Part shown: positions 1 to 64,000 of the stretch, in pieces
Layout: every line of letters begins with the position of its first letter
How positions within the stretch are numbered: position 1 is the stretch's first letter
Source: Verrucomicrobiota bacterium
GTDB lineage: Bacteria; Verrucomicrobiota; Verrucomicrobiia; Chthoniobacterales; UBA10450
Length of the DNA: 64,000 bases
Direction of reading: 5' to 3'
Assembly (NCBI GenBank): GCA_003218375.1
Contig: QHNH01000015.1
Coordinates: 1 to 64,000 of the forward strand
Notes under the pieces: model-generated
The model's database searches: none
Told to the model about the DNA's origin: nothing
The model's input: the letters and a program-made list of their open reading frames with translations, nothing else
Program-made: the position numbers and the translations under genes

Positions 1-2
1 AC

Positions 3-1441
3 AGCTATGCCGCCCTCCGAAACGCGTTCGCATCGGACTCAAAGACCGCGGACGACGCGACGACAGTCGGCGCCGGCGGGTCGCTGCAGACCGGAGCGGA
101 TCCCATCGCCGCAACTCACGTTTATGTAGTGGCCAGGGCGCAGGCCAAGGCCCTGGGTCTCCGACCCGACGACATGCAGAATGACGGGACATTCAACTTC
201 GGTGCCGGGCAACCATGGACCTACGATCCGAACAACCGCAACGTCGCCGGGAAGTTCGACTTCATCGGTGTGGCCATGCACGAGTACTCGGAAGTTATGG
301 GCCGCACTTCAGTCATGGGAGATACCTTGGGCACAGGAATGCCAAACTATGTCGCGTTCGACTTATTCCACTATACCGGCGCCGGCACGCGGGGTTTGAA
401 CAATGGTCCGGGCAGATCTTTCTCATTTAATAACGGGACGACGCTCCTCATTGCCTTAATAACAACGCCGCGAACGGGGGCGATCTTCAGGACTGGGCCG
501 GGCCCGCTCCCGATCCCTTCAACGCGTTCGGCCCTCCCGGCGAGCAGGACGACCTGACCCCGGTCGACCTCCAGACAATGGACGTCCTCGGCTACGATCG
601 GGTGGCTATCACACCCGGCCTGGTCGCCAACGTCTCTACGCGTCTTCCAGTCGGGACGGGTGAAAATGTGTTGATCGAAGGTTTTATCGTGCAGGGGCCG
701 GCTGGCTCGACCAAGAAAATCATCGTGCGCGCGATCGGCCCTTCGCTCGCCGCCTTTGGAGTAACCGATGCGCTGCCTAATCCGACCCTGGAAATCCACG
801 ATTCAAATAACGGCAATGCCATCGTGGCGACGAACGATAACTGGCAGACGACGCAGGTCGGCGGCATTATTACAGGCGATCAATCCGCCGAAATCGCCGC
901 GAGCGGGGTCAAACCCACCAACGACCTTGAGTCGGCGATCATCGCGAACCTTGCTCCGGGCAGTTACACCGCGGTCGTGCGCGGCACAGGGACAAACAAC
1001 GTCGGCACCGGACTCGTCGATGCTTACGATCTTAGCCCGGCCTCTTCGGCCAAGCTGGTCAACGTCGCCACCAGAGGTTTGATTCAACCCGGTGATAAAC
1101 TCATGATCGCCGGCTTTATCACCCAGAATGGGGCGGTAAGAGCCGTGGTCCGTGCCATTGGTCCTTCCCTGGCCGCGTTCGGAATCACAAACGCCCTGCC
1201 TGATACCACGCTTCAGCTTAGGGACCAGAACGGCGCCATCGTCGTCGAGAATGACAATTGGAAAGTGCGAACCAATGGCACCAGCCAGCAAGCAGAGATG
1301 GAGGCTACACAGCTCCAACCCACCAACGATCTCGAGGCTGCTTTTGTGATCACCCTTCAGCCCGGGCAATACACTGCCCAAGTGCGGGGCAAACCCGAGT
1401 CAACCGGTATCGGCGTCGTCGAGATTTACTTCCTCCCGTAG
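3..1441 (+). pseudogene. secreted metalloprotease-like protein (NF038122-type) with C-terminal repeat modules; 5' partial, frameshifted
   Basis: The frame is open from the window edge, so the N-terminus is missing. It carries a zinc-protease-like motif (MHEYSEVMGR, near position 285) and a preceding FDFIGVA stretch typical of the NF038122 metalloprotease family as I remember it. Near position 450-458 the frame breaks: the first part continues as nonsense to 557, while the true continuation (DLQDWAGPAPDPF) is read two bases along and joins the frame that runs to 1441. A one-base loss or two-base gain explains this. The second half holds two tandem copies (about 615-1050 and 1050-1441) of a module of roughly 130 residues that starts NVSTR/NVATR, contains RAIGPSLAAFG and NDNW, and ends GLVDAYDL or GVVEIYFLP. 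The same module ends three other proteins in this window. The break may be a real mutation or a sequencing error. Confidence 0.7.
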
Positions 1442-1447
1442 AGGGAC

Positions 1448-1505
1448 TGGAGGGACGCCCGCTGGGCGTCCCTAATTAATGGGACGGACAGCGTCCATCC
1501 CTCCA
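1448..1505. repeat. palindromic repeat, family A (TGGAGGGACG arms)
   Basis: The outer arms TGGAGGGACG and CGTCC(AT)CCCTCCA are inverted. Each arm contains its own small palindrome (GACGCCCGCTGGGCGTC on the left, GGACGGACAGCGTCC on the right). Further copies lie at 3158, 3254, 3813, 6930, 11691 and 12810. It sits between two genes in the same direction. Confidence 0.85.
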
Positions 1506-1573
1506 AAAGCGGAAGCAAAAGGTGCTCGACAATCTCGCGGCAAATTTCTACTAACGAGTGCGTCGCTCGCATT

Positions 1574-3157
1574 ATGAAAAACAGTCTCCGGTTCCTCACC
1601 ATCCTTTGGGTCGTCGCTTTCCTGCCGCTCACAGTTCATGCCGCCGCCGGTGATCTCTACGAATCGGATTTCAACACCGGTAAGATCTTTGAATTTAATA
1701 CCACGGGCACCGTGAACAAGCTCACGTTCGCGACAGGATTAACGGGTGTTCGCGGCCTGGCTTTCGATCGCGCCGGCAACCTTTTTGTTGGCCAGGACTC
1801 GACAATCGTCAGAATCACCCCCGCGGGATTTACCAGCGTGTTTGCCTCGGGGCTGCACGGGCCAAACTTTCTGACAGTCGATCGCGCCGGGAATCTTTTC
1901 GCGTCGGATCGCGATGGAAATATCCTCCGCATCACGCCCCAGGGCTTCGAAACTTTTTTCGCGACCGGACTGAACAAGCCCACCGGGCTGGCGTTCGATC
2001 TCGATGGCAATCTCTTCGTGGCGGATTATGCGGACAACGCCATTTTCAAATTCACCCCTGACGGGGCGAAAAGCACGTTTGCCCTGAACATGAAAGGTCC
2101 TGAGGGAGTGGCTTTCGATCGTTCCGGGTTCCTCTATGTCGCGAATGGTATTACCGGAACGGTCGACCGATTCACGCCGCTTGGGTCGAGGACGACCCCA
2201 ATTTCAAATCTCATTTCGCCGGTCGGCATCGTTCTCGACTCCGCGGGTAATCTTTTCGCCGCTGAGGATTGCAACGGCGGCGCCAACGATATTAAGAAAT
2301 TCACCGGCGCTACAGGAACGGCCTCGGTTTTCGCCTCGGGCCTCGGCTGTCCCCTGCAACTTGCCATCGAGCCGCCGAGGGATTCGTTGTTGAACATCTC
2401 CACGCGCGCGCACGTCGAGACGGGACAAAATCGAGAGCTGATCGGAGGCTTCATCATTACGCAGACCCAATCAAAAAAGGTGCTCATCCGTGCAATCGGT
2501 CCTTCGTCGGCGAAATTGGGCGTCGTCAGCCCATTGCCTGATCCCACGTTGGAATTGCACCGGCCGGATGGGAGCACGATCAGCAATGACGATTGGATGG
2601 ACACGCAAAAGGATGAGATTCAAGCCACGGGCCTGGCGCCGAACGACAATCGTGAATCGGCCATTCTCGTCACCCTCGATCCAGGCAATTACACTGCGAT
2701 CGTTCGGGGAAAACCTCCCATCCAGGATGGAGTCGCGTCGGTGGAACTTTACGATCTCGAACTGAATAAAAATTCGACGGTCGCCAACATCAGTTCCCGG
2801 GGATTTGTCGAACCTGGCCAGGACTTCATGATTGCAGGGTTCATCACGGGAGGCGGGAATGGGGCTGGGAAAGTTTTGATTCGCGCGTTAGGGCCGTCGC
2901 TCACTCAATACGGTATCACCCGGGTCCTGCCTGATCCGACGCTGGTCTTAAACAATAAAGACGGTACTATAATGATATCCAATGACGATTGGGCGGATAC
3001 CCAGGCCGCAGAAATTGAAGGCACCGGCCTCGCGCCCCAAAGCTCGTTGGAATCAGCCATCGTCGCCTACCTTCCCAGCGGAGCTTACACGGCCACCGTG
3101 AAGGACCTTAAAGGCAATACCGGCGTGGCCCTCGTCGAGGTCTACAACTTGCGCTAA
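1574..3157 (+). CDS. secreted NHL/SMP-30-like beta-propeller protein with two C-terminal repeat modules
   Basis: The 527-residue product has a clear signal peptide (MKNSLRFLTILWVVAFLPLTVHA). Residues of about 25-270 are a propeller of six or more blades, each with a GLAFDRAGNLFV or GVAFDRSGFLYV repeat, as in NHL or SMP-30/gluconolactonase-like folds. No lactonase active site was identified, so a catalytic role is not claimed. Residues of about 270-395 and 395-527 are two copies of the module that starts NISTR/NISSR, contains RAIGPSS or RALGPSL and NDDW, and ends in VELYDL or VEVYNLR. The protein is probably exported to the surface or outside. The ATG at 1574 directly begins the signal peptide. 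It has the same direction as the preceding gene, which carries the same modules. Confidence 0.85.
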   Translation: MKNSLRFLTILWVVAFLPLTVHAAAGDLYESDFNTGKIFEFNTTGTVNKLTFATGLTGVRGLAFDRAGNLFVGQDSTIVRITPAGFTSVFASGLHGPNFLTVDRAGNLFASDRDGNILRITPQGFETFFATGLNKPTGLAFDLDGNLFVADYADNAIFKFTPDGAKSTFALNMKGPEGVAFDRSGFLYVANGITGTVDRFTPLGSRTTPISNLISPVGIVLDSAGNLFAAEDCNGGANDIKKFTGATGTASVFASGLGCPLQLAIEPPRDSLLNISTRAHVETGQNRELIGGFIITQTQSKKVLIRAIGPSSAKLGVVSPLPDPTLELHRPDGSTISNDDWMDTQKDEIQATGLAPNDNRESAILVTLDPGNYTAIVRGKPPIQDGVASVELYDLELNKNSTVANISSRGFVEPGQDFMIAGFITGGGNGAGKVLIRALGPSLTQYGITRVLPDPTLVLNNKDGTIMISNDDWADTQAAEIEGTGLAPQSSLESAIVAYLPSGAYTATVKDLKGNTGVALVEVYNLR

Positions 3158-3332
3158 TGGAGGGACGCCCGCTGGGCGTCCCTAATAATTAAGAGGACGG
3201 GCAGCGCCCGTCCCTCCAATTGACGTTTACCACGTCAGACATTCATCTCGCCTTGGAGGGACGCCCGCTGGGCGTCCTCGGGTTTCTTGCCGTCCACACG
3301 ATTCACGAGGACGGGCAGCGCCCGTCCCTCCA
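3158..3332. repeat. two family A palindromic repeats separated by a copy of the RAYT 3' end
   Basis: Copies at 3158-3218 and 3254-3332 both have TGGAGGGACGCCCGC arms and CCGTCCCTCCA ends. The roughly 40 bases after each copy (3219-3253 and 3333-3371) are nearly identical. The second of these is the real 3' end of the RAYT pseudogene. The unit of repeat plus transposase tail has therefore been duplicated. Confidence 0.85.
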
Positions 3333-3340
3333 ATTGACGT

Positions 3341-3809
3341 TTACCACGTCAGGACGTTCATCTCGCCTTGGTAAGGCCAATCTTCGGACTTACTAACGAG
3401 ACCGGCCCGCACAGGGTTTGCGACCACGTAATCCCATTTCGCGTCATAACTCTCACCGCGACGCAACTGCGTATCCAGAAATGGCGTTGCCAGATTGGTA
3501 GGTCTCCGCGATGCGGCCACCGGCGTGTCGCCGTTGCTTTCCAAAATCCTATCCAGTGCTGCAAGGTTTCAGGGACCGACACGAGCGGCGCGCAAAACAA
3601 TGGATATGGTCCGGCATGATCACATACCGGCCGACGAGCCATCTCTCGGCGAGCTGCCATGACTCGCGTAGAATTTCGTGCATTTCCGCATTCGCCAGCA
3701 ACGGCTTCCGATCCTTTGTGCAGACGGTGACAAAGACAATGATCGGCGTGTTGAACCGTTCATGCGCCGGCTGGTGAATCGGATGTTTGCGGCCGGGAGG
3801 GTCAATCAT
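3341..3809 (-). pseudogene. REP-associated tyrosine transposase (RAYT, IS200/Y1-like), two frameshifts
   Basis: Read on the minus strand, three overlapping frames join into one RAYT. The first (start 3809) has HERFNTPIIVFVTVCTKDRK and MPDHIHCF with the metal-binding HxH. The second continues FCAPLVSVPETLQHWIGFWK and WQRHFW. The third has DTQLRRGESYDAKWDYVVAN followed by PVRAGLV, with the candidate catalytic Tyr of the Y-xx-NPVRAGL motif. Each junction is explained by loss of one base: one just after HIH (about 3597) and one after HFW (about 3475). The product is therefore inactive unless these are sequencing errors. RAYTs are domesticated single-copy transposases linked to REP palindromes. 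This one is flanked on both sides by family A palindromes (3158-3332 and 3813-3870). Confidence 0.85.
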
Positions 3810-3812
3810 GTA

Positions 3813-3870
3813 TGGAGGGACGCCCGCTGGGCGTCCCTAATTAATGGGACGGGCGGCGCCCGTCCCTCCA
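3813..3870. repeat. palindromic repeat, family A
   Basis: The TGGAGGGACGCCCGCTGGGC arm pairs with a GGGACGGGCGGCGCCCGTCC arm ending CTCCA. It lies just 5' of the RAYT relic (minus strand), completing a repeat-transposase-repeat arrangement. Confidence 0.85.
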
Positions 3871-3877
3871 AAAGACG

Positions 3878-4189
3878 TTACTTCCCCGTGGCGTTGATGC
3901 GCACTGCCTTGGTCGAGTCGGTGCCGAGGGTGACGTTGACATTCATGCCGGGCTTTAGGTCGGCGGCGGTTGCCCTTATCCCATTCACATTGATTTCCGT
4001 GAATTGAGTGATGGCCAGCGTCTTGGCGGTCTTGCCTTCATTTATCGTGATGGACGTCGCCGTTACGCTCGCGATGACCGGACCTTGAATCACAGGTGGC
4101 ACCGGCTTCTTCTTGGCCGCGGCAAAGGCCGGGCTAAGCGTTAGCGTTCCGAGTAATAGGGTAAGGAAAAGGAAGCGGAGTTTTCTCAT
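3878..4189 (-). CDS. small secreted protein at the end of the pilus-like operon
   Basis: The product has 103 residues with a strong signal peptide (MRKLRFLFLTLLLGTLTLSP, then AFA). The mature part is short, beta-rich and basic, with ITINEGKTAKTLAITQFTEI and the hydrophobic turn AADLKPGMNVNVTL. This resembles the small OB-like beta-barrel repeats of DUF5666-type proteins, but the family is not certain. The start codon lies two bases after the stop of the secretin-like gene, so it is probably translated from the same messenger. Function is unknown. Its place as last gene of the pilus-like cluster suggests a periplasmic accessory role, which is inference. Confidence 0.75.
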   Translation of the reverse strand: MRKLRFLFLTLLLGTLTLSPAFAAAKKKPVPPVIQGPVIASVTATSITINEGKTAKTLAITQFTEINVNGIRATAADLKPGMNVNVTLGTDSTKAVRINATGK

Positions 4190-4191
4190 GG

Positions 4192-6903
4192 CTACTTCTT
4201 GTAGAATGGAACCTCAGGAAGAATCGGCGGCTCGATCACGTTTTCGGATTCTTCGACTTCCTCGGTCGCGTTCACCGGTTGTCCGCCAGGATTAATCAAC
4301 CGGGCCGTGACGAAGATGATCAGGTTTCGCTTGATGTGTTGCTCAACGTTCGTGCGGAAGAGGCGGCCGACTATCGGGATGTCGCCGATGATCGGCGTGC
4401 GATCTTCTGTCTTCTGCACATCCTCACGCATCAAGCCGCCGAGGACGACCGTCTGCCCGTCCCACACGCTCACGCTCGTCGTTACCTTCCGGGTGCTGAA
4501 GATCGGTTGATTAATAACATTCGGAGTTATGACATTCTGAGGTGTGGTCCTGACGATGTTCGTGAGTGTATCGAGGAACGATGTGGATGGCGAAAAGATA
4601 GGACTGCCGTAATTGATGAAACCTTCGAATTCCACAACCTGCGGGACCAAATTCAGATCGATAGTTACTCCATCCGGGCCTACGACCGGTTCCACCTCGA
4701 GTGTAACTCCGGTGTTGCGAGTCTCGAAGGCGGTCGGCGTCGTGGGAGTAACGGGTACCGTCGATGTCGAGCCCAAGGGAATTAGGTTGCCGGTCAGGCC
4801 GCTGGTATCGTTCCTAACCGTCCCCACGGTTTGCGGGATCTGCGGCGGCTGAAATTGCGTGGGATAACGAAACTCGCGGACGATTTCAATCACGGCGCGC
4901 TGCCCGCTCTTCGTCGTGACACGAGGAGCGGAAAGTAAGTCGACGCCCTTTTTCTGATTTAGAGCCCTGACCACGACCTGAAACTGAGGATCGGTCAACA
5001 GCCCGCCAAAACCAAAAATGCCTGGCGACAGTAATTGGGTCGTCGTGGTCCCGAGAAGCAACGAATCGATCGCGTTTCCACTAATGGAAAGATTCCCGCT
5101 GCGGTTCCCGGCGGTAACCGGGTTCAGCCCTGTCGTGGACAAGGGCGGGTTGTAGGTTGGATAGTCGACTGGGTTCACGGCGGAGCCCGTCCCCGAAGTG
5201 CCACCGGTGACGGCCACCTCACCGCTCTTGTTAAGGTTGAACGGACCTAGCAGCCAATCGAAGCCCATGGCCTTGAGATTATTCTGGGTGATCTCGATAA
5301 ACTTGGCTTCGATCTCGACCTGTTTGGGACCAGAAACGTTCGCCTGTTCGACAATGGCGTCCACCAGCTCCAGCATGTCCGCCGTATTACGCACGATCAG
5401 GCGGCTGCTTTGCGGGAGAAAGTTCGCGCTCGATCCGGGCACGGAAAAAGAAACGCCCTGGCTCTCCAAGAATTCCTTGGCGCCTTCGCGGTTCACCAGG
5501 AGGCGGCCACCGGTCGATTCCTGGGTGTCTTTCGCCGTCCCCGTGGTCTGCGCCGCGGTTTTGGAATTTGCCGCCGGTTGATTCAACGCGGAGCCGCTCG
5601 CGTTCAGCGAACCAGAAATAAACCCGGGCGGGACGCGATACTGTTTCGTCAGCAGATCGTTGCTCAACTCGCTGATTGGAATGATCGAGACGGCGTAGGG
5701 TTCGACCTTCACTTTCAGGTTCGCCTGGCTCGCGATGTAACGGAGAGCTTCGCCGAGCGGAATTTGATTGAGCGTGATTGTGATTCGCGCATCGGCCGGA
5801 TTGATCGATGGCGCGGAGACAGTGGTCGGAACGGGCGGCGGCGGCGGCGCTATTGCCGTCGGTTCCGGCGAGACGCCGGGCGCAGCGGAAGTGGAAGAGA
5901 CAACTGTGCTCGTAGTCGTCGTCGTTTCCGCGCGGGTGCCGAGCGTGTTCAGGCGCAGAACGATGTCCACGCCTTTGCGGCCGTCCGCGCCCGGATCGTT
6001 TTCCGCGGCTTGTTGCCGGAGAAACTCGATCGCTTCCCGGATGCTCGCGTCGCGAAACTCGATCTTCGGAATGATGATGGTGTTGAGCTTGGTCGTGATC
6101 CGCGCGGTGCCGGTCGCGTCTTTCGCGAACGCGTCGGTGATCGGGCCGACCGTCTCGCCATATTTCTTGACCGGCTCTTCCCATCCTTTCTGGACCTGCC
6201 AGAGCTGGCGCGAACGGGTCTCGTTATACGCTTCCTCGCCGTAATGCGTCTTCGTCAGGTCGAGCCGTTCCTCGCCGCGACGAGCGGCGACATTGTAGGG
6301 ATCGATGGCGAGCACCTGCTCGTATTTCTTGAACGCGAGATCGTAGCGGCCGCTCATGTAATAACCTTCCGCCTCGACCAGCAGCTTCTTCACTTCCTCG
6401 ACCTTCGAGAGAAACTTCGGGCCCATCGTGCGATTGACGGTTCCCGGCGCCTGCAACCGCGCCAGCATTTCGGCCGCGGGTCGGCAATTGGGATCGTAAC
6501 GGTTGCTCAGGATCTCGCGGCAAATCCCCTCGGCTTCCCCGTACTTGCCTTCGGCAACTTTCTGCTCGGCCAGTTTCATCCCGCTCGCGCAGAAACCGCT
6601 CAGCGCTTCGTCGTGCGATTTCTCGCTGATCACCGCGTCCGGCAGAAAGGTCAGGGCCAGGCGAAATTCTTCGTGCGCCACGGTGAAATTCCCTTCCGCC
6701 ATCGCCGCCTTGGCGCGGCCGAGCGCCTCCTGTCCGCGCGGAAGCGCCGCCTGCCGCCGCGCCGCTTCGCGCTCCGCGACCGCATTCGTGTTCTGGGCGA
6801 GCGCGACGGTGCAGATTATCGGTGCCAGCGCCGCCGCCAAAAGTCGTGACCAGTTGGGCCCGATCGAGGATTTCAATGAAAACCAATGTGATGAATTTTT
6901 CAT
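4192..6903 (-). CDS. Amuc_1098-like type IV pilus secretin (outer membrane channel)
   Basis: The product has 903 residues with an N-terminal hydrophobic signal region (LLAAALAPIICTVALAQ). Residues of about 45-240 are helical and TPR-like (YYMSGRYDLAFKKYEQVLAI). A Ser/Thr/Pro-rich linker follows. Then comes a secretin N-domain (QIPLGEALRYIASQANLKVK), a second N-domain with LIVRNTADMLELVDAIVEQ and VEIEAKFIEI, and the C-terminal secretin barrel (VWDGQTVVLGGLMREDVQ, GDIPIVGRLFR, NLIIFVTARLI). Secretins form the outer membrane ring through which pilus or secreted substrates pass. The TPR-like N-terminus and the order of neighbours match the Amuc_1098 family. It is the downstream large gene of the minus-strand cluster 11790 to 3878. 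Confidence 0.9.
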   Translation of the reverse strand: MKNSSHWFSLKSSIGPNWSRLLAAALAPIICTVALAQNTNAVAEREAARRQAALPRGQEALGRAKAAMAEGNFTVAHEEFRLALTFLPDAVISEKSHDEALSGFCASGMKLAEQKVAEGKYGEAEGICREILSNRYDPNCRPAAEMLARLQAPGTVNRTMGPKFLSKVEEVKKLLVEAEGYYMSGRYDLAFKKYEQVLAIDPYNVAARRGEERLDLTKTHYGEEAYNETRSRQLWQVQKGWEEPVKKYGETVGPITDAFAKDATGTARITTKLNTIIIPKIEFRDASIREAIEFLRQQAAENDPGADGRKGVDIVLRLNTLGTRAETTTTTSTVVSSTSAAPGVSPEPTAIAPPPPPVPTTVSAPSINPADARITITLNQIPLGEALRYIASQANLKVKVEPYAVSIIPISELSNDLLTKQYRVPPGFISGSLNASGSALNQPAANSKTAAQTTGTAKDTQESTGGRLLVNREGAKEFLESQGVSFSVPGSSANFLPQSSRLIVRNTADMLELVDAIVEQANVSGPKQVEIEAKFIEITQNNLKAMGFDWLLGPFNLNKSGEVAVTGGTSGTGSAVNPVDYPTYNPPLSTTGLNPVTAGNRSGNLSISGNAIDSLLLGTTTTQLLSPGIFGFGGLLTDPQFQVVVRALNQKKGVDLLSAPRVTTKSGQRAVIEIVREFRYPTQFQPPQIPQTVGTVRNDTSGLTGNLIPLGSTSTVPVTPTTPTAFETRNTGVTLEVEPVVGPDGVTIDLNLVPQVVEFEGFINYGSPIFSPSTSFLDTLTNIVRTTPQNVITPNVINQPIFSTRKVTTSVSVWDGQTVVLGGLMREDVQKTEDRTPIIGDIPIVGRLFRTNVEQHIKRNLIIFVTARLINPGGQPVNATEEVEESENVIEPPILPEVPFYKK

Positions 6904-6929
6904 AGGCGAATTACCTCAGTTCCTGACTC

Positions 6930-7008
6930 GGAGGGATGTGCTTCCGCACGTCCCATTCTGTTCGCACCCACCTTCGAAAAGTCGGACGTGCGGAAGCACG
7001 TCCCTCCA
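6930..7008. repeat. palindromic repeat, family A variant
   Basis: The arms GGAGGGATGTGCTTCCGCAC and GTGCGGAAGCACGTCCCTCC are inverted. The outer GGAGGGA is that of family A, but the inner palindrome is now GTGCTTCCGCAC, changed on both sides of the stem. It lies between two genes of the pilus-like operon. Confidence 0.8.
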
Positions 7009-7029
7009 AATGCACGTGACTTCGCGACG

Positions 7030-7971
7030 TTACGGAGCGAGCGGAGGGACCTCGATCGGGACATCAGGCTTCTGCGTATCCACGATGACCGCTTTGCCTG
7101 GCTGCACATCAATCAACTTGTATTTGATTTGCTCCTCCGGTTTCAATGAAAATTCCTGATCCTTTTTCACCGCGAACTCTTTTCGCTCGCCCCACTCGTA
7201 AACAAAATTCGCCACCGATTCCGGCGAGATCATGATCTTCTCCTTCACCAGGCTGAGCGGCTCGTGCGTCTCGCGATTTTCGAGGGTCAGCTCCGAGATA
7301 TCGACTGTCGTACCGTATTTGTTCGTCTCGTGTTTCTCGGTGAACTTCACGATCTCGAATTTCGTCCCGCGGATCGAGTCGCCGATCTTCAGGAACTGGG
7401 TCGGCTCTTTCAGGTCGCTCGTGTTGAGCGCGAAAGTGTCGCCCACCCACGACGCGAAGACGAGTTTGAACGGCTCCTGAGCGAAAGATTTCATCTTCAG
7501 CTTCGCGATGAACGGCGGGTGCGAATTTTTGTCGATCGGGTTCGTGTGATTCTGCCATTCCTCGAGGTTGTTGAACCCGTCGGTATCCGGGTCCTGGGTG
7601 AGAACATCGGCATCGGCGATCGGGAGGTTGAATTGTTCCAGCCATTCGTTAGGGACGGGCGGATGGACCTCGGTGGTCTGCAACGTCGCGGGGAGGCGGG
7701 TGTTCGCGTCGATGAAATGTTTCTCGGGCACGAAGAGACCCGAGCGGCTGCTGAAGGTCCATTGCGCGGGCAGCTTCAGTTTCTCCATCGCCTGCTCCAT
7801 CTCAACGGCTTTCGGCGGCGGCGCCGCGGGTCTCGGTGCCGGCGCAGTTTGCAATCCGAGATTGTCGCTGAATTGCCAGGCGTTTCGCGTGATGAGCACC
7901 GAAGAAGCGAAAAGGAACAGCGCCGCCGCAAACACGGTAACGCGATCGTAATGGGTGCGGAGCCAGGTCAT
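7030..7971 (-). CDS. Amuc_1099-like pilus system protein
   Basis: The product has 313 residues with a single N-terminal membrane segment (VTVFAAALFLFASSVLIT) and a short cytoplasmic tail, then a Pro/Ala-rich linker and a periplasmic domain with the recurring phrases GLFVPEKHFIDA, DTDGFNNLEEWQNHTNPIDK (a thrombospondin-type-3-like Asp-rich calcium loop) and LKIGDSIRGTKFEI. The membrane anchor plus periplasmic domain and the position between secretin and Amuc_1100-like genes match the Amuc_1099 family. The molecular role is not established. An inner-membrane platform or alignment function is inferred from its neighbours. Confidence 0.8.
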   Translation of the reverse strand: MTWLRTHYDRVTVFAAALFLFASSVLITRNAWQFSDNLGLQTAPAPRPAAPPPKAVEMEQAMEKLKLPAQWTFSSRSGLFVPEKHFIDANTRLPATLQTTEVHPPVPNEWLEQFNLPIADADVLTQDPDTDGFNNLEEWQNHTNPIDKNSHPPFIAKLKMKSFAQEPFKLVFASWVGDTFALNTSDLKEPTQFLKIGDSIRGTKFEIVKFTEKHETNKYGTTVDISELTLENRETHEPLSLVKEKIMISPESVANFVYEWGERKEFAVKKDQEFSLKPEEQIKYKLIDVQPGKAVIVDTQKPDVPIEVPPLAP

Positions 7972-7995
7972 GATCGTTTATTCTGTCGCTCCGCT

Positions 7996-8086
7996 CTTCT
8001 GTAGCCGCGGCCCTGTGGGCCGCGCGTCGGTTGCGATGAATGCAATGTTTTCCCCCGCGCGTCCCACAGGGACGCGGCTACAGAAG
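7996..8086. repeat. palindromic repeat, family B (CTTCTGTAGCCGC arms)
   Basis: The outer arms CTTCTGTAGCCGCG and CGCGGCTACAGAAG are inverted. The inner palindromes differ between arms (GGCCCTGTGGGCC on the left, GTCCCACAGGGAC on the right). Related copies lie at 9047, 27781, 29226 and 60183, with an in-frame copy in purL. Confidence 0.85.
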
Positions 8087-8105
8087 ATATTTTTTCTAGC
8101 CGCTC

Positions 8106-9002
8106 TCACAACGTAAACCTCACGATCTCAATCTTCACGGTTGTCTCGATCTTCTCGTTGCCGACGATAAAATTCAGCGCGGCGGCGGGCGTCGCTTTCG
8201 CGGCCGGCGAAGACGACGGAACGCTCGGGGCCGTGGTTTCGCCACCGGTCTCGCGGGGCGGGCCTTTATCTTTTTCATTCCGGACATGGAGGACGCGAAT
8301 GATGCAGAACTCCTGATTGGCCCCGGCAATCTGATTGATAATTTTTCGCGCCGAGGATGGCGTGGAAACGAATGTGAGTTCGACCACGTTTCGACTAAAC
8401 ATGCTTATCGGCACGGTCGGCATGGGAGGCTTCGCGGTTAGCGGAGGCGCTGTCGTTCCTCGCTCCTCTCGCAAGGGAGTGCGATGAAAAGCGGTCAGCG
8501 CGTCCACGCGCGCGTCGAGCACTCCGTTCACGAGCCATTCAATCTGGAGCAGCTCCTGCCCGAGCAACGTGGCCGCGAGCTCCGAGGCCGGCAGCGCGGC
8601 CGAATATTCGTCAAAACCAAGATAGAATTTATCCGGCAGCTTTACCTTATTCGCGCGCGCCTTATCCGCGATGCCATTCATCGCGACACGAAAGCGCGAT
8701 TGGAATTCGTTCGGCTGTATTTTTTCCGCGGGCGCGCCGCGGTTAGCCAGTTCGGCTTCCAATTTCGTGAGGGCGCTCGCGTAATCCTCGGCGTGCGCTT
8801 TCATCTTGCGGAGGTTATCCGCACTCGGGTAGGGGTTGAGGCGTTCGAGTCGATTTAGTTCCGAGGCTGTATTTCCAAAACGCGCGGCCGCGTCATCCCA
8901 GTCGCCCTTCGTACTAAAGAAAAACCAACCGGCGCCGATCAGGCACACGCCGAATACGATCAGGAATCGGCCGAGGAATGGATTTTCGCGAAACCAGTTC
9001 AT
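8106..9002 (-). CDS. Amuc_1100-like pilus protein
   Basis: The product has 298 residues. I chose the ATG at 9002, which opens MNWFRENPFLGRF followed by one membrane segment (FLIVFGVCLIGAGWFFF). A longer TTG start at 9038 would add twelve residues before it. The periplasmic part begins with a coiled-coil-like region (LNRLERLNPYPSADNLRKMK) and ends with a beta-rich domain (FSRNVVELTFVSTPSSARKI, EFCIIRVLHVRNE). This is the layout of PilN/PilO-like proteins and of Amuc_1100. It sits between the PilM-like and Amuc_1099-like genes, as in Akkermansia, where the homologue is a known outer-surface immunomodulatory protein. A Ser/Pro/Ala-rich insertion (about residues 240-270) looks flexible. Confidence 0.82.
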   Translation of the reverse strand: MNWFRENPFLGRFLIVFGVCLIGAGWFFFSTKGDWDDAAARFGNTASELNRLERLNPYPSADNLRKMKAHAEDYASALTKLEAELANRGAPAEKIQPNEFQSRFRVAMNGIADKARANKVKLPDKFYLGFDEYSAALPASELAATLLGQELLQIEWLVNGVLDARVDALTAFHRTPLREERGTTAPPLTAKPPMPTVPISMFSRNVVELTFVSTPSSARKIINQIAGANQEFCIIRVLHVRNEKDKGPPRETGGETTAPSVPSSSPAAKATPAAALNFIVGNEKIETTVKIEIVRFTL

Positions 9003-9046
9003 ACGAAACTTGGAGGCACGGGCTCTATCCCGTCCCAAGCATAGCT

Positions 9047-9137
9047 CTTCTGTAGCCGCGTCCCTGTGGGACGCGTGTCGGTTAGCGTGAAAGCAATGTT
9101 TTCCCCCGCGCGTCCCACAGGGACGCGGCTACAGAAG
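9047..9137. repeat. palindromic repeat, family B
   Basis: The arms CTTCTGTAGCCGCGTCCCTG and its partner ending GACGCGGCTACAGAAG are inverted. It is close to identical in its right half to the copy at 7996-8086. It lies in the gap before the Amuc_1100-like gene. Confidence 0.85.
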
Positions 9138-9153
9138 AATTTGCATGCGGGGC

Positions 9154-10902
9154 TCATGGGATCGGCATCGGCTTTTTCAGGTCGAGGCGCAGCTCGTAGG
9201 GAAACGCCCACTCGGTGTTGGTGGGCGTAGTCGGCTTGATGTATTTCGCCTGGTTATTCGGATCGAGCGCGAACCAGGGCGAGCTGACGAGGTTCCGGAA
9301 ATAATCGACCACCACTTCCTGCTGCTTCGGGTTGAAAAGATACAGGCCGCGGACGAGCACGCCGTCGATCACTGGGACGGCGGGCGTCGCACCGGGACGC
9401 GGAGGCGGCGCCGTCGGCACGGGCGTCGCGGCTGCGAGAGAGCGCGCGTCGGGGGCGCCGAGAGGTTTGCCGCCGGAAGTCGGGACCAGTTCCGTGATCC
9501 AGATGTCTTCCTTCGGCAATCGCTCATTGAGATCTTCGAGAACGAGCGGCCAGAAACTGCGCTCGTTGATCGCCGCGACGAGTGGTGCCGATCGATTATC
9601 CAGGGCCGTCGTCTCTTTCCGGACCTGCGTCATTTGCGTTTCGAGCCGATGCATCCCATCAACTTTTTCCTGGAGATGCGCCGTGGCCCGGTCTTCCACC
9701 TGCGCCGCGCGCCAAAAATAAACACCCCAGGCCAGGAACCCGAGAACCACGCACGCCGCCGCGAGCATGAAAGCCGGCCGCCGCCGTTCCATTTCCTGCC
9801 GGCGAACGACGCTTTGCGGCCGCAGATTCAACTCCATCGGGCAGGTCATCGCGCTGCGGAGCGCGAGGCCCGTGAGCTCGCCGAGGAGATGCGCGGAGTG
9901 CGCGACTTCCGCCGCGTCCACCGCTTCCGAAACAGCGACGTTGCGCAGCGGATTGAAGAACTCGACCGGCACCTGGAGTTTCTCCTGAAAAAACTCGCGC
10001 ATGTACGGCGTGCTCGTACTGCCGCCGCATAAATAAAGCCGGTCGGGCGCGTTCCCCTGTTGTTGCGCGCGATAATGGCTGATCGAGCGCATCATCTCGG
10101 CGTGGAGCCGCGTCATGGTGCCGCGGACGATTTTTGAAACCCGCGCCACGTCCGGGTCGGGCGGTTCCGCGTAGGCGCCGCCGAGGCTCACGAATCCGTC
10201 CCGTTTTTTCCGGAACTCCGCGGCGCCGATCGGTTCGTTGAATTCCTTCGCGATCGCGGATGAAACCGAGCCGCCGCCGATGGCCACGCTCCGGGAAAAG
10301 ATTTTGCCGGGCTCGATGAAAAGGAGATTGGTCGTGCGCGCGCCGATATCGACGAGGAGCGAACAGCCGGCGAGATCGCTGTAGTTGTAACGAAACGCAT
10401 TGTAGAGCGCCATCGTCGCCACGCACACGATCGACGTGCGCAGGCCCGCGCCTTCGACCGCGGCGTTCACGCCCTCGAGCAAATCTTCCTTGATCGCGAC
10501 GAGCACGACCTGGATTTGCTCGTCCGCGCCGTCGCCGACGAGCTGGTAATCCCAGACCACTTCATCGATCGGGAACGGCACGTTCTGCTGCGCCTCGAAC
10601 GCGATGATGCGCTCGATCTTTTCTTCCTCCACCGCCGGCAATTTCACGAACCGCGCGAAGACCGATTGCGCGGCGATCGCGTAATTGACCGGGCCGCCTT
10701 TTATTCCCAGCTCGCCCAGCATCTCGCGCAACGCCGCGCCGATTTGCGCGTTGCGAGTGCTTTCGTTCGACGCGTCCGCCAGGATTTCGCGTAACCGGTA
10801 ACCGTTCAGGACCAGCCCGCCGTTGGGTTGGGTATGGAATTCAGCGAGCCCAACGGTTTGCGAACCGAGGTTCAGGCTGAGAATGCGGGTCGCGGCGGCC
10901 AT
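9154..10902 (-). CDS. Amuc_1101-like PilM protein with C-terminal PilN-like domain
   Basis: The product has 582 residues from the ATG at 10902 (MAAATRILSLNLGSQTVGLA); a start at 10932 would add ten residues. The first 350 or so residues are an actin-like ATPase of the PilM type: phosphate-1 loop LSLNLGSQTVGLAEF, SVFARFVKLPAVEEEKIERI, AQQNVPFPIDEVVWDYQ, LLVDIGARTTNLLF and YLCGGSTSTPYM. A membrane segment follows (FMLAAACVVLGFLAWGVYFW), then a coiled coil and a periplasmic domain with ERLPKEDIWITELVP, like PilN. PilM and PilN are usually separate; here they are one chain, as in the Amuc_1101 family. It would link the cytoplasmic scaffold to the periplasmic alignment proteins. Confidence 0.88.
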   Translation of the reverse strand: MAAATRILSLNLGSQTVGLAEFHTQPNGGLVLNGYRLREILADASNESTRNAQIGAALREMLGELGIKGGPVNYAIAAQSVFARFVKLPAVEEEKIERIIAFEAQQNVPFPIDEVVWDYQLVGDGADEQIQVVLVAIKEDLLEGVNAAVEGAGLRTSIVCVATMALYNAFRYNYSDLAGCSLLVDIGARTTNLLFIEPGKIFSRSVAIGGGSVSSAIAKEFNEPIGAAEFRKKRDGFVSLGGAYAEPPDPDVARVSKIVRGTMTRLHAEMMRSISHYRAQQQGNAPDRLYLCGGSTSTPYMREFFQEKLQVPVEFFNPLRNVAVSEAVDAAEVAHSAHLLGELTGLALRSAMTCPMELNLRPQSVVRRQEMERRRPAFMLAAACVVLGFLAWGVYFWRAAQVEDRATAHLQEKVDGMHRLETQMTQVRKETTALDNRSAPLVAAINERSFWPLVLEDLNERLPKEDIWITELVPTSGGKPLGAPDARSLAAATPVPTAPPPRPGATPAVPVIDGVLVRGLYLFNPKQQEVVVDYFRNLVSSPWFALDPNNQAKYIKPTTPTNTEWAFPYELRLDLKKPMPIP

Positions 10903-10965
10903 CGGATGGAAGCTCCCAATCCCAAATCCCACACCTCAAGTAAATCCCAAACTGCCGCGCTCCGC

Positions 10966-11135
10966 GCGGCAAGCTCCAAATTCCAAGAACCAAGCTCCAG
11001 AGAAATTCCAAATTCCAAACCCCAAAATCTGGATATCGCGCTGGACTGACATCTTCGTAGGCGTGGCGCTTTGAAATTTGCTTGGAGCTTGGTGCTTCTC
11101 TGGAGCTTGGAGCTTGGGATTTGGAGCTTGCCCGC
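10966..11135. repeat. word-like inverted repeat (AAGCTCCAAATTCCAAG type)
   Basis: The left arm (10966-11019) is a chain of short words such as AAGCTCCAAATTCCAAG and AAGCTCCAGAGAAATTCC. The right arm (11079-11135) is its reverse complement with CTCC/ATTCC word swaps. The two arms align over about 55 bases, and mismatches fall in the same three-base slots. It lies between the PilM-like and Amuc_1102-like genes. Confidence 0.85.
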
Positions 11136-11136
11136 A

Positions 11137-11790
11137 TCAGCGGGGTTTAATTTGCTCGTAACGGTCCCAATACAGCGGCGCGAACGGCGTTTCGTTCTTG
11201 TTCAACACGAAACCGCTCAGCGCCGGCAGGGCTGCATACCATTGACCCGGCGTGCGCGCGAAACTCATCTCGTCCTTGATCGCGCCCTGCTGGACGATTT
11301 GCACCGCGACGTTCTGGATCGAGTTCGGCGTCAGTGCGGCTTTGCCCATGAAACGCGCGAGCGCCCGTGGTGAAACGTACATGACCGACCGGTTCTCCCG
11401 GCCGGCCGCGATATTGACGTGGGTCACTTCGCCGGTGAGCAGCTTGCCATTCACGAGAATGAAATATTTGAAGGTCAGCTCCGCGGTGAACTCGGGCGCG
11501 GCGGCGAACTCCGCTTCCACTTCCAGCCAGCGGTCGCGCTGATTCGACGGATATTGCTGCGCCCCCGTGTAGGTAAACTCCGGCGTGCTCACCAAATTCT
11601 TCGTGATTTTCGTGAGCTGAAAATCAGCGCCGCGCGTCTGGCCAAATAGCGCGGCATCGCCCAGAAAGGAAACAAGCGCGATCACAAACCAGGTAGGGAC
11701 GCCTTTCCGAGGCGTCCGACTCTCTGTTGGGACGTGTGAAATCCGATTTGTCGGACGCCTCGGAAAGGCGTCCCTACCTGAGGTTGTCAC
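11137..11790 (-). CDS. Amuc_1102-like pilus protein
   Basis: This is an exported protein with one hydrophobic segment ([18 protein letters not shown]) and a beta-rich body ([79 protein letters not shown]-like end). The content and the place upstream of the PilM-like gene match the Amuc_1102 family. The longest frame starts at a GTG (11790) overlapping the stop of the preceding gene as GTGA. However, its first 30 or so residues are encoded by a palindromic repeat (11691-11779). A GTG at 11685 just before the hydrophobic segment is the alternative start (183 residues). The start is therefore uncertain; the coupled GTGA start would keep basic residues (RTPRKG) before the hydrophobic stretch. Confidence 0.78.
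11691..11779. repeat. palindromic repeat overlapping the 5' end of the Amuc_1102-like gene
   Basis: The arms AGGTAGGGACGCCTTTCCGA and TCGGAAAGGCGTCCCTACCT are perfectly inverted over about 30 bases, with a 29-base loop. The core resembles family A (AGGGACG) with inner palindrome GCCTTTCCGAGGC. If translation starts at 11790 the repeat is read as protein. Confidence 0.85.
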
Positions 11791-12755
11791 TGTATTCGTT
11801 CACCGAGTTCGCCGCGCTCCAGGCAACCTTTGAAATACTCGATCGTTTTCGTGATTCCTTCCTCGAACTCGATCTTCGGCTCCCAGCCCAAAACTTTTCG
11901 CGCCCGGGTGATATCGGGCTGGCGGACCTTCGGATCGTCCACCGGCAGCGGCTTGTGCTCGACCTTCGATTTCGTTCCCGTGATCCGGGTGATCTCTTCC
12001 GCGAATTGTTTGATCGTCATCTCGCGCGGGTTGCCGATGTTCACCGGCTCGTGGAAATCGCTCATCGCCAGCCGGAAAATCCCGTCGATCAGATCCGACA
12101 CGTAACAGAACGAGCGCGTCTGCGAGCCGTCGCCAAAAATGGTGAGCGGCGTCCCGCTCAGTGCCTGGCCGATGAACGCCGGAACCACCCGCCCGTCTCG
12201 GAGTCGCATTCGCGGCCCGTAAGTATTGAAGATGCGGACGATCTTCGTGTCGATCCCGTGGTAGCGGTGGTACGCCATCGTCATCGCCTCCGCGAAGCGC
12301 TTTGCTTCATCGTAAACGCCGCGGGGCCCGATCGGGTTCACGTTACCCCAGTAATCTTCCGTCTGCGGATGAACCAGCGGATCGCCGTAACACTCCGAAG
12401 TCGACGCGAGGACGAACGTCGCCTTCTTCGCTTTCGCGAGTCCGAGCGTGTTATGAGTCCCAAGCGCGCCGACTTTCAAGGTTGGGATCGGCAGCTCCAG
12501 GTAATCGATCGGGCTGGCCGGCGACGCGAAATGGAACACGTAGTCGACCGCGTCTTCGACCAGGATGTAATTCGAGACGTTATGCTTGATGAAGCGGTAA
12601 TTCTCATTCCCGCCCAGGTGCGCAACGTTCGCCGGATTCCCCGTGACCAGATTATCGATCGCAATGACCCGATGCCCCTCCCCCAGGAGCCGGTCCGTGA
12701 GATGCGATCCGAGAAACCCCGCCCCACCCGTAACCACTGAAATCTTCTGCGCCAT
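11787..12755 (-). CDS. UDP-glucuronate decarboxylase (UDP-xylose synthase), extended SDR
   Basis: The product has 322 residues. It carries the N-terminal NAD-binding glycine motif ([12 protein letters not shown]), the [11 protein letters not shown] and STSECYGDP signatures and the SDR catalytic Tyr-Lys pair in YDEAK (about residues 144-148). These are typical of UXS enzymes, which convert UDP-glucuronate to UDP-xylose for polysaccharide synthesis in the cytoplasm. Length is normal for bacterial UXS. The stop overlaps the GTG of the Amuc_1102-like gene, so it may be the first gene of the pilus-like transcript. A 36-bp element shared with the NupC gene lies nine bases before the ATG. A UDP-glucose 4-epimerase-type activity is less likely given the motifs. 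Confidence 0.9.
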
Positions 12756-12764
12756 GCAGGGCTG

Positions 12765-12800
12765 TTTCTAATTCGCGATGAAATCCTTGGCGAGCGATTT
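12765..12800 (-). promoter_or_regulatory. 36-bp conserved element upstream of the UXS start codon
   Basis: On the minus strand it reads AAATCGCTCGCCAAGGATTT then CATCGCGAATTAGAAA. The same element, with 34 of 36 bases equal, lies at 19308-19343, eight bases before the start of the nucleoside transporter gene. Here it ends nine bases before the ATG. It has no gene of its own. It may be a shared 5'-UTR element or a mobile repeat with a fixed insertion point. Confidence 0.7.
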
Positions 12801-12809
12801 GTGTCGTAC

Positions 12810-12869
12810 TGGAGGGACGGGCGCCGTCCGTCCCGATAACTATTGGACGACGCAGCGGTCGTCCCTCCA
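12810..12869. repeat. palindromic repeat, family A
   Basis: The arms TGGAGGGACGGGCGCCGTCC and GGACGACGCAGCGGTCGTCC (then CTCCA) are inverted. The inner palindromes differ between arms. Confidence 0.8.
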
Positions 12870-13106
12870 TCGAGATCCTCGTTCCCAATGCCTGCCCGCC
12901 GTGGCGGGTTGCACTTGGGAACAGCAATGCCGCCGCGCCGATCATATCTGCGCGCAGAGTTTCGGATTGCCGCCAAGCAGCGGGGAAACTACGTTCCGGT
13001 CGACGGCCCTCCGCTTGAAAACTTTTCTCCAGAAATCCAACCGTAATAGACGGGAAAATCCCGCCTTTAAATGCGGGATTTTCCCATCTACTTCTCGTTA
13101 GACCTC
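12870..13106. other. gene-free stretch with two hairpins, before the first cassette
   Basis: No convincing gene is seen. It holds a hairpin with outer arms GTTCCCAA/TTGGGAAC and inner GCCCGCC/GGCGGGT (about 12892-12932). It also holds a perfect 13-base-pair stem GGGAAAATCCCGC/GCGGGATTTTCCC at 13052-13085 with an A/T-rich stem end. The second could act as a terminator or mark the edge of the cassette array that begins at 13097. Confidence 0.6.
13097..13103 (+). other. attC R'-type half site (GTTAGAC)
   Basis: GTTAGAC fits the integron consensus GTTRRRY and lies four bases before the ATG of the first small gene. No matching R'' partner was found upstream, so this is probably the right end of a decayed attC. 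Confidence 0.5.
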
Positions 13107-13424
13107 ATGCGCATCGTCTCATTGTCGCTGTTCGTCGTGCTCACAGCCTGCGCATCGTCAGATCAGTCAGCGCTACGCGAGATCGAGAAGCAATACGTGA
13201 CGACCTACTACGACCGCAATCACGATGGTATCGTGGACTTCGAGCTACATGACATTCCAGGTGCGGCTGACGCCGCTTGGGCCCTCAGCGACACGAAGTT
13301 CAGAGGACGCTACGACGTTCGTTTGAAGTTTGGCTACGCATTTCAGCGAGAGAAAGTTGATCTCCCTGTTCCGAAGAACGTGAAGGTTACTTCGGGCAAG
13401 CCTCCAGTGTTTACCACCCGATGA
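13107..13424 (+). CDS. small lipoprotein with EF-hand-like loop (cassette gene)
   Basis: The product has 105 residues from the ATG at 13107. A longer start at 13071 would read through the upstream hairpin and half site. The N-terminus is a lipoprotein signal (MRIVSLSLFVVLTACASS, lipobox LTAC). The mature part has DRNHDGIVDFEL, which fits a calcium-binding EF-hand/dockerin-type loop, followed by a short beta-rich tail. No family is recognised. It is flanked by GTTAGAC upstream and by an attC-like site that begins one base after its stop, so it is best read as an integron-type gene cassette. Confidence 0.65.
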   Translation: MRIVSLSLFVVLTACASSDQSALREIEKQYVTTYYDRNHDGIVDFELHDIPGAADAAWALSDTKFRGRYDVRLKFGYAFQREKVDLPVPKNVKVTSGKPPVFTTR

Positions 13425-13425
13425 G

Positions 13426-13549
13426 GTCTAACCAATCGCTGGAGCCAACCGCTGGCCGCTGTGAAGTCCACATTTGATTTTATGAAACAGTTCTCAATGT
13501 TTGCCATGCTCGCCGCCACCAGCGGTGGCTCAGCTCAGTCTCGTTAGAT
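13426..13549 (+). other. attC-like integron recombination site
   Basis: The left box GTCTAAC (13426-13432) fits RYYYAAC and the right box GTTAGAT (13543-13549) fits GTTRRRY. Inside them, GAGCCAACCGCTGG pairs with CCAGCGGTGGCTC with one extra base, as expected for the bulged stem of a folded attC. The central loop is about 65 bases and carries no gene. Confidence 0.7.
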
Positions 13550-13566
13550 CCTGACGCCCTCACGAT

Positions 13567-13875
13567 ATGCCAGCGTTGCTCTTCCGATACGTATTGCCGT
13601 TCTTTTTTCTCGTCGCCCTCGTCGGTGCCGCCGTGCTCTGGACTAAAACCAGACGAGCGGCTGCGCTCGTCCAGATGATCGCTTGTCTTGTCATATTCCT
13701 GATACTCGCTCTTGAGCAGGTCGCCGAATACCTGATGAGGGCTGCAAAGCCGCAACTGCTGAATTTTATTAACGGCGCCGATATGCAGTTTGGTGGGCAA
13801 ATTCTTCTGATTATCTGTTTTGTCGCGCTTCCCATCGGCTACCTTTGGTATGCGCTCACACAAAAGCGGACCTAA
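13567..13875 (+). CDS. small integral membrane protein (cassette gene)
   Basis: The product has 102 residues with three likely membrane helices (YVLPFFFLVALVGAAVLW, AALVQMIACLVIFLILAL and GGQILLIICFVALPIGYLWY) and a basic C-terminal tail. No family is recognised. The start lies 18 bases after the right box of the upstream attC site, and its stop overlaps the left box of the next attC-like site, which is the normal layout of an integron cassette gene. Confidence 0.65.
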   Translation: MPALLFRYVLPFFFLVALVGAAVLWTKTRRAAALVQMIACLVIFLILALEQVAEYLMRAAKPQLLNFINGADMQFGGQILLIICFVALPIGYLWYALTQKRT

Positions 13876-13956
13876 TCATGCGGTGCAGCGAACTCCGAAG
13901 GCTTTCGCACGACAGGCCGCCAGCCGCCGTTGATCCCGTGTCTCAGGAGATTACGT
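13870..13956 (+). other. degenerate attC-like site
   Basis: The left box ACCTAAT differs in the last base from RYYYAAC, and the right box ATTACGT is off-consensus. The sequence next to the left box (GCGGTGCAGCGAAC) resembles GATGCAGCGAACCGC at the same place in the 20671 site. It is probably a decayed attC between two cassettes. Confidence 0.45.
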
Positions 13957-13965
13957 TCTCCGTCA

Positions 13966-14433
13966 ATGTCACCAGTGTCACTAAGACTTGTCCTGTTTAG
14001 CGCGGTAACGGTAATGATGCCTGCTGTTCTTATCGCCCAGACGATGAAGGGGGCTTCGGGCTCACATCGAATTGCCGATGCGATCCCGATGAAGGCTGTT
14101 GTCCACCAAGTGCCGCCGGAATATCCGTACGAAGCGCGTCGGAGTCACATCATTGGCTCCGGGATTCTGAGTGGCCAGGTCGACATCAAAACTGGGATTG
14201 TCACATCTGTCGCGATGGAGAAGAGCACAGGCAACACTATCCTCGACCAGGCTGCTTTGAACGCGTTTCGTCAGTGGCGTTTCAAACCCGGAACGGTGCG
14301 CCATTTCCGTACTCCCATTAACTTTACCATGGGCGATTTCCGAAACGGGCCCTCGACGTCCTCTCAGTCGGGTGACGGGCTGGGCATTACGAAAAATAGC
14401 GATGCCGGCAAGAGCGCGTCGGGCCACCGGTAG
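13966..14433 (+). CDS. secreted TonB C-terminal-domain protein (cassette-like gene)
   Basis: The product has 155 residues from the ATG at 13966 (MSPVSLRLVLFSAVTVMMPA signal, cleaved near LIAQ). A TTG start at 13930 would read through the attC-like site. The mature part is a TonB C-terminal domain: VPPEYPYEARRSHIIGSGIL, GQVDIKTGIVTSVAM and STGNTILDQAALNAFRQWRF, then KPG. Unlike true TonB it has a cleavable-type signal and no Pro-rich spanning linker. It therefore looks like one of the orphan periplasmic TonB-C proteins common in soil bacteria. It starts ten bases after the degenerate attC site. A full attC downstream was not found. Confidence 0.75.
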   Translation: MSPVSLRLVLFSAVTVMMPAVLIAQTMKGASGSHRIADAIPMKAVVHQVPPEYPYEARRSHIIGSGILSGQVDIKTGIVTSVAMEKSTGNTILDQAALNAFRQWRFKPGTVRHFRTPINFTMGDFRNGPSTSSQSGDGLGITKNSDAGKSASGHR

Positions 14434-14479
14434 GAGTTGTCGCGGTTCGCCGAGTGTGGAAGCGGAGCTTCCGGGACAG

Positions 14480-14620
14480 CGGCATTGATTCGCTTCTCCC
14501 GAAGCTCACCCCTGGGGGCTTGGTCCATCTCGCACCGCTCCCGCGGGCTCGATTGATTCGGGTGCTCCCGCAGCCTCACCCTTCGGGCTAGGTTCATCTT
14601 GCACTGCTCACGAGGAGTCT
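14480..14620. repeat. two imperfect tandem repeats of about 55-80 bp
   Basis: CTCCCGAAGCTCACCC...GGGGGCTTGGTCCATCTCGC and CTCCCGCAGCCTCACCC...GGGCTAGGTTCATCTTGC follow each other in the same direction, each ending in GCACxGCTC. No gene is seen. The repeat fills most of the gap between the cassette array and the terminator at 14651. Confidence 0.65.
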
Positions 14621-14650
14621 GGGTGGGCCAGGCGCTGCCGCCAAAACAAA

Positions 14651-14676
14651 GCGGGCGGGATTTTCGTCCCGCCCGC
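14651..14676 (-). terminator. intrinsic terminator after the TonB-dependent receptor gene
   Basis: A perfect 10-base-pair stem GCGGGCGGGA/TCCCGCCCGC with a six-base loop is followed on the minus strand by TTTGTTTT. It lies 28 bases after the receptor stop codon. Confidence 0.8.
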
Positions 14677-14703
14677 GACTTTGCTTCGATCGATCGGTGA
14701 CGC

Positions 14704-17700
14704 TTAGAAACTTATCCGGATGCCGAGCTGCACTTTCCAGCGGGAATCCAAGTCCTGGTCGGATTGGACGATGGCCTTCGCGCCAGTCCCGGTATAGGTA
14801 TAGAACTGGGTGGTGCTGTTGAGAGTCACCGGCTGCGGGGTGGCGAAGGTGCTGAAGCGTTTGATCTGGCCCCAGTTGTCATCCAGCAGGTTGGTGAAGT
14901 TAAGAATGTCGGCGGTAAGTTCCGCCCAGACCCATTTCACCGGAATCCGCTGTCTGAAAGACAGGTCAAGACGGTTGATCCAGGGATCGCGGCCCCCGTT
15001 GCGCGGAGCGATGCCCCCGCGATGCTTTCTCAGAAACTCGTTGTGATCGATGTAATCGTTGTAGGCGGCGAAGTTCTGGGCGTTGGTCTGGGTACTTCCA
15101 GTAGGTGCCCTAAACAGGGCGCCGATCGGATCGTTGGGACCAGTCGGGACATAGATCAGGTCGTTGCTGAACAGGCCGTCGCCGTTGGCATCGCCGTTGT
15201 AAAGGACGCTATAGGGATGGCCCGAGGCGCCTTCATAAACCGCGCCGATGGTTGTGTCCCAACCTTTCCAGAATGCGTGGGTATAGGTGAGGACGCCCAG
15301 GAACCGGTGGCGCAATTCAAAGTCCGAGATGCTGAGGACGTCGAGATTCGGATTGCCGGCCACGGGATTGAAACCGAAGTTCGACGAAGCCTGGCTGGAG
15401 GACGTGCTGTTCACGTCGTACGCCCGCCCAAAGGTGTAGGCGAACTTGCCGTACCAACCGTCTCCCGGATCGGGCCGCTCGATTTGCCCCGTCAGGTTGT
15501 AGGAGTAACCGCTGTTGGTGTTGTCCAGCAGGATGACGCTACCGAAGCTCTTGTCCCGGTTTAATCCACCGAACACGGGACGGCCATCTTCAGTCCGGGT
15601 TCTAACGAAGTTTCCCAGATTGATATTTTTCTCGGTCACGGCTTTCAGGGTCTTTGTGTAGAGACCTTCGACGGTCGCGATCAGGTTCCAAAAGGGCAGC
15701 TTCTGATCGAGGGCCAGGCTGCTTCGCCAGTTTGAAGGCGTCTCGAAGTCCTTATCGTTAATATCGATTTCCGGAACGACGGCCGTGCCTCCTCCGATTG
15801 GAGGGGGCGGATTTCTTGGATCTCCCTTGAAGAAGCCCGGGGTGAGCGCGGGCTGGCCGGTGCCGCCAAAGTTTTGAGTGACGCGTTTGAAATCAACGCC
15901 AGTGCCGCCGTACTGGTTGGTATACAAGACGCCCAGGGTCCGGGTGCCAAAAATACCTGTCCCGCCACGGACCTGGGTCTTCTTGTTATCGAACACATCC
16001 CAGTTGAACCCGATGCGGGGTGAGTAAATGACGTCACCCTCGATATCGGCAGTACTGCGGCCGGGGAAGTCAGCGGCGAACTGCGGATTGAAGAACGGAT
16101 CGTCCGGATAAACGTGGGTGTCGATGCGGATGCCGGCGGTCAGCACCAGGTTCGGGCGAATCTTCCATTTATCCTGCAGGTAACCGCTGAAATCGAACAA
16201 GCGCACTTCCGTGATCGGGATGGTGCCCGGCACAGTGGGGATGGTCACCGAATAATTGCTCGGGGCGCCGCGCTGGTAGTTTTGGGTGGCGGTGAAGGCG
16301 GTCGCACCACTGCCGGTCGCCCGGAAATCAAACGCTCCGAAGAAATCCCGGAGAAACTTGTTTTCGAAAGCCAGAAACTCGTTTTGGGTTCCCAGGAGGA
16401 ACTCGTGGTTGCCGAGAGTATAAGTGGCATTGATGGTCGCCTCGATCTGCTCCTGGTTCAGGAAGTTTTCCTGGCTGAACTGTTCCGAACCGAAGCGGAC
16501 ATCGCCGTAGGTCTCGTGCACGACCACGGAAGGGAAGATGCCGTTCGGCACGCGCTCCGCGCTGGTGTTGTTGAAAACAACGCGACTCTCTGTGGAGAAG
16601 TTAGAATTCCAGGTGTCGAAGATCTGGAGCGTCATCGAGTCGAACTCGATCGGTTTGGAGTATTGGCGGCTCTTGAGGTCAAAGGTGGTGCCTCGGAAAA
16701 GGCCGAACTGGTTGGTGCCCTCGACGTGGTTGTAGGTAATCGAGGCGTGGTGGCCCGGAAGCACGTTCCAATCGAATTTCATCAGGAACTTGTTGTCCTC
16801 GATGATGGTTGACTCCTGGCCGCTGCCGCCTGGATCAAAATGATAAGTGCTGTTGGTGATACTGATGATGTCGCCGACACTGTTCGGGCCGGTCAGCACG
16901 AATTTCGACGTGTCGCCGATGATCGGGATCAGGGCGCGTTTCTGTTCGTAGCTGACAAAGAAAAAGAGAACGTCTTTAAAAACCGGTCCGTCCAGGCGGG
17001 CGCCCCAGGTATAATCATGAAAGGCCGCCACTGGCATGCGGATCCGCGAACCTTCGCCGACCAGGTCCTCGTTGCGGCCGACGCCGTAAACCGATCCGTG
17101 AAAGGTATTGCTGCCGCTGCGGGTAATGGCATTGATGGAGGCGCCGGCGAAATTGCTCTCCCGCACGTCGAACGGCGCGATGTTGACTCGGAATTGATCG
17201 ATCGCATCGAGGCTGATCGGTTCCGCGCTTTCGGTCGGCGCGCCCGTGCCGCCGCCAGTCGTGGCCAGACCGAACGCGTCGCTGATCGTCGCGCCGTCCA
17301 CCTGGATGTTGTTTGAACGGTTGTTTTGTCCCGCGGCCGACGCACCCTGGCGGGCGAGCGTGCTGATCTGCGGGGTGAGCCGAATGTAATCATTCAGGCT
17401 GCGCGTGATGGTCGGCAAATTGTTGATTTCCTTCCGGTCCACATAGGTGCTGGTGCCAGTACGGTCTGAGCTGTACAAATCCTCGACGGCAGTGCCCGAG
17501 ACCACGACACGCTCTGTGGTGGCGCCTTCCGTCGTCGTCACCGTCGTCTCCGTCGGGGCCGCGCCCGCGCTCAATTGCAGATTCACTTCGGCCGTTTGCA
17601 TCAGGGTGGTGAAGATGCCTGATCTCGTCTTGCTCTGGCCGTTGGCGGAGGCGGTGATCCGGAATGGTCCGCCCGTCCGGACGTTGGGAATATCCCAGCG

Positions 17701-17910
17701 GCCACCCGCGCGGGTGACCCCGGTGTAGCGGGTGCCCGACGAGGTATCGACCGCGGAAATCTCCGCGCCGACGACCGGTTGTCCGGAAGCGTCGGTCACG
17801 ACACCGCCCAGAGCGGACGAAGTGACTCCCTGCGCGCAAAGTCGCGCGGGATGGGCGAACAGGGCCGCTAATAGTAAAAGAACGAATAGGGTTAAGACGG
17901 ATTTTCTCAT
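14704..17910 (-). CDS. TonB-dependent receptor-like outer membrane protein with carboxypeptidase-regulatory-like N-domain
   Basis: The product has 1068 residues. After a signal peptide (MRKSVLTLFVLLLLAALFAH) it has a beta-sandwich of the carboxypeptidase-regulatory type (LGGVVTDASGQPVVGAEISA, YTGVTRAGGRWDIPNVRTGG). A plug-like region follows with NNIQVDGATISDAFG and RESNFAGASINAITRSGSNT, then a long beta-barrel ending SRWKVQLGIRISF with a terminal Phe. This is the Oar/SusC-distant type found in Acidobacteria and Verrucomicrobia. No clear TonB box was seen. Substrate is unknown. The nucleoside transporter gene lies upstream in the same direction (129-base gap), so uptake of a nucleoside-containing compound is possible but unproven. 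Confidence 0.85.
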   Translation of the reverse strand: MRKSVLTLFVLLLLAALFAHPARLCAQGVTSSALGGVVTDASGQPVVGAEISAVDTSSGTRYTGVTRAGGRWDIPNVRTGGPFRITASANGQSKTRSGIFTTLMQTAEVNLQLSAGAAPTETTVTTTEGATTERVVVSGTAVEDLYSSDRTGTSTYVDRKEINNLPTITRSLNDYIRLTPQISTLARQGASAAGQNNRSNNIQVDGATISDAFGLATTGGGTGAPTESAEPISLDAIDQFRVNIAPFDVRESNFAGASINAITRSGSNTFHGSVYGVGRNEDLVGEGSRIRMPVAAFHDYTWGARLDGPVFKDVLFFFVSYEQKRALIPIIGDTSKFVLTGPNSVGDIISITNSTYHFDPGGSGQESTIIEDNKFLMKFDWNVLPGHHASITYNHVEGTNQFGLFRGTTFDLKSRQYSKPIEFDSMTLQIFDTWNSNFSTESRVVFNNTSAERVPNGIFPSVVVHETYGDVRFGSEQFSQENFLNQEQIEATINATYTLGNHEFLLGTQNEFLAFENKFLRDFFGAFDFRATGSGATAFTATQNYQRGAPSNYSVTIPTVPGTIPITEVRLFDFSGYLQDKWKIRPNLVLTAGIRIDTHVYPDDPFFNPQFAADFPGRSTADIEGDVIYSPRIGFNWDVFDNKKTQVRGGTGIFGTRTLGVLYTNQYGGTGVDFKRVTQNFGGTGQPALTPGFFKGDPRNPPPPIGGGTAVVPEIDINDKDFETPSNWRSSLALDQKLPFWNLIATVEGLYTKTLKAVTEKNINLGNFVRTRTEDGRPVFGGLNRDKSFGSVILLDNTNSGYSYNLTGQIERPDPGDGWYGKFAYTFGRAYDVNSTSSSQASSNFGFNPVAGNPNLDVLSISDFELRHRFLGVLTYTHAFWKGWDTTIGAVYEGASGHPYSVLYNGDANGDGLFSNDLIYVPTGPNDPIGALFRAPTGSTQTNAQNFAAYNDYIDHNEFLRKHRGGIAPRNGGRDPWINRLDLSFRQRIPVKWVWAELTADILNFTNLLDDNWGQIKRFSTFATPQPVTLNSTTQFYTYTGTGAKAIVQSDQDLDSRWKVQLGIRISF

Positions 17911-18039
17911 GAAGGCTTGGTTTTACGTCGCCCGCCCACGCACCACGAGAAAAAAGTGCGATTTCCTGAAATTATTTTTGAACGCCGAGGAAGGTGCCGA
18001 AAAAATCTGCAATTTGCCTGGGCAAACGAGGGAGTCCGC

Positions 18040-19299
18040 TCAGATGATCACGCCGACCACGGCGGCGAACAGATAACAGGCGAGCACGCCCGCGATCATC
18101 GATTTCAGGCCGAGCCGGGCGAGATCATGGCGGCGCTCTGGCGCGAGGGCGCCGATCCCTCCGATCTGGATCGCGATGCTGGAGAAATTCGCGAAACCGC
18201 AAAGCGCATAACTGGCGAGCGTGACCGACCGCTGGTCCACCGCGCCTGGATGCGTTTTCACAAAATTGGACAGATCGAGATAGCTGACGAACTCGTTGAG
18301 GACGATGCGTTCGCCCAGGATTCCGCCGATGAGCGGGCAATCGCTCCACGGCACGCCGATGAGCCAGGCGAAGGGCGCGTTCGCCCAGCCCAGCATTTGT
18401 TGAATGGTGAACGGCGCCGCGACGCCCAGCGCGTGTTGCGGCCAGACGATCAGGCCATTCAGAAGAGCGACAATCGCTACAAAGGCGATCAGCATTCCCA
18501 TCACGTTGATCGATAGCATCGCCCCTTCGCTCGCGCCGGTGCAGAGCGCGTCGATGCTGTTGGTCGCGGTCTTTTTCGTATCGAAATGGCAACGCTCGCC
18601 GGTCTCGCTCGGTTCGGTTTCCGGAAACATGATTTTGCCGACGAGCAAACCCGCGGGCGCCCCCAGGACCGACGCGGTCAGAATATGTCCGGCGCTTAAT
18701 CCTTCCATCCCCGCATACACCGCCATCACGCCAGTGGCGATCGTCGACATGCCGGTGGTCATCAGCGCCATGATTTCGCTTTGCGTCATCTTCGGCAGGT
18801 AGGGTTTAATCACCAGGGCGGCTTCGGTTTGCCCGAGGAAAATGTTGCTGGCGCCGGCGAGACTTTCGCTCCCGCTGGTTCGCATCGTTTTCATCATCAC
18901 CCAGGCCATGGCCGCGACGACTTTTTGCAGGACGCCCCAATAATAAAGCAGCGAGGAGAGCGAAGAGATCAGGATGATCGTGGCCGTGACGGAGATCGCG
19001 AAGACGTAGGCGCCAGACGCGCCGAATGCTCCGCGCAGCATAGCGGCGTCGCCCAACGGACCAAAGACCATCTTCGCGCCGTCATAGGCGTAGGCATTGA
19101 GCTGGTCCATCACCACCTGGGCGCCCTGGAAGAGCCGCAAGCCGATCGGTGTTTTCAGGATGAAAATCGCAAAAGCAAATTGCAGGACCATCCCCCAGAT
19201 CACGGTGCGCCAGGGAAACCGCTTCCGGTTATTGGATAAGAGCCACGCGCAAGCCAGCATCGCTACCAGGCCGAGGACGCTGATTAGTTGCAGAGGCAT
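18040..19299 (-). CDS. NupC/CNT family nucleoside transporter
   Basis: The product has 419 residues from the ATG at 19299 (MPLQLISVLGLVAMLACAWL). The reading frame stays open much further upstream, but that part is antisense to the TIR gene and contains the 36-bp repeat. About ten membrane segments are present, plus CNT signatures: FVFGPLGD-like MVFGPLGDAAMLRGAFG, SLLYYWGVLQKVVAAMAWVM, SGSESLAGASNIFLGQTEAA and MTTGMSTIATGVMAVYAGM. CNT proteins import nucleosides with Na+ or H+. The length is typical of bacterial members. The shared 36-bp element lies eight bases before the start. Confidence 0.9.
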   Translation of the reverse strand: MPLQLISVLGLVAMLACAWLLSNNRKRFPWRTVIWGMVLQFAFAIFILKTPIGLRLFQGAQVVMDQLNAYAYDGAKMVFGPLGDAAMLRGAFGASGAYVFAISVTATIILISSLSSLLYYWGVLQKVVAAMAWVMMKTMRTSGSESLAGASNIFLGQTEAALVIKPYLPKMTQSEIMALMTTGMSTIATGVMAVYAGMEGLSAGHILTASVLGAPAGLLVGKIMFPETEPSETGERCHFDTKKTATNSIDALCTGASEGAMLSINVMGMLIAFVAIVALLNGLIVWPQHALGVAAPFTIQQMLGWANAPFAWLIGVPWSDCPLIGGILGERIVLNEFVSYLDLSNFVKTHPGAVDQRSVTLASYALCGFANFSSIAIQIGGIGALAPERRHDLARLGLKSMIAGVLACYLFAAVVGVII

Positions 19300-19307
19300 G
19301 TCCGCCG

Positions 19308-19343
19308 TTTCTAATTCGGGGTGAAATCCTTGGCGAGCGATTT
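19308..19343 (-). promoter_or_regulatory. 36-bp conserved element upstream of the NupC start codon
   Basis: On the minus strand it reads AAATCGCTCGCCAAGGATTT then CACCCCGAATTAGAAA. It differs from the 12765-12800 copy at two positions and sits at the same distance from the start codon. Confidence 0.7.
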
Positions 19344-19413
19344 CCATTACGGGTCGCCCATCAATTCCGTTGCCGGTTGCGCGAGGCGTAAGTAAAACCG
19401 AACCGGTCCGGTT

Positions 19414-20226
19414 ATGCCACGCGACGTTTTCATTTCCCACTCGGCCCAGGACAAAAAGGTCGCGGAAACCATTTGTGGGGCGTTGGAACAGTCCGGCATC
19501 CAATGCTGGGTGGCGCCACGGGATGTGCGGCCGGGGCGTTCCTTCCCGGGCGAAATCACCCGGGCGATCCAACAGACCAAAGTGATGCTGCTGATTTTCT
19601 CGCGGCATTCGAACAGCTCGGAACAAGTGCTGCGCGAAGTGCAGCTCGCCGTCGATTGCCATGTGCCCATCGTCCGGCTGCGGATCGAAGACATCCCGCT
19701 CAGTGACGATCTGCGGTACTACCTGAGCACTCCGCATTGGCTTGATGCCCTCACCCATCCGCTCTCGAAACATATTCCGCCGGTGGCCGCGGCCATCCGG
19801 GAGTTACTCGGACCATCTTCGGCCGAAAATGAAACGGCCGCAGCCGCGCCTCAACCGCCATCGGCTGAAGTAGTGATGAAACAGCGCGCCGCCTCTGCCG
19901 GACAACGATTTCCGGTGAAGCGGGGCTCGGTCGTCATCGGCACCGACGCGATGCGGCGCGATATCGAATCTTACAATGCCCGGTGGCCCTCGCGCCGCGC
20001 CACCATCCGCGGCGACGTGCGGTTAGGCGAGAAGGCGGCCAACCACAGTTACACCGCCAGCTTCGAGCATGATTACTACGTCGAGAACGCGACTCGGGGC
20101 GAATGGATCAACGGCGCCGTCGCCGTCGACCTTCAGATCACGATCGATGGCGACAGCATCCCGCGCATCGTTTCGATGAAACAAAAAACGCTGCGAAAAG
20201 ATAAAGGAACAATGCAGAAGCGGTAA
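19414..20226 (+). CDS. TIR-domain protein with uncharacterised C-terminal domain
   Basis: The product has 270 residues. Residues of about 1-130 are a bacterial TIR (TIR_2) domain: DVFISHSAQDKKVAETICGA, CWVAPRDVRPGRSFPGEITR, VMLLIFSRHSNSSEQVLREV, and RIEDIPLSDDLRYYLSTPHW, then LDAL. Such domains can cleave NAD+ or bind other TIRs, often in antiphage or signalling proteins. A catalytic Glu was not pinned down. After a short Ala/Pro linker, residues of about 165-265 form a beta-rich domain (DIESYNARWPSRRATIRGDV, ASFEHDYYVENATRGEWING) that I do not recognise. No effector or sensor partner gene lies next to it. It is divergent from NupC, and its 3' end is partly duplicated at 21432-21495. Confidence 0.8.
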   Translation: MPRDVFISHSAQDKKVAETICGALEQSGIQCWVAPRDVRPGRSFPGEITRAIQQTKVMLLIFSRHSNSSEQVLREVQLAVDCHVPIVRLRIEDIPLSDDLRYYLSTPHWLDALTHPLSKHIPPVAAAIRELLGPSSAENETAAAAPQPPSAEVVMKQRAASAGQRFPVKRGSVVIGTDAMRRDIESYNARWPSRRATIRGDVRLGEKAANHSYTASFEHDYYVENATRGEWINGAVAVDLQITIDGDSIPRIVSMKQKTLRKDKGTMQKR

Positions 20227-20416
20227 CGCCGCCAAGAACAAGCTCTGACTCCGGACATCCCTTTGCTGTAGAGGCGGCTGTCTCAGCCGCAATTCCCTTC
20301 ATTCTGATTGCCTTGGCCGTCGCCAGCCCGATAGCATCGGGGAAATGCTCCCCAGCCGCTCTTTCGCAACCAGATTAGACGCCTCAAAGGCGTCTACATC
20401 TGGTTAGACCCTGAAC
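20227..20416. other. intergenic palindromes and attC half site before the second cassette array
   Basis: Two hairpins are present: GCGGCTGTCTCAGCCGC at 20273-20289, and a long palindrome at 20368-20405 with arms AACCAGAT-TAGACGCC and GGCGTCTA-ATCTGGTT. The second overlaps GTTAGAC (20403-20409), which fits the attC right box GTTRRRY and lies eight bases before the next gene start. Confidence 0.6.
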
Positions 20417-20716
20417 GTGTCGCGAAAGCACAAATACATTTTGTTCGCTTGGAATCTTCTCTACATAGCAGTCTTAGTGATTTGCTTCGCTTTGATCGGT
20501 CCGGCTCGCCGCATATCGTGGGACGCAATCCATTCTAAGATCGATTCCTCCACTACGTTTGAAGATCTGTATCCACGAGCTCAACACGCTGTGGCGGCTC
20601 TCCAGGATACCGATAAAGTCGTAGAATGGATTGCGTCGTTCGGGCAAATCCTGCTCGTCCCAATGTCGGGGTCTAACCAGACGATGCAGCGAACCGCGCC
20701 CCGCTCCGATGCGTAA
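20417..20716 (+). CDS. small single-pass membrane protein (cassette gene)
   Basis: The product has 99 residues from a GTG start. It has a basic N-terminus (SRKHK), one membrane helix (FAWNLLYIAVLVICFALIG) and a soluble tail of about 60 residues. No family is recognised. The last 18 or so residues (NQTMQRTAPRSDA end) are encoded inside the left part of the attC site, so the frame reads into the recombination site. This is a common trait of cassette genes. A shorter native end was probably lost, or the attC-coded tail is genuine. The gene lies between a GTTAGAC half site and a complete attC. Confidence 0.55.
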   Translation: MSRKHKYILFAWNLLYIAVLVICFALIGPARRISWDAIHSKIDSSTTFEDLYPRAQHAVAALQDTDKVVEWIASFGQILLVPMSGSNQTMQRTAPRSDA

Positions 20717-20818
20717 CTTTGGTCTAGTTAGTTCGTCCAACTTGCAGCCACGCGCGCTCTCGGGCGCGGTCGCCCCGTCTACGTCACGGCTTAGCAGTCC
20801 GTTCCATTCTCGTTAGGC
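20671..20818 (+). other. attC-like integron recombination site
   Basis: The left box GTCTAAC (20671-20677) and right box GTTAGGC (20812-20818) match both consensus boxes. The adjacent arms CTAACCAGACGATGCAGCGAA and the complement of TTCCATTCTCGTTAG align with spacing bulges. The length of 148 bases is at the long end for attC sites. Confidence 0.7.
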
Positions 20819-20831
20819 CTCTAATGTTCCA

Positions 20832-21344
20832 ATGAATTGGGAAATGCTCTCTGCAATCGGCCAGCTCGCTGCTGCCGTTGGTGTCATTCCGTCGCTCATC
20901 TACCTTGCCATCCAGATCAGGGAGCAGAATAAGGAGCGCCGCCGCGCCGCCATCAACCTGTTGACCGCACAGTGGAGTGATCTGGTCCAATCTGCTCAGG
21001 ATCACGCCGACTTTGCTGCGCTCTTTCTCGAGGGGATGCGCTCTTTCGATAGCTTGGACCGTGTGGCGAAACTGAGATTTAGTGCGTTCTTTACAAGGTT
21101 TACCAGGAATTGCGAAGGGATGTTTCTCTACTATCGCGATGGCGCACTGGACGAGGCTTTGTGGGGAGAGGTCGAAAGAACGATCAGCGACTATTTCGCC
21201 TATCCTGGCGTGAAGGAGTGGTGGTCCACCCGCAAACATTGGTTGACGGATGAGTTTCGCGCGGTGGTAGAGGCGATCATCGCGAAAAATCCCGAACCGA
21301 AACTGTATGCCGCTTACAACTTAGATGCGCTGCCAACGGCCTAA
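20832..21344 (+). CDS. DUF6082/DUF4760-like membrane-anchored protein (cassette gene)
   Basis: The product has 170 residues. An N-terminal membrane helix (ALSAIGQLAAAVGVIPSLIY-like, residues 5-27) is followed by a basic segment (IREQNKERRRAAINLL) and a helical cytoplasmic domain with FFTRFTRNCEGMFLYYRDGA and PGVKEWWSTRKHWLTDEF. This layout matches small uncharacterised proteins of the DUF4760/DUF6082 sort; the exact family is unsure. The start is 14 bases after an attC right box (GTTAGGC). The stop TAA lies inside the next left box (GCCTAAC, 21339-21345), which strongly suggests an integron cassette. Confidence 0.65.
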   Translation: MNWEMLSAIGQLAAAVGVIPSLIYLAIQIREQNKERRRAAINLLTAQWSDLVQSAQDHADFAALFLEGMRSFDSLDRVAKLRFSAFFTRFTRNCEGMFLYYRDGALDEALWGEVERTISDYFAYPGVKEWWSTRKHWLTDEFRAVVEAIIAKNPEPKLYAAYNLDALPTA

Positions 21345-21582
21345 CCAGGCATACAGCGAACCGCGGGAATCGCGGCAGCGAATTCTACGCGAGCCTTCCA
21401 ATGCACAGACTGACGCCTTCTGCGCCCACGAATTTCGATAAAGCAAAAGACCGTTCGAAAAGACAAGGGAACGAGGCAGCGGAGGTAGCCAAGAAGCGGC
21501 GGTCTCCAGAGCACCGAACCAAAAAACGGCGATTTGCAAATCGCTGCTCCTTGAGCCGATTCGGCAAGCCATGGTGTTAGAC
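21339..21582 (+). other. attC-like region with inserted remnant of the TIR gene 3' end
   Basis: It opens with GCCTAAC and GCATACAGCGAACCGCGGG, and closes with GTTAGAC (21576-21582), but at 244 bases it is too long for one attC. Positions 21432-21495 resemble 20172-20237, the 3' end of the TIR gene and the bases after it (TCGAAAAGACAAGGGAAC against GCGAAAAGATAAAGGAAC). A palindrome GCGATTTGCAAATCGC lies at about 21528-21545. It may be two decayed attC sites or one site with an insertion. Confidence 0.5.
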
Positions 21583-22554
21583 CAACCCGGCGAAGGTCTG
21601 ATAGATGGCGCGGCGAATTCGGTTGGCGGCTTTGCCGGTTAGTTCGAAGGGCTCGTTCATCAAGGTCAAAGCAAATGGGATGAGCGCATCTTTGCGTGGG
21701 GGCAGCTCGATGGCACCGATGTGGAAGGAGCGGATTTTCCGGAAAGGCCAGCGATCGAAAAGCCATTCGGCGCCGTAGGGTGTGCCGCCCTCGAGTTGTT
21801 TCCCGGCATCACGCTCCGCCTGTCCGTAGGTGCCGAGCTGAATGTCGTGCAACAAAATCCAACCGCCGCGTTCGAGGTAGGGTGCGAGACGAAGCACGTC
21901 GAGCAACGGCCAGGGATGACGATGATCGGCGTCGATAAAGGCGAGGCCGAATTCGCCGGGCGACGCGATCTCGTGGACGAGATCGGATTCGCGGCCGGTG
22001 TGGACGCGGACAGTGGAAACGAGATCGGGAATCAAGTCGGGGATTTCGAAACCGATGGGGCGGGTTTGGTCGATGCTGCAATGGGTATGGGAATCGATGG
22101 TCTCGACGGTTACCCCGTCCCGGCCTGGGGGCAGGCCGGCTCCATGTTGACGATAGATGGCAGCGGCGATGATCGCGGTGGAGAAGCCGGTGAGCGTGCC
22201 GATCTCGATAACGCGCCGGGGCGCGAGAATGCTGACGAGCGCGGTGAGAAAGAAATAATCCCGTGAGCCGATCCCTCCGGGATAGCGGACATCATCGAGA
22301 TCCACCATGGCATGGAGGAAATCCATCTCGCCCGGCGCGGGAATTTTGCCGGGGTGACCCAGCTCTTCCGCGAGTTGCCGATACTTGATCTCGAATTGCT
22401 CGAAAGACTTGAACTCACCGACGTCGAAATAGCGCGCGGAATCTGGCGCCGGATTTTCTCGGACCGCTTCCGCCACTTTGCGGGCGAACTCGAAACGCCG
22501 GCCGGAAGGACCGTAACGGAAAAAATCCAGACGATGCGCGAGCGAAGGTTTCAC
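21577..22554 (-). CDS. class I SAM-dependent methyltransferase (CmcI/Methyltransf_24-like)
   Basis: The product has about 325 residues. The AdoMet site is visible: VIEIGTLTGFSTAIIAAAIY (motif I), and LAFIDADHRHPWPLLDVLRL, GGWILLHDI further on. This pattern is that of the Methyltransf_24 group, which includes O-methyltransferases and CmcI-like enzymes. The substrate is unknown. The start is uncertain: GTG at 22554 is chosen, and a TTG at 22584 extends it by ten residues. Its stop codon lies inside the GTTAGAC box at 21576-21582, so it converges on the cassette array. Confidence 0.75.
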   Translation of the reverse strand: MKPSLAHRLDFFRYGPSGRRFEFARKVAEAVRENPAPDSARYFDVGEFKSFEQFEIKYRQLAEELGHPGKIPAPGEMDFLHAMVDLDDVRYPGGIGSRDYFFLTALVSILAPRRVIEIGTLTGFSTAIIAAAIYRQHGAGLPPGRDGVTVETIDSHTHCSIDQTRPIGFEIPDLIPDLVSTVRVHTGRESDLVHEIASPGEFGLAFIDADHRHPWPLLDVLRLAPYLERGGWILLHDIQLGTYGQAERDAGKQLEGGTPYGAEWLFDRWPFRKIRSFHIGAIELPPRKDALIPFALTLMNEPFELTGKAANRIRRAIYQTFAGLV

Positions 22555-22589
22555 GGTCGTGCAATCTTCGCTGCGCCGGACCAAAAGAA

Positions 22590-22613
22590 AAGGCGGCCGA
22601 AACCAGCCGCCTT
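22590..22613. other. hairpin between divergent genes
   Basis: AAGGCGGC and GCCGCCTT form a perfect eight-base-pair stem with an eight-base loop. It sits upstream of both the methyltransferase gene and trpS. It may be an operator, an attenuator-like structure or a stray terminator. The trpS leader of about 145 bases after it shows no clear T-box. Confidence 0.4.
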
Positions 22614-22758
22614 CTCCCTCTCTGAATCCTCGGTGACCGGAGTGTTACTGCCGATGCAACCGCCGTTGGCGTCCACTTCGCGCGACATGGACAAAGCCCG
22701 AAGGGTGAGCGATTGGGAAATCGCGAATCAACCTCGCAACAAAATCTAGGAAATCAGC

Positions 22759-23718
22759 ATGCGCATTCTTTCCGGCATCCAACCCACTGGTATTCTTCAT
22801 ATCGGGAATTATCTCGGGATGATGCGCCCGGCGATCGCGCTTCAGGCGCAGGGCGAAGCGTTTTATTTCATCGCCGATTACCACGCGCTTACCACGATCG
22901 ACAATCCGGAGACGCTGAGGGCGAACAGCCGGAGAATAGCGCTCGACTTTCTCGCTTGCGGTCTCGATCCAGACAAGGGCGCGCTCTTCCGCCAAAGCGA
23001 TGTGCCGCAAGTGGCGGAGCTCACCTGGATTTTGTCGACGGTCACTCCCAAGGCCCTCCTCGAACGGGCGCACTCCTATAAAGATAAGGTGGCCCGTGGC
23101 CTGCCCGCGTCCGCCGGATTATTTACCTACCCTGTCCTGATGGCCGCCGACATTTTGATTTATGACAGCGATCTTGTGCCGGTGGGCAAAGACCAGAAGC
23201 AACACCTCGAGATGGCGCGCGACATAGCGCAGAAATTTAACGACACCTTCGGCGGCGTTCTAAAATTGCCCGAGCCGCATATTCAATCCGCCACCGAAAC
23301 GGTCCCTGGTCTCGACGGCCAGAAGATGAGCAAAAGCTACGGAAACACGATCGACATCTTCGGCGACGAAAAAGAAATGCGGAAACGGATCATGAGCATC
23401 GTGACCGATTCGGCCCCGGTGGAAGCAGCGAAAGATCCCGCCAGCTCGACGATCTTCCAGCTCTACTCCCTTTTCGCGAGCAAGGAGGAAACCGAGACCA
23501 TGCGCGAAGTGTTCCAGGGCGGAGGCACCGGCTACGGCGATTTCAAAAAACAATTGTTCGCGAAGCTCTGGGAATACTTTGAACCGATGCGCAAGCGGCG
23601 GGAGGAAATTCTGAAAGACGTTGCCTACATCGACACCGTGCTTAAGAAGGGCGCAGCCCGCGCGAACGAGGAAGCGGGCAAGGTGATGAAACGCGTCCGA
23701 GCTGCCGTCGGGCTGTAG
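22759..23718 (+). CDS. trpS: tryptophan--tRNA ligase
   Basis: The product has 319 residues, the usual length of bacterial TrpS. The class I signatures are present: GILHIGNYLG (HIGH motif) near residue 12 and GQKMSKSYGN (KMSKS) near residue 190. PVLMAADILIYDSDLVPVGK is the conserved Trp/ATP pocket. It charges tRNA-Trp with tryptophan using ATP in the cytoplasm. AGGA eight bases before the ATG at 22759 serves as ribosome binding site. It appears to be transcribed alone. Confidence 0.97.
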   Translation: MRILSGIQPTGILHIGNYLGMMRPAIALQAQGEAFYFIADYHALTTIDNPETLRANSRRIALDFLACGLDPDKGALFRQSDVPQVAELTWILSTVTPKALLERAHSYKDKVARGLPASAGLFTYPVLMAADILIYDSDLVPVGKDQKQHLEMARDIAQKFNDTFGGVLKLPEPHIQSATETVPGLDGQKMSKSYGNTIDIFGDEKEMRKRIMSIVTDSAPVEAAKDPASSTIFQLYSLFASKEETETMREVFQGGGTGYGDFKKQLFAKLWEYFEPMRKRREEILKDVAYIDTVLKKGAARANEEAGKVMKRVRAAVGL

Positions 23719-23730
23719 TTCTTTTTCGTC

Positions 23731-23866
23731 TGGGAGCGCAGGCTGCCAGCGTGCAGTAGCCGGCAGCTTGCCGGCTACACCTAACGAACGTCTAAAAACT
23801 TCCGCGCAGAAAAGAACGTCTCGGCAAGCTGCCGAGACGGGCAGGCTGGCAGCCTGCGCTCCCCAG
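23731..23866. repeat. large nested palindromic repeat (GGGAGCGCAGGCTGCCAGC arms)
   Basis: The outer arms GGGAGCGCAGGCTGCCAGC and GGCAGCCTGCGCTCCC are inverted. Inside them are two separate palindromes, GCCGGCAGCTTGCCGGC and GTCTCGGCAAGCTGCCGAGAC, that share a CAGCTTGCCG core but have different stem ends. It lies between convergent genes. Confidence 0.85.
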
Positions 23867-23882
23867 AAAAAATAACGCGCTC

Positions 23883-24914
23883 TTACTTCATCGCGTCCGT
23901 CACCGGAGGCGACGCGCTTTGTTTTACTTCGGCAAAGATCAATCGGCCCGCGCCGGTTTGGAGCGCGCTCGAAACGACCACCGTCGCTACTTTCCCGAGG
24001 TAGGCCCGCGCGTGGTTCACCACGATCATGGTGCCGTCCGGCAAATAGCCGACGGCCTGGTGCGATTCGCGCCCTTCCTTGACGAGGTTCAATTCCAGTT
24101 CATCGCCGGCCGCCGCGCTCGGGCGCAGGGCGCGCGCGAGATCGGCCAGGTTCAAGGCCGGCACCTTCTGGAGCCGGGCCACCTGGCAAAGGGCCTGATC
24201 GTTTGTCAGCAGGCGCGCCTGCAAAATTTTCGCGGTCCGGACCAGCCGCGCGTCGATGGAAAGATCGGCGTCGCCCGTAGTCTCGTGGATGGTGAGGTCC
24301 AACTCCCGGGATTTCTGGAGCTGGTTCAAAATGTCGAGGCCGCGCCGGCCGCGTTCCCGCTTGATCGAGTCGCGCGAGTCGGCCAGGGTTTGCAATTCTC
24401 CGAGGACGAACCGCGGCACGATCAAGGCGCGGCTGAGAAAACCCGTGGCGCAGAGTTCTGCGATCCGGCCATCGATGATGACGTTGGTATCCACGATGAG
24501 CGGCTCGTGCTGCGTGGTCTCGCGCGCGAAACGCACGTATGGGATGATGAGGGAGAACTCGTCGCGGTTGCTCCGCATGGCGAGCATCATCCCGAGGTAA
24601 CCGAAGGTGCAATACACCACCAGGCGCGCCGCCCACTGCACGGTGTCGCTTTGATAACGCAAAACATCGGAAGCCATGAACAGATTCGCGAAGAGCAGAC
24701 CGAGGAGAAGACCAAAGGTGGCGGAAGAAAAGGCGCGCAGCGAAAAACCCTTCAGGAGTCGATCTGCCAGGACGATGATCAACGCGAACACGACCGCGAC
24801 GAGGATCCCGGGTACCGGATTGCCCTGGGTCTCCGAAGTCACGATCCCGCCGATCGCCGCGCAAAACGTGACGAAGAGAACGCGCAGCAGATTTACAGTG
24901 AGTAACGGCGTCAT
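23883..24914 (-). CDS. PIN-TRAM domain membrane protein (YacL-like)
   Basis: The product has 343 residues. Four N-terminal membrane helices (residues 5-125) are followed by a PIN domain with the acidic residues of a nuclease site (IVDTNVIIDGRIAEL, FVLGELQTLAD, LSIDARLVRTAKIL, LLTNDQALCQVA). A C-terminal TRAM domain ends it (GRESHQAVGYLPDGTMIVVN, ATVVVSSALQTGAGRLIFAE). This is the architecture of Bacillus YacL and its relatives, proposed membrane-tethered RNases. The start overlaps the stop of the MCE protein gene by ATGA, so it is probably co-translated with the lipid transport genes upstream. Confidence 0.9.
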   Translation of the reverse strand: MTPLLTVNLLRVLFVTFCAAIGGIVTSETQGNPVPGILVAVVFALIIVLADRLLKGFSLRAFSSATFGLLLGLLFANLFMASDVLRYQSDTVQWAARLVVYCTFGYLGMMLAMRSNRDEFSLIIPYVRFARETTQHEPLIVDTNVIIDGRIAELCATGFLSRALIVPRFVLGELQTLADSRDSIKRERGRRGLDILNQLQKSRELDLTIHETTGDADLSIDARLVRTAKILQARLLTNDQALCQVARLQKVPALNLADLARALRPSAAAGDELELNLVKEGRESHQAVGYLPDGTMIVVNHARAYLGKVATVVVSSALQTGAGRLIFAEVKQSASPPVTDAMK

Positions 24915-25834
24915 CAGGGTCTCGTGTTTCGCCGCGGATTCTGCTGGCGCTCAGCCGCGGCCCGCGCTTCCTCTTTCGCGGCGCTGTCTCGATAAAAGAG
25001 AACGCCGTGCGCGCGCAGGTTGCTGACCAGTGCGCGCAAATCATTCGCAAACTCCTGGTTCGTCAGCAGCGTGGCGAGTGCGCCTTTGCCGCTCGAGGCC
25101 TTCTGGATGACTTCGGTTGCCGCCTGAATTGTTTTCCGCGCCTCGGCAATCGTCCCTGGCAGGTCGTCCGCGGCTTTTTTCGCCGAGTCCATCGCCTCAC
25201 TCGCCTTGTCCAGGACGCCGTCGACCTTCTGGCTCGACGCCGCCAGCGCCGTCGTCGCCGTATTCAAATTCTCCACGGCCGCTTTGACGTTTTCCAAATT
25301 CGTCGGCGAAAGCGCTTCATCGTTCAGTCGCAAGATGGCGGCGTTCGCATTTTGCACCGCGGTGCGCAGATCGGTGACGAGCGCTCCGCCTTCCTTGGTC
25401 AGATCATCGAGGCCCGTTTCGCGGGTGCCTTCGATCACGCTGTTCTTCGGGATGAATTCCTGGCCGATTCGCGCCGGAACGCTGACCGCGACGAAGCGAT
25501 CCCCAAGCAAACCGGAAGAGCCGACCGTAAACCGGCTCCCGGCTGGAATTTTAACGAAATCGAAAACCCGCAGCGGCACCTCGACTCCCTGGCCCGATTC
25601 GGCCAGGCGCGGTCCGCCCGAGACGTGCCCGATTTTCGCCCCGGACAGAAGGACATCGGAACCTTTGAGCAGACCGCTCGCATCCGGAAACTTCACTAAC
25701 AATGGGTAGTAATGTTGAAAGCCTTCGCCGATCCGGCCGAACTGCACCAGAAGCACGGCGAGCACTCCGAGCCCGACGAGGACAAAGCCGCCCACTTTCA
25801 GCTCCAGGGTTTTGTCGCTGTGACGGGTCGCCAT
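24914..25834 (-). CDS. mlaD: MlaD-like MCE domain lipid transport protein
   Basis: The product has 306 residues. One N-terminal membrane helix (VGGFVLVGLGVLAVLLVQFG) is followed by an MCE domain (YYPLLVKFPDASGLLKGSDV, LSGAKIGHVSGG, FTVGSSGLLGDRFVAVSVPA) and a long helical C-terminal part (residues 150-270) rich in Ala, Lys and Asp. MCE proteins form hexameric periplasmic rings that carry phospholipids between the membranes. The helical tail is longer than in E. coli MlaD, as in many MlaD-family proteins outside Proteobacteria. Order on the minus strand is mlaE, mlaF, mlaD, PIN-TRAM. Confidence 0.88.
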   Translation of the reverse strand: MATRHSDKTLELKVGGFVLVGLGVLAVLLVQFGRIGEGFQHYYPLLVKFPDASGLLKGSDVLLSGAKIGHVSGGPRLAESGQGVEVPLRVFDFVKIPAGSRFTVGSSGLLGDRFVAVSVPARIGQEFIPKNSVIEGTRETGLDDLTKEGGALVTDLRTAVQNANAAILRLNDEALSPTNLENVKAAVENLNTATTALAASSQKVDGVLDKASEAMDSAKKAADDLPGTIAEARKTIQAATEVIQKASSGKGALATLLTNQEFANDLRALVSNLRAHGVLFYRDSAAKEEARAAAERQQNPRRNTRP

Positions 25835-25884
25835 TTTTTTCTCAGGGGATTAGCTCACCGAACCTATCACGGGTTCTCTTCGCG

Positions 25885-26649
25885 TCAGCCAGATTTCGGC
25901 GCGCCATTCTCCGACCTCCCGAGCATGAAATCCTGGATCAACGGATCAGTCGAGATTTCGAGTTCCTGTGGGGTTCCATAAAAATAGATCCGCCCCTCGT
26001 GCAGATAGGCGATGTGATCCGCGAGATGAAAAGCGCTTTTCATATCGTGGGTGACGACAATGCTCGTCACCCCAAAACGTTTTTGGAGACGACGGATCAG
26101 GCGGTTGATGCTGTCCGATACGACCGGATCGAGACCGGACGTCGGTTCATCGTAAAGAACGCACGAAGGCCGGCGGATGATCGACCGGGCCAGGCCGACG
26201 CGTTTTTTCATTCCGCCGCTCAAGTTCACCGGCATCTTTTTTTCCTGTCCCTCGAGCTCGATCACATCCAGCATCTCGCGCACTTTCTCCGCGACTTTTT
26301 CCGGATCGCGCTCGCCGGCTTCCTCCAACGGGAACGCGATGTTTTCCTCGACCGTCATCGAGTCGAAGAGCGCGCCGCCTTGAAAAAGAATGCCGACCTT
26401 GCGCCGGATCCGGGCCAGTTTCCGTTCGGTGAGCCCGATGATGTTTTCCCCCTCGATCCAAATCTCGCCGGCGTCGGGCTGCATCAATCCGATGAGATGT
26501 TTTAGCAAAACGCTTTTGCCGCCACCGCTCCGGCCGATGATTACCAGGGTCTCGCCTTTCGCGACGGTCAGATCGACGCCCCGCAAAATCTCCTGCCGGC
26601 CGAGTTGTTTCGCCAACCCTCGGACCTCGATCATCGAGGAGGAATTCAC
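25885..26649 (-). CDS. mlaF: MlaF-like ABC transporter ATP-binding protein
   Basis: The product has 254 residues. Walker A (GRSGGGKSVLLKHLIG), the ABC signature (LSGGMKKRVGLARSI), Walker B (CVLYDEPTSGLDP) and the H-loop (VVTHDM) are all intact. LSGGM and GGALFDSMTVEENIAFPL are typical of the Mla/Ttg2A group. It would power lipid movement by the MlaE permease and MCE ring. The stop is 50 bases before the MlaD start, and the start follows the mlaE stop within three bases. Confidence 0.93.
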   Translation of the reverse strand: MNSSSMIEVRGLAKQLGRQEILRGVDLTVAKGETLVIIGRSGGGKSVLLKHLIGLMQPDAGEIWIEGENIIGLTERKLARIRRKVGILFQGGALFDSMTVEENIAFPLEEAGERDPEKVAEKVREMLDVIELEGQEKKMPVNLSGGMKKRVGLARSIIRRPSCVLYDEPTSGLDPVVSDSINRLIRRLQKRFGVTSIVVTHDMKSAFHLADHIAYLHEGRIYFYGTPQELEISTDPLIQDFMLGRSENGAPKSG

Positions 26650-26651
26650 GA

Positions 26652-27449
26652 TTACTGGTAGCCCGCGGGGAAAATAATGTTCAGGCCCATGGTGAGGAAG
26701 AAATTGAAAATGAGCACGGCCAGCGAAGCGTTCACGACCGCTTCCGTGGTGGCTTTGCCCACGCCCACGGCGCCTTCCTTACTCGTCAGGCCTTTGTGAC
26801 AGCTGATGAACACGATCAACAACGCGAAGCAACCCGCTTTGGTCAACGCCATGATGATGTCGCGCATTTGCGTCCAGCGCACCATGTTCGCCATGTAGTA
26901 AGTGCCGTTTACTTCGAGCAGGAAAATCGCCACGAAATATCCGGCGGCAATTCCGATCGCGACCGCTTCCGCCACCAGGAGCGGCATGGAGACCATCATC
27001 GCGAGGGTGCGCGGGACGACCAGGTAATCGATCGGATGCACGGCCAGGGCGCGGAGGGCGTCGATCTGCTCGGTCACCTTCATCGTTCCGATTTCAGCCG
27101 ACATCGAAGCACCGACTCGCCCGGTCACCATCAACGCCGTCAGGACCGGACCCAGCTCGCGGCAAATCGATACCGAAACGACCGCACCTACGGCCGAGCC
27201 CATCCCCAGCTTGTTGAATTGAAAATACGTCTGGGCCGCGAAGACCGCGCCGGTGAACGCGCCCGTGATCACGACGACGAGCTGCGAAAGCAACCCGATC
27301 TCGACAATCTGTTGCATGAACAAGCGCCAGCGAATCTTCTGCGCAAACGCCGAACTGATCGTCTCACCCGCCAGGACGACGACGTCGCCGACGTAAACGA
27401 CGAAGGAAACGACCGAGTGGCCCAGCGCGGTTAACAATCGAGCGAACAT
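26652..27449 (-). CDS. mlaE: MlaE-like permease of the lipid ABC transporter
   Basis: The product has 265 residues with five to six membrane helices, the length of MlaE. Signatures include RWRLFMQQIVEIGLLSQLVV, SICRELGPVLTALMVTGRVG, ASMSAEIGTMKVTEQIDALR and a C-terminal helix (VLIFNFFLTMGLNIIF). It forms the inner-membrane part of the retrograde or anterograde phospholipid transporter with MlaF and MlaD. Genes for MlaB and MlaC are not next to it, which is common outside Proteobacteria. Confidence 0.92.
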   Translation of the reverse strand: MFARLLTALGHSVVSFVVYVGDVVVLAGETISSAFAQKIRWRLFMQQIVEIGLLSQLVVVITGAFTGAVFAAQTYFQFNKLGMGSAVGAVVSVSICRELGPVLTALMVTGRVGASMSAEIGTMKVTEQIDALRALAVHPIDYLVVPRTLAMMVSMPLLVAEAVAIGIAAGYFVAIFLLEVNGTYYMANMVRWTQMRDIIMALTKAGCFALLIVFISCHKGLTSKEGAVGVGKATTEAVVNASLAVLIFNFFLTMGLNIIFPAGYQ

Positions 27450-27476
27450 CGGTTTGAGGCGATGCGCAGCCGCGGC

Positions 27477-27740
27477 TTACGTTTCGAGGAGCTGCGTCTT
27501 CGTCTTCGGGCGCAGCTCCGCCGGGATCGCGCCGACAAATTTCGGGTCGAGACCGAGCTTGCGAAAAACCGCGCGGATCTCGCGAAAAGTCACGATGGGC
27601 GCTTCGAGTTCCATGTAAACGATGTCGTGATTGCGATCGACCTTGTAGTGCAGACCCGCAATCGCGCCCAGCTCGATATCCAGCTCGAGGATTTTGTTCA
27701 GATCGCGCACGCCGGCCGCGTAAACTTCCAGTTCCAGCAC
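27477..27740 (-). CDS. conserved small ACT-like hypothetical protein
   Basis: The product has 87 residues from a GTG at 27740 (LELEVYAAGVRDLNKILELD). The longer open frame to 27914 would read through a family B palindrome (27781-27862) and is rejected. The sequence alternates beta and alpha (VDRNHDIVYMELEAPIVTFR, EIRAVFRKLGLDPKFVGAIP) like an ACT or ferredoxin-like small domain. Function is unknown. It lies 27 bases upstream of mlaE in the same direction. The repeat may have replaced an original 5' end. Confidence 0.6.
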   Translation of the reverse strand: MLELEVYAAGVRDLNKILELDIELGAIAGLHYKVDRNHDIVYMELEAPIVTFREIRAVFRKLGLDPKFVGAIPAELRPKTKTQLLET

Positions 27741-27780
27741 GCGCTCATGGTAGGGGGAAGCCCGCGATGATGCAAAACCT

Positions 27781-27862
27781 CTTCTGTAGCCGCTTCGCTG
27801 TGCGAAGCGTGAGACCGGCGTTGCCACATCTCGCGCCGCCCACAGGGCGGCGGCTACAGAAG
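27781..27862. repeat. palindromic repeat, family B
   Basis: The arms CTTCTGTAGCCGC and GCGGCTACAGAAG enclose GCTTCGCTGTGCGAAGC on the left and GCCGCCCACAGGGCGGC on the right. The two inner palindromes have different bases but both still pair. Confidence 0.85.
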
Positions 27863-27928
27863 AGAGAATTGCGCGGGCGCGTTCCGTGCGATAAAGGGAG
27901 ATGTCCATGAGCAAACCGGCGTTTCGAT

Positions 27929-28318
27929 TTGTCTGCGGTCTTCACCCGCAGCGAGCCGCCCGGTGATTACTTCGTCGGACGACGGTATTACAAACAGGAT
28001 TACAAATTCTGGGGCTACGTGCGCAAGCCAGGGCAGCCGTGGAGCACGGCCCAGCTCGTGGTTTTCAACGAAAAGGAAAAGCTCGCGCCGGACCGGGAGA
28101 AACTGAGTTTCGGCAGCGATAATAATTACGAATACAAACTCTACGGCAATTTCAGCGGCCAGACCGTTTACGAGCCGGCCAGCAATGGCTTCTATCCCGA
28201 GTTCGTCCTGAAACGATACGAGTTGGTCTCGACGAATCCCGTCCCGATTTTCCGCAGCCAATACAGCGATCGCGCCCGCGCCGCGCTCGGGCGGACCCAG
28301 ATAGAAAAGCCCGAATAA
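27929..28318 (+). CDS. conserved hypothetical protein, probably missing its signal peptide
   Basis: The product has 129 residues from a TTG start. The body (PPGDYFVGRRYYKQDYKFWG, QPWSTAQLVVFNEKEKLAPD, DNNYEYKLYGNFSGQTVYEP) is hydrophilic and beta-rich, of a type I associate with small exported proteins in Verrucomicrobia, but no named family is recognised. No signal peptide is present. A short frame starting at 27907 (MSKPAFRFVCGL) stops after about 19 residues in another phase, so a frameshift may have removed the true N-terminus. The stop lies four bases before the recombinase start. Confidence 0.55.
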   Translation: MSAVFTRSEPPGDYFVGRRYYKQDYKFWGYVRKPGQPWSTAQLVVFNEKEKLAPDREKLSFGSDNNYEYKLYGNFSGQTVYEPASNGFYPEFVLKRYELVSTNPVPIFRSQYSDRARAALGRTQIEKPE

Positions 28319-28322
28319 CCTC

Positions 28323-29222
28323 GTGGCCGCGCGCAACTCCCGCGACAAACTCGTCGAGGAATTCCTTCGTTTTCTCGAAGTAGAGCGGAATGTCTCCGCT
28401 CGGACCCTGGCGATCTATCGGCAGGCGCTCGAAGCGTTCCGCGCCCAAAAAGCTGTTCGTTCCTGGCTGAAATGCAGCGCGGACGATTTCCGCGACTATC
28501 TCTTTGCGCTGATGAAGAACGGCCAGGCGCGATCTTACATCCGCCTCCAATTCTCGGCGTTCCGCACTTTCTATCGGTTTCTCGTCGAGCGAAAAAATCT
28601 GCGCCTCGACCCGGTCCGCCAGCTGCAATTGCCGAAAGCGGAAAAGAAACTGCCGCTGGTCCTGACCCAAAAGCAAATCGACGAACTGCTCAGCGCGCCC
28701 TTGCGCGTCCCGAAAGAAAAGGCGGCCCCGACTTGGATGCCGTTGCGCGACGCCGCGATCCTCGAGCTTTTTTACAGCAGCGGTTTGCGTCTCGCCGAAC
28801 TCGCGTCGCTCAACGTGGCCGACCTCGACATCTATACCGAATCGGTCCGGATTCTCGGCAAAGGCCGCAAGGAACGGGTCTGCCCGGTTGGTTTGCCGGC
28901 GCTCGAAGCCGTCTCGCGATATCGCGCCGCCGCGAACGTCCAGGCCGGGCCGCTCTTCATCAACAAATCGCGCCGCCGGATTTCGCCGCGCTCCATCTGG
29001 CTAATCCTGAAACGCTATCTGCGGCATACTTCAATTCCGATCGCCGTGAGTCCGCACAAACTCCGCCACAGCTTCGCAACTCACCTGCTCGATAGCGGCG
29101 CCGATTTGCGCAGCGTCCAGGCCTTGCTCGGCCACGCCAGTCTGTCGACGACGCAGATCTACACCCACGTTACCGTAGAGCGGCTGAAGAAAGCCTACGC
29201 CGACGCGCATCCGCGGGCGTGA
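28323..29222 (+). CDS. xerC: tyrosine recombinase XerC-like
   Basis: The product has 299 residues, normal for XerC/XerD. The N-terminal SAM-like DNA-binding domain (EEFLRFLEVERNVSARTLAI) precedes the catalytic domain with the full set of residues: Arg in SSGLRLAELASL, Lys in GKGRKERVCPVG, His and Arg in SPHKLRHSFATHL, His in LLGHASLSTTQIYTHV, and the nucleophile Tyr in the same segment. Xer proteins resolve chromosome dimers at dif. It lacks the extra helix insertion of integron integrases, so it is not the source of the attC arrays. Start is GTG at 28323. Confidence 0.9.
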   Translation: MAARNSRDKLVEEFLRFLEVERNVSARTLAIYRQALEAFRAQKAVRSWLKCSADDFRDYLFALMKNGQARSYIRLQFSAFRTFYRFLVERKNLRLDPVRQLQLPKAEKKLPLVLTQKQIDELLSAPLRVPKEKAAPTWMPLRDAAILELFYSSGLRLAELASLNVADLDIYTESVRILGKGRKERVCPVGLPALEAVSRYRAAANVQAGPLFINKSRRRISPRSIWLILKRYLRHTSIPIAVSPHKLRHSFATHLLDSGADLRSVQALLGHASLSTTQIYTHVTVERLKKAYADAHPRA

Positions 29223-29225
29223 CCT

Positions 29226-29300
29226 CTTCTGTAGCGGCGGTCTGTGACCGCCGACTATGGTGGCGGAACACTCGGCGGTCATAGACCGCCGCTACAGAAG
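29226..29300. repeat. palindromic repeat, family B variant
   Basis: The arms CTTCTGTAGCGGCGGTC and GACCGCCGCTACAGAAG are inverted. Inner palindromes are GGCGGTCTGTGACCGCC and GGCGGTCATAGACCGCC. It lies between the convergent recombinase and clpC genes. Confidence 0.85.
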
Positions 29301-29304
29301 AAAC

Positions 29305-31779
29305 TTAGCTTGCGCTCGCCGCCGGACTGCCGTGCGGTTCCGCTACGTGAAACGCGAGTTTGTCGCCGGCCACCGTGACTTCGACGATATCGCCCGCCTT
29401 GACCACGCCCCTGAGCAATTCCTCAGCGAGTGGGTCTTCGAGATAACGCTCGACCGCTCTTCGCATCGGCCGGGCGCCATAAGTCGGATCGTATCCCTTG
29501 TTGATCACGAATTCGTGCGCCGGCTCGTCGAGAACGATCTCGATCTCTTTGAGCTTCAAGCGGCGCTTCACCTTGTTCACTTCGAGGTCCACGATCTTCA
29601 GCAGATCGGGCTTGGTGAGCGAATGGAAGACAATGATCTCGTCGAGCCGATTCAGGAACTCCGGCTTAAAGACGCGCTTCGTTTCCTCGAGAATTTTCTC
29701 GCGCATCGTGTCGTAATCCTGCGTGTCCTTCGGCGCGCCGAACCCCATCGTCGTCTGGCGCCGGATCAGGTCCGCGCCCACGTTCGACGTCATGATGATG
29801 ATCGTGTTCCGGAAATCGATCTTCCGGCCTAACGAGTCCGTCACCTTGCCGTCTTCCAAAATCTGGAGCAGCAGATGCATCACGTCCGGGTGCGCTTTTT
29901 CGATTTCGTCGAACAGCACCACCGAATATGGACGGCGCCGGACCGCTTCCGAAAGCTGGCCGCCTTCCTCGTAACCGACATAACCCGGAGGCGAACCAAT
30001 GAGCCGCGAGGCGGTGAACTTTTCCATGTACTCCGACATGTCGATCTGGATGAGCGCGTCCGAATCGCCAAACATGAATTCCGCGAGGGTGCGCGCGAGG
30101 AACGTTTTGCCGACACCCGTCGGCCCGAGGAACACGAACGACCCGATCGGCCGCTTCGGATCTTTCAGGTCGGCGCGGGAACGCCGTAGCGCTTTGCTGA
30201 TGGCGGTGACCGCTTCATCCTGCCCGATCACCCGCAGCTTCAAGTCGCCTTCCATGGCGAGCAGTTTCTGGGTTTCCTTTTGCTCCATCCGCTGAAGCGG
30301 AACGCCGGTGACTTTCGAGATGATGTGCATCATGTCGTCGGCCGTCACGAGTACTTCCTTTTCTTCGCGCTCTTCCCGCCATTTCGTCAAAATGCTGTCG
30401 AGCTTTTCCTTGGTTTGCTTTTCCTTGTCGCGCAGCGAAGCCGCTTTCTCGAAATCCTGGGCCTTAATCGCCGCTTCTTTTTCGACTCGGATCTCTTCGA
30501 TCTCGCGCTCGATTTCTTTCACGTCCGGCGGCCGCGTCATCGCGTTGATCCGCGCCCGCGCCCCGGCTTCGTCCATGACGTCGATCGCTTTGTCCGGCAA
30601 AAACCGGCCCGTAATGTAGCGCTCGGAAAGTTTCACGGCGGTCTCGAGCGCTTCGTCGGTCAGCTTCGCCTTGTGATGCTGCTCGTACTTCGGCCGCAGT
30701 CCTTTTAGGATCAGGATCGTTTCGTCAATCGTCGGGGCGTCCACCTTCACCGTCTGGAACCGCCGCTCCAGGGCCGCGTCTTTCTCGATGTATTTGCGGT
30801 ACTCGTTGAGCGTTGTCGCTCCGACGCATTGCAATTCGCCGCGGCTCAGCGCCGGCTTGATGATGTTCGACGCGTCCATCGCGCCTTCCGCCGAACCGGC
30901 GCCGACGATGGTGTGCAGCTCGTCGATGAACAGGATGACATTCTTCGAGCGGCGAATCTCGTCCATGACCGCTTTGATCCGCTCTTCAAACTGGCCGCGA
31001 TACTTGGTGCCCGCGACCATCAAAGCGAGATCGAGGGTAACGACTTTCTTGTCGCGCAATAACTCCGGCACGTTTCCGTTCGCGATCTCCTGGGCCAATC
31101 CTTCCGCGATCGCCGTCTTGCCCACGCCCGCTTCGCCGAGCAGCACCGGATTATTTTTCGTTCGCCGGCAAAGCACCTGGATGACGCGCTCGATTTCGTT
31201 GTGGCGCCCGATGACTGGATCGAGCTCGTTTTTCTTCGCGAGATCGGTCAGGTCGCGGCCGAACGCGCGCAGCGCCGGCGTCTTGACATCTTTCTTCCCG
31301 GACGAAGGCTCGCCGCCTTCCTGCTCCGATTCCGGTGGAGTGAAATTGGGATCGAGTTCCTTGAGAATCTCATTACGCGTCCGCTCGATATCGACTTCGA
31401 GACTCTTGAGCACGCGCGCCGCGACGCCTTCACCTTCGCGCAATAGTCCGAGCAAAATGTGTTCGGTCCCGACATAAGAATGGTTCAGCGCTTTCGCTTC
31501 CTTCCCCGCGAGCGCGAGGACCTTCTTCACCCGCGGCGTGTAAGGAATGTTGCCGACCATTTTCGTTTCCGGCCCCGACCCGACCTGCTTCTCCACTTCC
31601 ATCCGCACAGTCTCGAGATCGAGTCCCATCTTCTGGAGGACGTTGACGGCAACGCCCTGCCCCAGCTTGATCAGGCCGAGCAAGAGATGCTCGGTCCCGA
31701 CGTAATTATGATTGAAGCGATCGGCTTCTTTTCGAGCGAGAGCCAGGACCTGCTGGGCTCGCGGTGTGAAATTATTCAT
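29305..31779 (-). CDS. clpC: ATP-dependent Clp protease ATP-binding subunit ClpC
   Basis: The product has 824 residues, typical of ClpC. Two Clp_N repeats ([20 protein letters not shown] and [20 protein letters not shown]) are followed by AAA-1 with Walker [14 protein letters not shown], a UVR-like middle region ([20 protein letters not shown]) and AAA-2 with Walker [17 protein letters not shown], then an [20 protein letters not shown] block. ClpC unfolds substrates, including arginine-phosphorylated ones, for ClpP. It is the third gene of the mcsA-mcsB-clpC set, overlapping the mcsB stop by ATGA. No ctsR repressor gene is seen in this window. Confidence 0.97.
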
Positions 31780-32894
31780 TGGTTCGGTGGCTCGGGAGTT
31801 TCGCTTTCTAGTTCCTTCGCCACTTTAGTAATATCAGGTTTAGGGAATACTCGCAAACGCTCCCGGATAATTTGGGCGCGCAAATGGTCGCGCTCCTCCG
31901 CGTTCAGCTTCTGCTGAGAGCTCTTTTGCAAATGCGCCGGCTGGGTATCGATGAACAATTCGTCGATCGGCAATCGCCGGTCTTCCGGGAACGCCCCCAG
32001 ATCGACGCCGAGTTTCATGATCGACAAAAGATTGAGCGCTTCCTTTGAGGTCATGGCGTGCGCGAAAGTCAGGACGCCGTAAGCGCGCCCGATCTGGTCC
32101 CAGAGCGTGTTCGATTTTTTCTGGATCAACATCTGGCGAGCGTCGTGTTCTTTTTCGATGATCGTCTCGATCACTTTGCTCAGGCGGTTTACGATCTCGT
32201 CTTCCTTTTCGCCGAGCGTGGTCTGGTTCGAAATCTGGAAGAGATTGCCCATCGCTTCGGTGCCTTCGCCGTAAAGGCCGCGAACGGCGAGACCGATCTT
32301 GTTCACGGCCTGGATGACCTGGTTGATCATCTCGCTCAAGACGAGGCCGGGAAGATGAAGCATGGCGGAGGCGCGCATCCCGGTGCCTACATTGGTCGGG
32401 CAGGCAGTCAGGTAACCGAGGCGCCCGTCATAGGCGAAATCGAGCTTCGCCTCGAGGGTGCTGTCCACTTTGTCCACGAGCTTGAACGCGCTCTTTAGCT
32501 GCAGGCCGGACCTGATCGATTGCATCCTGAGATGATCTTCCTCGTTGACCATGATGCTCAACGTTTGGCGGCGATTCATGATGACCGCGCTGCCGACACT
32601 TTTCGCCGCATGCTCGCGACTGATGAGATGCCGCTCGACCAGCACCTGTTTTTCCAGCGCCGAAAGGTCCTGCAATAATTCCGAAAACGAATCCTGCATT
32701 TCCGGCAGCTCTTCAACGCGCGGCTTGATCAATTCGAGGATCGCCGTGCGCTCGGTTTTCTTCGCCCAGCCCGGAAAGGCGCGCTGCTTGAGATTGCGCG
32801 CGAGCCGGACGCGGCTGCTAATCACGATCTGATGATGCGGCCCCTCGCCGCGCAGCCATTCGCCGCCGGTCGCCATGAGGTTCGCGAATTTCAT
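31776..32894 (-). CDS. mcsB: protein arginine kinase McsB
   Basis: The product has 372 residues. It is an ATP:guanido phosphotransferase of the McsB type: SSRVRLARNLKQRAFPGW, RQTLSIMVNEEDHLRMQSI, CPTNVGTGMRASAMLHLPGL (with the reactive Cys at its start) and the RVFPKP-like C-terminus. It marks proteins by arginine phosphorylation for ClpC degradation. Neighbours are mcsA upstream (two bases between genes) and clpC downstream (four-base overlap), so the three act as an operon. Confidence 0.95.
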   Translation of the reverse strand: MKFANLMATGGEWLRGEGPHHQIVISSRVRLARNLKQRAFPGWAKKTERTAILELIKPRVEELPEMQDSFSELLQDLSALEKQVLVERHLISREHAAKSVGSAVIMNRRQTLSIMVNEEDHLRMQSIRSGLQLKSAFKLVDKVDSTLEAKLDFAYDGRLGYLTACPTNVGTGMRASAMLHLPGLVLSEMINQVIQAVNKIGLAVRGLYGEGTEAMGNLFQISNQTTLGEKEDEIVNRLSKVIETIIEKEHDARQMLIQKKSNTLWDQIGRAYGVLTFAHAMTSKEALNLLSIMKLGVDLGAFPEDRRLPIDELFIDTQPAHLQKSSQQKLNAEERDHLRAQIIRERLRVFPKPDITKVAKELESETPEPPNQ

Positions 32895-32896
32895 GG

Positions 32897-33388
32897 CTAT
32901 ACCGCCTTCCCGTGCTCGAGCTGCTTGATCTGGTCGCGCAAGGCCGCAGCGCTTTCGTAGTTCTCTTCCGCGACCGCTTTCTGTAAATCTTCGTTGAGCG
33001 CCCGCATCCGATCGTCCCGTTCCACTTCGCGGTGCGCGCGCTGCGGAAGTTTACCGATGTGCTCCGTCCCTTTGTGCATCGCCTTCAGCAGGCTGCCCAG
33101 TCCTTCGGCGAACGTGACATAACAAACGCTGCAACCCAGCCGGCCGGTCTTCTTGAAATCAGCCTGGGTGAATCCGCACATCGGGCATTTCTGGGATGGC
33201 GCGCCTTTCTCGATCTCCTCGGTCGCGCCGATGCCGAGCAGCAAATCCGCGAGCGCGAAGCCGGTTGGATCCTGCACGCCTTTCTCCTTCGAGCAGCCCT
33301 CGCAGAGGTTCACCTTCTGCATTTTGCCCGCGACGATTTCCGTCAGGAAAACTGTCGCATCATTGCATTTGCAAACGTCGCACAACAT
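32897..33388 (-). CDS. mcsA: McsA-like UvrB/UvrC-motif zinc-finger protein
   Basis: The product has 163 residues. It has CDVCKCNDATVF, a second Cys pair (NLCEGCSKEKG), CPMCGFTQADFKKTGRLGCS with four Cys in the middle, and a C-terminal UVR motif (LNEDLQKAVAEENYESAAAL). This is the layout of McsA, the activator of McsB and adaptor for ClpC. The ATG at 33388 lies 84 bases after the BCAT gene stop, so the promoter may be there or upstream of ilvE. No CIRCE-like inverted repeat was seen in the gap. Confidence 0.92.
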   Translation of the reverse strand: MLCDVCKCNDATVFLTEIVAGKMQKVNLCEGCSKEKGVQDPTGFALADLLLGIGATEEIEKGAPSQKCPMCGFTQADFKKTGRLGCSVCYVTFAEGLGSLLKAMHKGTEHIGKLPQRAHREVERDDRMRALNEDLQKAVAEENYESAAALRDQIKQLEHGKAV

Positions 33389-33472
33389 CTCTGTAAATTA
33401 GACCTCGAAACGCCTGAAACATTCAACGCTCAACTAGCCTAGCACCTTCTGCGCCGATCGTGCTGCCGGCCC

Positions 33473-34468
33473 CTACTCAAAGATCGGCGTACCTGTGGCG
33501 CGCGTCATTTCGCGAAAGCGCGCGATCATTCGCGTCGTGATCGAACCGGGCTTGCCGCTGCCGATCGTGCGGCCGTCGGCTTTGACCACCGGGATCACTT
33601 CCGCCGCGGTACCGGTGAGGAAACATTCGTCCGCGACGAAAACATCGTGGCGAGTGATATCGGTCTCCGTGATCTTGATTCCCAGCTCCGCCGCGATGTC
33701 GAACGCCACCGAACGCGTGATCCCACGCAGCGCGCCCGCCGCAATCGGCGGCGTGAAGATTCGGCCGTGCTTGATGATGAAGACATTGTCGGCCGTGCAC
33801 TCCGCCACGTTGCCGGCTTCGTTCAACATCAGCGCTTCATCCGCGCCGGCGAGATTCGCTTCGATCCGCGCCATGACGTTATTGAGATAATTCAACGATT
33901 TCACCGCCGGATTCAGCGCCGCCGCGCCGGTCCGCCGCGTCGCGCACGTCACCACGGTGAGGCCTTTCTCGCAAACTTCCTTCGAATAAAGCGCGATCGT
34001 GGTCGCGATGATGATGACGCTCGGCCGCTTACATTGCACCGGATTGAGCCCCAGGTTGCCGACGCCGCGGGTGACGATGAGCCGGATGTAACCTTCGCGG
34101 AGATCGTTTCGCCGGATTGTTTCCAGGAGTGCTTCCGTCATCTCGCCGCGGCCCATCGGGATCTCGAGACAGATCGAACGCGCGGAATCCCAGAGCCGCT
34201 CCAGGTGTTCCTCGAGCCGGAAGACGCGGCCGTTGTAAAAGCGGATGCCTTCAAAAATTCCATCGCCGTAAAGCAGGCCGTGGTCGAACACGGAAACTTT
34301 CGCGTCCGCTTCCGGCACGAACTTTCCGTCGAGATAAATCGTCAGGTCGCGAGCCGGCGCGGACGCCGTTTTCGATTGGTTATCTACCGCAGGTTTAAGC
34401 GGAGCCTTCGCCCTCGTTTCCGGTTTGTCGATGACCGCTCCACCAACTGTCGAAGTTTTTGTTAGCAC
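33473..34468 (-). CDS. ilvE: branched-chain amino acid aminotransferase (class IV)
   Basis: The product has 331 residues from a GTG at 34468, with an N-terminal Lys/Pro/Ala-rich extension of about 40 residues before the catalytic domain begins at TIYLDGKFVPEADAKVSVFD. The HGLLYGDGIFEGIRFYNGRV signature and the PLP Lys in NPAVKSLNYLNNVMA are intact, as are GNVAECTADNVFIIK and CFLTGTAAEVIPV. It transfers amino groups between branched-chain amino acids and 2-oxoglutarate. A D-amino-acid transaminase role is less likely. The N-terminal extension may come from an upstream start; an internal start near residue 41 has no ATG. Confidence 0.88.
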   Translation of the reverse strand: MLTKTSTVGGAVIDKPETRAKAPLKPAVDNQSKTASAPARDLTIYLDGKFVPEADAKVSVFDHGLLYGDGIFEGIRFYNGRVFRLEEHLERLWDSARSICLEIPMGRGEMTEALLETIRRNDLREGYIRLIVTRGVGNLGLNPVQCKRPSVIIIATTIALYSKEVCEKGLTVVTCATRRTGAAALNPAVKSLNYLNNVMARIEANLAGADEALMLNEAGNVAECTADNVFIIKHGRIFTPPIAAGALRGITRSVAFDIAAELGIKITETDITRHDVFVADECFLTGTAAEVIPVVKADGRTIGSGKPGSITTRMIARFREMTRATGTPIFE

Positions 34469-34567
34469 GAAAAAATCTCCGGTGGTTCCGCGGGCAATTC
34501 AAGGGGAAAGCTTGGTCCAGCCGATAGAGATTTCATTACCCCTGCTGGTAGCGGCGCGACTCTGCGG

Positions 34568-34666
34568 ACCCTCACCCTGCCCTCTCCCTTAGGGAGAGGA
34601 AGTTGTGTCGAGGTTGGTTGGCTAACTAGTTCCTTCTCCCTGAGGGAGAAGGTTAGGATGAGGGTC
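34568..34666. repeat. inverted repeat (ACCCTCACCCT / AGGGAGAGG type)
   Basis: The outer arms GACCCTCACCCTGCCCTCTC and GAGAAGGTTAGGATGAGGGTC are inverted, with inner hairpins CTCTCCCTTAGGGAGAG and TTCTCCCTGAGGGAGAA. This is the same outer-arm plus two-inner-palindrome plan as families A and B with unrelated sequence. It lies between the pcm and ilvE genes. Confidence 0.85.
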
Positions 34667-34667
34667 A

Positions 34668-35438
34668 TTACTTTGATGCCGGATCGCGGGTCAGGGGAAC
34701 GAAGTTCACTGGGATCGCTGCGATCTGTTTCAACGCGCCTCCTCGCTTCTCGAACACGTTCAGTTGCTGCGCAATGGAGCCGCCGACTGGGATGATCATC
34801 CGTCCACCTTCCTTGAGCTGCTCGACCAGCGGCTGCGGGACATGGTCGGGCGCAGCCGTAACAATGATCGCGTCGAACGGCGCGTGCTCCGGCCAGCCTT
34901 TGTAACCATCGCCCGCCTTGACGTGGACATTTTTGTAGCCGAGTTCGCGCAACCGAACCTCGGCACTCTGAGCCAGCGGCTTGACGATCTCGATCGTGTA
35001 AACTTCCGCGACTAATTCCGCCAGGATCGCGGCCTGATATCCGGAGCCGGTGCCGATCTCGAGGACGCGATCGGTCGCTTTCGGTTTCAGCTCCTGCGTC
35101 ATGAATGCGACGATGAAGGGCTGGGAAATCGTCTGCCCGTACCCGATCGGTAACGGGTGATCTTCGTAGGCACGCGCGCGCAGCTCTTTCGCCACAAAAC
35201 TTTCCCGGGGTACCTTCGCCATCACGCGAAGGACGCGGGCATCGTCAATACCTCGAGGGCGAAGCTGGCGTTCAACCATCGCCCCGGCCGAGGTGGCGAA
35301 TGTCCCGTCGGTGCTCTTGCTGGTGAACCATTGTTGCGGAAGCGCCGTCGGGTTTTGCGCGTGAATCGCACTTGCAAGCCAAATGCTGACGGCAAAACCC
35401 AGAAGCCATTTCGCCCTCACGAGGCGAACATACGACAA
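34668..35438 (-). CDS. pcm: secreted protein-L-isoaspartate O-methyltransferase
   Basis: The product has 256 residues, longer than cytoplasmic Pcm (about 210) because of an N-terminal signal peptide (LLGFAVSIWLASAIHAQ). The body has the Pcm signatures MVERQLRPRGIDDARVLRVM, YEDHPLPIGYGQTISQPFIV, the AdoMet motif VLEIGTGSGYQAAILAEL and DAIIVTAAPDHVPQPLVEQL. It repairs isoaspartyl residues. The signal predicts a periplasmic or exported form, which has the puzzle of AdoMet supply outside the cytoplasm. It directly follows lolD with no gap. Confidence 0.9.
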   Translation of the reverse strand: MSYVRLVRAKWLLGFAVSIWLASAIHAQNPTALPQQWFTSKSTDGTFATSAGAMVERQLRPRGIDDARVLRVMAKVPRESFVAKELRARAYEDHPLPIGYGQTISQPFIVAFMTQELKPKATDRVLEIGTGSGYQAAILAELVAEVYTIEIVKPLAQSAEVRLRELGYKNVHVKAGDGYKGWPEHAPFDAIIVTAAPDHVPQPLVEQLKEGGRMIIPVGGSIAQQLNVFEKRGGALKQIAAIPVNFVPLTRDPASK

Positions 35439-36104
35439 CTACGAGAGGACGCCATCGGCGATGTGCAGTTGGCGGTCGCCCAGCCCGGCCAGGCGCGCGT
35501 CGTGCGTGACTACGAGCAGCGTTTTTTTCCGGCTCCGCGCCAGCTCGAGCAACAGCTCGATGATGGCATCGCCGGTTTTGGAATCGAGGTTGCCGGTCGG
35601 CTCATCGGCGAAAATGATGTCGGGATCGTTGGTCAGCGCCCGGGCGATGGCGACGCGTTGTTGTTCGCCGCCGGAAAGCTCCGCCGGCAGATGATCGAGG
35701 CGATCACCCAATCCCACATCGTTCAGGGACGCTTCGCCGGCGGGGCGATTTCTTTTTCCGCAAATCATGCCCGGGAGCATCACGTTTTCGAGCGCGGTGA
35801 GTTCCGGCAACAGAAAATATCCCTGGAAAACGAAGCCCATTTTCCGGTTTCGCATTTCGGCCTGCGACGAGGAGCTGCCCGTGTAAAGCCGCTGCCCTTC
35901 AAATTCGACTGTGCCGAACTCGGGCCGTTCCAATCCTGCGAGGGTGTAAAGCAACGTCGTCTTTCCGGCACCCGAGGCGCCGCAGAGAAAAACGGCTTCG
36001 CCGTGCGCCACCTCCATCGAGATGCCGCGCAGCACTTCAATCCGGCGCGGACCGATCCGGAACGAGCGGCGAAGATCGCGGGCGACAAGCTGCGGTTCGG
36101 TCAT
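35439..36104 (-). CDS. lolD: LolD-like ABC transporter ATP-binding protein
   Basis: The product has 221 residues from the ATG at 36104. A start at 36182 would add 26 residues from a palindromic repeat and is rejected. Walker A (GASGAGKTTLLYTLAG), the signature (LSGGEQQRVAIARALTND), Walker B (IIFADEPTGNLD) and the H-loop (LVVTHDARLA) are intact. The type is LolD/MacB, and the linked permease (LolC/LolE or MacB-like) is not in this window. It abuts pcm, whose start is the next base after its stop. Confidence 0.85.
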   Translation of the reverse strand: MTEPQLVARDLRRSFRIGPRRIEVLRGISMEVAHGEAVFLCGASGAGKTTLLYTLAGLERPEFGTVEFEGQRLYTGSSSSQAEMRNRKMGFVFQGYFLLPELTALENVMLPGMICGKRNRPAGEASLNDVGLGDRLDHLPAELSGGEQQRVAIARALTNDPDIIFADEPTGNLDSKTGDAIIELLLELARSRKKTLLVVTHDARLAGLGDRQLHIADGVLS

Positions 36105-36147
36105 GGCGCGAAAGCATTCGCCGATTCGCCCGCCCGCGCAATGGCGG

Positions 36148-36249
36148 AACATAGGCCTTTGGCCTGTGCGCCCAGCGGACATGCTGTCCGCTGCTCATTT
36201 TTCAGCGGAGTGGAAACTCCGCTGGGCGCACAGACTGGAAGTCTATGTT
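36148..36249. repeat. nested palindromic repeat (AACATAG arms)
   Basis: The arms AACATAGGCCTTTGGCCTGT and ACAGACTGGAAGTCTATGTT are inverted only at their outer ends. Inner parts are four small palindromes: AGGCCTTTGGCCT, AGCGGACATGCTGTCCGCT, AGCGGAGTGGAAACTCCGCT and AGACTGGAAGTCT. The first and last keep stems with different bases. Confidence 0.85.
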
Positions 36250-36257
36250 ACGGCCGT

Positions 36258-37148
36258 TTAGTAAAGGCCGAGCGCCTGCAAGGTCGGACCGTCGATCGCG
36301 GCCGTAATAGGCAGGCCGCGGTCGCGCTGGAAATTCGAGAGCGCTGCGCGGGTGTTTGGACCGATCAATCCGTCCACGGCATCATTATAATATCCCTGTT
36401 CCTGGAGCGCGGACTGGACATTGGCGATCACCTGTCCCGGCGGCAGATCATTGTAACCATAGATCGGCTCGTCGTAGGCGTAGGTGCTGTAATACGGGTC
36501 GTAACCGTAGGCCGGATACCAATAATTGTTATCCCAGTAGTAATATCCGCCGCCGAAGAGCGCGATCCGGTTATAGCGGCTTCTCCACCAGTTGCGGTTG
36601 TGCCGGTCGCGATGAAAATTGCGCCGGGCCTGGTCGAAGGTAAACACCCCCGAGGAATTGTTGTTCTGCCAATTCCGGTTGCGATCGGTCCGGTTCTGCC
36701 AATCACGATTCCGCACATTCGTGTTCGACTGGACGGTCGTAGTCGGCGTTTGCGGCGTCACCACATTCGGATTGTTCCGGTTCCGGAACCTGTTTCGCCA
36801 TTCGCTGTTCGGCATATTCGTGTCCGTGCGAACCGTTGTCCGCGGCGCGTCCTGGTCGACCGGAGTGAATCTCGGGCTCTTGTTGCGCAGCCGCGCCTGA
36901 ACCTCCGGAGTATAGCTCTTCGGCGGCGCATAGGTGCGGGCCGTGACTGCTGGGTTGTTTCGCGGCTGGAATTGCGGTTTTGGCGAGAAATTATTTTGCA
37001 TCCGCGGCGCGATCGTGCGCGGCGCCGTATTCACCTGGCGCTGCGGTGGCGGATTTTTTTTCGGTGGCTTCGGCTGGTCCTGATCCTCGCCCAGCACGGG
37101 CGCGGCAACGATCGCCAAAGCGAAAATGGAAAGTAAGAATGTTTTCAT
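36258..37148 (-). CDS. secreted peptidoglycan-binding-like protein with Asn/Arg/Tyr-rich linker
   Basis: The product has 296 residues. After a signal peptide (MKTFLLSIFALAIVAAPVLG) comes a Pro/Gln/Asn-rich region, then an Arg/Asn-rich stretch (NRDWQNRTDRNRNWQNNNSS) and a Tyr/Trp-rich stretch (GGGYYYWDNNYWYPAYGYDP). The last 60 or so residues are a peptidoglycan-binding-1 domain (ANVQSALQEQGYYNDAVDGL, GPNTRAALSNFQRDRGLPIT). It would attach to the cell wall. A candidate promoter shared with the gene at 44321 lies at 37165-37197. A GAGGGA ribosome binding site precedes the ATG. Confidence 0.85.
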   Translation of the reverse strand: MKTFLLSIFALAIVAAPVLGEDQDQPKPPKKNPPPQRQVNTAPRTIAPRMQNNFSPKPQFQPRNNPAVTARTYAPPKSYTPEVQARLRNKSPRFTPVDQDAPRTTVRTDTNMPNSEWRNRFRNRNNPNVVTPQTPTTTVQSNTNVRNRDWQNRTDRNRNWQNNNSSGVFTFDQARRNFHRDRHNRNWWRSRYNRIALFGGGYYYWDNNYWYPAYGYDPYYSTYAYDEPIYGYNDLPPGQVIANVQSALQEQGYYNDAVDGLIGPNTRAALSNFQRDRGLPITAAIDGPTLQALGLY

Positions 37149-37164
37149 AATTGTCCCTCGAGAA

Positions 37165-37197
37165 GGTTAGACAGCCCGTCCTCCCATTTATTCAACC
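37165..37197 (-). promoter_or_regulatory. candidate promoter shared with 44759-44791
   Basis: On the minus strand GGTTGAATA is followed by 14 bases and then CTGTCTAACC. The second site has GGTGAATA, 15 bases and CTGTCTAACC; both sites total 33 bases. Both precede genes for small secreted proteins. The 3' box ends 16 bases before this ATG. It may be a dedicated (ECF-like) sigma factor site; this is inference from two examples. Confidence 0.4.
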
Positions 37198-37227
37198 CCT
37201 CTGGTAACAACCGAGGGGCTGCATGAT

Positions 37228-37683
37228 TCAGCGGCTATGCCGCACCTGGCGTATCGCTTCGAACAAGACAATCCCAACCGCCGTGGCCAGGTTCAGGCTG
37301 CGCGTCCCTCGCATCGGGATCGTCAGCAAATCATCGGGATACGCCGCCAGGAGCGATTCCGGCAGACCCTTTGTCTCTCTGCCGAAAACCAGAAAATCGC
37401 CGGCCCGGAACGGAACGTCGTAGTAAGCGCGCTTGGATTTCGTCGTGAGGAAAAGGAAGCGCGCGCCCGATTCGCGCGACCGCCTCAGGTTTTCGAAGGA
37501 ATCCCAGAGCTGGACGTCGACTTCCTTCCAGTAATCGAGGCCGGCTCGCTTGAGGGTGCGATCGTCGATGGAGAATCCCAGGGGCTTGACCAGGTGCAAA
37601 GTCGAACCCGTGGCGAGGCAGAGCCGTCCGATGTTGCCGGTATTCGGCGGGATCTCTGGCTCGACGAGGACGACGTTGAACAC
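37228..37683 (-). CDS. trmL: tRNA (cytidine/uridine-2'-O-)-methyltransferase TrmL
   Basis: The product has 151 residues, the usual TrmL length. SPOUT features are visible: VLVEPEIPPNTGNIGRLCLA at the start, LVFGRETKGLPESLLAAYPD and IPMRGTRSLNLATAVGIVLF. TrmL methylates the ribose of base 34 in tRNA-Leu. The ATG at 37683 begins MFNVVLVEPEIPPNTG. Confidence 0.93.
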   Translation of the reverse strand: MFNVVLVEPEIPPNTGNIGRLCLATGSTLHLVKPLGFSIDDRTLKRAGLDYWKEVDVQLWDSFENLRRSRESGARFLFLTTKSKRAYYDVPFRAGDFLVFGRETKGLPESLLAAYPDDLLTIPMRGTRSLNLATAVGIVLFEAIRQVRHSR

Positions 37684-37689
37684 AAAGTT

Positions 37690-37869
37690 TCAACCGCGGA
37701 TTACGCGGATGTCGCGGATGCAGAATGAATCAGGACGACGGGAAAGCAGGAAAACGAAATTCGAATCTGGAAACCAGGAAGCCATGAAGCTTCTGAATTC
37801 TTTTCCTGGATTCCTGGCTTCCAGATTTTTCCTATCCTATCCGTCTAAATCCGCGCAATCCGCGGTCAA
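37690..37869. repeat. inverted repeat (CAACCGCGGATT arms) with inner hairpin
   Basis: The ends CAACCGCGGATTACGCGGAT and ATCCGCGCAATCCGCGGTCA are inverted. A second inverted pair inside is TCTGGAAACCAGGAAGCCAT against GGATTCCTGGCTTCCAGA. It fills the gap between the trmL and transaldolase genes. Confidence 0.8.
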
Positions 37870-38868
37870 TTATCCCAGCTTGCTCGCGACGAATTTCTCC
37901 AGCTTCACGATGTCCGCGGCGAACTTCCGGATGCCTTCCGAAGTTTTTTCTGTCGCCATCGCGTTATCGTTAAACAGATATCGGAATTTTTTCTCGTCCA
38001 TTTCGAGCCGTTCGAGGTTCGCGTTCTTCGCCTTTTCCGGATCGAGTTTGCGCTCCACCGGGCCGTCGGCATCGCTTAATTTTTCCAGCAAATCGGGACT
38101 GATTGTCAGCAGATCGCAGCCGGCCAGCTCGAGAATCTGGCTGACGTTGCGGAAACTCGCGCCCATCACTTCGGTCTTGTGACCGAACTTTTTGTAATAG
38201 GTGTAGATTTCCTGGACCGATTGAACGCCGGGATCTTCCGCGCCGGTGTATTCCTTTTTGTTCGCTGCCTTGTACCAATCGTAAATCCGGCCGACGAACG
38301 GCGAGATCAACTCGATCCCAGCCTCCGCGCAAAGGACCGCCTGCGGCAGCGAGAACATCAGAGTGAGATTGCAATTGATCCCTTCCTTCTCCAGCACCTC
38401 GCCGGCTTTGATCCCTTCCCATGTCGACGCGATTTTGATCAGGACACGCTGCCGATCGATCCCCTTCTCCTCATAAAGCTTGATCAGTTGCCGGCCCTTG
38501 TTGATCGAGCCTTCGGTATCGAACGAGAGCCGCGCGTCTGTCTCCGTCGAGACGCGCCCCGGCACGATGTCCAGGATCTCGCAGCCAAATTTGACGAGAA
38601 GGTGATCGATAACATCCTCGACTTGCGCCGCGCCAGAGAGCCCGGAGTTCTTGCGCTCGGCCAGCACTTCATCGAGCAAATGGAAATACTGCTCCTTCTG
38701 GGTCGCCGCATAGATCAGGCTCGGATTCGTCGTCGCATCCCGCGGCTTGAATTCCTTGATGCTCTGAAAGTCTCCCGTGTCGGCGACAACGACGGTGAAT
38801 TTTCTGAGCTGTTCGAGCTGGCTAAGTTTCGTGCCCGTTTTTTCCTGGTCTGCGGTGGCGGTGGTCAT
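37870..38868 (-). CDS. tal: transaldolase
   Basis: The product has 332 residues from the ATG at 38868; a start at 38946 adds 26 residues. The class is TalB-like: [35 protein letters not shown], the Schiff-base Lys in [32 protein letters not shown] and [13 protein letters not shown]. It exchanges three-carbon units in the pentose phosphate pathway. It is transcribed alone on the minus strand between repeats. Confidence 0.95.
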
Positions 38869-38979
38869 GGCGTTAACTCCTCTTAAGGACCGAACCGGAA
38901 TGGTCCCGGTCGCCTTTAGCGTAGGCCCGAAGGGAAAAGCGGACAATACGGAAATTGGGAGCGCTAACCGGCGTCCCGG

Positions 38980-41379
38980 TCAGTTTGGCTCAAGATTGTA
39001 AATCTCGATCAGGCCCACGCCTGTGGCGTTGTCCTTGCCGGAAAGGATCGCGGTGTAATTGCCTGGCGCGAGAGTCCGGACGATCGCCGCCTCCCGGTCG
39101 TCCGGCGGCGGCAGCCCGGTTGCCTGGACTGCCTGTTCGTCTGAGTCGCGCCAATTGTCATTGTAAATCACACCTCCGTTCGCATCATGCAATTCGAGCA
39201 TTGGATCGGATAGCGCTCCCGCGACTCCGGAGCCACTGAGCGACGGTCCCATGCCGCGTATGATGACTTTCGTCGGCTGGTCCCCACCGATGATAAAGCC
39301 GCCGATCATCACGTTCTCGCCGGTCTTCACCCGTCCCCGGGTGGAAATGTTGACCAGGCGCGAACCAGACGTGGGATCGAGATCGTAAACCTCGACTAGA
39401 CCGACGCCCGTCACGCCGTGATCGCTGGCGCCGACGCCCTTCATGATTGCGGTGTAAGGCCCGGGCGGCACCGTCGCAACCATGGCGGATTCCTTCTTGT
39501 CGGAAGGTGGAATGCCGCTCTGGTGCATCGCTTCCCATTCAGACAACCAGTTGTCGTTAGTGCCGATCACGTTCCCGTTGCCGTTTCGGATGTCGAGCTG
39601 GGGATCGGGCAATACTCCGTTCACGCCGACGGCGCTGAGTGAGGGCGCGATGCCGCGGATCGCCATTCGTTTGGAATTGTTGCCGGCAAGGATCACGCCG
39701 GCAATCGCGACGTCAGTGTCGCTTCCGACGAAGAGCCGCGTCGCAATATTTTGCAAGGTGTGCGGCGGGGGCGGCGCGGAAACGATCAGGTTAAGACGGC
39801 CGGTCCCGGTGCCGGCTGCGTTTTCGGCGCCCAGGACTATATCAAAATACCCCGTCGTCGCCGGCATCCCGCTGATGGTGGCGGTCGCCGGATCGAAACT
39901 CAGACCGGCCGGGAGGTGATAAACCTTGAACAGCGTCGGGCCGTTGGTGGCGGTAATCTTGTAATTGATGGCAAACCCCTTGGCGACTTGGACCACGAGC
40001 GGACTCGTAATGACGGACGTCGCCGGAGGATTGGAAGCGTCCCAGGAAAAACGGGCCTCTCCCCGGACCATTGCCGAGGGCTCACTGACCAACAGTTCGA
40101 AGGTCGCATCGAACGACAGCACCTGGTTGTTGGTTCCGTAAGCGATCGATTTCACCTCGAAATAGCCGCCAGGTCTCCCTGAGCTCACGCCGCTTCGGAT
40201 AAGCTGCAAATACGGGCCCCCGAAAGATCCGCCAGTGAGTCCCTCGTACCGGCCGACGGTGAGCGGCACCCCTCGTGGCCCCGTGAACCTAAGTTGCCAG
40301 GTTTGCCCGGCACCGGTAAAATTAAAGGTCACCGAAGTCCCGAGCTCCGGGTTGAAGGGATTGTCAGTGGTGCCCGTCACGGAAAAAGTGCCGTCCGCCG
40401 GTGTGAAGTAGAAACTGTAGGCGCCACCGGGCGAGGTCCCCTCGTCTCCCGCGACCGCGAATCCAGTTGGTCCGTCGATCGTTCGTGGCGACGGCCTGAT
40501 GTTGAGGGTCATTGAGGCCACCACGCTCCGGCCATCTCGTGAGAGCGTGATGTGGATCACGAATGTCCCTCCGGTCCCCGGAATCCCACTGATCAATCCG
40601 GTGCTCAAATCGAGCATCAGGCCCGCCGGTAAGTCCGGGCAGGAAAAGTTTACGCTCGGTTGATTCGCAGTAAGCTGAAAACTGAATGCTTGTCCGGAAA
40701 CACCGGCGGCACTGGCGGCGCTCGTCAATCGAAAACCGTAGAGCGAAGTAGCCCCCGCGATATCGTCATCGGAAAGGTGATCGAGGTTCCCGATGATCGA
40801 ATTCATGATGGCATTGACGTGCTGACCATTCTCGTCCGGATGATCCAACCCTAGGACATGTCCGAACTCGTGGAGCGCGACGCGATGCAAATCCCAGGTG
40901 CCTGTCGGCCCGCTGCCTTGAAGCGGGCCGCGGTAAGAATTCCACGTCAGATTGTTGTTGAAGATCACGTCGGTTTCGGTGAAGACGCCGCTGCCGGCCT
41001 CGGAATAATTGAGGGTGACGGCAAGCGTGCCGGTCGGCCAGGTGTCTCCATAGACGTTGCTGGAGAAGAAGACAGCATTCGCTCCGTCACCACCGTAAGC
41101 CTGCCCAGGCGCTGCCGGCACAAACTGAGCGCCGTCCATGTACTGGTTCCAGATCCCCAACGCATCCGCCGCGGACGCGTCCCATGAGGCGCTCCCATCC
41201 TGCAACGGGACTGCCGGACGGCTGCTCAACTGCAGATGCATGGCGATCGACGTTCCCGAGGGCCAGGTGTAGCCATTCAAGGCAAAGGAAAAACCGGGCA
41301 CAGCTCCGCCCAGGAACAGGAAGAGTCCGAGGAAACAAGCTGTGAATGCGCGATAGAATCGCGCCGACGACAATGTCAT
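38980..41379 (-). CDS. secreted matrixin-like metalloprotease with two C-terminal repeat modules
   Basis: The product has 799 residues from the ATG at 41379, which starts a signal peptide (FTACFLGLFLFLGGAVPGFS); the frame extends upstream over a gene relic and is not used. The zinc site HEFGHVLGLDH (about residue 170) and Met-turn AIMNSIIG mark a metzincin of the matrixin sort. The middle has immunoglobulin-like putative Ig stretches (GTGGTFVIHITLSRDGRSVV). The last 260 residues are two modules (IATRLFVGSDTDVAIAGVIL..NDNW, then NISTRGRVKTGENVMIGGFI..NDNW), ending GLIEIYNLEPN. It is predicted to be an exported protease; the modules also end the proteins at 3, 1574 and 54064. Confidence 0.85.
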   Translation of the reverse strand: MTLSSARFYRAFTACFLGLFLFLGGAVPGFSFALNGYTWPSGTSIAMHLQLSSRPAVPLQDGSASWDASAADALGIWNQYMDGAQFVPAAPGQAYGGDGANAVFFSSNVYGDTWPTGTLAVTLNYSEAGSGVFTETDVIFNNNLTWNSYRGPLQGSGPTGTWDLHRVALHEFGHVLGLDHPDENGQHVNAIMNSIIGNLDHLSDDDIAGATSLYGFRLTSAASAAGVSGQAFSFQLTANQPSVNFSCPDLPAGLMLDLSTGLISGIPGTGGTFVIHITLSRDGRSVVASMTLNIRPSPRTIDGPTGFAVAGDEGTSPGGAYSFYFTPADGTFSVTGTTDNPFNPELGTSVTFNFTGAGQTWQLRFTGPRGVPLTVGRYEGLTGGSFGGPYLQLIRSGVSSGRPGGYFEVKSIAYGTNNQVLSFDATFELLVSEPSAMVRGEARFSWDASNPPATSVITSPLVVQVAKGFAINYKITATNGPTLFKVYHLPAGLSFDPATATISGMPATTGYFDIVLGAENAAGTGTGRLNLIVSAPPPPHTLQNIATRLFVGSDTDVAIAGVILAGNNSKRMAIRGIAPSLSAVGVNGVLPDPQLDIRNGNGNVIGTNDNWLSEWEAMHQSGIPPSDKKESAMVATVPPGPYTAIMKGVGASDHGVTGVGLVEVYDLDPTSGSRLVNISTRGRVKTGENVMIGGFIIGGDQPTKVIIRGMGPSLSGSGVAGALSDPMLELHDANGGVIYNDNWRDSDEQAVQATGLPPPDDREAAIVRTLAPGNYTAILSGKDNATGVGLIEIYNLEPN

Positions 41380-41464
41380 TGCGTTGGACTTAACCCGAAG
41401 CCGTCGAGGCACGCCAAAAAAACAGTTTAGGAACACTTTGAAACACTTTGGGAACAGAATAGCC

Positions 41465-41583
41465 GCCGCCATGGTCCCTTGGCGGTCCGGGGCGTTCCGG
41501 CATTCGGTCAGGACATCGTCGGTGCGGCCGAGGTCCGCCTGGATTTCGTCGCACAGCAAAAGCGTCCCAGGCTTTCGGCAATC
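41465..41583 (-). pseudogene. relic of the class III aminotransferase gene
   Basis: On the minus strand the bases read LLLCDEIQADLGRT, closely matching LFLCDEIQTGLGRT of the aminotransferase (42270-43694), then jump to DDVLTECRNAP, matching DDVLTECRKFP near its end. Nucleotide identity is obvious at both pieces (for example CTGGATTTCGTCGCA). It is a copy with an internal deletion of about 170 codons, left just downstream of the methyltransferase gene. Confidence 0.75.
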
Positions 41584-42249
41584 TTACGATTTGGGTTTCT
41601 GCCCCCAAACGGCGACCAGCTCATCGCCTGGTTTGCTTTTGATCGATTCGAATCCGGCGCGCCGTAGATATTCCACCAATTCCTGCGGGGTCGAACATTC
41701 ACCAATTTCTGGGACACGTTCGAGCGGCAGAATAGCGCGATGCGCTTCAAACACCTTCCAGCCGGCGTCGGAGCAGAGGTTTACCGCGTCGACGTATAGT
41801 TTGCCCCCGCCTCGCAACACCCGAAATGCTTCCTCCACGTAAGCGTACCGGTCCCATTGCATCAGATGCGGAAAGACAACGGTGCAATAAACAACATCGA
41901 TCGAGCCGGTGGCGATGGGCTTTAAGTCATAGCCGGTCAGCTCGACAAACTCGACGTTGTGAAACTGTCGGAGATTCTCGGCGGCGTACTTTAACATGTT
42001 GGGCGATACGTCGGCGCCGATCCAGCGCTTGCAATGCCGCGCGACGAATTTGCCGGCCCGGCCGATTCCGCATCCGATTTCGAGGACGACGTCGTCCGAT
42101 GTAATGCCGACGTTTTCCAGGAGAAACTGGGTAGTCGCCTGGCCGCTTCGCTCGACTTCCGCTTCGTCATCGGTCGCGGCTACACTCTTGAAGGCCTGCG
42201 ATTTCGTTTTCGAAACCGTAGTCCAACTTTGTTTGTAATCGCTGCGCAT
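41584..42249 (-). CDS. class I SAM-dependent methyltransferase
   Basis: The product has 221 residues. It has the UbiE/Methyltransf_11-type AdoMet motif (VVLEIGCGIGRAGKFVARH), an acidic motif (WIGADVSPNMLKYAAENL) and DVVYCTVVFPHLMQWDRYAY, then EAFRVLRGGGKLYVDAV. Substrate is unknown. The start is 20 bases after the stop of the aminotransferase gene in the same direction, so the two are probably one transcript. The pair might modify the same small molecule. Confidence 0.8.
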   Translation of the reverse strand: MRSDYKQSWTTVSKTKSQAFKSVAATDDEAEVERSGQATTQFLLENVGITSDDVVLEIGCGIGRAGKFVARHCKRWIGADVSPNMLKYAAENLRQFHNVEFVELTGYDLKPIATGSIDVVYCTVVFPHLMQWDRYAYVEEAFRVLRGGGKLYVDAVNLCSDAGWKVFEAHRAILPLERVPEIGECSTPQELVEYLRRAGFESIKSKPGDELVAVWGQKPKS

Positions 42250-42269
42250 TTCTTGGAGGAAGCTTCCTG

Positions 42270-43694
42270 TTAAGCCGAGACCGGGCGGGGTTCACTGCTT
42301 GGTCGTCGCGAACCCAGAGCATGCCGGACGAAATTCTGGCCGATCTCCCACATGGGGCCGGGGAACTTCCGGCATTCGGTGAGGACATCGTCGAGCGCGG
42401 CGACGAAGAGATCGACTTCCCGTTCGCCGATAATCAACGGCGGCAGAATCTTCACCACATCCATGGCGTGGCCGGCGACCTGGGTGAGAATGCGATGCTT
42501 GCTCAACATCTGGGTCACCACCATTTGCGCGAAGAGGACCTTGTCGACTTTGTGGAGGAGCTTCCACGCCATCTTGAGCTTGAACTCGGTCGGCTCGTGG
42601 AACTCGATCGCGATAATGAGCCCTTTGCCGCGCACTTCCTTGATGAAGGAATGTTTCGCGCGCAACGCGTCGACGCGTTCCATCAATAACGCGCCCATTT
42701 TCTCGGAGTTCTCGACGAGCTTTTCTTCATCGAGCACGTCGAGCGACGCGAGGCCACAGGCCATGGCGAGGTTGTTTCGGCCGAAGGTCGTCGAGTGAAC
42801 GACGCAACGGTCCATCCGGCTGAAAGTTTTCTGGTAAATCTCGCGCCGAGTGACGATCGCGCCGCACGGGACGTAGCCGCCGCTCAGACTCTTCGCCAAC
42901 GTGATGATATCCGGCTCCAAGTTCCAATGCTGGAACCCAAACATTTTCCCGGTGCGGCCGAGCCCGGTCTGGATTTCGTCGCAAAGAAAAAGCGTCCCGT
43001 GCTTCCGGCAAAGCTCCTGGGCGCGCACAAAGAAATCGGTCTTCGGCGATTTGCAACCTTTCCCCTGGACCGGCTCGATCACAAATGCGGCCACGTCGCG
43101 TTTGGCCAGTTCACGTTCAAGCGCGGCGATATCATCCAGCGCGACTCGCGTTTCGAATCCTTCCATGAGCGGGCCGAAACCTTCGGTGAAACTTTCACAG
43201 CCCATCAGAGAAAGTGACCCGAGACTGAGCCCGTGAAACGCGCTCTCGAGCGAGATCACGCGTCGCCGCTGGGTGGCCGCGCGCGCGAATTTCAACGCCC
43301 CTTCCATCGCTTCGGTGCCGGAATTACAAAAGAAAACCGCATCGAGATGCGGCGGGGTGCGCTTCGTGATCGCCTCCGCCAGAAGCCCGCTCAGAAGCGA
43401 GCAATCCATCTGCACCATGTTCGGCAGATCCAGCTCGAGCACGTCGCGGATCGCTTTCTTCACCGCGGGATGATTGCGGCCGATGTTGAAAACGCTGTAC
43501 CCGCTCAGGAAATCGAGGTAAGCGGCGTTATCCATGTCATAGAGATACGCGCCTTCCGCCCGCGCATAGACTTTGTCGAAACCAATCACGCGCTGGGCCG
43601 CGACGAGGGTGCGGTTGAGATGGCGTTCGTGGAGCTGGTAATTCTCTCCCAGCCGCGCCGCGATGATTTCTTTCAGGTCAAAAGCCACGGGCAA
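42270..43694 (-). CDS. class III PLP-dependent aminotransferase
   Basis: The product has 474 residues. Class III signatures are intact: AVFFCNSGTEAMEGALKFAR, ISLESAFHGLSLGSLSL, FVIEPVQGKGC, TLFLCDEIQTGLGRTGKMF and the PLP Lys in IITLAKSLSGGYVPCGAIV. Such enzymes use aspartate, ornithine, putrescine or other amines; the substrate is not clear from sequence. It has no biosynthetic gene next to it except the methyltransferase. A shortened relic of it lies downstream of the methyltransferase gene (41465-41583), evidence of a past duplication. Confidence 0.88.
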   Translation of the reverse strand: MPVAFDLKEIIAARLGENYQLHERHLNRTLVAAQRVIGFDKVYARAEGAYLYDMDNAAYLDFLSGYSVFNIGRNHPAVKKAIRDVLELDLPNMVQMDCSLLSGLLAEAITKRTPPHLDAVFFCNSGTEAMEGALKFARAATQRRRVISLESAFHGLSLGSLSLMGCESFTEGFGPLMEGFETRVALDDIAALERELAKRDVAAFVIEPVQGKGCKSPKTDFFVRAQELCRKHGTLFLCDEIQTGLGRTGKMFGFQHWNLEPDIITLAKSLSGGYVPCGAIVTRREIYQKTFSRMDRCVVHSTTFGRNNLAMACGLASLDVLDEEKLVENSEKMGALLMERVDALRAKHSFIKEVRGKGLIIAIEFHEPTEFKLKMAWKLLHKVDKVLFAQMVVTQMLSKHRILTQVAGHAMDVVKILPPLIIGEREVDLFVAALDDVLTECRKFPGPMWEIGQNFVRHALGSRRPSSEPRPVSA

Positions 43695-43724
43695 TGCTCT
43701 GCGATTTGGACCGGGAACGCAACT

Positions 43725-44231
43725 CTACGGCTTCCAATCCCGATGGGCGTCAAACGCTCCGAGCCGCAGGCTGGTTTTGCTTTTGCTGTGCCGCTCGAGT
43801 TGCACATAAAGCCATTGGAACCATTCCCAGCCTTTCTGCGAACCGCTCCGCGCGCGATCGTGCATCACGTAGCGCTCCATCTTGCGCCAGGTCACGCGGA
43901 CAATTCCACCCATCATGTCGTCCACCATGGCGAGCGGAACGATGCGCGCATACACCGCGTAGCCGACCGCCTCCAGGATCAGCCCGATGGAATGCGCCGC
44001 ATCGAGCATCCGCGCGTCGGCCTCGAGAATTTCCGGTGCGACATTGTCCGGCACGGTATCGATCAGCACCGCCGAGCGCAGCCATTCGCTGGTCAGCATC
44101 GTATGGAGCAATTCGAAGGCGGCCCGCTCTTCGCGTTCCCGGCGAAGATGCCGCACTTCGAACCAGCCAAAAATCACGCCGGTCAACACCGTGATCGCCG
44201 TGGCCACATTCGCGATCGTGCTGATGTCCAT
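43725..44231 (-). CDS. DUF4760-like membrane-anchored protein
   Basis: The product has 168 residues from the ATG at 44231; a longer start at 44279 is less likely because it would cross the terminator of the upstream gene. One membrane helix (ISTIANVATAITVLTGVIFG) precedes a basic segment (VRHLRREREERAAFELLHTM) and a helical cytoplasmic domain. This is the layout of DUF4760-type proteins, of unknown function. A similarly built cassette protein lies at 20832-21344. Confidence 0.65.
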   Translation of the reverse strand: MDISTIANVATAITVLTGVIFGWFEVRHLRREREERAAFELLHTMLTSEWLRSAVLIDTVPDNVAPEILEADARMLDAAHSIGLILEAVGYAVYARIVPLAMVDDMMGGIVRVTWRKMERYVMHDRARSGSQKGWEWFQWLYVQLERHSKSKTSLRLGAFDAHRDWKP

Positions 44232-44261
44232 CCCGGCATCTTGCTGGCTATCGCAGAAAAT

Positions 44262-44293
44262 GAAAAGCCGCAGGTTCACACGGACCCTGCGGC
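44262..44293 (-). terminator. intrinsic terminator of the 44321-44665 gene
   Basis: The eight-base-pair stem GCCGCAGG/CCTGCGGC has an eleven-base loop and is followed by TTTTCATTTTC on the minus strand. Confidence 0.7.
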
Positions 44294-44320
44294 CTTCCTA
44301 ATCAGCTGCTGTTGCTATCG

Positions 44321-44665
44321 TTATTCTTCTACGACAACGCGCTCAACAACTTTCTTTTCCCCGGTGGGGGTGTAATAAACCCGCACCTTCTGACCAGCCC
44401 GCAGCGGAGCGGTCACGATTTTACCCGCGCCATCCAGGATGCGCGCCGTGGTCCCGAGAACGAAGTCGATCGGTCCTTCCGGTCCTCTCACGACGATCGT
44501 TTTACCTGGCTCATACGTGGTCACGGTGCCGGACGAATAAGTTGTAGTCGTCTCAGTCGTCGTAGCGGGAACCGTGGTGGTTTTCTCTGTCGTTGTCGTG
44601 CTTGTTTGCGCGAAAGCAAAAGGCGCGATCGCCGCGCAAGCCAGAATGAGAATGCTCTTTTTCAT
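44321..44665 (-). CDS. small secreted Thr-rich protein
   Basis: The product has 114 residues from the ATG at 44665, with ribosome binding site GGAGGG eight bases before. The frame stays open far upstream but that part is antisense to purL. It has a signal peptide (MKKSILILACAAIAPFAFAQ), a Thr-rich stretch (TSTTTTEKTTTVPATTTETT) and a short beta-rich end (GTTARILDGAGKIVTAPLRA, KVRVYYTPTGEKKVVERVVV). It is probably a surface or periplasmic protein with a flexible, possibly glycosylated linker. Function is unknown. A candidate promoter shared with 36258-37148 lies at 44759-44791. Confidence 0.75.
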   Translation of the reverse strand: MKKSILILACAAIAPFAFAQTSTTTTEKTTTVPATTTETTTTYSSGTVTTYEPGKTIVVRGPEGPIDFVLGTTARILDGAGKIVTAPLRAGQKVRVYYTPTGEKKVVERVVVEE

Positions 44666-44758
44666 AATATTTCCCTCCAGTGTTGTTGTCTTGATATGGT
44701 TTAGATTCGTTTCCAAACCGCGAACTGGACGGCCCGAAAAAAGGCGGCGCCAGTGAAA

Positions 44759-44791
44759 GGTTAGACAGCGCTCGAGCGGCGCGTATTCACC
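44759..44791 (-). promoter_or_regulatory. candidate promoter shared with 37165-37197
   Basis: On the minus strand GGTGAATA is followed by 15 bases and CTGTCTAACC. The 3' box ends about 93 bases before the ATG at 44665. See the matching site for the comparison. Confidence 0.4.
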
Positions 44792-44869
44792 GAATTTCCT
44801 ATCTCGCGAAGCCGCGGAAAATGTTTCGCGGGTTGAGCCGCCCGCCACATCAGCTAACGTGCGCGACAC

Positions 44870-47197
44870 ATGGCTGTTGCACCCGATCCCGTCGTCACTC
44901 CCGAGTTGGTGAAGCAGCACGGCCTCGAGCCGGAAGAATTCGAGCGCATCAAAAAAATCCTCGGGCGCGAGCCGAATTTCACCGAGCTGGGGATCTTCTC
45001 CGTGATGTGGAGCGAGCATTGCTCCTACAAAAATTCCCGGCGCGAATTGAAGAAATTTCCCACGACCGGGCCGAATATTCTGGTGAAGGCCGGTGAAGAA
45101 AATGCCGGCGTGGTGGATATCGGCGATGGCTGGGCCGTGGCGTTCAAGATCGAGAGCCACAATCACCCAAGCGCCATCGAGCCGTTCCAAGGCGCGGCCA
45201 CCGGGGTCGGCGGAATCATTCGCGACATCTTTACAATGGGGGCGCGGCCGGAATTTTTGCTGAACTCGTTGCGGTTCGGACCGATCATCGACCCGGAAAC
45301 CAAATCCGAAATCCGAAATCCGAAATCCGAAATTCACAGGAACCGCCGCCTGTTTAGCGGCGTGATTGCCGGCATCGCGCACTACGGAAACTGCATCGGG
45401 GTGCCGACCATCGGCGGCGAAATTTATTTCGACGAAAGCTTCGAGGGGAATCCGCTCGTAAACGTTTTTTGTCTCGGGGTGCTGCGCCACGAACAGTTGG
45501 CGCGCGGTGCGGCCAGCGGCGTGGGCAATCCGGTTTTCTATGTCGGCGCGGAAACCGGACGTGATGGTTTGGCCGGAGCCGCGTTCGCTTCGCGCGAATT
45601 AACCGAAGAATCAAAGCAAGACCGGCCGGCAGTGCAGGTGGGCGATCCGTTCAAGGAGAAGCTTCTGTTGGAAGCGTGTCTCGAACTTCTCGCGACGGAC
45701 GCCGTCGCGGGAATTCAGGACATGGGCGCCGCGGGATTGACCTGCTCGACTTGCGAAACGGCAAGTCGCGGCGGAACCGGCGTGGAAATTGATCTGGCGA
45801 AAGTGCCAAAGCGCGAGCCCGGGATGACGCCCTACGAAATTCTCCTGAGCGAATCGCAGGAGCGCATGCTGATCATTGCGAAACGCGGGCGGGAAAATGT
45901 GGTGCGCGAAATCTTTGAGAAATGGGATGTGCCCTGCGCTGAGATCGGACGCGTGACGGATGATGGCATGATGCGCGTGCGGAACAATGGTTCGCTCGCG
46001 GCTGAAATTCCGGCGAAGCCGCTGGCGGACGAAGCGCCGCTCTATTCGCGGGAAGCGAAAGCGCCTGTAGCCACGTGCCTGTGGCAGGTCGGAGATGAAC
46101 GGCCCACAGGGCCGTGGCTACATGAAGCTCTCCGCCAACTACTCCGCGATCCGACGATCGCTTCGAAGAATTGGGTCTACCGCCAATACGACCATATGGT
46201 CCGCACGGGCACGGTCGTGCGGCCGGGTTCGGATGCGGCCGTCTTCCGCGTCCGCGAAGCGAACAAGATTCTGGCCGCCACGACGGATTGTAATTCGCTC
46301 TATTGCCGGCTCGATCCGCGCGAAGGCGGGCGCATCGCCGTCGCGGAAGCGGCGCGTAATCTCACCTGCTCTGGCGCGACGCCGCTCGCTGTGACCGACA
46401 ACTTGAATTTCGGGAATCCCTACAAGCCTGAAAATTTCTGGCAACTGCGCGAGGCCGTCGAGGGAATCGCCGAGACCTGCCGCGCTTTCGGCACGCCGGT
46501 CGTCGGCGGCAACGTCTCTTTATATAATGAGAGCCCGGCCGGCGTGGTCGATCCGACGCCGACCGTTGCAATGGTCGGTTTGATCGAGAAGGAAGAGCAC
46601 ATCACGACGCAGTTCTTCAAGGCGACGGGCGACGTAATCATACTCATCGGTGATCTCGGTCACGAAATGGGCGGAAGCCGATTCCTGAAGGTTTGTCACG
46701 GACGCAAGGAGGGGCGACCTCCTCGGCTGGATATTGGGCGCGAGTTAGCGGTCCAACATTCGGTTCGCGATTTGATTCACGCCGGCCTGGTGCGAAGCGC
46801 GCATGATTGTTCTGAGGGCGGACTCGCGGTGACGCTGGCGGAATCGTGTTTCAATCCGGCGGGTTTGTTGGGGGCGGAAATTGATCTCTCCCACGCCGCC
46901 CACCCGCCTTCGCCAAGCTCCGGCGTGGCAGGCAGGGCGGCGGCTACAGTGTTTTTTAACGAATCGCAATCGCGGATCGTGATTTCCTGCGCGCCGAATG
47001 AAGCGGAGAAGATTCTCGCGATGCTCGGCGCCAAGAATATTCCGCACCACAAAATTGGCGTGGTTGTGACGGAGACGCTTTCAATCAAAGTGCCGGATAC
47101 GGAACTCTCCTGGCCGGTCGACACGATCCACGACGATTGGTTCCACGCGATTCGCCGCGCGGTCGAAAGCGACGCCGAGCCGGTTCGCAGCCTGTGA
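44870..47197 (+). CDS. purL: phosphoribosylformylglycinamidine synthase subunit PurL
   Basis: The product has 775 residues, about 30 longer than typical small PurL. Signatures are intact: [75 protein letters not shown] and [20 protein letters not shown]. It makes FGAM from FGAR with PurQ and PurS, which are not in this window. The extra length comes from three repeat-derived segments read in frame (45302-45335, 46065-46127, 46893-46949), none in the active site motifs. The ATG at 44870 begins [16 protein letters not shown]. It is first in purL-purF-purM. Confidence 0.95.
45302..45335 (+). repeat. AAATCCG microsatellite inside purL
   Basis: Four full copies of AAATCCG followed by AAATTC are read in frame as [12 protein letters not shown]. 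PurL proteins normally have a short link here (before RRLFSGV). The seven-base unit does not break the frame because the whole segment plus flanks is a multiple of three. Confidence 0.8.
46065..46127 (+). repeat. family B palindromic repeat inside purL
   Basis: CTGTAGCCACGTGCCTGTGGCAGG-type left arm and GGCCCACAGGGCCGTGGCTA, then CA, form the same outer arms as the intergenic family B repeats. It is read in frame as [20 protein letters not shown] in the linker between two PurL domains. Confidence 0.75.
46893..46949 (+). repeat. half family B-like repeat inside purL
   Basis: The segment ends GGGCGGCGGCTACAG, the right arm of family B, and starts ACGCCGCCCACCCGCC. It is read in frame as [20 protein letters not shown], next to the conserved [13 protein letters not shown]. 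Confidence 0.65.
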
Positions 47198-47246
47198 ACA
47201 TCCTCGCGATTGATTCGCGTTTCGATTAGCGGATGCTTGCGATACG

Positions 47247-48740
47247 ATGCCGCTCGAACCCTCGATGATCTCGGAACATCCCGCGCTGGCTTATCCCCAG
47301 CACGAGTGCGGGATTTTTGCGGTCTTCGGTCACGATAACGCGGCGGTCCTCACCTATTACGGGCTCTTCGCGCTCCAGCATCGGGGCCAGGAAAGCGCCG
47401 GCATCGTCACGAGCAACGGCGCCGGTTCCACTTTCCAATTGCATCGCGACATGGGTCTCGTCTCCCAGGTCTTCGGTGCGGAGGAACTCGATCGCTTGAA
47501 AGGCAAGCGCGCGCTCGGGCATGCGCGCTATTCCACCACCGGATCGAGCACGCTGAAAAACGCGCAGCCGTTCGTGGTCGATTGTTTTCGGGGCCAGATC
47601 GCGGTGGCCCACAACGGCAACCTGATCAACGCCGCCGTTCTCCGGGACGAGCTCGAACGGAAAGGCTCCATTTTCCAAACCACCGCCGACAGCGAAATCA
47701 TTCCGCATCTGCTCGCCCAACCTTCGAAGAACGGCGGGACCCCGTTGAGTGTGCTCCGGCGGCTCGAAGGCGCTTTCAGCATTATCATAATGAGCGAACG
47801 CGAAATCATCGGGGTGCGCGATCCCTTCGGCTTCCGCCCGCTCGTTCTCGGCAAACTCGACGGCGCCTACATCCTGGCGTCGGAGACCTGCGCGTTCGAT
47901 CTCGTCCACGCCGAATACATCCGCGAGGTGCAACCGGGCGAGGTGGTGATCATTAGCGACGAGGGCATTCGCTCGGAGTGGCCGTTCCCGCAGGAACAAC
48001 AGGCGTTTTGCATGTTCGAGTACGTTTACTTCGCGCGGCCGGACAGCATCATCGGCGGCGTCAACGTTGCCAAAGTCCGCACCGAAATGGGACGCGAGCT
48101 GGCGAGAAAATTTCCGGCCGCGGCCGATATCGTGGTGCCGGTGCCCGACTCCGGGAACTACGCCGCGCTCGGATTCGCGCACGAACTCAACCTGCCCTAC
48201 GAGCACGCCTTTGTCCGCAACCACTACATCGGGCGCACGTTTCTCCAGCCGAGCCAGCTCATCCGCGATTTCGATGTCCGGGTGAAATTGAACCTGATCA
48301 AGGAAGCCGTGGAAGGAAAACGGGTCGTGGTCGTGGATGATTCGATCGTGCGCGGAACGACCGCGCGCGCCCGGGTGGTGAATCTGCGCGAAGCCGGCGC
48401 GAAGGAAGTGCACATGCGAGTGAGTTGTCCGCCGCACCGGTTTGCCTGCCATTACGGGATCGATTTCCCCGACCCGGAAAAGTTGATCGCGAACCAGATG
48501 CCGATGGACGAGATCTGCAAATATCTCGGCGTGGACAGCCTCGGTTATCTCGACGTCGAAGGAATGGTGCGCGCTACCGGGAAACCCGTGAACCAGTTCT
48601 GCCTCGCCTGTTTTACCGGGAACTATCCGCTGCCCGTCGATCCGGAGCTGGACAAATACATCATGGAAAAACGCGAAGGCCGCTCGAAAGCGCTCGCCGC
48701 GGAGGAAGCGCATCCGGATTTGTTCGCGAACCTGAAATGA
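47247..48740 (+). CDS. purF: amidophosphoribosyltransferase PurF
   Basis: The product has 497 residues. The N-terminal glutaminase Cys is in HECGIFAVFGHDNAAVLTYY after a propeptide of about 20 residues, which would be removed to expose it. FALQHRGQESAGIV, GHARYSTTGSS and AHNGNLINAAVLRDEL are class II glutamine amidotransferase motifs. The PRPP loop is VVVVDDSIVRGTTARARVVN. CxxC-type residues in the C-terminal part (FCLACFTGNYPLPVD) fit the iron-sulfur or Cys-rich PurF class. It makes phosphoribosylamine, the first purine step. It follows purL by 49 bases. Confidence 0.96.
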   Translation: MPLEPSMISEHPALAYPQHECGIFAVFGHDNAAVLTYYGLFALQHRGQESAGIVTSNGAGSTFQLHRDMGLVSQVFGAEELDRLKGKRALGHARYSTTGSSTLKNAQPFVVDCFRGQIAVAHNGNLINAAVLRDELERKGSIFQTTADSEIIPHLLAQPSKNGGTPLSVLRRLEGAFSIIIMSEREIIGVRDPFGFRPLVLGKLDGAYILASETCAFDLVHAEYIREVQPGEVVIISDEGIRSEWPFPQEQQAFCMFEYVYFARPDSIIGGVNVAKVRTEMGRELARKFPAAADIVVPVPDSGNYAALGFAHELNLPYEHAFVRNHYIGRTFLQPSQLIRDFDVRVKLNLIKEAVEGKRVVVVDDSIVRGTTARARVVNLREAGAKEVHMRVSCPPHRFACHYGIDFPDPEKLIANQMPMDEICKYLGVDSLGYLDVEGMVRATGKPVNQFCLACFTGNYPLPVDPELDKYIMEKREGRSKALAAEEAHPDLFANLK

Positions 48741-48742
48741 AA

Positions 48743-48801
48743 TTGTAGGGCAGGCGCTCCGCCTGCCGAAACACTTGGCAACCGACGCGGTTGCCCTACA
48801 A
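48743..48801. repeat. nested palindromic repeat (TTGTAGGGCA arms)
   Basis: The arms TTGTAGGGCA and TTGCCCTACAA are inverted at their outer ends. Inner palindromes are GGCAGGCGCTCCGCCTGCC and GGCAACCGACGCGGTTGCC. It has the same plan as families A and B. Confidence 0.85.
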
Positions 48802-48826
48802 AGGGAGAGTGCGGACTCCGCTCGGC

Positions 48827-49852
48827 ATGACAATAACGAAAAAGAAAGCTTACGTGCGTGCCGGGGTGGACGTTGACCTTGGAAACCTGGTCAAGCGCCG
48901 GATTCAATCTCGCGTGAAGAGCACGCACGGATCTGAAGTGCTCGGCAAAATCGGAGGATTTGGCGGACTGTTCGCGCCGAACTTCTCCGGCATGCGCGAG
49001 CCAGTGCTGGTCGCAAGCGTCGATGGCGTCGGTACGAAGTTGAAGGTCGCTTTCGCCATGAACCGGCACGATACCGTGGGCGCGGATCTCGTGAACCATT
49101 GCGTAAATGACATCGCGGTCCTGGGCGCGCGCCCGCTTTTCTTCCTGGACTACATCGGCGCGGAGAAGCTGGAGCCGCGCGTCTTCGATCAATTGCTGGC
49201 CGGGTTCGCGAAAGCGTGCCGGGCTGCGAAGTGCGCGTTGATTGGCGGTGAGACCGCCCAGATGCCGGGGATGTACCGCAAAGGCGAGTACGACCTTGCG
49301 GGCTGCATCGTCGGCGTGGTTGACCGCGCGAAAATGATCGATGGCGGCAGGATCAGGCGCGGCGACATCATCCTTGGACTTCCTTCGAACGGGCTGCACA
49401 CCAATGGTTACTCACTGGCGCGCAAGATCCTCTTCGAAAAGCTTCGTTTGAAACCAGGTTCGAGGATCACCGGCCACAAGCATTCGTTAGGCGAAGAGCT
49501 CCTGCGAGTGCACAAGAACTACCAGCCACTGATCGCAAAATTGCCGCCGGGCATGGTCCACGGCCTGGCCCATATTACCGGTGGCGGGTTGGTCGACAAT
49601 CTGCCGCGGGTTCTGCCGGAAAGCTGCGATGCCCTTATTGAGACAAAGAGTTGGGCCGTGCCACCGATCTTCAATTTCCTGGAGCGGCATGGCCAGATCG
49701 ATCGCACGGAAATGTATCAGGTCTTTAACATGGGCGTCGGGATGGTGGCCATTGTCAGCGAGAAGGATTCCGCCAAAGCCAGTCGCATCTTGAAGGCGAA
49801 ACGAATTGGGCAAATCGTGACGGGAACAGGGCAAACCAGGCTGGTTTTGTAA
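48827..49852 (+). CDS. purM: phosphoribosylformylglycinamidine cyclo-ligase PurM
   Basis: The product has 341 residues from the ATG at 48827, the usual length. A start at 48791 would read through the repeat. Signatures include VRAGVDVDLGNLVKRRIQSR, LVASVDGVGTKLKVAFAMNR, GADLVNHCVNDIAVLGARPL, LIGGETAQMPGMYRKGEYDL, GLPSNGLHTNGYSLARKIL and GLAHITGGGLVDNLPRVLP. It closes FGAM to AIR with ATP. It is the third gene of purL-purF-purM. Confidence 0.96.
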   Translation: MTITKKKAYVRAGVDVDLGNLVKRRIQSRVKSTHGSEVLGKIGGFGGLFAPNFSGMREPVLVASVDGVGTKLKVAFAMNRHDTVGADLVNHCVNDIAVLGARPLFFLDYIGAEKLEPRVFDQLLAGFAKACRAAKCALIGGETAQMPGMYRKGEYDLAGCIVGVVDRAKMIDGGRIRRGDIILGLPSNGLHTNGYSLARKILFEKLRLKPGSRITGHKHSLGEELLRVHKNYQPLIAKLPPGMVHGLAHITGGGLVDNLPRVLPESCDALIETKSWAVPPIFNFLERHGQIDRTEMYQVFNMGVGMVAIVSEKDSAKASRILKAKRIGQIVTGTGQTRLVL

Positions 49853-49896
49853 CTCTGCGAAATTGGCGTTTCCCAGAAACGCCCTACAATTGAAGC

Positions 49897-50796
49897 ATGG
49901 AAAAGCGGCAGCTCGGCAAAACCGACATGCAGGTCTCGGTCCTTGGTTTCGGCGGCGCCGAAATTGGTTTTGAGGACGCGACGCAGGAAACGGTCGGTCG
50001 CTTACTTAAAGGCGCGCTCGATGCCGGGCTGAATGTGATCGATACCGGTGAGTGTTACGAAGGCAGCGAGGAACTGATTGGAAAGACCGTTGCCGATCGC
50101 CGGGCCGGCTATTACCTTTTTACGAAGTGCGGCCATCCGCGCGGGATTGGGAGCGAAGACTGGTCTCCGGGCTCGCTCCTGGAAAGCATTGAACGTAGTC
50201 TAAGACGGTTACGCACCGATCGGCTGGATCTGATTCAACTCCACAGCTGTTCCGAAACAATCCTGCGGAAAGGTGATGCGATCGCGGCTTTGCAGACTGC
50301 CCGGGAAAAAGGCTATGCGCGTTACCTTGGTTATAGTGGGGATAGCCAGGCCGCGAGGTACGCGGCGGAATGCGGCGCGTTTGATACTCTCCAAACCTCG
50401 ATCAACATCGCCGACCAGGAAGCAATCGATCTCACCCTCCCAATTGCCCGCGAGAAGGGATTGGGGGTGATAGCGAAGCGACCCATTGCCAACGTGGCCT
50501 GGAAAGAAAGCCATAAGCCGATCGCTTCCTACCACCACGTTTACTGGGACCGCCTCAACAAGCTGCGTTATGAGTTCATCCGGAATCTCCCGCTGGAAGA
50601 ATCCATCGCCCATGCTTTGCGTTTTACTCTTAGCGTCCCCGGCGTCCACACCGCTATCGTGGGGACGACAAAGCCGGAACGCTGGCAGGAAAATGCGAAA
50701 TTGGTTGAAGGAGGAATGCTATCCGAAGCCGAGGTCGCCAGTATCCGCGAGCGGTGGGAAGAAATAGCCCCCTCGAGTTGGATCGGGCAAACGTAG
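49897..50796 (+). CDS. aldo/keto reductase
   Basis: The product has 299 residues. It starts MEKRQLGKTDMQVSVLGFGG and carries the catalytic set: Asp in VIDTGECYEG, Tyr in the same stretch, Lys in YLFTKCGHPRG and His in DLIQLHSCSE. ARYLGYSGDSQAARYAAECG, AIVGTTKPERWQENAKLVEG follow. Such enzymes reduce aldehydes or ketones with NADPH; substrate is unknown. It follows purM by 45 bases but is not a purine gene. Confidence 0.9.
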   Translation: MEKRQLGKTDMQVSVLGFGGAEIGFEDATQETVGRLLKGALDAGLNVIDTGECYEGSEELIGKTVADRRAGYYLFTKCGHPRGIGSEDWSPGSLLESIERSLRRLRTDRLDLIQLHSCSETILRKGDAIAALQTAREKGYARYLGYSGDSQAARYAAECGAFDTLQTSINIADQEAIDLTLPIAREKGLGVIAKRPIANVAWKESHKPIASYHHVYWDRLNKLRYEFIRNLPLEESIAHALRFTLSVPGVHTAIVGTTKPERWQENAKLVEGGMLSEAEVASIRERWEEIAPSSWIGQT

Positions 50797-50828
50797 CTGG
50801 CCGGTTCGGGTTTGTTCCCGAAAGCAAA

Positions 50829-50861
50829 CAACGCGAGCTGCCTTAACGGCAACTCGCGTTG
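50829..50861. terminator. bidirectional terminator-like hairpin
   Basis: CAACGCGAG-TGCC and CGGCA-CTCGCGTTG form a stem with one bulge and a TTAA loop, between the convergent reductase and histone-like genes. There is a short A-rich tract on each side. Confidence 0.6.
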
Positions 50862-50886
50862 ATGCTAAAACGAATTCCTGAAATGA

Positions 50887-51351
50887 TTACTTCTTTCCGG
50901 CAGCTTTACGGCGTGCGGCCCAGCGGGCCTTCATCGATTCGGAAAGCTTTCTCCGTCCAGCGGCGGTGAGGCCACGTTTCTTCTTTCCAGCCGCCTTAGT
51001 CGTCGGCGCGCCGCCGCCCGCTTTTCGTCGTGCCGCCCAGCGTGCTTTCATTGCTTCGGAAAGTTTCCTGCGGCCGGCGGCGGTCAATCCCTTGCGCTTG
51101 CGGCCGCCTTTGGCTGCTGCCGGGGCGCTAGCTGTCGTACCTTTGCGGCGGGCCCAGCGGGCGCGTGCGGCAGCCGCTAATTTCGCGCGGGTCGCGGCGG
51201 ACATTGGTCGTCGACTGCGGCGACTGCGACGGCCTCCGCCGCGTTTGGCCGTGGTTGATCCACCAAAGAGAGTAGATAGGCGCTGCTCGAGCGCGCTGAT
51301 CTGCTGTCTCAGGGAAACTGCTTGCGTTAGTTTTTGAAGAGATAGGTCCAT
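50887..51351 (-). CDS. histone H1-like basic repeat protein
   Basis: The product has 154 residues, rich in Lys, Arg and Ala. After an N-terminal coiled-coil-like segment (LQKLTQAVSLRQQISALEQR) it has three repeats of about 22 residues: MSAATRAKLAAAARARWARR, LTAAGRRKLSEAMKARWAAR and LTAAGRRKLSESMKARWAAR, separated by flexible Ala/Gly/Lys linkers. Each unit looks like a short amphipathic helix with a conserved Trp, similar to the NUMOD3-type DNA-binding motif. It is probably a nucleoid-associated DNA-binding protein. No homologous gene symbol is given because the family assignment is not certain. It is transcribed alone. Confidence 0.75.
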   Translation of the reverse strand: MDLSLQKLTQAVSLRQQISALEQRLSTLFGGSTTAKRGGGRRSRRSRRPMSAATRAKLAAAARARWARRKGTTASAPAAAKGGRKRKGLTAAGRRKLSEAMKARWAARRKAGGGAPTTKAAGKKKRGLTAAGRRKLSESMKARWAARRKAAGKK

Positions 51352-51493
51352 GGCTCCAGTAGATAGCTTCCCTTACTGGAACTGCAAGCGAAATACTACA
51401 ATAAGTTAAGCGAACAAGTTTCTAGTTACTGGATCAACGTAAAGAAAATAAGTAGCCACATCCTCAACCGCCGGCTTATAGTTCGCGGTCTTC

Positions 51494-51565
51494 GGGCGGT
51501 TAGCTCAGTGGTAGAGCGGCTGGTTTACACCCAGTAGGTCGGGGGTTCGAAACCCTCACCGCCCA
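51494..51565 (+). tRNA. tRNA-Val (anticodon TAC)
   Basis: The cloverleaf is complete: acceptor GGGCGGT/ACCGCCC, D-arm GCTC/GAGC, anticodon stem GCTGG/CCAGT with loop TTTACAC (anticodon TAC), and T-arm GGGGGTTCGAAACCCTC. The discriminator base is A and CCA is not encoded. It lies alone between the histone-like gene and the VOC gene. Confidence 0.95.
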
Positions 51566-51591
51566 CTCTCTCGCATCGATTAACGAAGCCG

Positions 51592-51984
51592 TCACGCGAG
51601 CGATGGTTCCCAAAGCTCAATCCGATTGCCTTCCGGGTCCATCGCCCATCCGAAATAACCAAATTCCGATTTCTCCGCGCGCTCATCCACCGTCACTCCT
51701 TCATTCCGGAGTTTGGCGAGCAACGCATCCAGATCGGCCACGCGAAAGTTAATCATGAAAGGTTTCGCGCTCGGAGCGAAGTAATCGGTGTCTGACGGAA
51801 AAGGTGACCAAACTGTGTAAGCCTGCCGAACTGGCAGGGTTTCATTCGGGTTTGGACGCTCACGGAAAGTGACGCCGCCATATTCTTCAACCTCGAGGCC
51901 CAGGTGCTCGCGATACCACGCCGCGAGCTTCTCCGGATCCTGCGCCTTGAAAAAGACGCCGCCAATGCCAAGAACGTGTTTCAT
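51592..51984 (-). CDS. VOC family protein (glyoxalase/bleomycin resistance-like)
   Basis: The product has 130 residues. It is a glyoxalase-fold protein with GIGGVFFKAQDPEKLAAWYR, FMINFRVADLDALLAKLRNE and FGYFGWAMDPEGNRIELWEP, the last containing the metal-ligand Glu of the family. The N-terminal His (MKHVLG) may be another ligand. It may be a lyase, dioxygenase or binding protein; substrate is unknown. Confidence 0.85.
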   Translation of the reverse strand: MKHVLGIGGVFFKAQDPEKLAAWYREHLGLEVEEYGGVTFRERPNPNETLPVRQAYTVWSPFPSDTDYFAPSAKPFMINFRVADLDALLAKLRNEGVTVDERAEKSEFGYFGWAMDPEGNRIELWEPSLA

Positions 51985-52010
51985 GCGAGAACTGCAGCTC
52001 AGGCTCAGTG

Positions 52011-53150
52011 TCAGGCAGGCTTTTGTTTATGCCACTCGGCCAGCACTTGAGCTTCGCGCTCCGCGGTTATCCCGGCCTTGAGCTTCTGGCGCTCGGCCGG
52101 CTGCGACTTGAACCAGGCGAGCGTTTCGCGCGCGGTGACCGCCAGCGGACGAAAGGTCAAACCTTTGGCTACGGCGCGCTGGATATTGATCCGGCCCATT
52201 CCGGCTTCTTCTCCGCGCGGCGGCACCCATACCGGCATGTCGGACCAGGGTCCGACCTTCTGGGTTTCGAGAAAGTTAGTATTCACCCAGGTGAAGTTCG
52301 CCTTCGAATTATTCGCGCTCTTGATTCCTTCGAGCATCGCCCCTATCCCAAGCGCCTTGTCCGGACCGGTCGCGTTGTAGATGCCGGTCTCGCGCCGCTC
52401 CACCATGCGAATGACCCATTCCGCGAGGTCCCGGCCATCGATGAATTGCACCGGATCGCTCGGATCGCCGGGCGCTAACACTTCTCCACCGCGATCGATC
52501 CGCACCGGCCAGTAAGTGAAACGGTCGCTCTCATCGCGCGGTCCCACGATAAGACCAGGGCGGATGATTAGCGCCTGCTTGGGAAACCACTTTTCCGCTT
52601 CCTGTTCCGACAGCGCCTTGAGCGGACCGTAAAGCTGGTACTTCGAGGCGATGAGGCTATCGCGCGATTCCTTCATCCCATCAGAGCCGGTGTATTTCGC
52701 GAGCGGCGCGGTTTCGTCGAGGTTGGCTTTGCTGGTATCGCCGTAAACCGAGATTGTGGAAATAAAGACGTAGCGATTGATGTTCCCCTTCAGGATCTGG
52801 CCGACATCCCGGACCCAGACCGGGACGGAAGTCGGGTTATCGATGGCCACATCCCATTTGCGGTTCTTGAGCGCGTCGAGCTGGCCGTTGCGATCGCCGA
52901 TGAGTTGCTCCACTTCCTTTGGCAATTCCCCGGGATGGGTCTTGCCGCGATTGAACACGGTGACCTTGTGACCGCGCTCGAGTGCGTACTTAACTTGAAA
53001 GGGACCGGTGAAGCCGGTGCCGCCGAGAATCAAAATGCGGAGCGGCTTCGGTTTCTCCACCGCGCCCACATTCGAAAGAACCCCGAGACTTAGGGCTCCC
53101 CCGGCGGCCGCCGAGACCTTGATGAAATTTCTTCGCGTGGTCGATGTCAT
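52011..53150 (-). CDS. secreted (Tat) NAD-dependent epimerase/dehydratase family protein
   Basis: The product has 379 residues. The N-terminus is a twin-arginine signal (TSTTRRNFIKVSAAAGGALS). After it comes a Rossmann fold with LRILILGGTGFTGPFQVKYA, an SDR core (YVFISTISVYGDTSKA, YGPLKALSEQEAEKWFPKQA with the Tyr-x-x-x-Lys pair in YGPLK) and RPGLIVGPRDESDR. The Tat signal would export it folded with its cofactor, unusual for SDR enzymes but common in Planctomycetes and Verrucomicrobia. The start (ATG at 53150) fits the RR motif at residues 6-7. Substrate is unknown. Confidence 0.85.
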   Translation of the reverse strand: MTSTTRRNFIKVSAAAGGALSLGVLSNVGAVEKPKPLRILILGGTGFTGPFQVKYALERGHKVTVFNRGKTHPGELPKEVEQLIGDRNGQLDALKNRKWDVAIDNPTSVPVWVRDVGQILKGNINRYVFISTISVYGDTSKANLDETAPLAKYTGSDGMKESRDSLIASKYQLYGPLKALSEQEAEKWFPKQALIIRPGLIVGPRDESDRFTYWPVRIDRGGEVLAPGDPSDPVQFIDGRDLAEWVIRMVERRETGIYNATGPDKALGIGAMLEGIKSANNSKANFTWVNTNFLETQKVGPWSDMPVWVPPRGEEAGMGRINIQRAVAKGLTFRPLAVTARETLAWFKSQPAERQKLKAGITAEREAQVLAEWHKQKPA

Positions 53151-53269
53151 GTGGCGAGGAGCATGCCCGCCGTTCTCCGCAAACGCAACTCGAGTGGGTT
53201 GCGTTCCTGCAGTTAAGAAGTCGGATTTGTCATTGACGCGGCGAGGCGAAGGGCGCAGGAATCGGACTC

Positions 53270-53575
53270 ATGGGTAACCTAACCGGCGGTCTAATCAGCG
53301 GGCTTGTCTTCGGTACCTTCGTGGTAGCAACGATGTTGCCGATGCAATTTCCGGACAAGAAGATTGCGCTGCTGGCAGCGTTCACCAGCCGATTTGGGAT
53401 CGGGCTTGTTATTGGCTGCGTTCAACTGCCATGGCCGGGATGGCTCATCGGGATTGTCTTCGGTTTACTTCTCAGCCTTCCCGAAGCGCTGATCACCAAG
53501 GCTTATGCGCCGATCCTGATCATCGGCACGATCGGCGGTGGAATCATCGGGGGCATTCTCCACGGTTGGAAGTAA
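53270..53575 (+). CDS. small integral membrane protein
   Basis: The product has 101 residues with three to four membrane helices (LTGGLISGLVFGTFVVATML, FGIGLVIGCVQLPWPGWLIG, IGIVFGLLLSLPEALITKAY, and IIGTIGGGIIGGILHGW). Gly-rich helices are seen in small channel or accessory proteins. The family is not recognised. The stop is two bases before the next ATG, so the next gene is probably co-transcribed. Confidence 0.7.
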   Translation: MGNLTGGLISGLVFGTFVVATMLPMQFPDKKIALLAAFTSRFGIGLVIGCVQLPWPGWLIGIVFGLLLSLPEALITKAYAPILIIGTIGGGIIGGILHGWK

Positions 53576-53577
53576 GC

Positions 53578-53958
53578 ATGCGTGGCATCGTCGTCATCAT
53601 CGGGTTAATGGCAGCCCTGTTTCTAGGCGGCTGCGGCGGCGCGGATCGGCGCCATCCCGTGAATCCGGCCGCGACGACAGCGGTGCCGCGGTTCATCGAA
53701 CTGCTTTCGGAAACATCTGCTGGGACGATCCATTTTCCGCGCGGCCTCTATTCGCTCGAGAGCGAAGATCACCATGGCTACTACTACCGCGCCCCGGGAA
53801 AACTGTATCAGCGCTCCTTCTCCGGCCGGCTGCCGCATGATGGCGGAATCTTCGTTTCCAAACGGAACCAGAGCAAGCTTCGCGGCTACGTTGTCATGCC
53901 TGGCGGAGTAACTCACGTCGGTAACTTATCGGGCGCGAATTACCAGTTTCGGTACTGA
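53578..53958 (+). CDS. lipoprotein of unknown function
   Basis: The product has 126 residues from the ATG at 53578. The lipoprotein signal MRGIVVIIGLMAALFLGGCG has lipobox LGGC. The mature part has FIELLSETSAGTIHFPRGLY, EDHHGYYYRAPGKLYQRSFS and GGIFVSKRNQSKLRGYVVMP, a beta-rich pattern. The family is not recognised. It follows the membrane protein gene within two bases. Confidence 0.7.
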   Translation: MRGIVVIIGLMAALFLGGCGGADRRHPVNPAATTAVPRFIELLSETSAGTIHFPRGLYSLESEDHHGYYYRAPGKLYQRSFSGRLPHDGGIFVSKRNQSKLRGYVVMPGGVTHVGNLSGANYQFRY

Positions 53959-54007
53959 TGGCGCTGCCGGCGTATTCGATTGCCATCGCGCAGCTTTGAG
54001 GCGAAAA

Positions 54008-54044
54008 CGAAAGGCCCCGCGCCAGGATCGACGCGAGGCCTTCG
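54008..54044 (-). terminator. intrinsic terminator after the 54064-55248 gene
   Basis: The arms CGAAAGGCCCCGCG and CGCGAGGCCTTCG form a long stem, with a GTTTTCG tail on the minus strand. Confidence 0.7.
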
Positions 54045-54063
54045 TTTCCGAGGTATAGTTAGT

Positions 54064-55248
54064 TTAGTCCGAACCGATCTCGTAGACTTCCACGAGGCCG
54101 ATTCCAGTCGTGCCGCCCGCGCCGCTCACGACGGTCGTGTATGCGCCCGGCTCAAGCCGAATCAGGAGGACTGCTTCCAGATCGTCGGTTGGCGCGATGC
54201 CGCTGGCAATAATGTCCGCGACGTTGGCGTTCGTTTTCCAATCGTCATTCGCAGCGAGTTGAGTTCCTCCCGCGTAGAGAATGACCGATGGATTCGCGAG
54301 CGCCGGCGAGACGCCAGCCGCGGTTAGTGAGGGCCCCATGGCCCGAATCATCACAAGCTTCGGTCCGCCCGTGATAATGAAACCACCAATCAATTGCCCT
54401 TGTCCTGTCCCGACCAGGCCACGCGTCGAGATGTTCGCCATGCGATGGAAGAGCGAGTTCTTGAAGGTGTTGACAGTGAAGGTCCCGGCGCTGGTTTGGA
54501 ACGTCCCGGTAAAAACGCCGTCATCGATCGTGAAGCTCCCTGTGATCGGGCTGCTGCTTCCTACGACCTGATCGAGCGTAAACGTATACTGAGTCGCGGG
54601 CGCCACAGGTGCGGTCACCATTCCGAAACCACCGGTCAACTGCGTTCCGGATCGCTGGATCATGATGATATGCTTGTTTGAGTCGATGATGAACATCACC
54701 TGGCTCTCGCCCGTTGGACCATGGGCGACACCGAAGTAGCGCCCCGCGATCTTCGAATCCGTGCCGAAGGTGGAGAACCGACTGGCTTGGAACGGTTGCC
54801 CGGCCAGATTGAAGGTGATGCCGTTTTCCGTTGCCTTGCCGACGATGGCCTGACCGGTTGTAAGCGTCAGAGAAAAATAGCCGTTAACCAGCGGGCCTTC
54901 CGCGAAGCCGATCACCTGGCCGGCAATGTCGAGCACATTGATTTGCACGAATGTGTTTTTCTCGATGCAAAACACGATAAGCGCGCCGGCAGGTGTCGTT
55001 GATCCATATACGCCGCGCAGACTTACCTCACCGTGATCGCCACCCGGCGTCGCGGTTGGAGTCGGAGTCGGCTCCGGACGAGGTGTTGATGTTGGAGTTG
55101 GCGTTGGTTCGAGCCGCGGCGTCGCGGACGGTTCCGTATGGGGAGTCGATGATGGCGAAGGCGAGGGCGTCGGCTCCGCCAGGGCCGTGACTGCGGCGGA
55201 GAGACCGACGCAGCAGATGAGGTTCAGGTATTTAATAATAGATTTCAT
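54064..55248 (-). CDS. secreted protein with Pro/Thr/Ser linker and a C-terminal repeat module
   Basis: The product has 394 residues. A signal-like N-terminus (YLNLICCVGLSAAVTALA) is followed by a Thr/Pro/Ser-rich stretch (TEPSATPRLEPTPTPTSTPR and similar), a beta-rich middle (residues 95-260, GVYGSTTPAGALIVFCIEKN), and one copy of the module (ANISTRGLVGTGQGQLIGGF, RAMGPSLTAAGV, NDDW) ending GLVEVYEIGSD. The linker is of the type glycosylated in exported proteins. The middle is not recognised; the beta-rich repeats suggest a surface-layer or adhesion part. It is the fourth protein of this window with the module. Confidence 0.8.
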   Translation of the reverse strand: MKSIIKYLNLICCVGLSAAVTALAEPTPSPSPSSTPHTEPSATPRLEPTPTPTSTPRPEPTPTPTATPGGDHGEVSLRGVYGSTTPAGALIVFCIEKNTFVQINVLDIAGQVIGFAEGPLVNGYFSLTLTTGQAIVGKATENGITFNLAGQPFQASRFSTFGTDSKIAGRYFGVAHGPTGESQVMFIIDSNKHIIMIQRSGTQLTGGFGMVTAPVAPATQYTFTLDQVVGSSSPITGSFTIDDGVFTGTFQTSAGTFTVNTFKNSLFHRMANISTRGLVGTGQGQLIGGFIITGGPKLVMIRAMGPSLTAAGVSPALANPSVILYAGGTQLAANDDWKTNANVADIIASGIAPTDDLEAVLLIRLEPGAYTTVVSGAGGTTGIGLVEVYEIGSD

Positions 55249-55419
55249 TGTTTGATTTGGATGTTTTGATTACTGCAATTCGACCTGGAGAAACGGCCCG
55301 AATTATGGAAATTATAGCAGAATGCGTTCCAGAACCCGCTCTCTTTGAGTCGCTTTTGCTGCCGGAACTCGTTAGGCCAGCATCTTCCCCGATTCCGGCT
55401 CGAACGCTGAGGCGTTGCT

Positions 55420-56673
55420 CTACGCCGCCGGCAAAATGCGGCCGGTAACTTCGCCGAAGCCGATGCGATAACCGTCGCCTTGGGCCCATCCAGTGATCGT
55501 CAATCGATCGCCGTCTTCGAGCCATTTTCTGGTTTCGCCATTCGGCAGCGTCAACGGATTCGCGCCGCGCCACGTCAACTCGAGCATGCAACCGCGCGAC
55601 TCCTCCGTCGCGCCGCTGATCGTGCCGCTCGCCAGCAGGTCGCCCGGCTGAAGATTGCAGCCGTTGACCGTGTGATGCGCCAGTTGTTGCGCGATGCTCC
55701 AATAAAGGTTTTGGAAATTCGTTCGCGTGATGAGGTGAGGCGCCGCCAGCGTCTTGGTTTGCAAATGCGCTTCGAGCTGGATGTCGTAGGAAAAGTCGTT
55801 AGGCGCGCGCAGATAGGGCAACGGTTCCGGAGCCTGGGCAGGAAGCGGTTTTCGAAACGGCTCCAAGGCCTCCAGCGTCACCACCCAGGGCGAAATGCTG
55901 GTGCAGAAATTTTTCGCGAGGAACGGGCCGAGCGGCTGGTATTCCCAAGCCTGCACATCGCGTGCGCTCCAATCATTCATCAGGACCAGTCCAAAAACAT
56001 GGTCGGCCGCGCGCTCGATCGGGATGGGAGTGCCGAGGGCATTTCCCGGACCGATCAGGAACGCCGTTTCCAGCTCGTAATCGAAGCTGCGGCTCGGCCC
56101 GAAAATTGGCGCAGGGGCGTCCGGCGGTTTGATCTGGCCATGCGGTCGGCGCACGTCAGTGCTGCTCACCACGATGGAGCTGGCGCGCCCGTGATAGGCG
56201 ACCGGCAACCATTTCCAGTTCGGCATGAGCGCGTTCTCGGGGCCGCGCAACATCGTGCCGACATTGTGAGCGTGGTGGTAAGAGGAATAAAAATCCGTGT
56301 AGTCGCCGATGCGCGCGGGCAAGTGCATGGTCACATCTTTGCGAGCATGAAACGCGCGGAGCCGCAGTTCGGCGTCATCGCGCAGGGTGGGCATGTCGCT
56401 GTCGAGCAAATGCTGGATCACTTCGCGCGCCTTCCGCCAGGCCGGGCGACCCAGCGCCAGGAAGGGATTGATCGCGCCGGCGGAAAAAACGGCACCGCCT
56501 TGAAACTCCGGCGTCCGAAAATGTCCCCGCTCCTCGAGCACGGCGAGATCGAGAACGAAGTCGCCGATCGCCACACCGACGCGCGGCGCACCGCCTGCCG
56601 GACTGAAAACGCCGAAGGGCAGGTTCTGGATCGGGAAGTGCGAGTCATGCGCGACGTCGATAAACGATTTCAT
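55420..56673 (-). CDS. fahA: fumarylacetoacetase
   Basis: The product has 417 residues, the length of FahA. It has the N-terminal FAA domain (NLPFGVFSPAGGAPRVGVAI) and the catalytic domain with DYTDFYSSYHHAHNVGTMLR, YHGRASSIVVSSTDVRRPHG, SFDYELETAFLIGPGNALG, GLVLMNDWSARDVQAWEYQP and LGPFLAKNFCTSISPWVV. It splits fumarylacetoacetate into fumarate and acetoacetate, the last step of tyrosine breakdown. The tyrosine pathway partners (homogentisate dioxygenase, maleylacetoacetate isomerase) are not in this window. Confidence 0.95.
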   Translation of the reverse strand: MKSFIDVAHDSHFPIQNLPFGVFSPAGGAPRVGVAIGDFVLDLAVLEERGHFRTPEFQGGAVFSAGAINPFLALGRPAWRKAREVIQHLLDSDMPTLRDDAELRLRAFHARKDVTMHLPARIGDYTDFYSSYHHAHNVGTMLRGPENALMPNWKWLPVAYHGRASSIVVSSTDVRRPHGQIKPPDAPAPIFGPSRSFDYELETAFLIGPGNALGTPIPIERAADHVFGLVLMNDWSARDVQAWEYQPLGPFLAKNFCTSISPWVVTLEALEPFRKPLPAQAPEPLPYLRAPNDFSYDIQLEAHLQTKTLAAPHLITRTNFQNLYWSIAQQLAHHTVNGCNLQPGDLLASGTISGATEESRGCMLELTWRGANPLTLPNGETRKWLEDGDRLTITGWAQGDGYRIGFGEVTGRILPAA

Positions 56674-56695
56674 GGAGAAAACTTGAACAAGGAGC

Positions 56696-57616
56696 TTACA
56701 GGAGTTTCAGCGCGCGCAAATCCTCGCGGGGCTCATCAAAGCTGCAACTCCCGAAGGAAGTGACTAATTCTCGTCGCGCTGCGATCGCTTTGGTTGAGAT
56801 TTTCCGTTCGCGCCAGGCGAAAAAGTCCTCAGTGAATGAAAACGAGCCGGCATCTTCATCCTCGAGCATTTTGATGATTTCGTTTTGGGTCCAGTCGTGT
56901 TCCAGCGCCAGCACGCCCGCGCCGAGGACGTTGAGAAAGCCGTGCATCGTGGTCTGCACGCTGTCGTGAAAGAGGCGAACGGGATGATGCAACCCGGCGG
57001 TGAACTTGATCGGCACCCCGCGCGTTCCCGCGGCCATCAACGCAGTCGCTATCTGCGCGGACGACGGGAATGCTTCGGCGGTGACACCACCCGTGCGGAG
57101 TTTGAATCCCAGTTTGGATCCAGGGTTGGCCCCGTTGTTTTCGCTCAGCAATTCCATGACACGCTCCGCGGCATCTGCTTTCGCTTCCCCAAAAAACTTT
57201 AAATTCGAATCGCCCAGCCGCTGGTGGATAGCTTTGAGAAGCTCGGCGTCGATTTCGGTCGGCAGCGGCATTTCCAACTGCTCGATCGCGGCGGTCGCGA
57301 AGCGCGATTGGAAGGTAGCGATGGCATCGATCGTCGCGGAAAGCGATTTTAGAAACGCTTCGGCGTTATCTGTTCGGGGGCCAAGCGCCGAAATCCGCAG
57401 CGGGTGCTCGTTATCAAAATCCGAAAGATGTCGCGCGGCCGCGTCGAATTCTGCGATCGGAAGAACGAAGGCGCCGAGCATCCAGGATTCCGGGAGCCGG
57501 ACGTATTGCGACTGGTTCCGCAACGCCGGCTCCAACGCGAGGTTCGCCGGCGGAAAAAGCCCGGCATAATCGATGGAGTGCGCGAGCAGGGCGCGAAGTG
57601 AAGCCGGGCACATCAT
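56696..57616 (-). CDS. conserved hypothetical protein next to fahA
   Basis: The product has 306 residues. It begins MCPASLRALLAHSIDYAGLF and has mixed alpha/beta segments (SWMLGAFVLPIAEFDAAARH, LRTGGVTAEAFPSSAQIATA, RGVPIKFTAGLHHPVRLFHD, LNVLGAGVLALEHDWTQNEI). The alternation and HHPVR/Glu motifs suggest a TIM-barrel-like enzyme or relative, but I do not recognise the family. It is 22 bases upstream of the fahA start in the same direction, so it may be co-transcribed and linked to tyrosine catabolism. Confidence 0.7.
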   Translation of the reverse strand: MMCPASLRALLAHSIDYAGLFPPANLALEPALRNQSQYVRLPESWMLGAFVLPIAEFDAAARHLSDFDNEHPLRISALGPRTDNAEAFLKSLSATIDAIATFQSRFATAAIEQLEMPLPTEIDAELLKAIHQRLGDSNLKFFGEAKADAAERVMELLSENNGANPGSKLGFKLRTGGVTAEAFPSSAQIATALMAAGTRGVPIKFTAGLHHPVRLFHDSVQTTMHGFLNVLGAGVLALEHDWTQNEIIKMLEDEDAGSFSFTEDFFAWRERKISTKAIAARRELVTSFGSCSFDEPREDLRALKLL

Positions 57617-57643
57617 CCAGATACAACGGCGGAACGACCGGTT

Positions 57644-58093
57644 CTACTTCTTCGCTTTGCCCTCGATCCAGGCGATCAATCCCGCGGTCGTCTCGCCGTC
57701 GTAACCGGTAAACTCGCGGATCACTTTCGCCGCCGGGTCGAGCAACACGACCGTCGGAAATCCTTTTTCGTCGATTCCGTACTGCTTGCTCAGCTTCTCG
57801 TTCTGCTTCTTCAGTTCGGCGGATTGTTTTTTCCGCTGCGGATAATCGACCTCGACCAGGACCAGATTCTTGTCCGCGTAGGCGCGAAAGTCCGGCCGCG
57901 AAAAGACCTGTTTCCTCAGCTGGATGCACGGCCCGCACCAGTCCGAGCCGGTGAAATCCAGCAGGACGCGCTTGTTTTGGGACTTCGCCATCTGGAGCGC
58001 CTTGGCGTAATCGGTCTGCCAATCGGCGGCAAAAACGCCCGCGCAGGTCGCGATCAAAACGAATAGTGCCAGGGGAAAAGTGCGATTGATCAT
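57644..58093 (-). CDS. secreted thioredoxin-fold protein
   Basis: The product has 149 residues with a signal peptide (FPLALFVLIATCAGVFAADW) and a thioredoxin fold with the active site DWCGPC in VLLDFTGSDWCGPCIQLRKQ, then YGIDEKGFPTVVLLDPAAKV with the cis-Pro. It is of the periplasmic thioredoxin/DsbD-C type and probably reduces disulfides in the periplasm. Confidence 0.9.
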   Translation of the reverse strand: MINRTFPLALFVLIATCAGVFAADWQTDYAKALQMAKSQNKRVLLDFTGSDWCGPCIQLRKQVFSRPDFRAYADKNLVLVEVDYPQRKKQSAELKKQNEKLSKQYGIDEKGFPTVVLLDPAAKVIREFTGYDGETTAGLIAWIEGKAKK

Positions 58094-58185
58094 GACGCGA
58101 TATTAAGCGCGCGCTTCCGGGCAAACAAGTAAGCGAAAAAAAGCTTGTCGTTATCGCGCTCCACAGGGCTAACTGCCCGCATCTT

Positions 58186-58635
58186 ATGAAAACCAAACTG
58201 ATCGCTTTATTGTTCGCGCTGTTTTGCAGCGGCCTCTACGCCGGCACGCCCGCCCAGGACAAAGAGTTCGTGGACAAATACAAAGCCGCTTATGAAAAGG
58301 GCGACAAAGCTGCGTTGGAATCTTTTCTTTATACCAAGGACGCCAACCCGATGGCGCTCGAGTTCTACAAAATGATGCAGACCGAAGGCGCCGGCACCGC
58401 CAAGATTACCAAGATCGAGCTCGTCGATCTCACGCCGGAAGACGTGAAGAAAGCGTCGGAAGTGCAGACGGGCCCTGATGGCAGCAAGGCGAAACTTCCC
58501 CTTACGCCCACGAAGAAATTAAAGATCAGCATTGAGACCAAGGACAGCAACGGCAGCTCCACCAGCTCGACCGAGAATTTTGTCGCCGAGAAAGACGGCA
58601 AATACGTGATCCCGGTTCCGGCCGTGGTGAAGTAA
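58186..58635 (+). CDS. small secreted protein of unknown function
   Basis: The product has 149 residues with a signal peptide (MKTKLIALLFALFCSGLYAG). The mature part has a helix (AQDKEFVDKYKAAYEKGDKA, then LESFLYTKD) and a beta-rich end (KKLKISIETKDSNGSSTSST, YVIPVPAVVK), like NTF2-like small domains. The family is not recognised. Confidence 0.65.
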   Translation: MKTKLIALLFALFCSGLYAGTPAQDKEFVDKYKAAYEKGDKAALESFLYTKDANPMALEFYKMMQTEGAGTAKITKIELVDLTPEDVKKASEVQTGPDGSKAKLPLTPTKKLKISIETKDSNGSSTSSTENFVAEKDGKYVIPVPAVVK

Positions 58636-58651
58636 TCGCCGGCCTGATTTA

Positions 58652-59050
58652 CTACCGCCGCCTGGCTCCGGCGCCAGCCGCATAACTGCTCATTTTTTTC
58701 GCCACGAAAGCGGTGATCGTCGGCTTCAGCATCGTCGCTACCAGTTTGAGCGCACCGAGGGCCAACCCGGCTCCGAGGATTCCTTCTTTCTGCTGTTGGC
58801 CTCTGTCTTTTGTCTTCATTTTTACGCGGACCTTTTTCGTCCGGGCCGGCAACACCGCGAGAACGACGCCCACCACGATGGCGGCTCCGATCCAGAGAAT
58901 GGTCTGACGTTGGAAAGACTTCCGAAACTTGAGCGGAAAATCGAGCTCGTAACGCAGCCCGCTCAGATCGCGCGACAGGCGATCACGGGAGTGGGCGGCT
59001 TCCTGCCTTAGTTCGTGGAGTGACTTTGCTTGTCCAGGTTTTTGAGCCAT
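58652..59050 (-). CDS. YqjK/DUF3618-like membrane protein
   Basis: The product has 132 residues with an N-terminal helix (AKSLHELRQEAAHSRDRLSR), one membrane segment (TILWIGAAIVVGVVLAVLPA), a basic KKVRVKMKTKDRG loop and a second hydrophobic helix (GILGAGLALGALKLVATML). It resembles DUF3618-type envelope proteins. It overlaps the preceding gene by 43 bases in another frame, and follows the YqjE-like and YqjD-like genes. Confidence 0.7.
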   Translation of the reverse strand: MAQKPGQAKSLHELRQEAAHSRDRLSRDLSGLRYELDFPLKFRKSFQRQTILWIGAAIVVGVVLAVLPARTKKVRVKMKTKDRGQQQKEGILGAGLALGALKLVATMLKPTITAFVAKKMSSYAAGAGARRR

Positions 59051-59439
59051 TCGCGATCCTTCTTCAATTCCACGCCCGTCATTTCAAACATTGACTTGTG
59101 CATGCGGCTGCGCGCGATCATCACGCAGACGAAGGCCAGGACAAAGTGCAGCCCGGCGGCCATGAGCGCCATCTTCACCCACGAAATATGAAAGGTGTGG
59201 GCCAGCCCCACGATCGCGCTCGCCACTAAAAAGATGTAGCCGAACACCGCGAGGAACGCGGCCGCCGCCAGGCACCCCACCAGCACCAGGACATGGACCA
59301 GCGCGGTCTTCGACTCCTTCGCGAAGAGCGCCACCCGGCTCTCCAGGAACCCGGCCAGGCTGTTGAGCAGCGAGACCAGATTATGGAGCAAGCCGGCGTG
59401 TCCCGCGGGATTGCGGAACCGCATCGTTTCGCCAGCCAT
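59008..59439 (-). CDS. YqjE/phage-holin-like membrane protein
   Basis: The product has 143 residues. It has LVSLLNSLAGFLESRVALFA and two hydrophobic helices (ALVHVLVLVGCLAAAAFLAV, VKMALMAAGLHFVLAFVCVM), then a C-terminal basic helix (ELKKDREWLKNLDKQ). The layout is that of the YqjE/phage holin family III proteins of the inner membrane. Its stop lies inside the next gene (43-base overlap). Confidence 0.75.
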   Translation of the reverse strand: MAGETMRFRNPAGHAGLLHNLVSLLNSLAGFLESRVALFAKESKTALVHVLVLVGCLAAAAFLAVFGYIFLVASAIVGLAHTFHISWVKMALMAAGLHFVLAFVCVMIARSRMHKSMFEMTGVELKKDREWLKNLDKQSHSTN

Positions 59440-59449
59440 GCGGCGCGAT

Positions 59450-59779
59450 CTAGCGACGGAAGATCAAGCCGAGAACGAACCCGATGCCGAGCGCGGTGAA
59501 AACGGCCTTCGTCGGGTTTTCGCGAACGTACTGCTCGCCGTCTTCCTGCAAAGTGCGGACACGGTCCCGCGCATCTTCCCAGACCTGTTCGGCTTTATCC
59601 TTGTATTCCTCAGCCATCGCGCCCGCGGCCGATTTCAAATCCTCCGCCATCACGCCGGCGGCGGACCGAAGATCCTCCGCGGCTTTGCGGACGTGGGTCT
59701 TGCTGCTTTCGAATTTATTCTGGGCGGCCGCTGGAATGGCTCCGCCGCCTGGTGTGGTTGTTTGATTTTCTTCAGCCAT
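59450..59779 (-). CDS. YqjD/ElaB-like (DUF883) membrane-anchored protein
   Basis: The product has 109 residues from the ATG at 59779; a longer frame to 59842 is not needed. It has a helical middle (FESSKTHVRKAAEDLRSAAG, and VMAEDLKSAAGAMAEEYKDK) and the C-terminal membrane helix typical of DUF883 (NPTKAVFTALGIGFVLGLIF, then RR). E. coli YqjD and ElaB of this type bind ribosomes to the inner membrane. AGGAAA precedes the ATG. Confidence 0.8.
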   Translation of the reverse strand: MAEENQTTTPGGGAIPAAAQNKFESSKTHVRKAAEDLRSAAGVMAEDLKSAAGAMAEEYKDKAEQVWEDARDRVRTLQEDGEQYVRENPTKAVFTALGIGFVLGLIFRR

Positions 59780-59925
59780 GGTGTTTTCCTGTCGATTCTT
59801 TTTCGGTCTCTTGGTTCGCTGCGTCTTTTTGACGGCATGCATGCGTTAATGATAAGTCCTCTTTAACTGAAACGAAACTCGCGTTTCAGTTGCGCTTGCT
59901 AAACGCGCTCGCGGGGTCCGGCTCC

Positions 59926-60144
59926 TCATTTCTCGCGGAAGATGATGCGCGCCTTGGTCAGATCGTAAGGCGAAAGTTCCACTTCCACCTTATCGCCCGG
60001 CACGATGCGAATGAAATGCTTGCGCATCTTGCCCGAGATATGGGCGAGGACATTCCGCGAACCCGGCAGGTCCACCCGGAACATCGTCCCCGGCAGGACC
60101 TGCGTCACCGTTCCTTCGGTTACGATCTGTTCTTCCTTGGGCAC
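59926..60144 (-). CDS. infA: translation initiation factor IF-1
   Basis: The product has 72 residues, the exact length of IF-1. It starts [20 protein letters not shown] and has the S1/OB-fold signature [20 protein letters not shown]. It binds the A site of the 30S subunit. It is transcribed alone. Confidence 0.97.
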
Positions 60145-60182
60145 GGCTGCATCATAGGCAAAGAAACGCCGCTTCTCAACGT

Positions 60183-60264
60183 CTTCTGTAGCCGTCGCCC
60201 TGTGGGCGACGAGGGGAAAAACAACGCCATTCTCACGCTTCGCATAGCGAAGCGGCTACAGAAG
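60183..60264. repeat. palindromic repeat, family B
   Basis: The arms CTTCTGTAGCC and GGCTACAGAAG are inverted. Inner palindromes are GTCGCCCTGTGGGCGAC (left) and CGCTTCGCATAGCGAAGCG (right). Confidence 0.85.
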
Positions 60265-60273
60265 CATTCTTGA

Positions 60274-60843
60274 TCATGGCCGCACGATCACCGGCGTCCC
60301 GATATGCGCCGCCTCATAAAACTGGCGGGCCTTCCAATAGGGCATCCGGATACAACCGTGCGACGCCGGCACCCCGGGCAAATAGCCCTGATGCAATCCG
60401 TAACCGGGCGAAAACTCAACGAAGAACGGCATTGATGCGCCGACGAAATGCGAGTGGGCGGGCTTCGAATCCTTGCGGCTGTCGACGTTCGCCCTCACCA
60501 CTCTGCCCGAATCATCGACGTAATTGCCATACAGGCTCGAGCGATGGTCCACATCCTTTCGAATCACCTGGAATCGGCCGACCGGCGTGCGGTGCCCTTC
60601 GCGTCCGCTGGAGATGCGCGATGCGGCGGTGCGATGTTTTCCCCGGTAAAGATAAACCTGCTGTTCGCCGAGATCGACCACGATGGACGCGCGCCCGGAA
60701 TGTCGCTCCGGCACATGCGAGGTGACCAGGTCGGTGACGGTGTGATAAGTGCCGCAACTGCTGAGGGCCGCGGCGAGCAGCGTGAGCGCGGAAAAGACCC
60801 CGACCCGATTTGCGATTCTTTTATAGTTCGACGAAATCTGCAT
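60274..60843 (-). CDS. L,D-transpeptidase (YkuD) lipoprotein
   Basis: The product has 189 residues from the ATG at 60843. The N-terminus has a lipoprotein signal (VFSALTLLAAALSSCGTYHT, lipobox LSSC). The YkuD domain is complete: VDLGEQQVYLYRGKHRTAAS, GREGHRTPVGRFQVIRK and PASHGCIRMPYWKARQFYE, with the catalytic Cys in SHGCIRM. It makes 3-3 cross-links in peptidoglycan or attaches lipoproteins. Its start codon is only two bases from the start of the divergent lipoprotein gene at 60846. Confidence 0.9.
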   Translation of the reverse strand: MQISSNYKRIANRVGVFSALTLLAAALSSCGTYHTVTDLVTSHVPERHSGRASIVVDLGEQQVYLYRGKHRTAASRISSGREGHRTPVGRFQVIRKDVDHRSSLYGNYVDDSGRVVRANVDSRKDSKPAHSHFVGASMPFFVEFSPGYGLHQGYLPGVPASHGCIRMPYWKARQFYEAAHIGTPVIVRP

Positions 60844-60845
60844 CA

Positions 60846-60995
60846 ATGGCGCGCCTCGCTCTGCTACTCATCGTGTTCGCGCTCCTGGCTGGCTGTGCGG
60901 AGGAACCGGTTTTCAAACACGATGAAAACAATCCCGTGCCGGGCGAGGTAAACACGGCTCCGCAAACCGATCCTCGAAGCGGCTGGGCGTGGTAA
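60846..60995 (+). CDS. small lipoprotein
   Basis: The product has 49 residues with a lipoprotein signal (MARLALLLIVFALLAGCAEE, lipobox LAGC) and a short acidic mature part (HDENNPVPGEVNTAPQTDPR). A longer frame from 60810 has no clear start. It is divergent from the L,D-transpeptidase gene, with the two ATGs separated by two bases (CATCAATG). Function is unknown. Confidence 0.6.
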   Translation: MARLALLLIVFALLAGCAEEPVFKHDENNPVPGEVNTAPQTDPRSGWAW

Positions 60996-60996
60996 G

Positions 60997-62862
60997 TCAG
61001 TGCCGGTCGAAATCTTCCAGCGAAAGCGCCGGCAGGTATTCGCCGTTCTCATCGCGTTTCCACCAGGCACCGGTGGCGCGGTGTTCCGTCCAAGTGGTAA
61101 ACCGATATTCGTAAAGCCGGGCGCGAACATAGTGGGGCGGAGTTTCCGGGAAAGGATTGTGCGCGAACAGCCGGGTCACGGCCGGCGTGTTGCGGAGCAG
61201 ACGCTCCAGCAGACTGACGAACCACGGATTCTGCCGGTAAGTGCCGAGCGCGGCAAACCACATTTGCCAATCGAGTCGCGGCTGGTGCGGCGCGACCCAC
61301 CGCGGCGGGTTGTCCAGGGCGCCTGGCTTCCACTTGAATTCGTAGGGCAGCCAATTGTTTCCGTCGGCGCTTCCCTCGATGATGATCTCCGGGCGCGATT
61401 TCGTCATGACGCGGAATAAGCCGTAGCCGTTAACGATCCGAAACGGCTCGACGTAACCGGCGAGCATGCTGATCGGCCGCGGCCATTCGCGTTCTGGTTT
61501 GATCGCCGAGTAGATAAACATGGCGTTGATCGGCAGGGTAATGATAAGCACCGCAATAGCTGCAATGGGCAAGGCGCCCGCATTGTCCGGAACGCGCTCT
61601 GGCCTGCGCGTTTTCAGGACCCGGGCTATTAACATGTCGTCGAAGAGCAACAGACAGAGCGCGATCGCGAGAAGATTGAAGAAGCAATAGTTGCCCGTCG
61701 CCGCGATAGCGAGCTGCAGCGCGATCAGAAGTCCAGCCGCGACATGCCGCAAGCGGCGCGGTGCCCAGACGAAGAACGGCGCGACAATCTCGACGACGAG
61801 ACAGAAGGCGACCGAAAATTTCTTGAACCATTCCGGATGCTGGTCCGACCACCAGCCGATCACGGTCGGGAGCGGCTGCGTCCAATAATGATAATCAAGC
61901 GCGGTCAAATTCCACCAGGATTCGTCGTGACTGGTCAGCTTCACGACGCCGGACATGAACAGCAGTTTAAAAAGAAGCAGTTTGAGCAAAAACAATCCGA
62001 CGCGTGAAAATGGCGCGGGGTTGTTCGAGTCCATCCGCCAGCGCCAGGGCGCGAAAAAGAGGGCGAGAAAACCGGTTTCGAGCAGGAGGATGTCCCATTG
62101 GAAACTGAGGAACGTCTGGCCGGCGATCGTGAGCGACAAATAAACAACGAAAAGAAGAGTGAGCGAGAGAACTGGCGCCAGGCCCGCCATTAATAAAACG
62201 GAAATAATCGCGCCCGCCCCGCAGAGAAAATGAAGGAAGGCGTCGCTCGAGTTGAACCAGCAGAGCGTGGGAAAAAGGAAAAACGCATCCGGTCCCAGCT
62301 GCTCGCGCGCAAACTGCAGATGCTGGCCTGCCGGCAATATCCCCTGCTCTCCGATTAGCCCGTCGATTTGGAGCCAGAGCGAGACGAACGCGATCAGATA
62401 AATCGCTCCGAGCGAGCGGACAAACAGATCGCGGCTTTCAAAGTAAGTGGGACGACGAACTTCATTGCCCCAGAGCACGCGGGTAAAGAAAGAGGCCAGC
62501 CTCCGATTCCGCGCAATCACGCGATAGGCCGTTTCGCTGATCGGCGCGAAACCCGGGAGGTGCTCGTAACACCAAACCAAAGCCCGGCCTCTGCGCACGG
62601 TGCCTAACGAACGGAAAGCAGCTTCCGCCCCGCGATAGACCGTTCCGTCTTTCTCGATGAAGTGGAGTGCCTGCTCTAAATCCTCGCGCGGAATTTCCGG
62701 AAATCGCGCCGCCGCTTCCTGGAACGGCGCGTAGTCGACCGCACCTCGCGTCAGCTCGCGCCATCGTTCGATCCAGCGCCGGCAAAAATTGCAGTCGCCA
62801 TCGAAGACGACGAGCGGTTTGGCTGGCGCCTTGCGCACGGAGAGATGAAGTACAGCGGCCAT
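60997..62862 (-). CDS. fusion of DCC-type thiol oxidoreductase domain and lipase maturation factor-like membrane domain
   Basis: The product has 621 residues. Residues of about 15-130 are a DCC (DUF393) domain with the D-C-C-type motif VVFDGDCNFCRRWIERWREL. The rest is a lipase maturation factor-like membrane protein with many helices (YLIAFVSLWLQIDGLIGEQG, FLSFQWDILLLETGFLALFF, FMSGVVKLTSHDESWWNLTA, LDYHYWTQPLPTVIGWW) and a C-terminal soluble domain (WFVSLLERLLRNTPAVTRLF). LMF proteins aid lipase folding in animals. Bacterial members are of unknown role. The fusion suggests disulfide handling linked to the membrane step. It overlaps the xthA stop by one base. Confidence 0.85.
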   Translation of the reverse strand: MAAVLHLSVRKAPAKPLVVFDGDCNFCRRWIERWRELTRGAVDYAPFQEAAARFPEIPREDLEQALHFIEKDGTVYRGAEAAFRSLGTVRRGRALVWCYEHLPGFAPISETAYRVIARNRRLASFFTRVLWGNEVRRPTYFESRDLFVRSLGAIYLIAFVSLWLQIDGLIGEQGILPAGQHLQFAREQLGPDAFFLFPTLCWFNSSDAFLHFLCGAGAIISVLLMAGLAPVLSLTLLFVVYLSLTIAGQTFLSFQWDILLLETGFLALFFAPWRWRMDSNNPAPFSRVGLFLLKLLLFKLLFMSGVVKLTSHDESWWNLTALDYHYWTQPLPTVIGWWSDQHPEWFKKFSVAFCLVVEIVAPFFVWAPRRLRHVAAGLLIALQLAIAATGNYCFFNLLAIALCLLLFDDMLIARVLKTRRPERVPDNAGALPIAAIAVLIITLPINAMFIYSAIKPEREWPRPISMLAGYVEPFRIVNGYGLFRVMTKSRPEIIIEGSADGNNWLPYEFKWKPGALDNPPRWVAPHQPRLDWQMWFAALGTYRQNPWFVSLLERLLRNTPAVTRLFAHNPFPETPPHYVRARLYEYRFTTWTEHRATGAWWKRDENGEYLPALSLEDFDRH

Positions 62863-63629
62863 TAGGTTTGAAACTCCGCCCAGACTGGGGCGTGATCGGA
62901 TGGTTCCTTCCCTTTCCGCATCTCGCGCTCAATCCCGGTCGCGCTGCATCGAGGCGCCAGCGATTTGCTCGCGAGGATCGCATCGATCCGCAGTCCCCGG
63001 TTCTTCGGGAACGAAAGCATCCGGTAATCCCACCAGCTGAACAACCCGGGTTCGGGATGATGCAGGCGCAACGTGTCGACTAGTCCAATTGCGCATAGTT
63101 CTTCAAAGGCCTTGCGTTCGCCGTCCGAACACATGATCGCGCCGCGCCAGAGGTCGGGATCGTAAACGTCCTCGTCTTTCGGCGCGACGTTGAAGTCGCC
63201 ACAGACGACGAGCGGCTGGTCGGCGCTCTCCCGTTCCAAACAATTTCGGAGCCGCTCGTACCACCTCATCTTGTAATCGTAAGCCGGCGATCCCACCGCC
63301 TGGCCGTTCGGCGCGTAGATCGAATAGATGCGCAACCCGCCGATCGTCGCCGCAAGCACTCGCGCCTGCGGATCTTCTTCCTCATCGCACAGGGCCGGCC
63401 GCACCTCGCCCGGCGCGATCTTCGAAATGATCGCCACCCCGTTATACGATTTCTGCCCGTGAAACGCGCAATGATATCCGGCTGCCTTCAGGTCGAGAAC
63501 CGGGAATTGCTCGTCCGTGCATTTCGTTTCCTGGAGGCAAACAACGTCGGGTTGGGTCGAAGCGAGCCAGTTCACAAAGCGCTCCTGACGTTTGCGAAGC
63601 GAATTGATGTTCCAAGAAACAATTTTCAT
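62862..63629 (-). CDS. xthA: exodeoxyribonuclease III
   Basis: The product has 255 residues, normal for XthA. The AP endonuclease family motifs are intact: MKIVSWNINSLRKRQERFVN, VVCLQETKCTDEQFP, IYSIYAPNGQAVGSPAYDYK, LVVCGDFNVAPKDEDVYDP, SWWDYRMLSFPKNRGLRID and PSDHAPVWAEF. It repairs abasic sites and degrades the 3' strand of duplex DNA. Confidence 0.95.
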   Translation of the reverse strand: MKIVSWNINSLRKRQERFVNWLASTQPDVVCLQETKCTDEQFPVLDLKAAGYHCAFHGQKSYNGVAIISKIAPGEVRPALCDEEEDPQARVLAATIGGLRIYSIYAPNGQAVGSPAYDYKMRWYERLRNCLERESADQPLVVCGDFNVAPKDEDVYDPDLWRGAIMCSDGERKAFEELCAIGLVDTLRLHHPEPGLFSWWDYRMLSFPKNRGLRIDAILASKSLAPRCSATGIEREMRKGKEPSDHAPVWAEFQT

Positions 63630-63648
63630 CGCCGAAGGCCCCGCTCGG

Positions 63649-63675
63649 AACTCGACCGCTTAAAGCGGTCGAGTT
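63649..63675. terminator. terminator-like hairpin
   Basis: AACTCGACCGCT and AGCGGTCGAGTT pair perfectly over 12 bases with a three-base TAA centre. It lies between two genes in the same direction. It lacks a long U-run, so it may be a repeat of the palindrome type rather than a terminator. Confidence 0.5.
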
Positions 63676-63696
63676 TCCCCGGTGGCCAGTCGCCGT

Positions 63697-64000
63697 TCAC
63701 AATTCGATCTCCACCCCTGGCACTGGCACGATGACCTCCGATTCCGGCAACGCCGCTGCCAACTGCGCGTGCGTCCACGACACTGCCGGCATATCGCCGT
63801 GCACGAGCACGATCTTTTTCGGCGCGAGCTGCTTCACGTAACGCACGATCGATTCGCGCGAGGCGTGGGCGCTGAATTGGAATTGCTCGATCTGGCAGGC
63901 CAGCCGTTGGGGCGGCTCGTCCGGATCGAGCGTGACCAGGTCCCCGGGCTTCGCGGCTCGGATAAGGCCGGCCGGTGATTCCGGATCGGCGTAGCCGACG
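63697..64000 (-). CDS. beta-CASP/MBL-fold metallo-hydrolase, C-terminal part (window edge)
   Basis: The gene runs off the window; 101 C-terminal codons are visible. ACQIEQFQFSAHASRESIVR and YVKQLAPKKIVLVHGDMPAV show the FSAHA motif and the conserved HGD of the beta-CASP C-terminal region, as in CPSF/RNase J-like or YSH1-type proteins. It is probably a single-strand RNA or DNA nuclease. The N-terminal metallo-beta-lactamase half is beyond the window. Confidence 0.75.
   Translation of the reverse strand, partial: VGYADPESPAGLIRAAKPGDLVTLDPDEPPQRLACQIEQFQFSAHASRESIVRYVKQLAPKKIVLVHGDMPAVSWTHAQLAAALPESEVIVPVPGVEIEL

Follow-up and report, generated by a model that had tools for sequence, protein, structure and literature searches.

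Did a broken transposase gene spread the short inverted repeats that surround it, and are those repeats its fossils? We examined this question in a 64,000-nt stretch of DNA (the window) that forms part of contig C40 of genome G000, a 52-contig draft of 3.96 Mb (97.8% complete) from a host that we take to be a soil bacterium of the Verrucomicrobiota. In our assessment, the locus is probably a REPtron, that is, a REP-associated tyrosine transposase (RAYT) with its cognate REPINs, from a clade with a GGAG head, in which the RAYT spread the REPINs and then broke.

A broken RAYT gene among complete REPINs

The RAYT gene lies on the reverse strand at 3341-3809, with its ATG at 3809 and its stop at 3341. 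A search of the read-through protein against its own genome resolved three successive frames (3585-3809, 3466-3603 and 3344-3484), and the overlapping frame pieces place two breaks near 3585-3603 and 3466-3484. Each break is a net loss of one base, in agreement with the preliminary description of a RAYT disabled by two single-base losses. The NCBIfam model NF047646 (REP_Tyr_transpos) matched the first and last frame pieces (E = 8.2e-08 and 1.1e-10), with the scores of both pieces below the full-length cut-off of the model, and Pfam Y1_Tnp gave a sub-threshold score (17.3 against a cut-off of 23 bits). We observed that the HxH and Tyr motifs noted previously are both legible: the HUH motif (HIH), the catalytic Tyr region (KWDYVVANPVRAG) and the WQ...D..xxR motif of RAYTs can be read over the three frames, and aligned residue 100 reads as X, since the second break falls there. 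With two breaks, 3341-3809 has no intact open frame, and if the assembly is correct it would be a pseudogene of the RAYT family. It gave the sole Y1 match in the window part of C40, so its earlier description as the only transposase-like gene here holds for the Y1 family, which is what the scan covered.

Three REPINs, defined by arm pattern and pairing, surround the gene. One adjoins its start (3813-3870; TGGAGGG-armA-spacer-armB-CCCTCCA). Two lie past its stop, the first at 3254-3332 with a 31-nt spacer and the second at 3158-3218, immediately after the stop codon of the gene at 1574-3157. Inverted REPs are thus present on both RAYT flanks (3813-3870 and 3254-3332). A 23-mer arm has four exact copies in the window, compared to none in 100 shuffles, and each copy is half of a two-arm inverted unit. 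The three palindromes first reported here (family A) do correspond to three repeat sites, but each site is a complete REPIN, giving six hairpins in total. Two more family A REPINs were found at 1448-1505, with the same 10-nt spacer as 3813-3870, and at 12810-12869, where one private short-loop arm is joined to one arm with the longer loop of relatives. The sister-arm pattern also located a single reverse-strand REP arm (6984-7007) of a second GGAG population, whose intact RAYT lies outside the window at C40:88080-88529.

A second copy of the RAYT tail is present between the two REPINs past the stop, as originally noticed. These 35 bases (3219-3253, reverse strand) differ from 3333-3368 by one gap and one substitution, and in the alignment of 3219-3257 with 3333-3372 a single gap and a single substitution precede the last base. 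Because the spacers of the neighbouring REPINs differ (13 nt in 3158-3218 versus 31 nt in 3254-3332), the tail-copy block is no plain recent tandem duplication and was built by more than one simple duplication.

The position of arms relative to genes was checked within the window, where hairpins follow stop codons (3157 and 3878). REPINs begin right at the stop codon (TAATGG...) at 3157-3160 in the window and, in the genome G001, at L110 (1498), pointing to insertion close to the ends of genes or to a role as terminators. Separately, the C-terminal part of the gene at 578-1441 (window 1000-1442) matches many places per genome in several same-genus genomes and, judged from these matches, would represent a multicopy protein domain family.

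Family A repeats in the host genome and its relatives

Using the pattern GGAGGGACG-NN-CGCNG-NN-CGTCC with at most one mismatch, we found 46 arms in G000 and none for the reversed control pattern. The arms occupy 31 places on 13 contigs. All 46 listed arms carry a GGAG head in place of GT[A/G]G. Under the strict pattern, 28 of the 46 are paired as two inverted REPs in a dispersed unit, and some of the unpaired arms are partnered by an arm with the longer loop. The exact pattern is private to G000, with 37 arms there and 0 in the other 146 of the 147 genomes searched when no mismatch was allowed; nine of the 46 arms have one mismatch. The commonest exact arm has nine copies (four of them within the window) plus one with a single mismatch. 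With this arm exact in 9 of 10 copies, activity appears to be recent, and a search for signs of old fossils in the family A arms showed no excess divergence. The idea that the repeats are old fossils is therefore unsupported. Comparing exact with one-mismatch arms between family A (37 and 9) and the sister population (116, part of them listed) would be unfair, as the free positions differ.

We observed broader units (TGGAGGGACG-N22-50-CGTCCCTCCA) in 26 of the 147 genomes, i.e., in 25 besides G000. A close RAYT match was present in 6 of the 26 (odds ratio 4.2, P = 0.019, 147 genomes). Within the family, the co-occurrence (6 of 26; P = 0.064) is weak, and the drafts are incomplete. No RAYT match at about E = 1e-49 or better was found in 20 of the 25 other genomes with broader TGGAGGG REPINs, so the broader repeats outlive, or sit detached from, a recognisable cognate. 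Family A without a RAYT had been named in advance as evidence against the link; the exact pattern is confined to G000, and it is the broader family that extends to genomes lacking a close match.

The REP stems covary. In a sample of 152 arms (76 printed units of 83 counted), 109 fit GGACG-N1N2-6 nt-n2n1-CGTC. The first variable stem pair, N1, is Watson-Crick in 103 of the 109 (shuffled mean 38.5, maximum 55), and N2 pairs in 104 (shuffled mean 52.4, maximum 68). N2 is C in one arm and G in the other in 68 of 76 units. The 43 non-fitting arms were set aside; 23 of these come from G000 and are mostly of the short-loop form. While the 6-nt loops of relatives are mostly CKCYGT, most G000 arms have a loop shorter by a base or two, and the commonest G000 arm types have an 8-bp stem and a 3-nt loop compared to a 7-bp stem and a 6-nt loop in relatives. 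The predicted DNA folding energies are −8.6 to −9.9 kcal/mol for short-loop arms, −6.7 and −7.6 kcal/mol for the arms of relatives, and −6.6 kcal/mol for one weaker short-loop variant. The head is accordingly followed by a GC-rich palindrome that folds and is kept by paired changes. Because paired stem changes and heterodimers are already known for REPs from the consulted parts of two papers (PMC2817692, PMC3733652), we do not claim the variation at the first stem pair as new.

G000 contains seven further RAYT-size genes, none with an internal stop. Their flanks carry GGAG with other stems (L047, L048, L049), GTAG (L050, L052) or GTGG (L055), and a flanking repeat was sought but not found at L051. 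Family A arms were absent from all seven (0/7), leaving the broken RAYT as the sole candidate cognate. Intact RAYTs accompanied by different repeats only had been expected to speak against the proposal. They are what we found, yet RAYT-specific cognates predict the same in the sections of Nunvar 2010 and Quentin 2018 consulted, and the result fits a cognate link. L047, the nearest other RAYT (50% identity; intact; same contig, C40:88080-88529), has arms that match family A in head (GGAG) and foot (GGACG) and have another stem and loop (GTGCTTCNGCAC). With 116 copies, this arm type is a second GGAG repeat population in G000. The genome also holds a matched pair of GGAG populations, one of 116 arms whose RAYT is intact and one of 46 arms whose RAYT is broken, so that the decay of REPINs once a RAYT is lost could be traced within one host.

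Most of the named RAYT relatives belong to the Verrucomicrobiota (Chthoniobacterales, Opitutales and others), which, together with genome kinship, is our basis for placing the host in this phylum. The right-hand genes of the locus (3878-6900) align at 73-75% DNA identity in G005, G007 and G001. At the orthologous place, RAYT and REPIN are both missing from the same-genus genomes G005 and G007, and G001 holds a single sister-type REPIN. This REPIN lies 1 base from the stop codon, compared to 8 in the window, and may be an independent insertion. The comparison of orthologous sites proposed earlier was informative to this extent, and no clean empty site is readable because the flanks outside genes do not align. 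Elsewhere in G005, we found a truncated, shifted RAYT remnant of 71% identity (L087, C25:13852-14046), in which the N-terminal part is absent or other REP types have taken its place; this genome keeps 18 TGGAGGG REPINs. By its sequence, the remnant would be a second, separate decay of the family A RAYT, which points to RAYT loss as a trend in the genus. In G010 (L088, C24, ~8684-9184), a TGGAGGG REPIN lies in frame within a RAYT, between the HUH and Tyr parts, after which the RAYT terminates prematurely; for subclass 2.4, REPs inserted in frame into RAYT genes are already known (PMC6006769, parts consulted).

The GGAG head and residue 101

We considered all hairpins with 7 bp or more in the 450 bases around a RAYT and counted every 4-mer located 0-2 nt ahead of one. 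The first set comprised 116 RAYT loci, 36 from searches and 80 of roughly 150 relatives listed. GTAG was present in 62 loci and GGAG in 28, making GGAG the second commonest independent head word; the remaining frequent 4-mers were mostly shifted or overlapping forms of these two. The resulting labels were GTAG (57), GGAG (25), GTGG (4), mixed (1) and none (29). The window RAYT was added by us as GGAG. On the resulting 117-row tree, GTAG versus GGAG required two changes, and the branch with all GGAG rows (support 82) also has 24 unlabelled rows, two GTAG and one GTGG.

Residue 101 was read from the alignment to E. coli TnpA_REP (4er8). It is His in 57/57 GTAG and 4/4 GTGG rows, and Arg or Thr in 24/26 GGAG rows; the window RAYT has Thr. 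Exceptions under these looser labels are L049 and L193, GGAG loci with His101. Two GTAG rows inside the GGAG-rich branch, L182 and L211, have His101 and the same foot (GTAG-GGACGCGC... and GTAG-GGATGAGC...), and provide near-isogenic natural pairs for a specificity test. In a second set from named genomes (80 loci kept of 397, several records representing the same genomes as the first set), GGAG was present in 58 loci (labels: GGAG 55, none 22, GTAG 1, GTGG 1, mixed 1) and residue 101 was His in 0/80. The lone apparent exception in this set, L261 from an uncultured bacterium MAG, has the Thr101 of the GGAG clade and GTAG hairpins on one side. The RAYT of the cultured laboratory strain Chthoniobacter flavus Ellin428 (L252) is intact and bordered on each side by GGAG arms, and 17 arms of its type occur across that genome.

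We then applied strict labels, requiring one head on both flanks, to 184 distinct RAYT proteins plus the window RAYT, whose label we set. His101 was present in 40/40 GT[A/G]G RAYTs and Thr or Arg in 53/53 GGAG RAYTs; 87 rows were unlabelled, and five had both heads, all with Thr or Arg. On the tree, the head changed twice and residue 101 four times, with joint change on only two independent paths (P = 0.5, sign test). Only two head changes are needed, so the switch is one between clades, with few independent events behind it, and the association between head and residue 101 is strong in rows and weak in independent events. Residue 100 is Asp in nearly all clade members (Glu in E. coli), as in subclasses 2.5 and 2.7. 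A text passage of PMC6006769, as distinct from the structure itself, lists His101 among the head-contacting residues, and the same paper, in the part consulted, reports that subclasses with typical REPs sometimes have Arg instead of His101. Residue 101 may read the second head base. On balance, we lean towards a RAYT clade, widespread in Verrucomicrobiota and relatives, having switched its head from GT[A/G]G to GGAG with loss of His101, which would make head recognition evolvable. The GGAG head is one base off GTAG and so offers a natural test of how a RAYT reads DNA; since the clade combines a one-base head change with a change at a head-contacting position, head specificity is testable by a handful of swaps. 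One GGAG-headed RAYT of the clade (L296) was observed in a metagenome-assembled Methanoregulaceae archaeon genome, through transfer or binning error.

The following comparisons draw on portions of the cited papers. Cognate RAYT-REP pairs, REPINs and REPs inside RAYT genes are already published (PMC2817692, PMC3116915, PMC3686654, PMC3733652, PMC6006769), as is a model of REP decay following RAYT inactivation (Nunvar 2013). The head tetranucleotide guides recognition or cleavage when RAYTs bind single-stranded REP hairpins and cut close to them (PMC8266576, PMC6006769), and the mechanism of REP dissemination is called poorly understood (PMC8266576). REPs are defined by GT[A/G]G in these accounts; Quentin 2018 (PMC6006769) searched GTAG and GTGG only, and GTAG repeats are listed for Opitutus terrae (Verrucomicrobiota). 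None of the main texts of PMC3733652, PMC2817692 and PMC6006769 contains the word GGAG, figures and supplements being outside this scope. A literature search combining REP-associated tyrosine transposase with GGAG found nothing; supplements and subscription papers lay outside its scope, so absence from print is unproven. A broken RAYT with REPINs is itself familiar, and it is the GGAG head and its enzyme clade that go beyond the described REP/RAYT systems.

Among these systems, TnpA_Sm/REP_Sm of Stenotrophomonas maltophilia (group 3 = subclass 2.5; PMC8266576) likewise combines a RAYT with inverted REPs. Its hairpin has 8 perfect bp and a 3-nt loop (GCT), like the family A arms of G000; the loop G, essential in REP_Sm, is also found in two common family A arm types, and Asp100 is common to TnpA_Sm and the GGAG clade. 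The heads differ (GTAG in REP_Sm, GGAG in family A), and residue 101 is Thr in the window RAYT and Arg or Thr in the clade. E. coli TnpA_REP, with its y/z REPs, is of the same HUH-Y1 fold family (phmmer E = 4.9e-10) and shares heterodimeric inverted REP pairs with family A. Unlike family A and the window RAYT, it has a GTAG head that tolerates no substitution (PMC8266576), REPs with a long bulged stem, and His101. Pseudomonas REPINs (Bertels and Rainey 2011, PMC3116915) are also two inverted REPs dispersed with a RAYT as presumed mover, but in another host group and, per other papers, with a GT[A/G]G head. TIRYTs (Di Nocera 2013, PMC3733652) are RAYT-like genes whose flanking repeats lack GTAG and some of whose TIRs form repeat families; they differ in their named motif (GGGGWSAS) and in that most TIRs are long, although the figures of that paper may hold GGAG cases. 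Flanking structures without GT[A/G]G also occur in Y1 class 3 and subclass 2.6 (Quentin 2018, PMC6006769). These structures are weaker, with a CnGA foot in class 3, and subclass 2.6 is without the Trp94/Gln95/Arg104 region that the GGAG clade keeps.

Probable origin of the repeats and loss of the RAYT

In the REPtron reading, and by analogy with RAYTs already studied, the enzyme would have bound single-stranded hairpins with a GGAG head, a GC-rich stem and a short loop, and would have cut and rejoined DNA beside them, spreading TGGAGGG...CCCTCCA REPINs to about 31 places. The hairpin in the host lineage would have passed from a 7-bp stem and 6-nt loop to mostly a perfect 8-bp stem and 3-nt loop. 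Two one-base losses would then have broken the RAYT, leaving REPINs without visible decay so far. The preliminary description held that this RAYT mobilised the TGGAGGG family. Its cognate link to the repeats is borne out by the pattern in 1/147 genomes, by 0/7 at the other RAYTs and by the match of subclade and head on the tree; we infer the movement itself and the order of events.

Because the arms are still nearly identical, the RAYT break is either recent or, less likely, an assembly error. If both frame breaks were errors, the RAYT would be intact and active, and the arms (9/10 exact), the 52-contig draft and the three frame pieces, which make a full-length RAYT once the breaks are set aside, would all be accounted for. 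We regard this as unlikely: 88% of the window is covered by open frames of 100 aa or more, including unbroken frames of 903 and 1068 aa, the seven other RAYTs are free of internal stops, and with errors that rare, two breaks within a single 470-base gene would be unlikely. Nor do the bases around the breaks lie in long single-letter runs, and the G005 remnant argues for genuine loss. The preliminary reading is largely right, with the RAYT death recent and unproven against assembly error. Programmed frameshifting across the three frames is scarcely credible; both breaks shift the same way, but two shifts would be required in one short gene, almost every relative listed is a single open frame, and we saw no slippery site by eye.

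The repeats might instead have been moved by another enzyme, such as the intact GGAG RAYT at C40:88080, with the broken RAYT a bystander. The shared GGAG head and GGACG foot and the 116 arms of its own type are compatible with this, as is the possibility of several REP variants per RAYT (E. coli y, z1 and z2; PMC8266576, part consulted), but the flanks and population of that RAYT keep a different stem and loop, six family A arms directly flank the broken gene, and both RAYT subclades cohere on the tree with different hairpin types. We consider this improbable. We disfavour, as very improbable, a decayed passenger RAYT that fell into older repeats spread as terminators or regulatory hairpins. 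Such an origin would suit the hairpins after stop codons and the broader-family REPINs of the 20 genomes mentioned above, but inverted clade-specific heads at 52/184 (GGAG) and 40/184 (GT[A/G]G) distinct RAYTs under strict labels are unexpected from chance insertion.

Two Pfam Y1 matches in G000 were not returned by the RAYT query (C51:67528 and C28:88747, the second piece of the latter having a stop). Y1 domain matches were also observed inside very long open frames of 1496, 1347 and 910 aa (G000:C25:57360, C52:6469 and C11:24128, respectively).

Follow-up and report, generated by a model that had tools for sequence, protein, structure and literature searches.

In the stretch of DNA analysed here (64,000 nucleotides, hereafter the window), positions 12957-13951, and perhaps the whole region up to 14433, are very probably the remnant of a chromosomal integron that has lost its integrase gene (intI). 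By definition this array is a CALIN, i.e. a cassette array without an integrase, since it contains two clustered attC sites, one strong (13426-13549) and one weak (13870-13951), and no intI nearby except for a scrap behind the attI site. By origin, it is a decayed integron headed by an attI. We regard it as an integron deprived of intI, and not as a random set of cassettes, because an attI is located at its head and the intI scrap lies at the spacing known from intact integrons. The original prediction, made from the sequence alone, was of an integrase-less cassette array; this core was upheld by covariance model matches, by sister attC sites and by the occurrence of this attC family next to intact IntI in relatives, whereas the attI head and the intI scrap had been missed. 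The features of this first array are as follows:

12957-13030, minus strand: putative 5' scrap of intI (codons ..GGNPKL..; initiation codon gone, frame soon stopped)
13035-13103, plus strand: attI site (model R2, 81.1 bits, E 6.3e-21)
13107-13424, plus strand: cassette 1, small lipoprotein, 105 aa, no Pfam family
13426-13549, plus strand: attC of cassette 1, four boxes intact (R'' GTCTAAC, R' GTTAGAT)
13567-13875, plus strand: cassette 2, membrane protein, 102 aa, ORF between the first and second attC, no Pfam family
13870-13951, plus strand: attC of cassette 2, decayed: R' mutated, R'' and L'' still present (L'' by pattern match)
13966-14433, plus strand: last gene, TonB_C-domain protein, 155 aa (Pfam TonB_C, 4.5e-12)

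The window belongs to contig C40 (121 kb) of the MAG of a soil bacterium of the Chthoniobacterales (3.96 Mb, 98% complete, 52 contigs). This array and a second one, described below, are both located far from the contig ends, and therefore the absence of intI is not an assembly edge effect.

The attI head and the intI scrap

Sites resembling attC were gathered throughout the host genome with the pattern YTAACNNNNNNATGCANCGAAC (up to 2 mismatches allowed), which gave 44 matches versus 4 for the reversed control. The attC covariance model (R1) comprises 19 full sites of the host genome, none of them from the window's contig. Common to all 19 are the R'' and R' boxes, two inner arms that are paired and two extrahelical bases that are not; their alignment has a 24-pair structure with 92% of cells paired, and its compensatory changes exceeded those of all 500 shuffles and of all slid versions. 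The attI model (R2) comprises twelve sites adjoining intact intI in other genomes (none from the host); covariation is present in the hairpin, and the model is weak on short attI subtypes. The search for intI was performed with TIGR02249 (NCBIfam cut-off, 265 bits). An Rfam scan yielded no attC or attI family and, at the gathering threshold, tRNA only.

The site at 13035-13103 is the top R2 match of the entire host genome. It is composed of a hairpin (13047-13090) followed by a simple site, ATCTAC-TTCTC-GTTAGAC, the R box of which ends 3 nt ahead of the first start codon; the crossover is expected at the GTT at 13097. What had been taken for a lone GTTRRRY box at 13097 is thus the end of a full attI. 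Two other readings of this head were rejected: as a short attC it reached only 13.9 bits with R1 (versus 81.1 with R2), and as a transcription terminator it has no T run, invariably precedes an R box and cassettes and is also present beside intact intI. A sigma-70 scan for the cassette promoter Pc found none, and promoters of this phylum may differ.

Upstream of the attI, on the opposite strand, lies what appears to be the start of intI. The sequence GAGTTTCGGATTG at 12957 is separated from the end of the attI R box by 147 nt, the same distance as in two loci with intact intI (L093 and L099). The alignment of the 170 nt upstream of the attI with L093, and likewise that with the head of the host's own C19 array, was better than in all 300 shuffles. 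This putative scrap is short (by itself too short for tblastn) and no longer coding; the assignment is based on its position and on a modest alignment.

CALINs may arise by off-target insertion, loss of intI or rearrangement (PMC8618304), and to which of these they owe their existence is debated. Under the first of these routes, an IntI encoded elsewhere would have placed the cassettes at a chance, attG-like GTT, and the array would never have had an integrase. This may be the case for arrays without attI, possibly including two host arrays (C28 and C25:146k) that have no detectable attI head; in six relatives, attI was visible to R2 in just 28 of 73 arrays, although the 45 remaining are an upper bound, R2 being poor on short subtypes. 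A chance GTT site, however, would have neither an 81-bit attI nor an intI scrap. Because of their attI heads, off-target insertion is strongly disfavoured for both window arrays, and for the first one we consider it very unlikely.

The attC sites and cassettes of the window

The three small genes and their boxes (13107, 13567 and 13966) were found where they had been predicted. The site at 13426-13549, said to have both boxes and bulged inner arms, matched R1 with 95.4 bits (E 2.9e-25); as in other attC sites, the R''/R' and L''/L' arms pair and the extrahelical bases are present. Its bottom strand, folded alone as single-stranded DNA, performed better than most shuffles (z -2.6). The site at 13870-13951 is indeed degenerate, with an R1 score of 18.5 bits (window search, E 0.005): the left half is retained, R' reads CTCAGGAGAT, and, folded by itself, the site does not outperform shuffled sequences. 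Weak as it is, this site is nevertheless in register with the gene ends.

Of the 82 other family genomes, only two contain relatives of the lipoprotein (G007:C26 and G066:C223). In both of them the gene has an attC on either side and is part of an attI-headed array with different neighbours. As a gene with its own attC and with other neighbours elsewhere, it is a gene cassette, and the expectation that the same cassettes would recur in other surroundings was confirmed for it. Pfam also agreed that the lipoprotein and the membrane protein have no recognisable family and that the TonB-C protein does. The inclusion of the TonB-C gene among the cassettes, on the other hand, is unproven. Its relatives are found in 77 of the 83 family genomes, and no R1 match follows 13951 until the second array, so that the gene is without its own attC; given this and its near-ubiquitous family, it may simply adjoin the array and not be one of the cassettes. 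Past this gene, at 14480-14620, lies a GC-rich repeat (GATTCGC..CTCACCC..GGGCT.GG.TCCAT.TCGC.CCGCT), a similar copy of which is located within an attC loop on C2 (L040, about 3990-4080). Possibly, it represents a small dispersed element tolerating attC loops.

Small genes without families are not peculiar to integrons and hairpins are common, and the region could in principle be a row of ordinary genes with hairpins in between. This explanation has next to no probability, as it is refuted by the covariance E-values, the sister sites beside intact IntI and the finding of the same gene as a cassette elsewhere.

The second array, which had also been suspected, is real; its features are:

20364-20409, plus strand: attI with shortened hairpin (R2, 34 bits, E 2e-7)
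20417-20716, plus strand: cassette 1 ORF, 99 aa, no Pfam family, overlapping its attC
20671-20818, plus strand: attC (R1, 52.1 bits, E 1e-12), R' GTTAGGC at 20812
20832-21344, plus strand: cassette 2 ORF, 170 aa
21341-21390, plus strand: attC left half, right half lost (read from the sequence, no R1 match)

This array (20364-21390) is another integron remnant, with a different attI subtype that is nearest to the attI adjoining intI in genome G003 (L099). The R1 match to its attC spans 20671-20790, the true R' being located further on, at 20812. The start of the second ORF looks similar, by eye, to that of the first cassette next to the intact intI of G001 (L094). A gene for a TIR-domain protein (TIR_2, 5.7e-21) is found ahead of the array, at 19414-20226, and the sequence past it (21434-21489) resembles the 3' end of the TIR gene. 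G001, a member of the same genus, lacks both the TIR gene and the second array, and the flanks join there within about 70 bp.

Integrons of the host genome and its relatives

Genome-wide, R1 detected 41 sites to E 0.1, of which 39 had E <0.001. The attC sites of the host number about 39 and are distributed over about 21 arrays, at least 17 of which are headed by attI. Nearly every array begins with a hairpin, about 5 nt and GTTAGRY, followed by the first cassette, and at least 6 attI subtypes can be distinguished by eye. No sequence longer than 140 bp, copies of attI and attC aside, is shared as a cassette by several host arrays.

The window contains no integron integrase, as predicted. Its Xer-like gene at 28.4 kb scored only 75 and 49 bits, far under the family cut-off of 265, and was ruled out as the missing enzyme. 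No intact intI exceeded the TIGR02249 cut-off anywhere in the host genome, and hence no complete integron was identified in this 98% complete MAG, from which an intact copy could be missing. The search for intI elsewhere in the genome did reveal a remnant on C32. Start scraps lie behind four host attI sites, those of C32 (about 65 aa), C21:56k (about 16 aa), C19:264k (about 20 aa) and the window (a few codons), while tblastn behind the other heads gave weak, chance-like matches only. The C32 array (C32:1-2500, L006), in which three attC sites and an attI are accompanied by the abruptly cut 65-aa remnant and then by rlmN, is the least decayed integron of the host. The acetyltransferase-like gene at its end is a close match to the one that directly follows the attI beside intI in G023 (L098).

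IntI above the NCBIfam cut-off was found in 28 of 58 genomes (relatives, host included). The hairpin element that heads the host arrays occupies the attI position beside most intact intI checked in the family, and R1 also matches arrays directly adjoining intact IntI in relatives. For 47 of 55 attI matches in seven genomes (R2 matches plus the short-subtype host heads missed by R2, which were added by hand), an attC follows on the same strand at a distance of at most 2.6 kb; on the opposite strand there was none. Three integrons of relatives, L093 (G007), L099 (G003) and L094 (G001), have the same attI hairpin class, attC family and cassette orientation as the host but, unlike it, have kept a full-length intI divergent from attI.

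Loss of intI was caught at an orthologous locus, G006:C23 and G007:C18, which share the same flank. G007 has kept intI, whereas G006 still has the flank, the array and the attI with 41 codons of intI but lacks about 0.7 kb. In G003, the attI and the intI start are present in two copies (97.8% identity over 417 bp), in one of which intI is cut off after about 130 codons; this pair shows that the attI platform itself reaches new places.

The window arrays are flanked by a nucleotide-sugar epimerase gene on one side and by a TonB-dependent receptor or methyltransferase gene on the other. In six congeners these flanking genes are adjacent, without either array, and thus the genes of the array are not fixed across relatives. 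None of the six carries an intact integron at this locus, and therefore we can only infer the deletion there. In the course of events proposed for the first array, circular cassettes would have been inserted by IntI at attI, with the crossover at 13097, resulting in the row of lipoprotein, membrane protein and possibly TonB-C genes. The intI gene, divergent from attI, would then have been lost by a deletion that spared only its first few codons, as the scrap and the comparable locus in a relative suggest. The attI and the first attC have kept all their boxes, and the second attC has decayed. The array would now be frozen in cis; cassette 1 could in principle still be excised by an IntI acting in trans.

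It might also be supposed that such arrays with an attI at their head are satellite integrons which are still live, their cassettes being brought in and removed in trans by the few IntI of the lineage. The attI copies outnumber intI in most of the family (5 versus 0 in G006, 8 versus 0 in G019 and 11 versus 3 in G007), and in the window the boxes of attI and of the first attC are intact. Moreover, in host C52:1-886 and G007:C26 (L159) the homology of the distal flank starts exactly after the last attC R' box, the cassettes differ and no intI adjoins either; this flank codes for a short-chain dehydrogenase and may itself be a cassette. On the other hand, the host has no intact intI to supply the enzyme, the second attC of the window has decayed, no cassette is common to different host arrays, and the cassette turnover could predate the loss of intI. 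We therefore find this alternative to the loss of intI rather unlikely. Similarly doubtful is the wider proposal that the family integron is a distributed system of many hairpin attI platforms with small arrays, spread over the chromosome without integrase and loaded or reshuffled in trans by one or a few transient IntI.

Comparison with known integrons

CALINs, as defined by Cury et al. and in IntegronFinder 2.0 (PMC9024848), likewise consist of attC sites and cassettes with no integrase nearby, and were about as frequent as complete integrons in that survey (2961 vs 2760); the window array adds a recognisable attI and an intI scrap at its head. In the inactivated integrons of Xanthomonas (PMC12444791) and the remnants of Treponema phagedenis (PMC3607928), intI was likewise lost or broken and the cassettes stayed. 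Xanthomonas, however, has one ancestral intI locus (ilvD) and a few CALINs elsewhere, in contrast to the multiple arrays, attI heads and attI subtypes of the host. The delta-attI cassettes of mobile integrons (PMC12901181) also place attI-type sites away from their usual position, but there, in clinical integrons, the attI is cut and acts as the recombination site of the cassette itself, whereas in the host a whole attI heads the array.

CALINs, decayed chromosomal integrons and co-directional intI are already known; both integron layouts were found here with one attI family. Within the part of the literature covered, no paper on integrons of Chthoniobacterales was found, and the hairpin-bearing attI class, as well as the excess of attI over intI across the family, is apparently new, at least to us. 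An attI without intI is a sign that separates the routes of CALIN origin, and standard tools skip it outside class 1, IntegronFinder seeking attI in class 1 only (PMC9024848). The attI heads on most arrays of one genome point to loss of intI, and a defined attI class is now available for integrons of Verrucomicrobiota.

Two further observations concern the attI platforms themselves. The attI-like sites at C10:172522 and C42:70598 have no detectable attC downstream and are possibly emptied platforms. Finally, in the host (L040, on C2) and in G005:C24 (L155), integron material immediately follows the stop codon of the same gene. The attI subtypes differ and only one of the two has intI, and this locus appears to be a hot spot of integron platforms.
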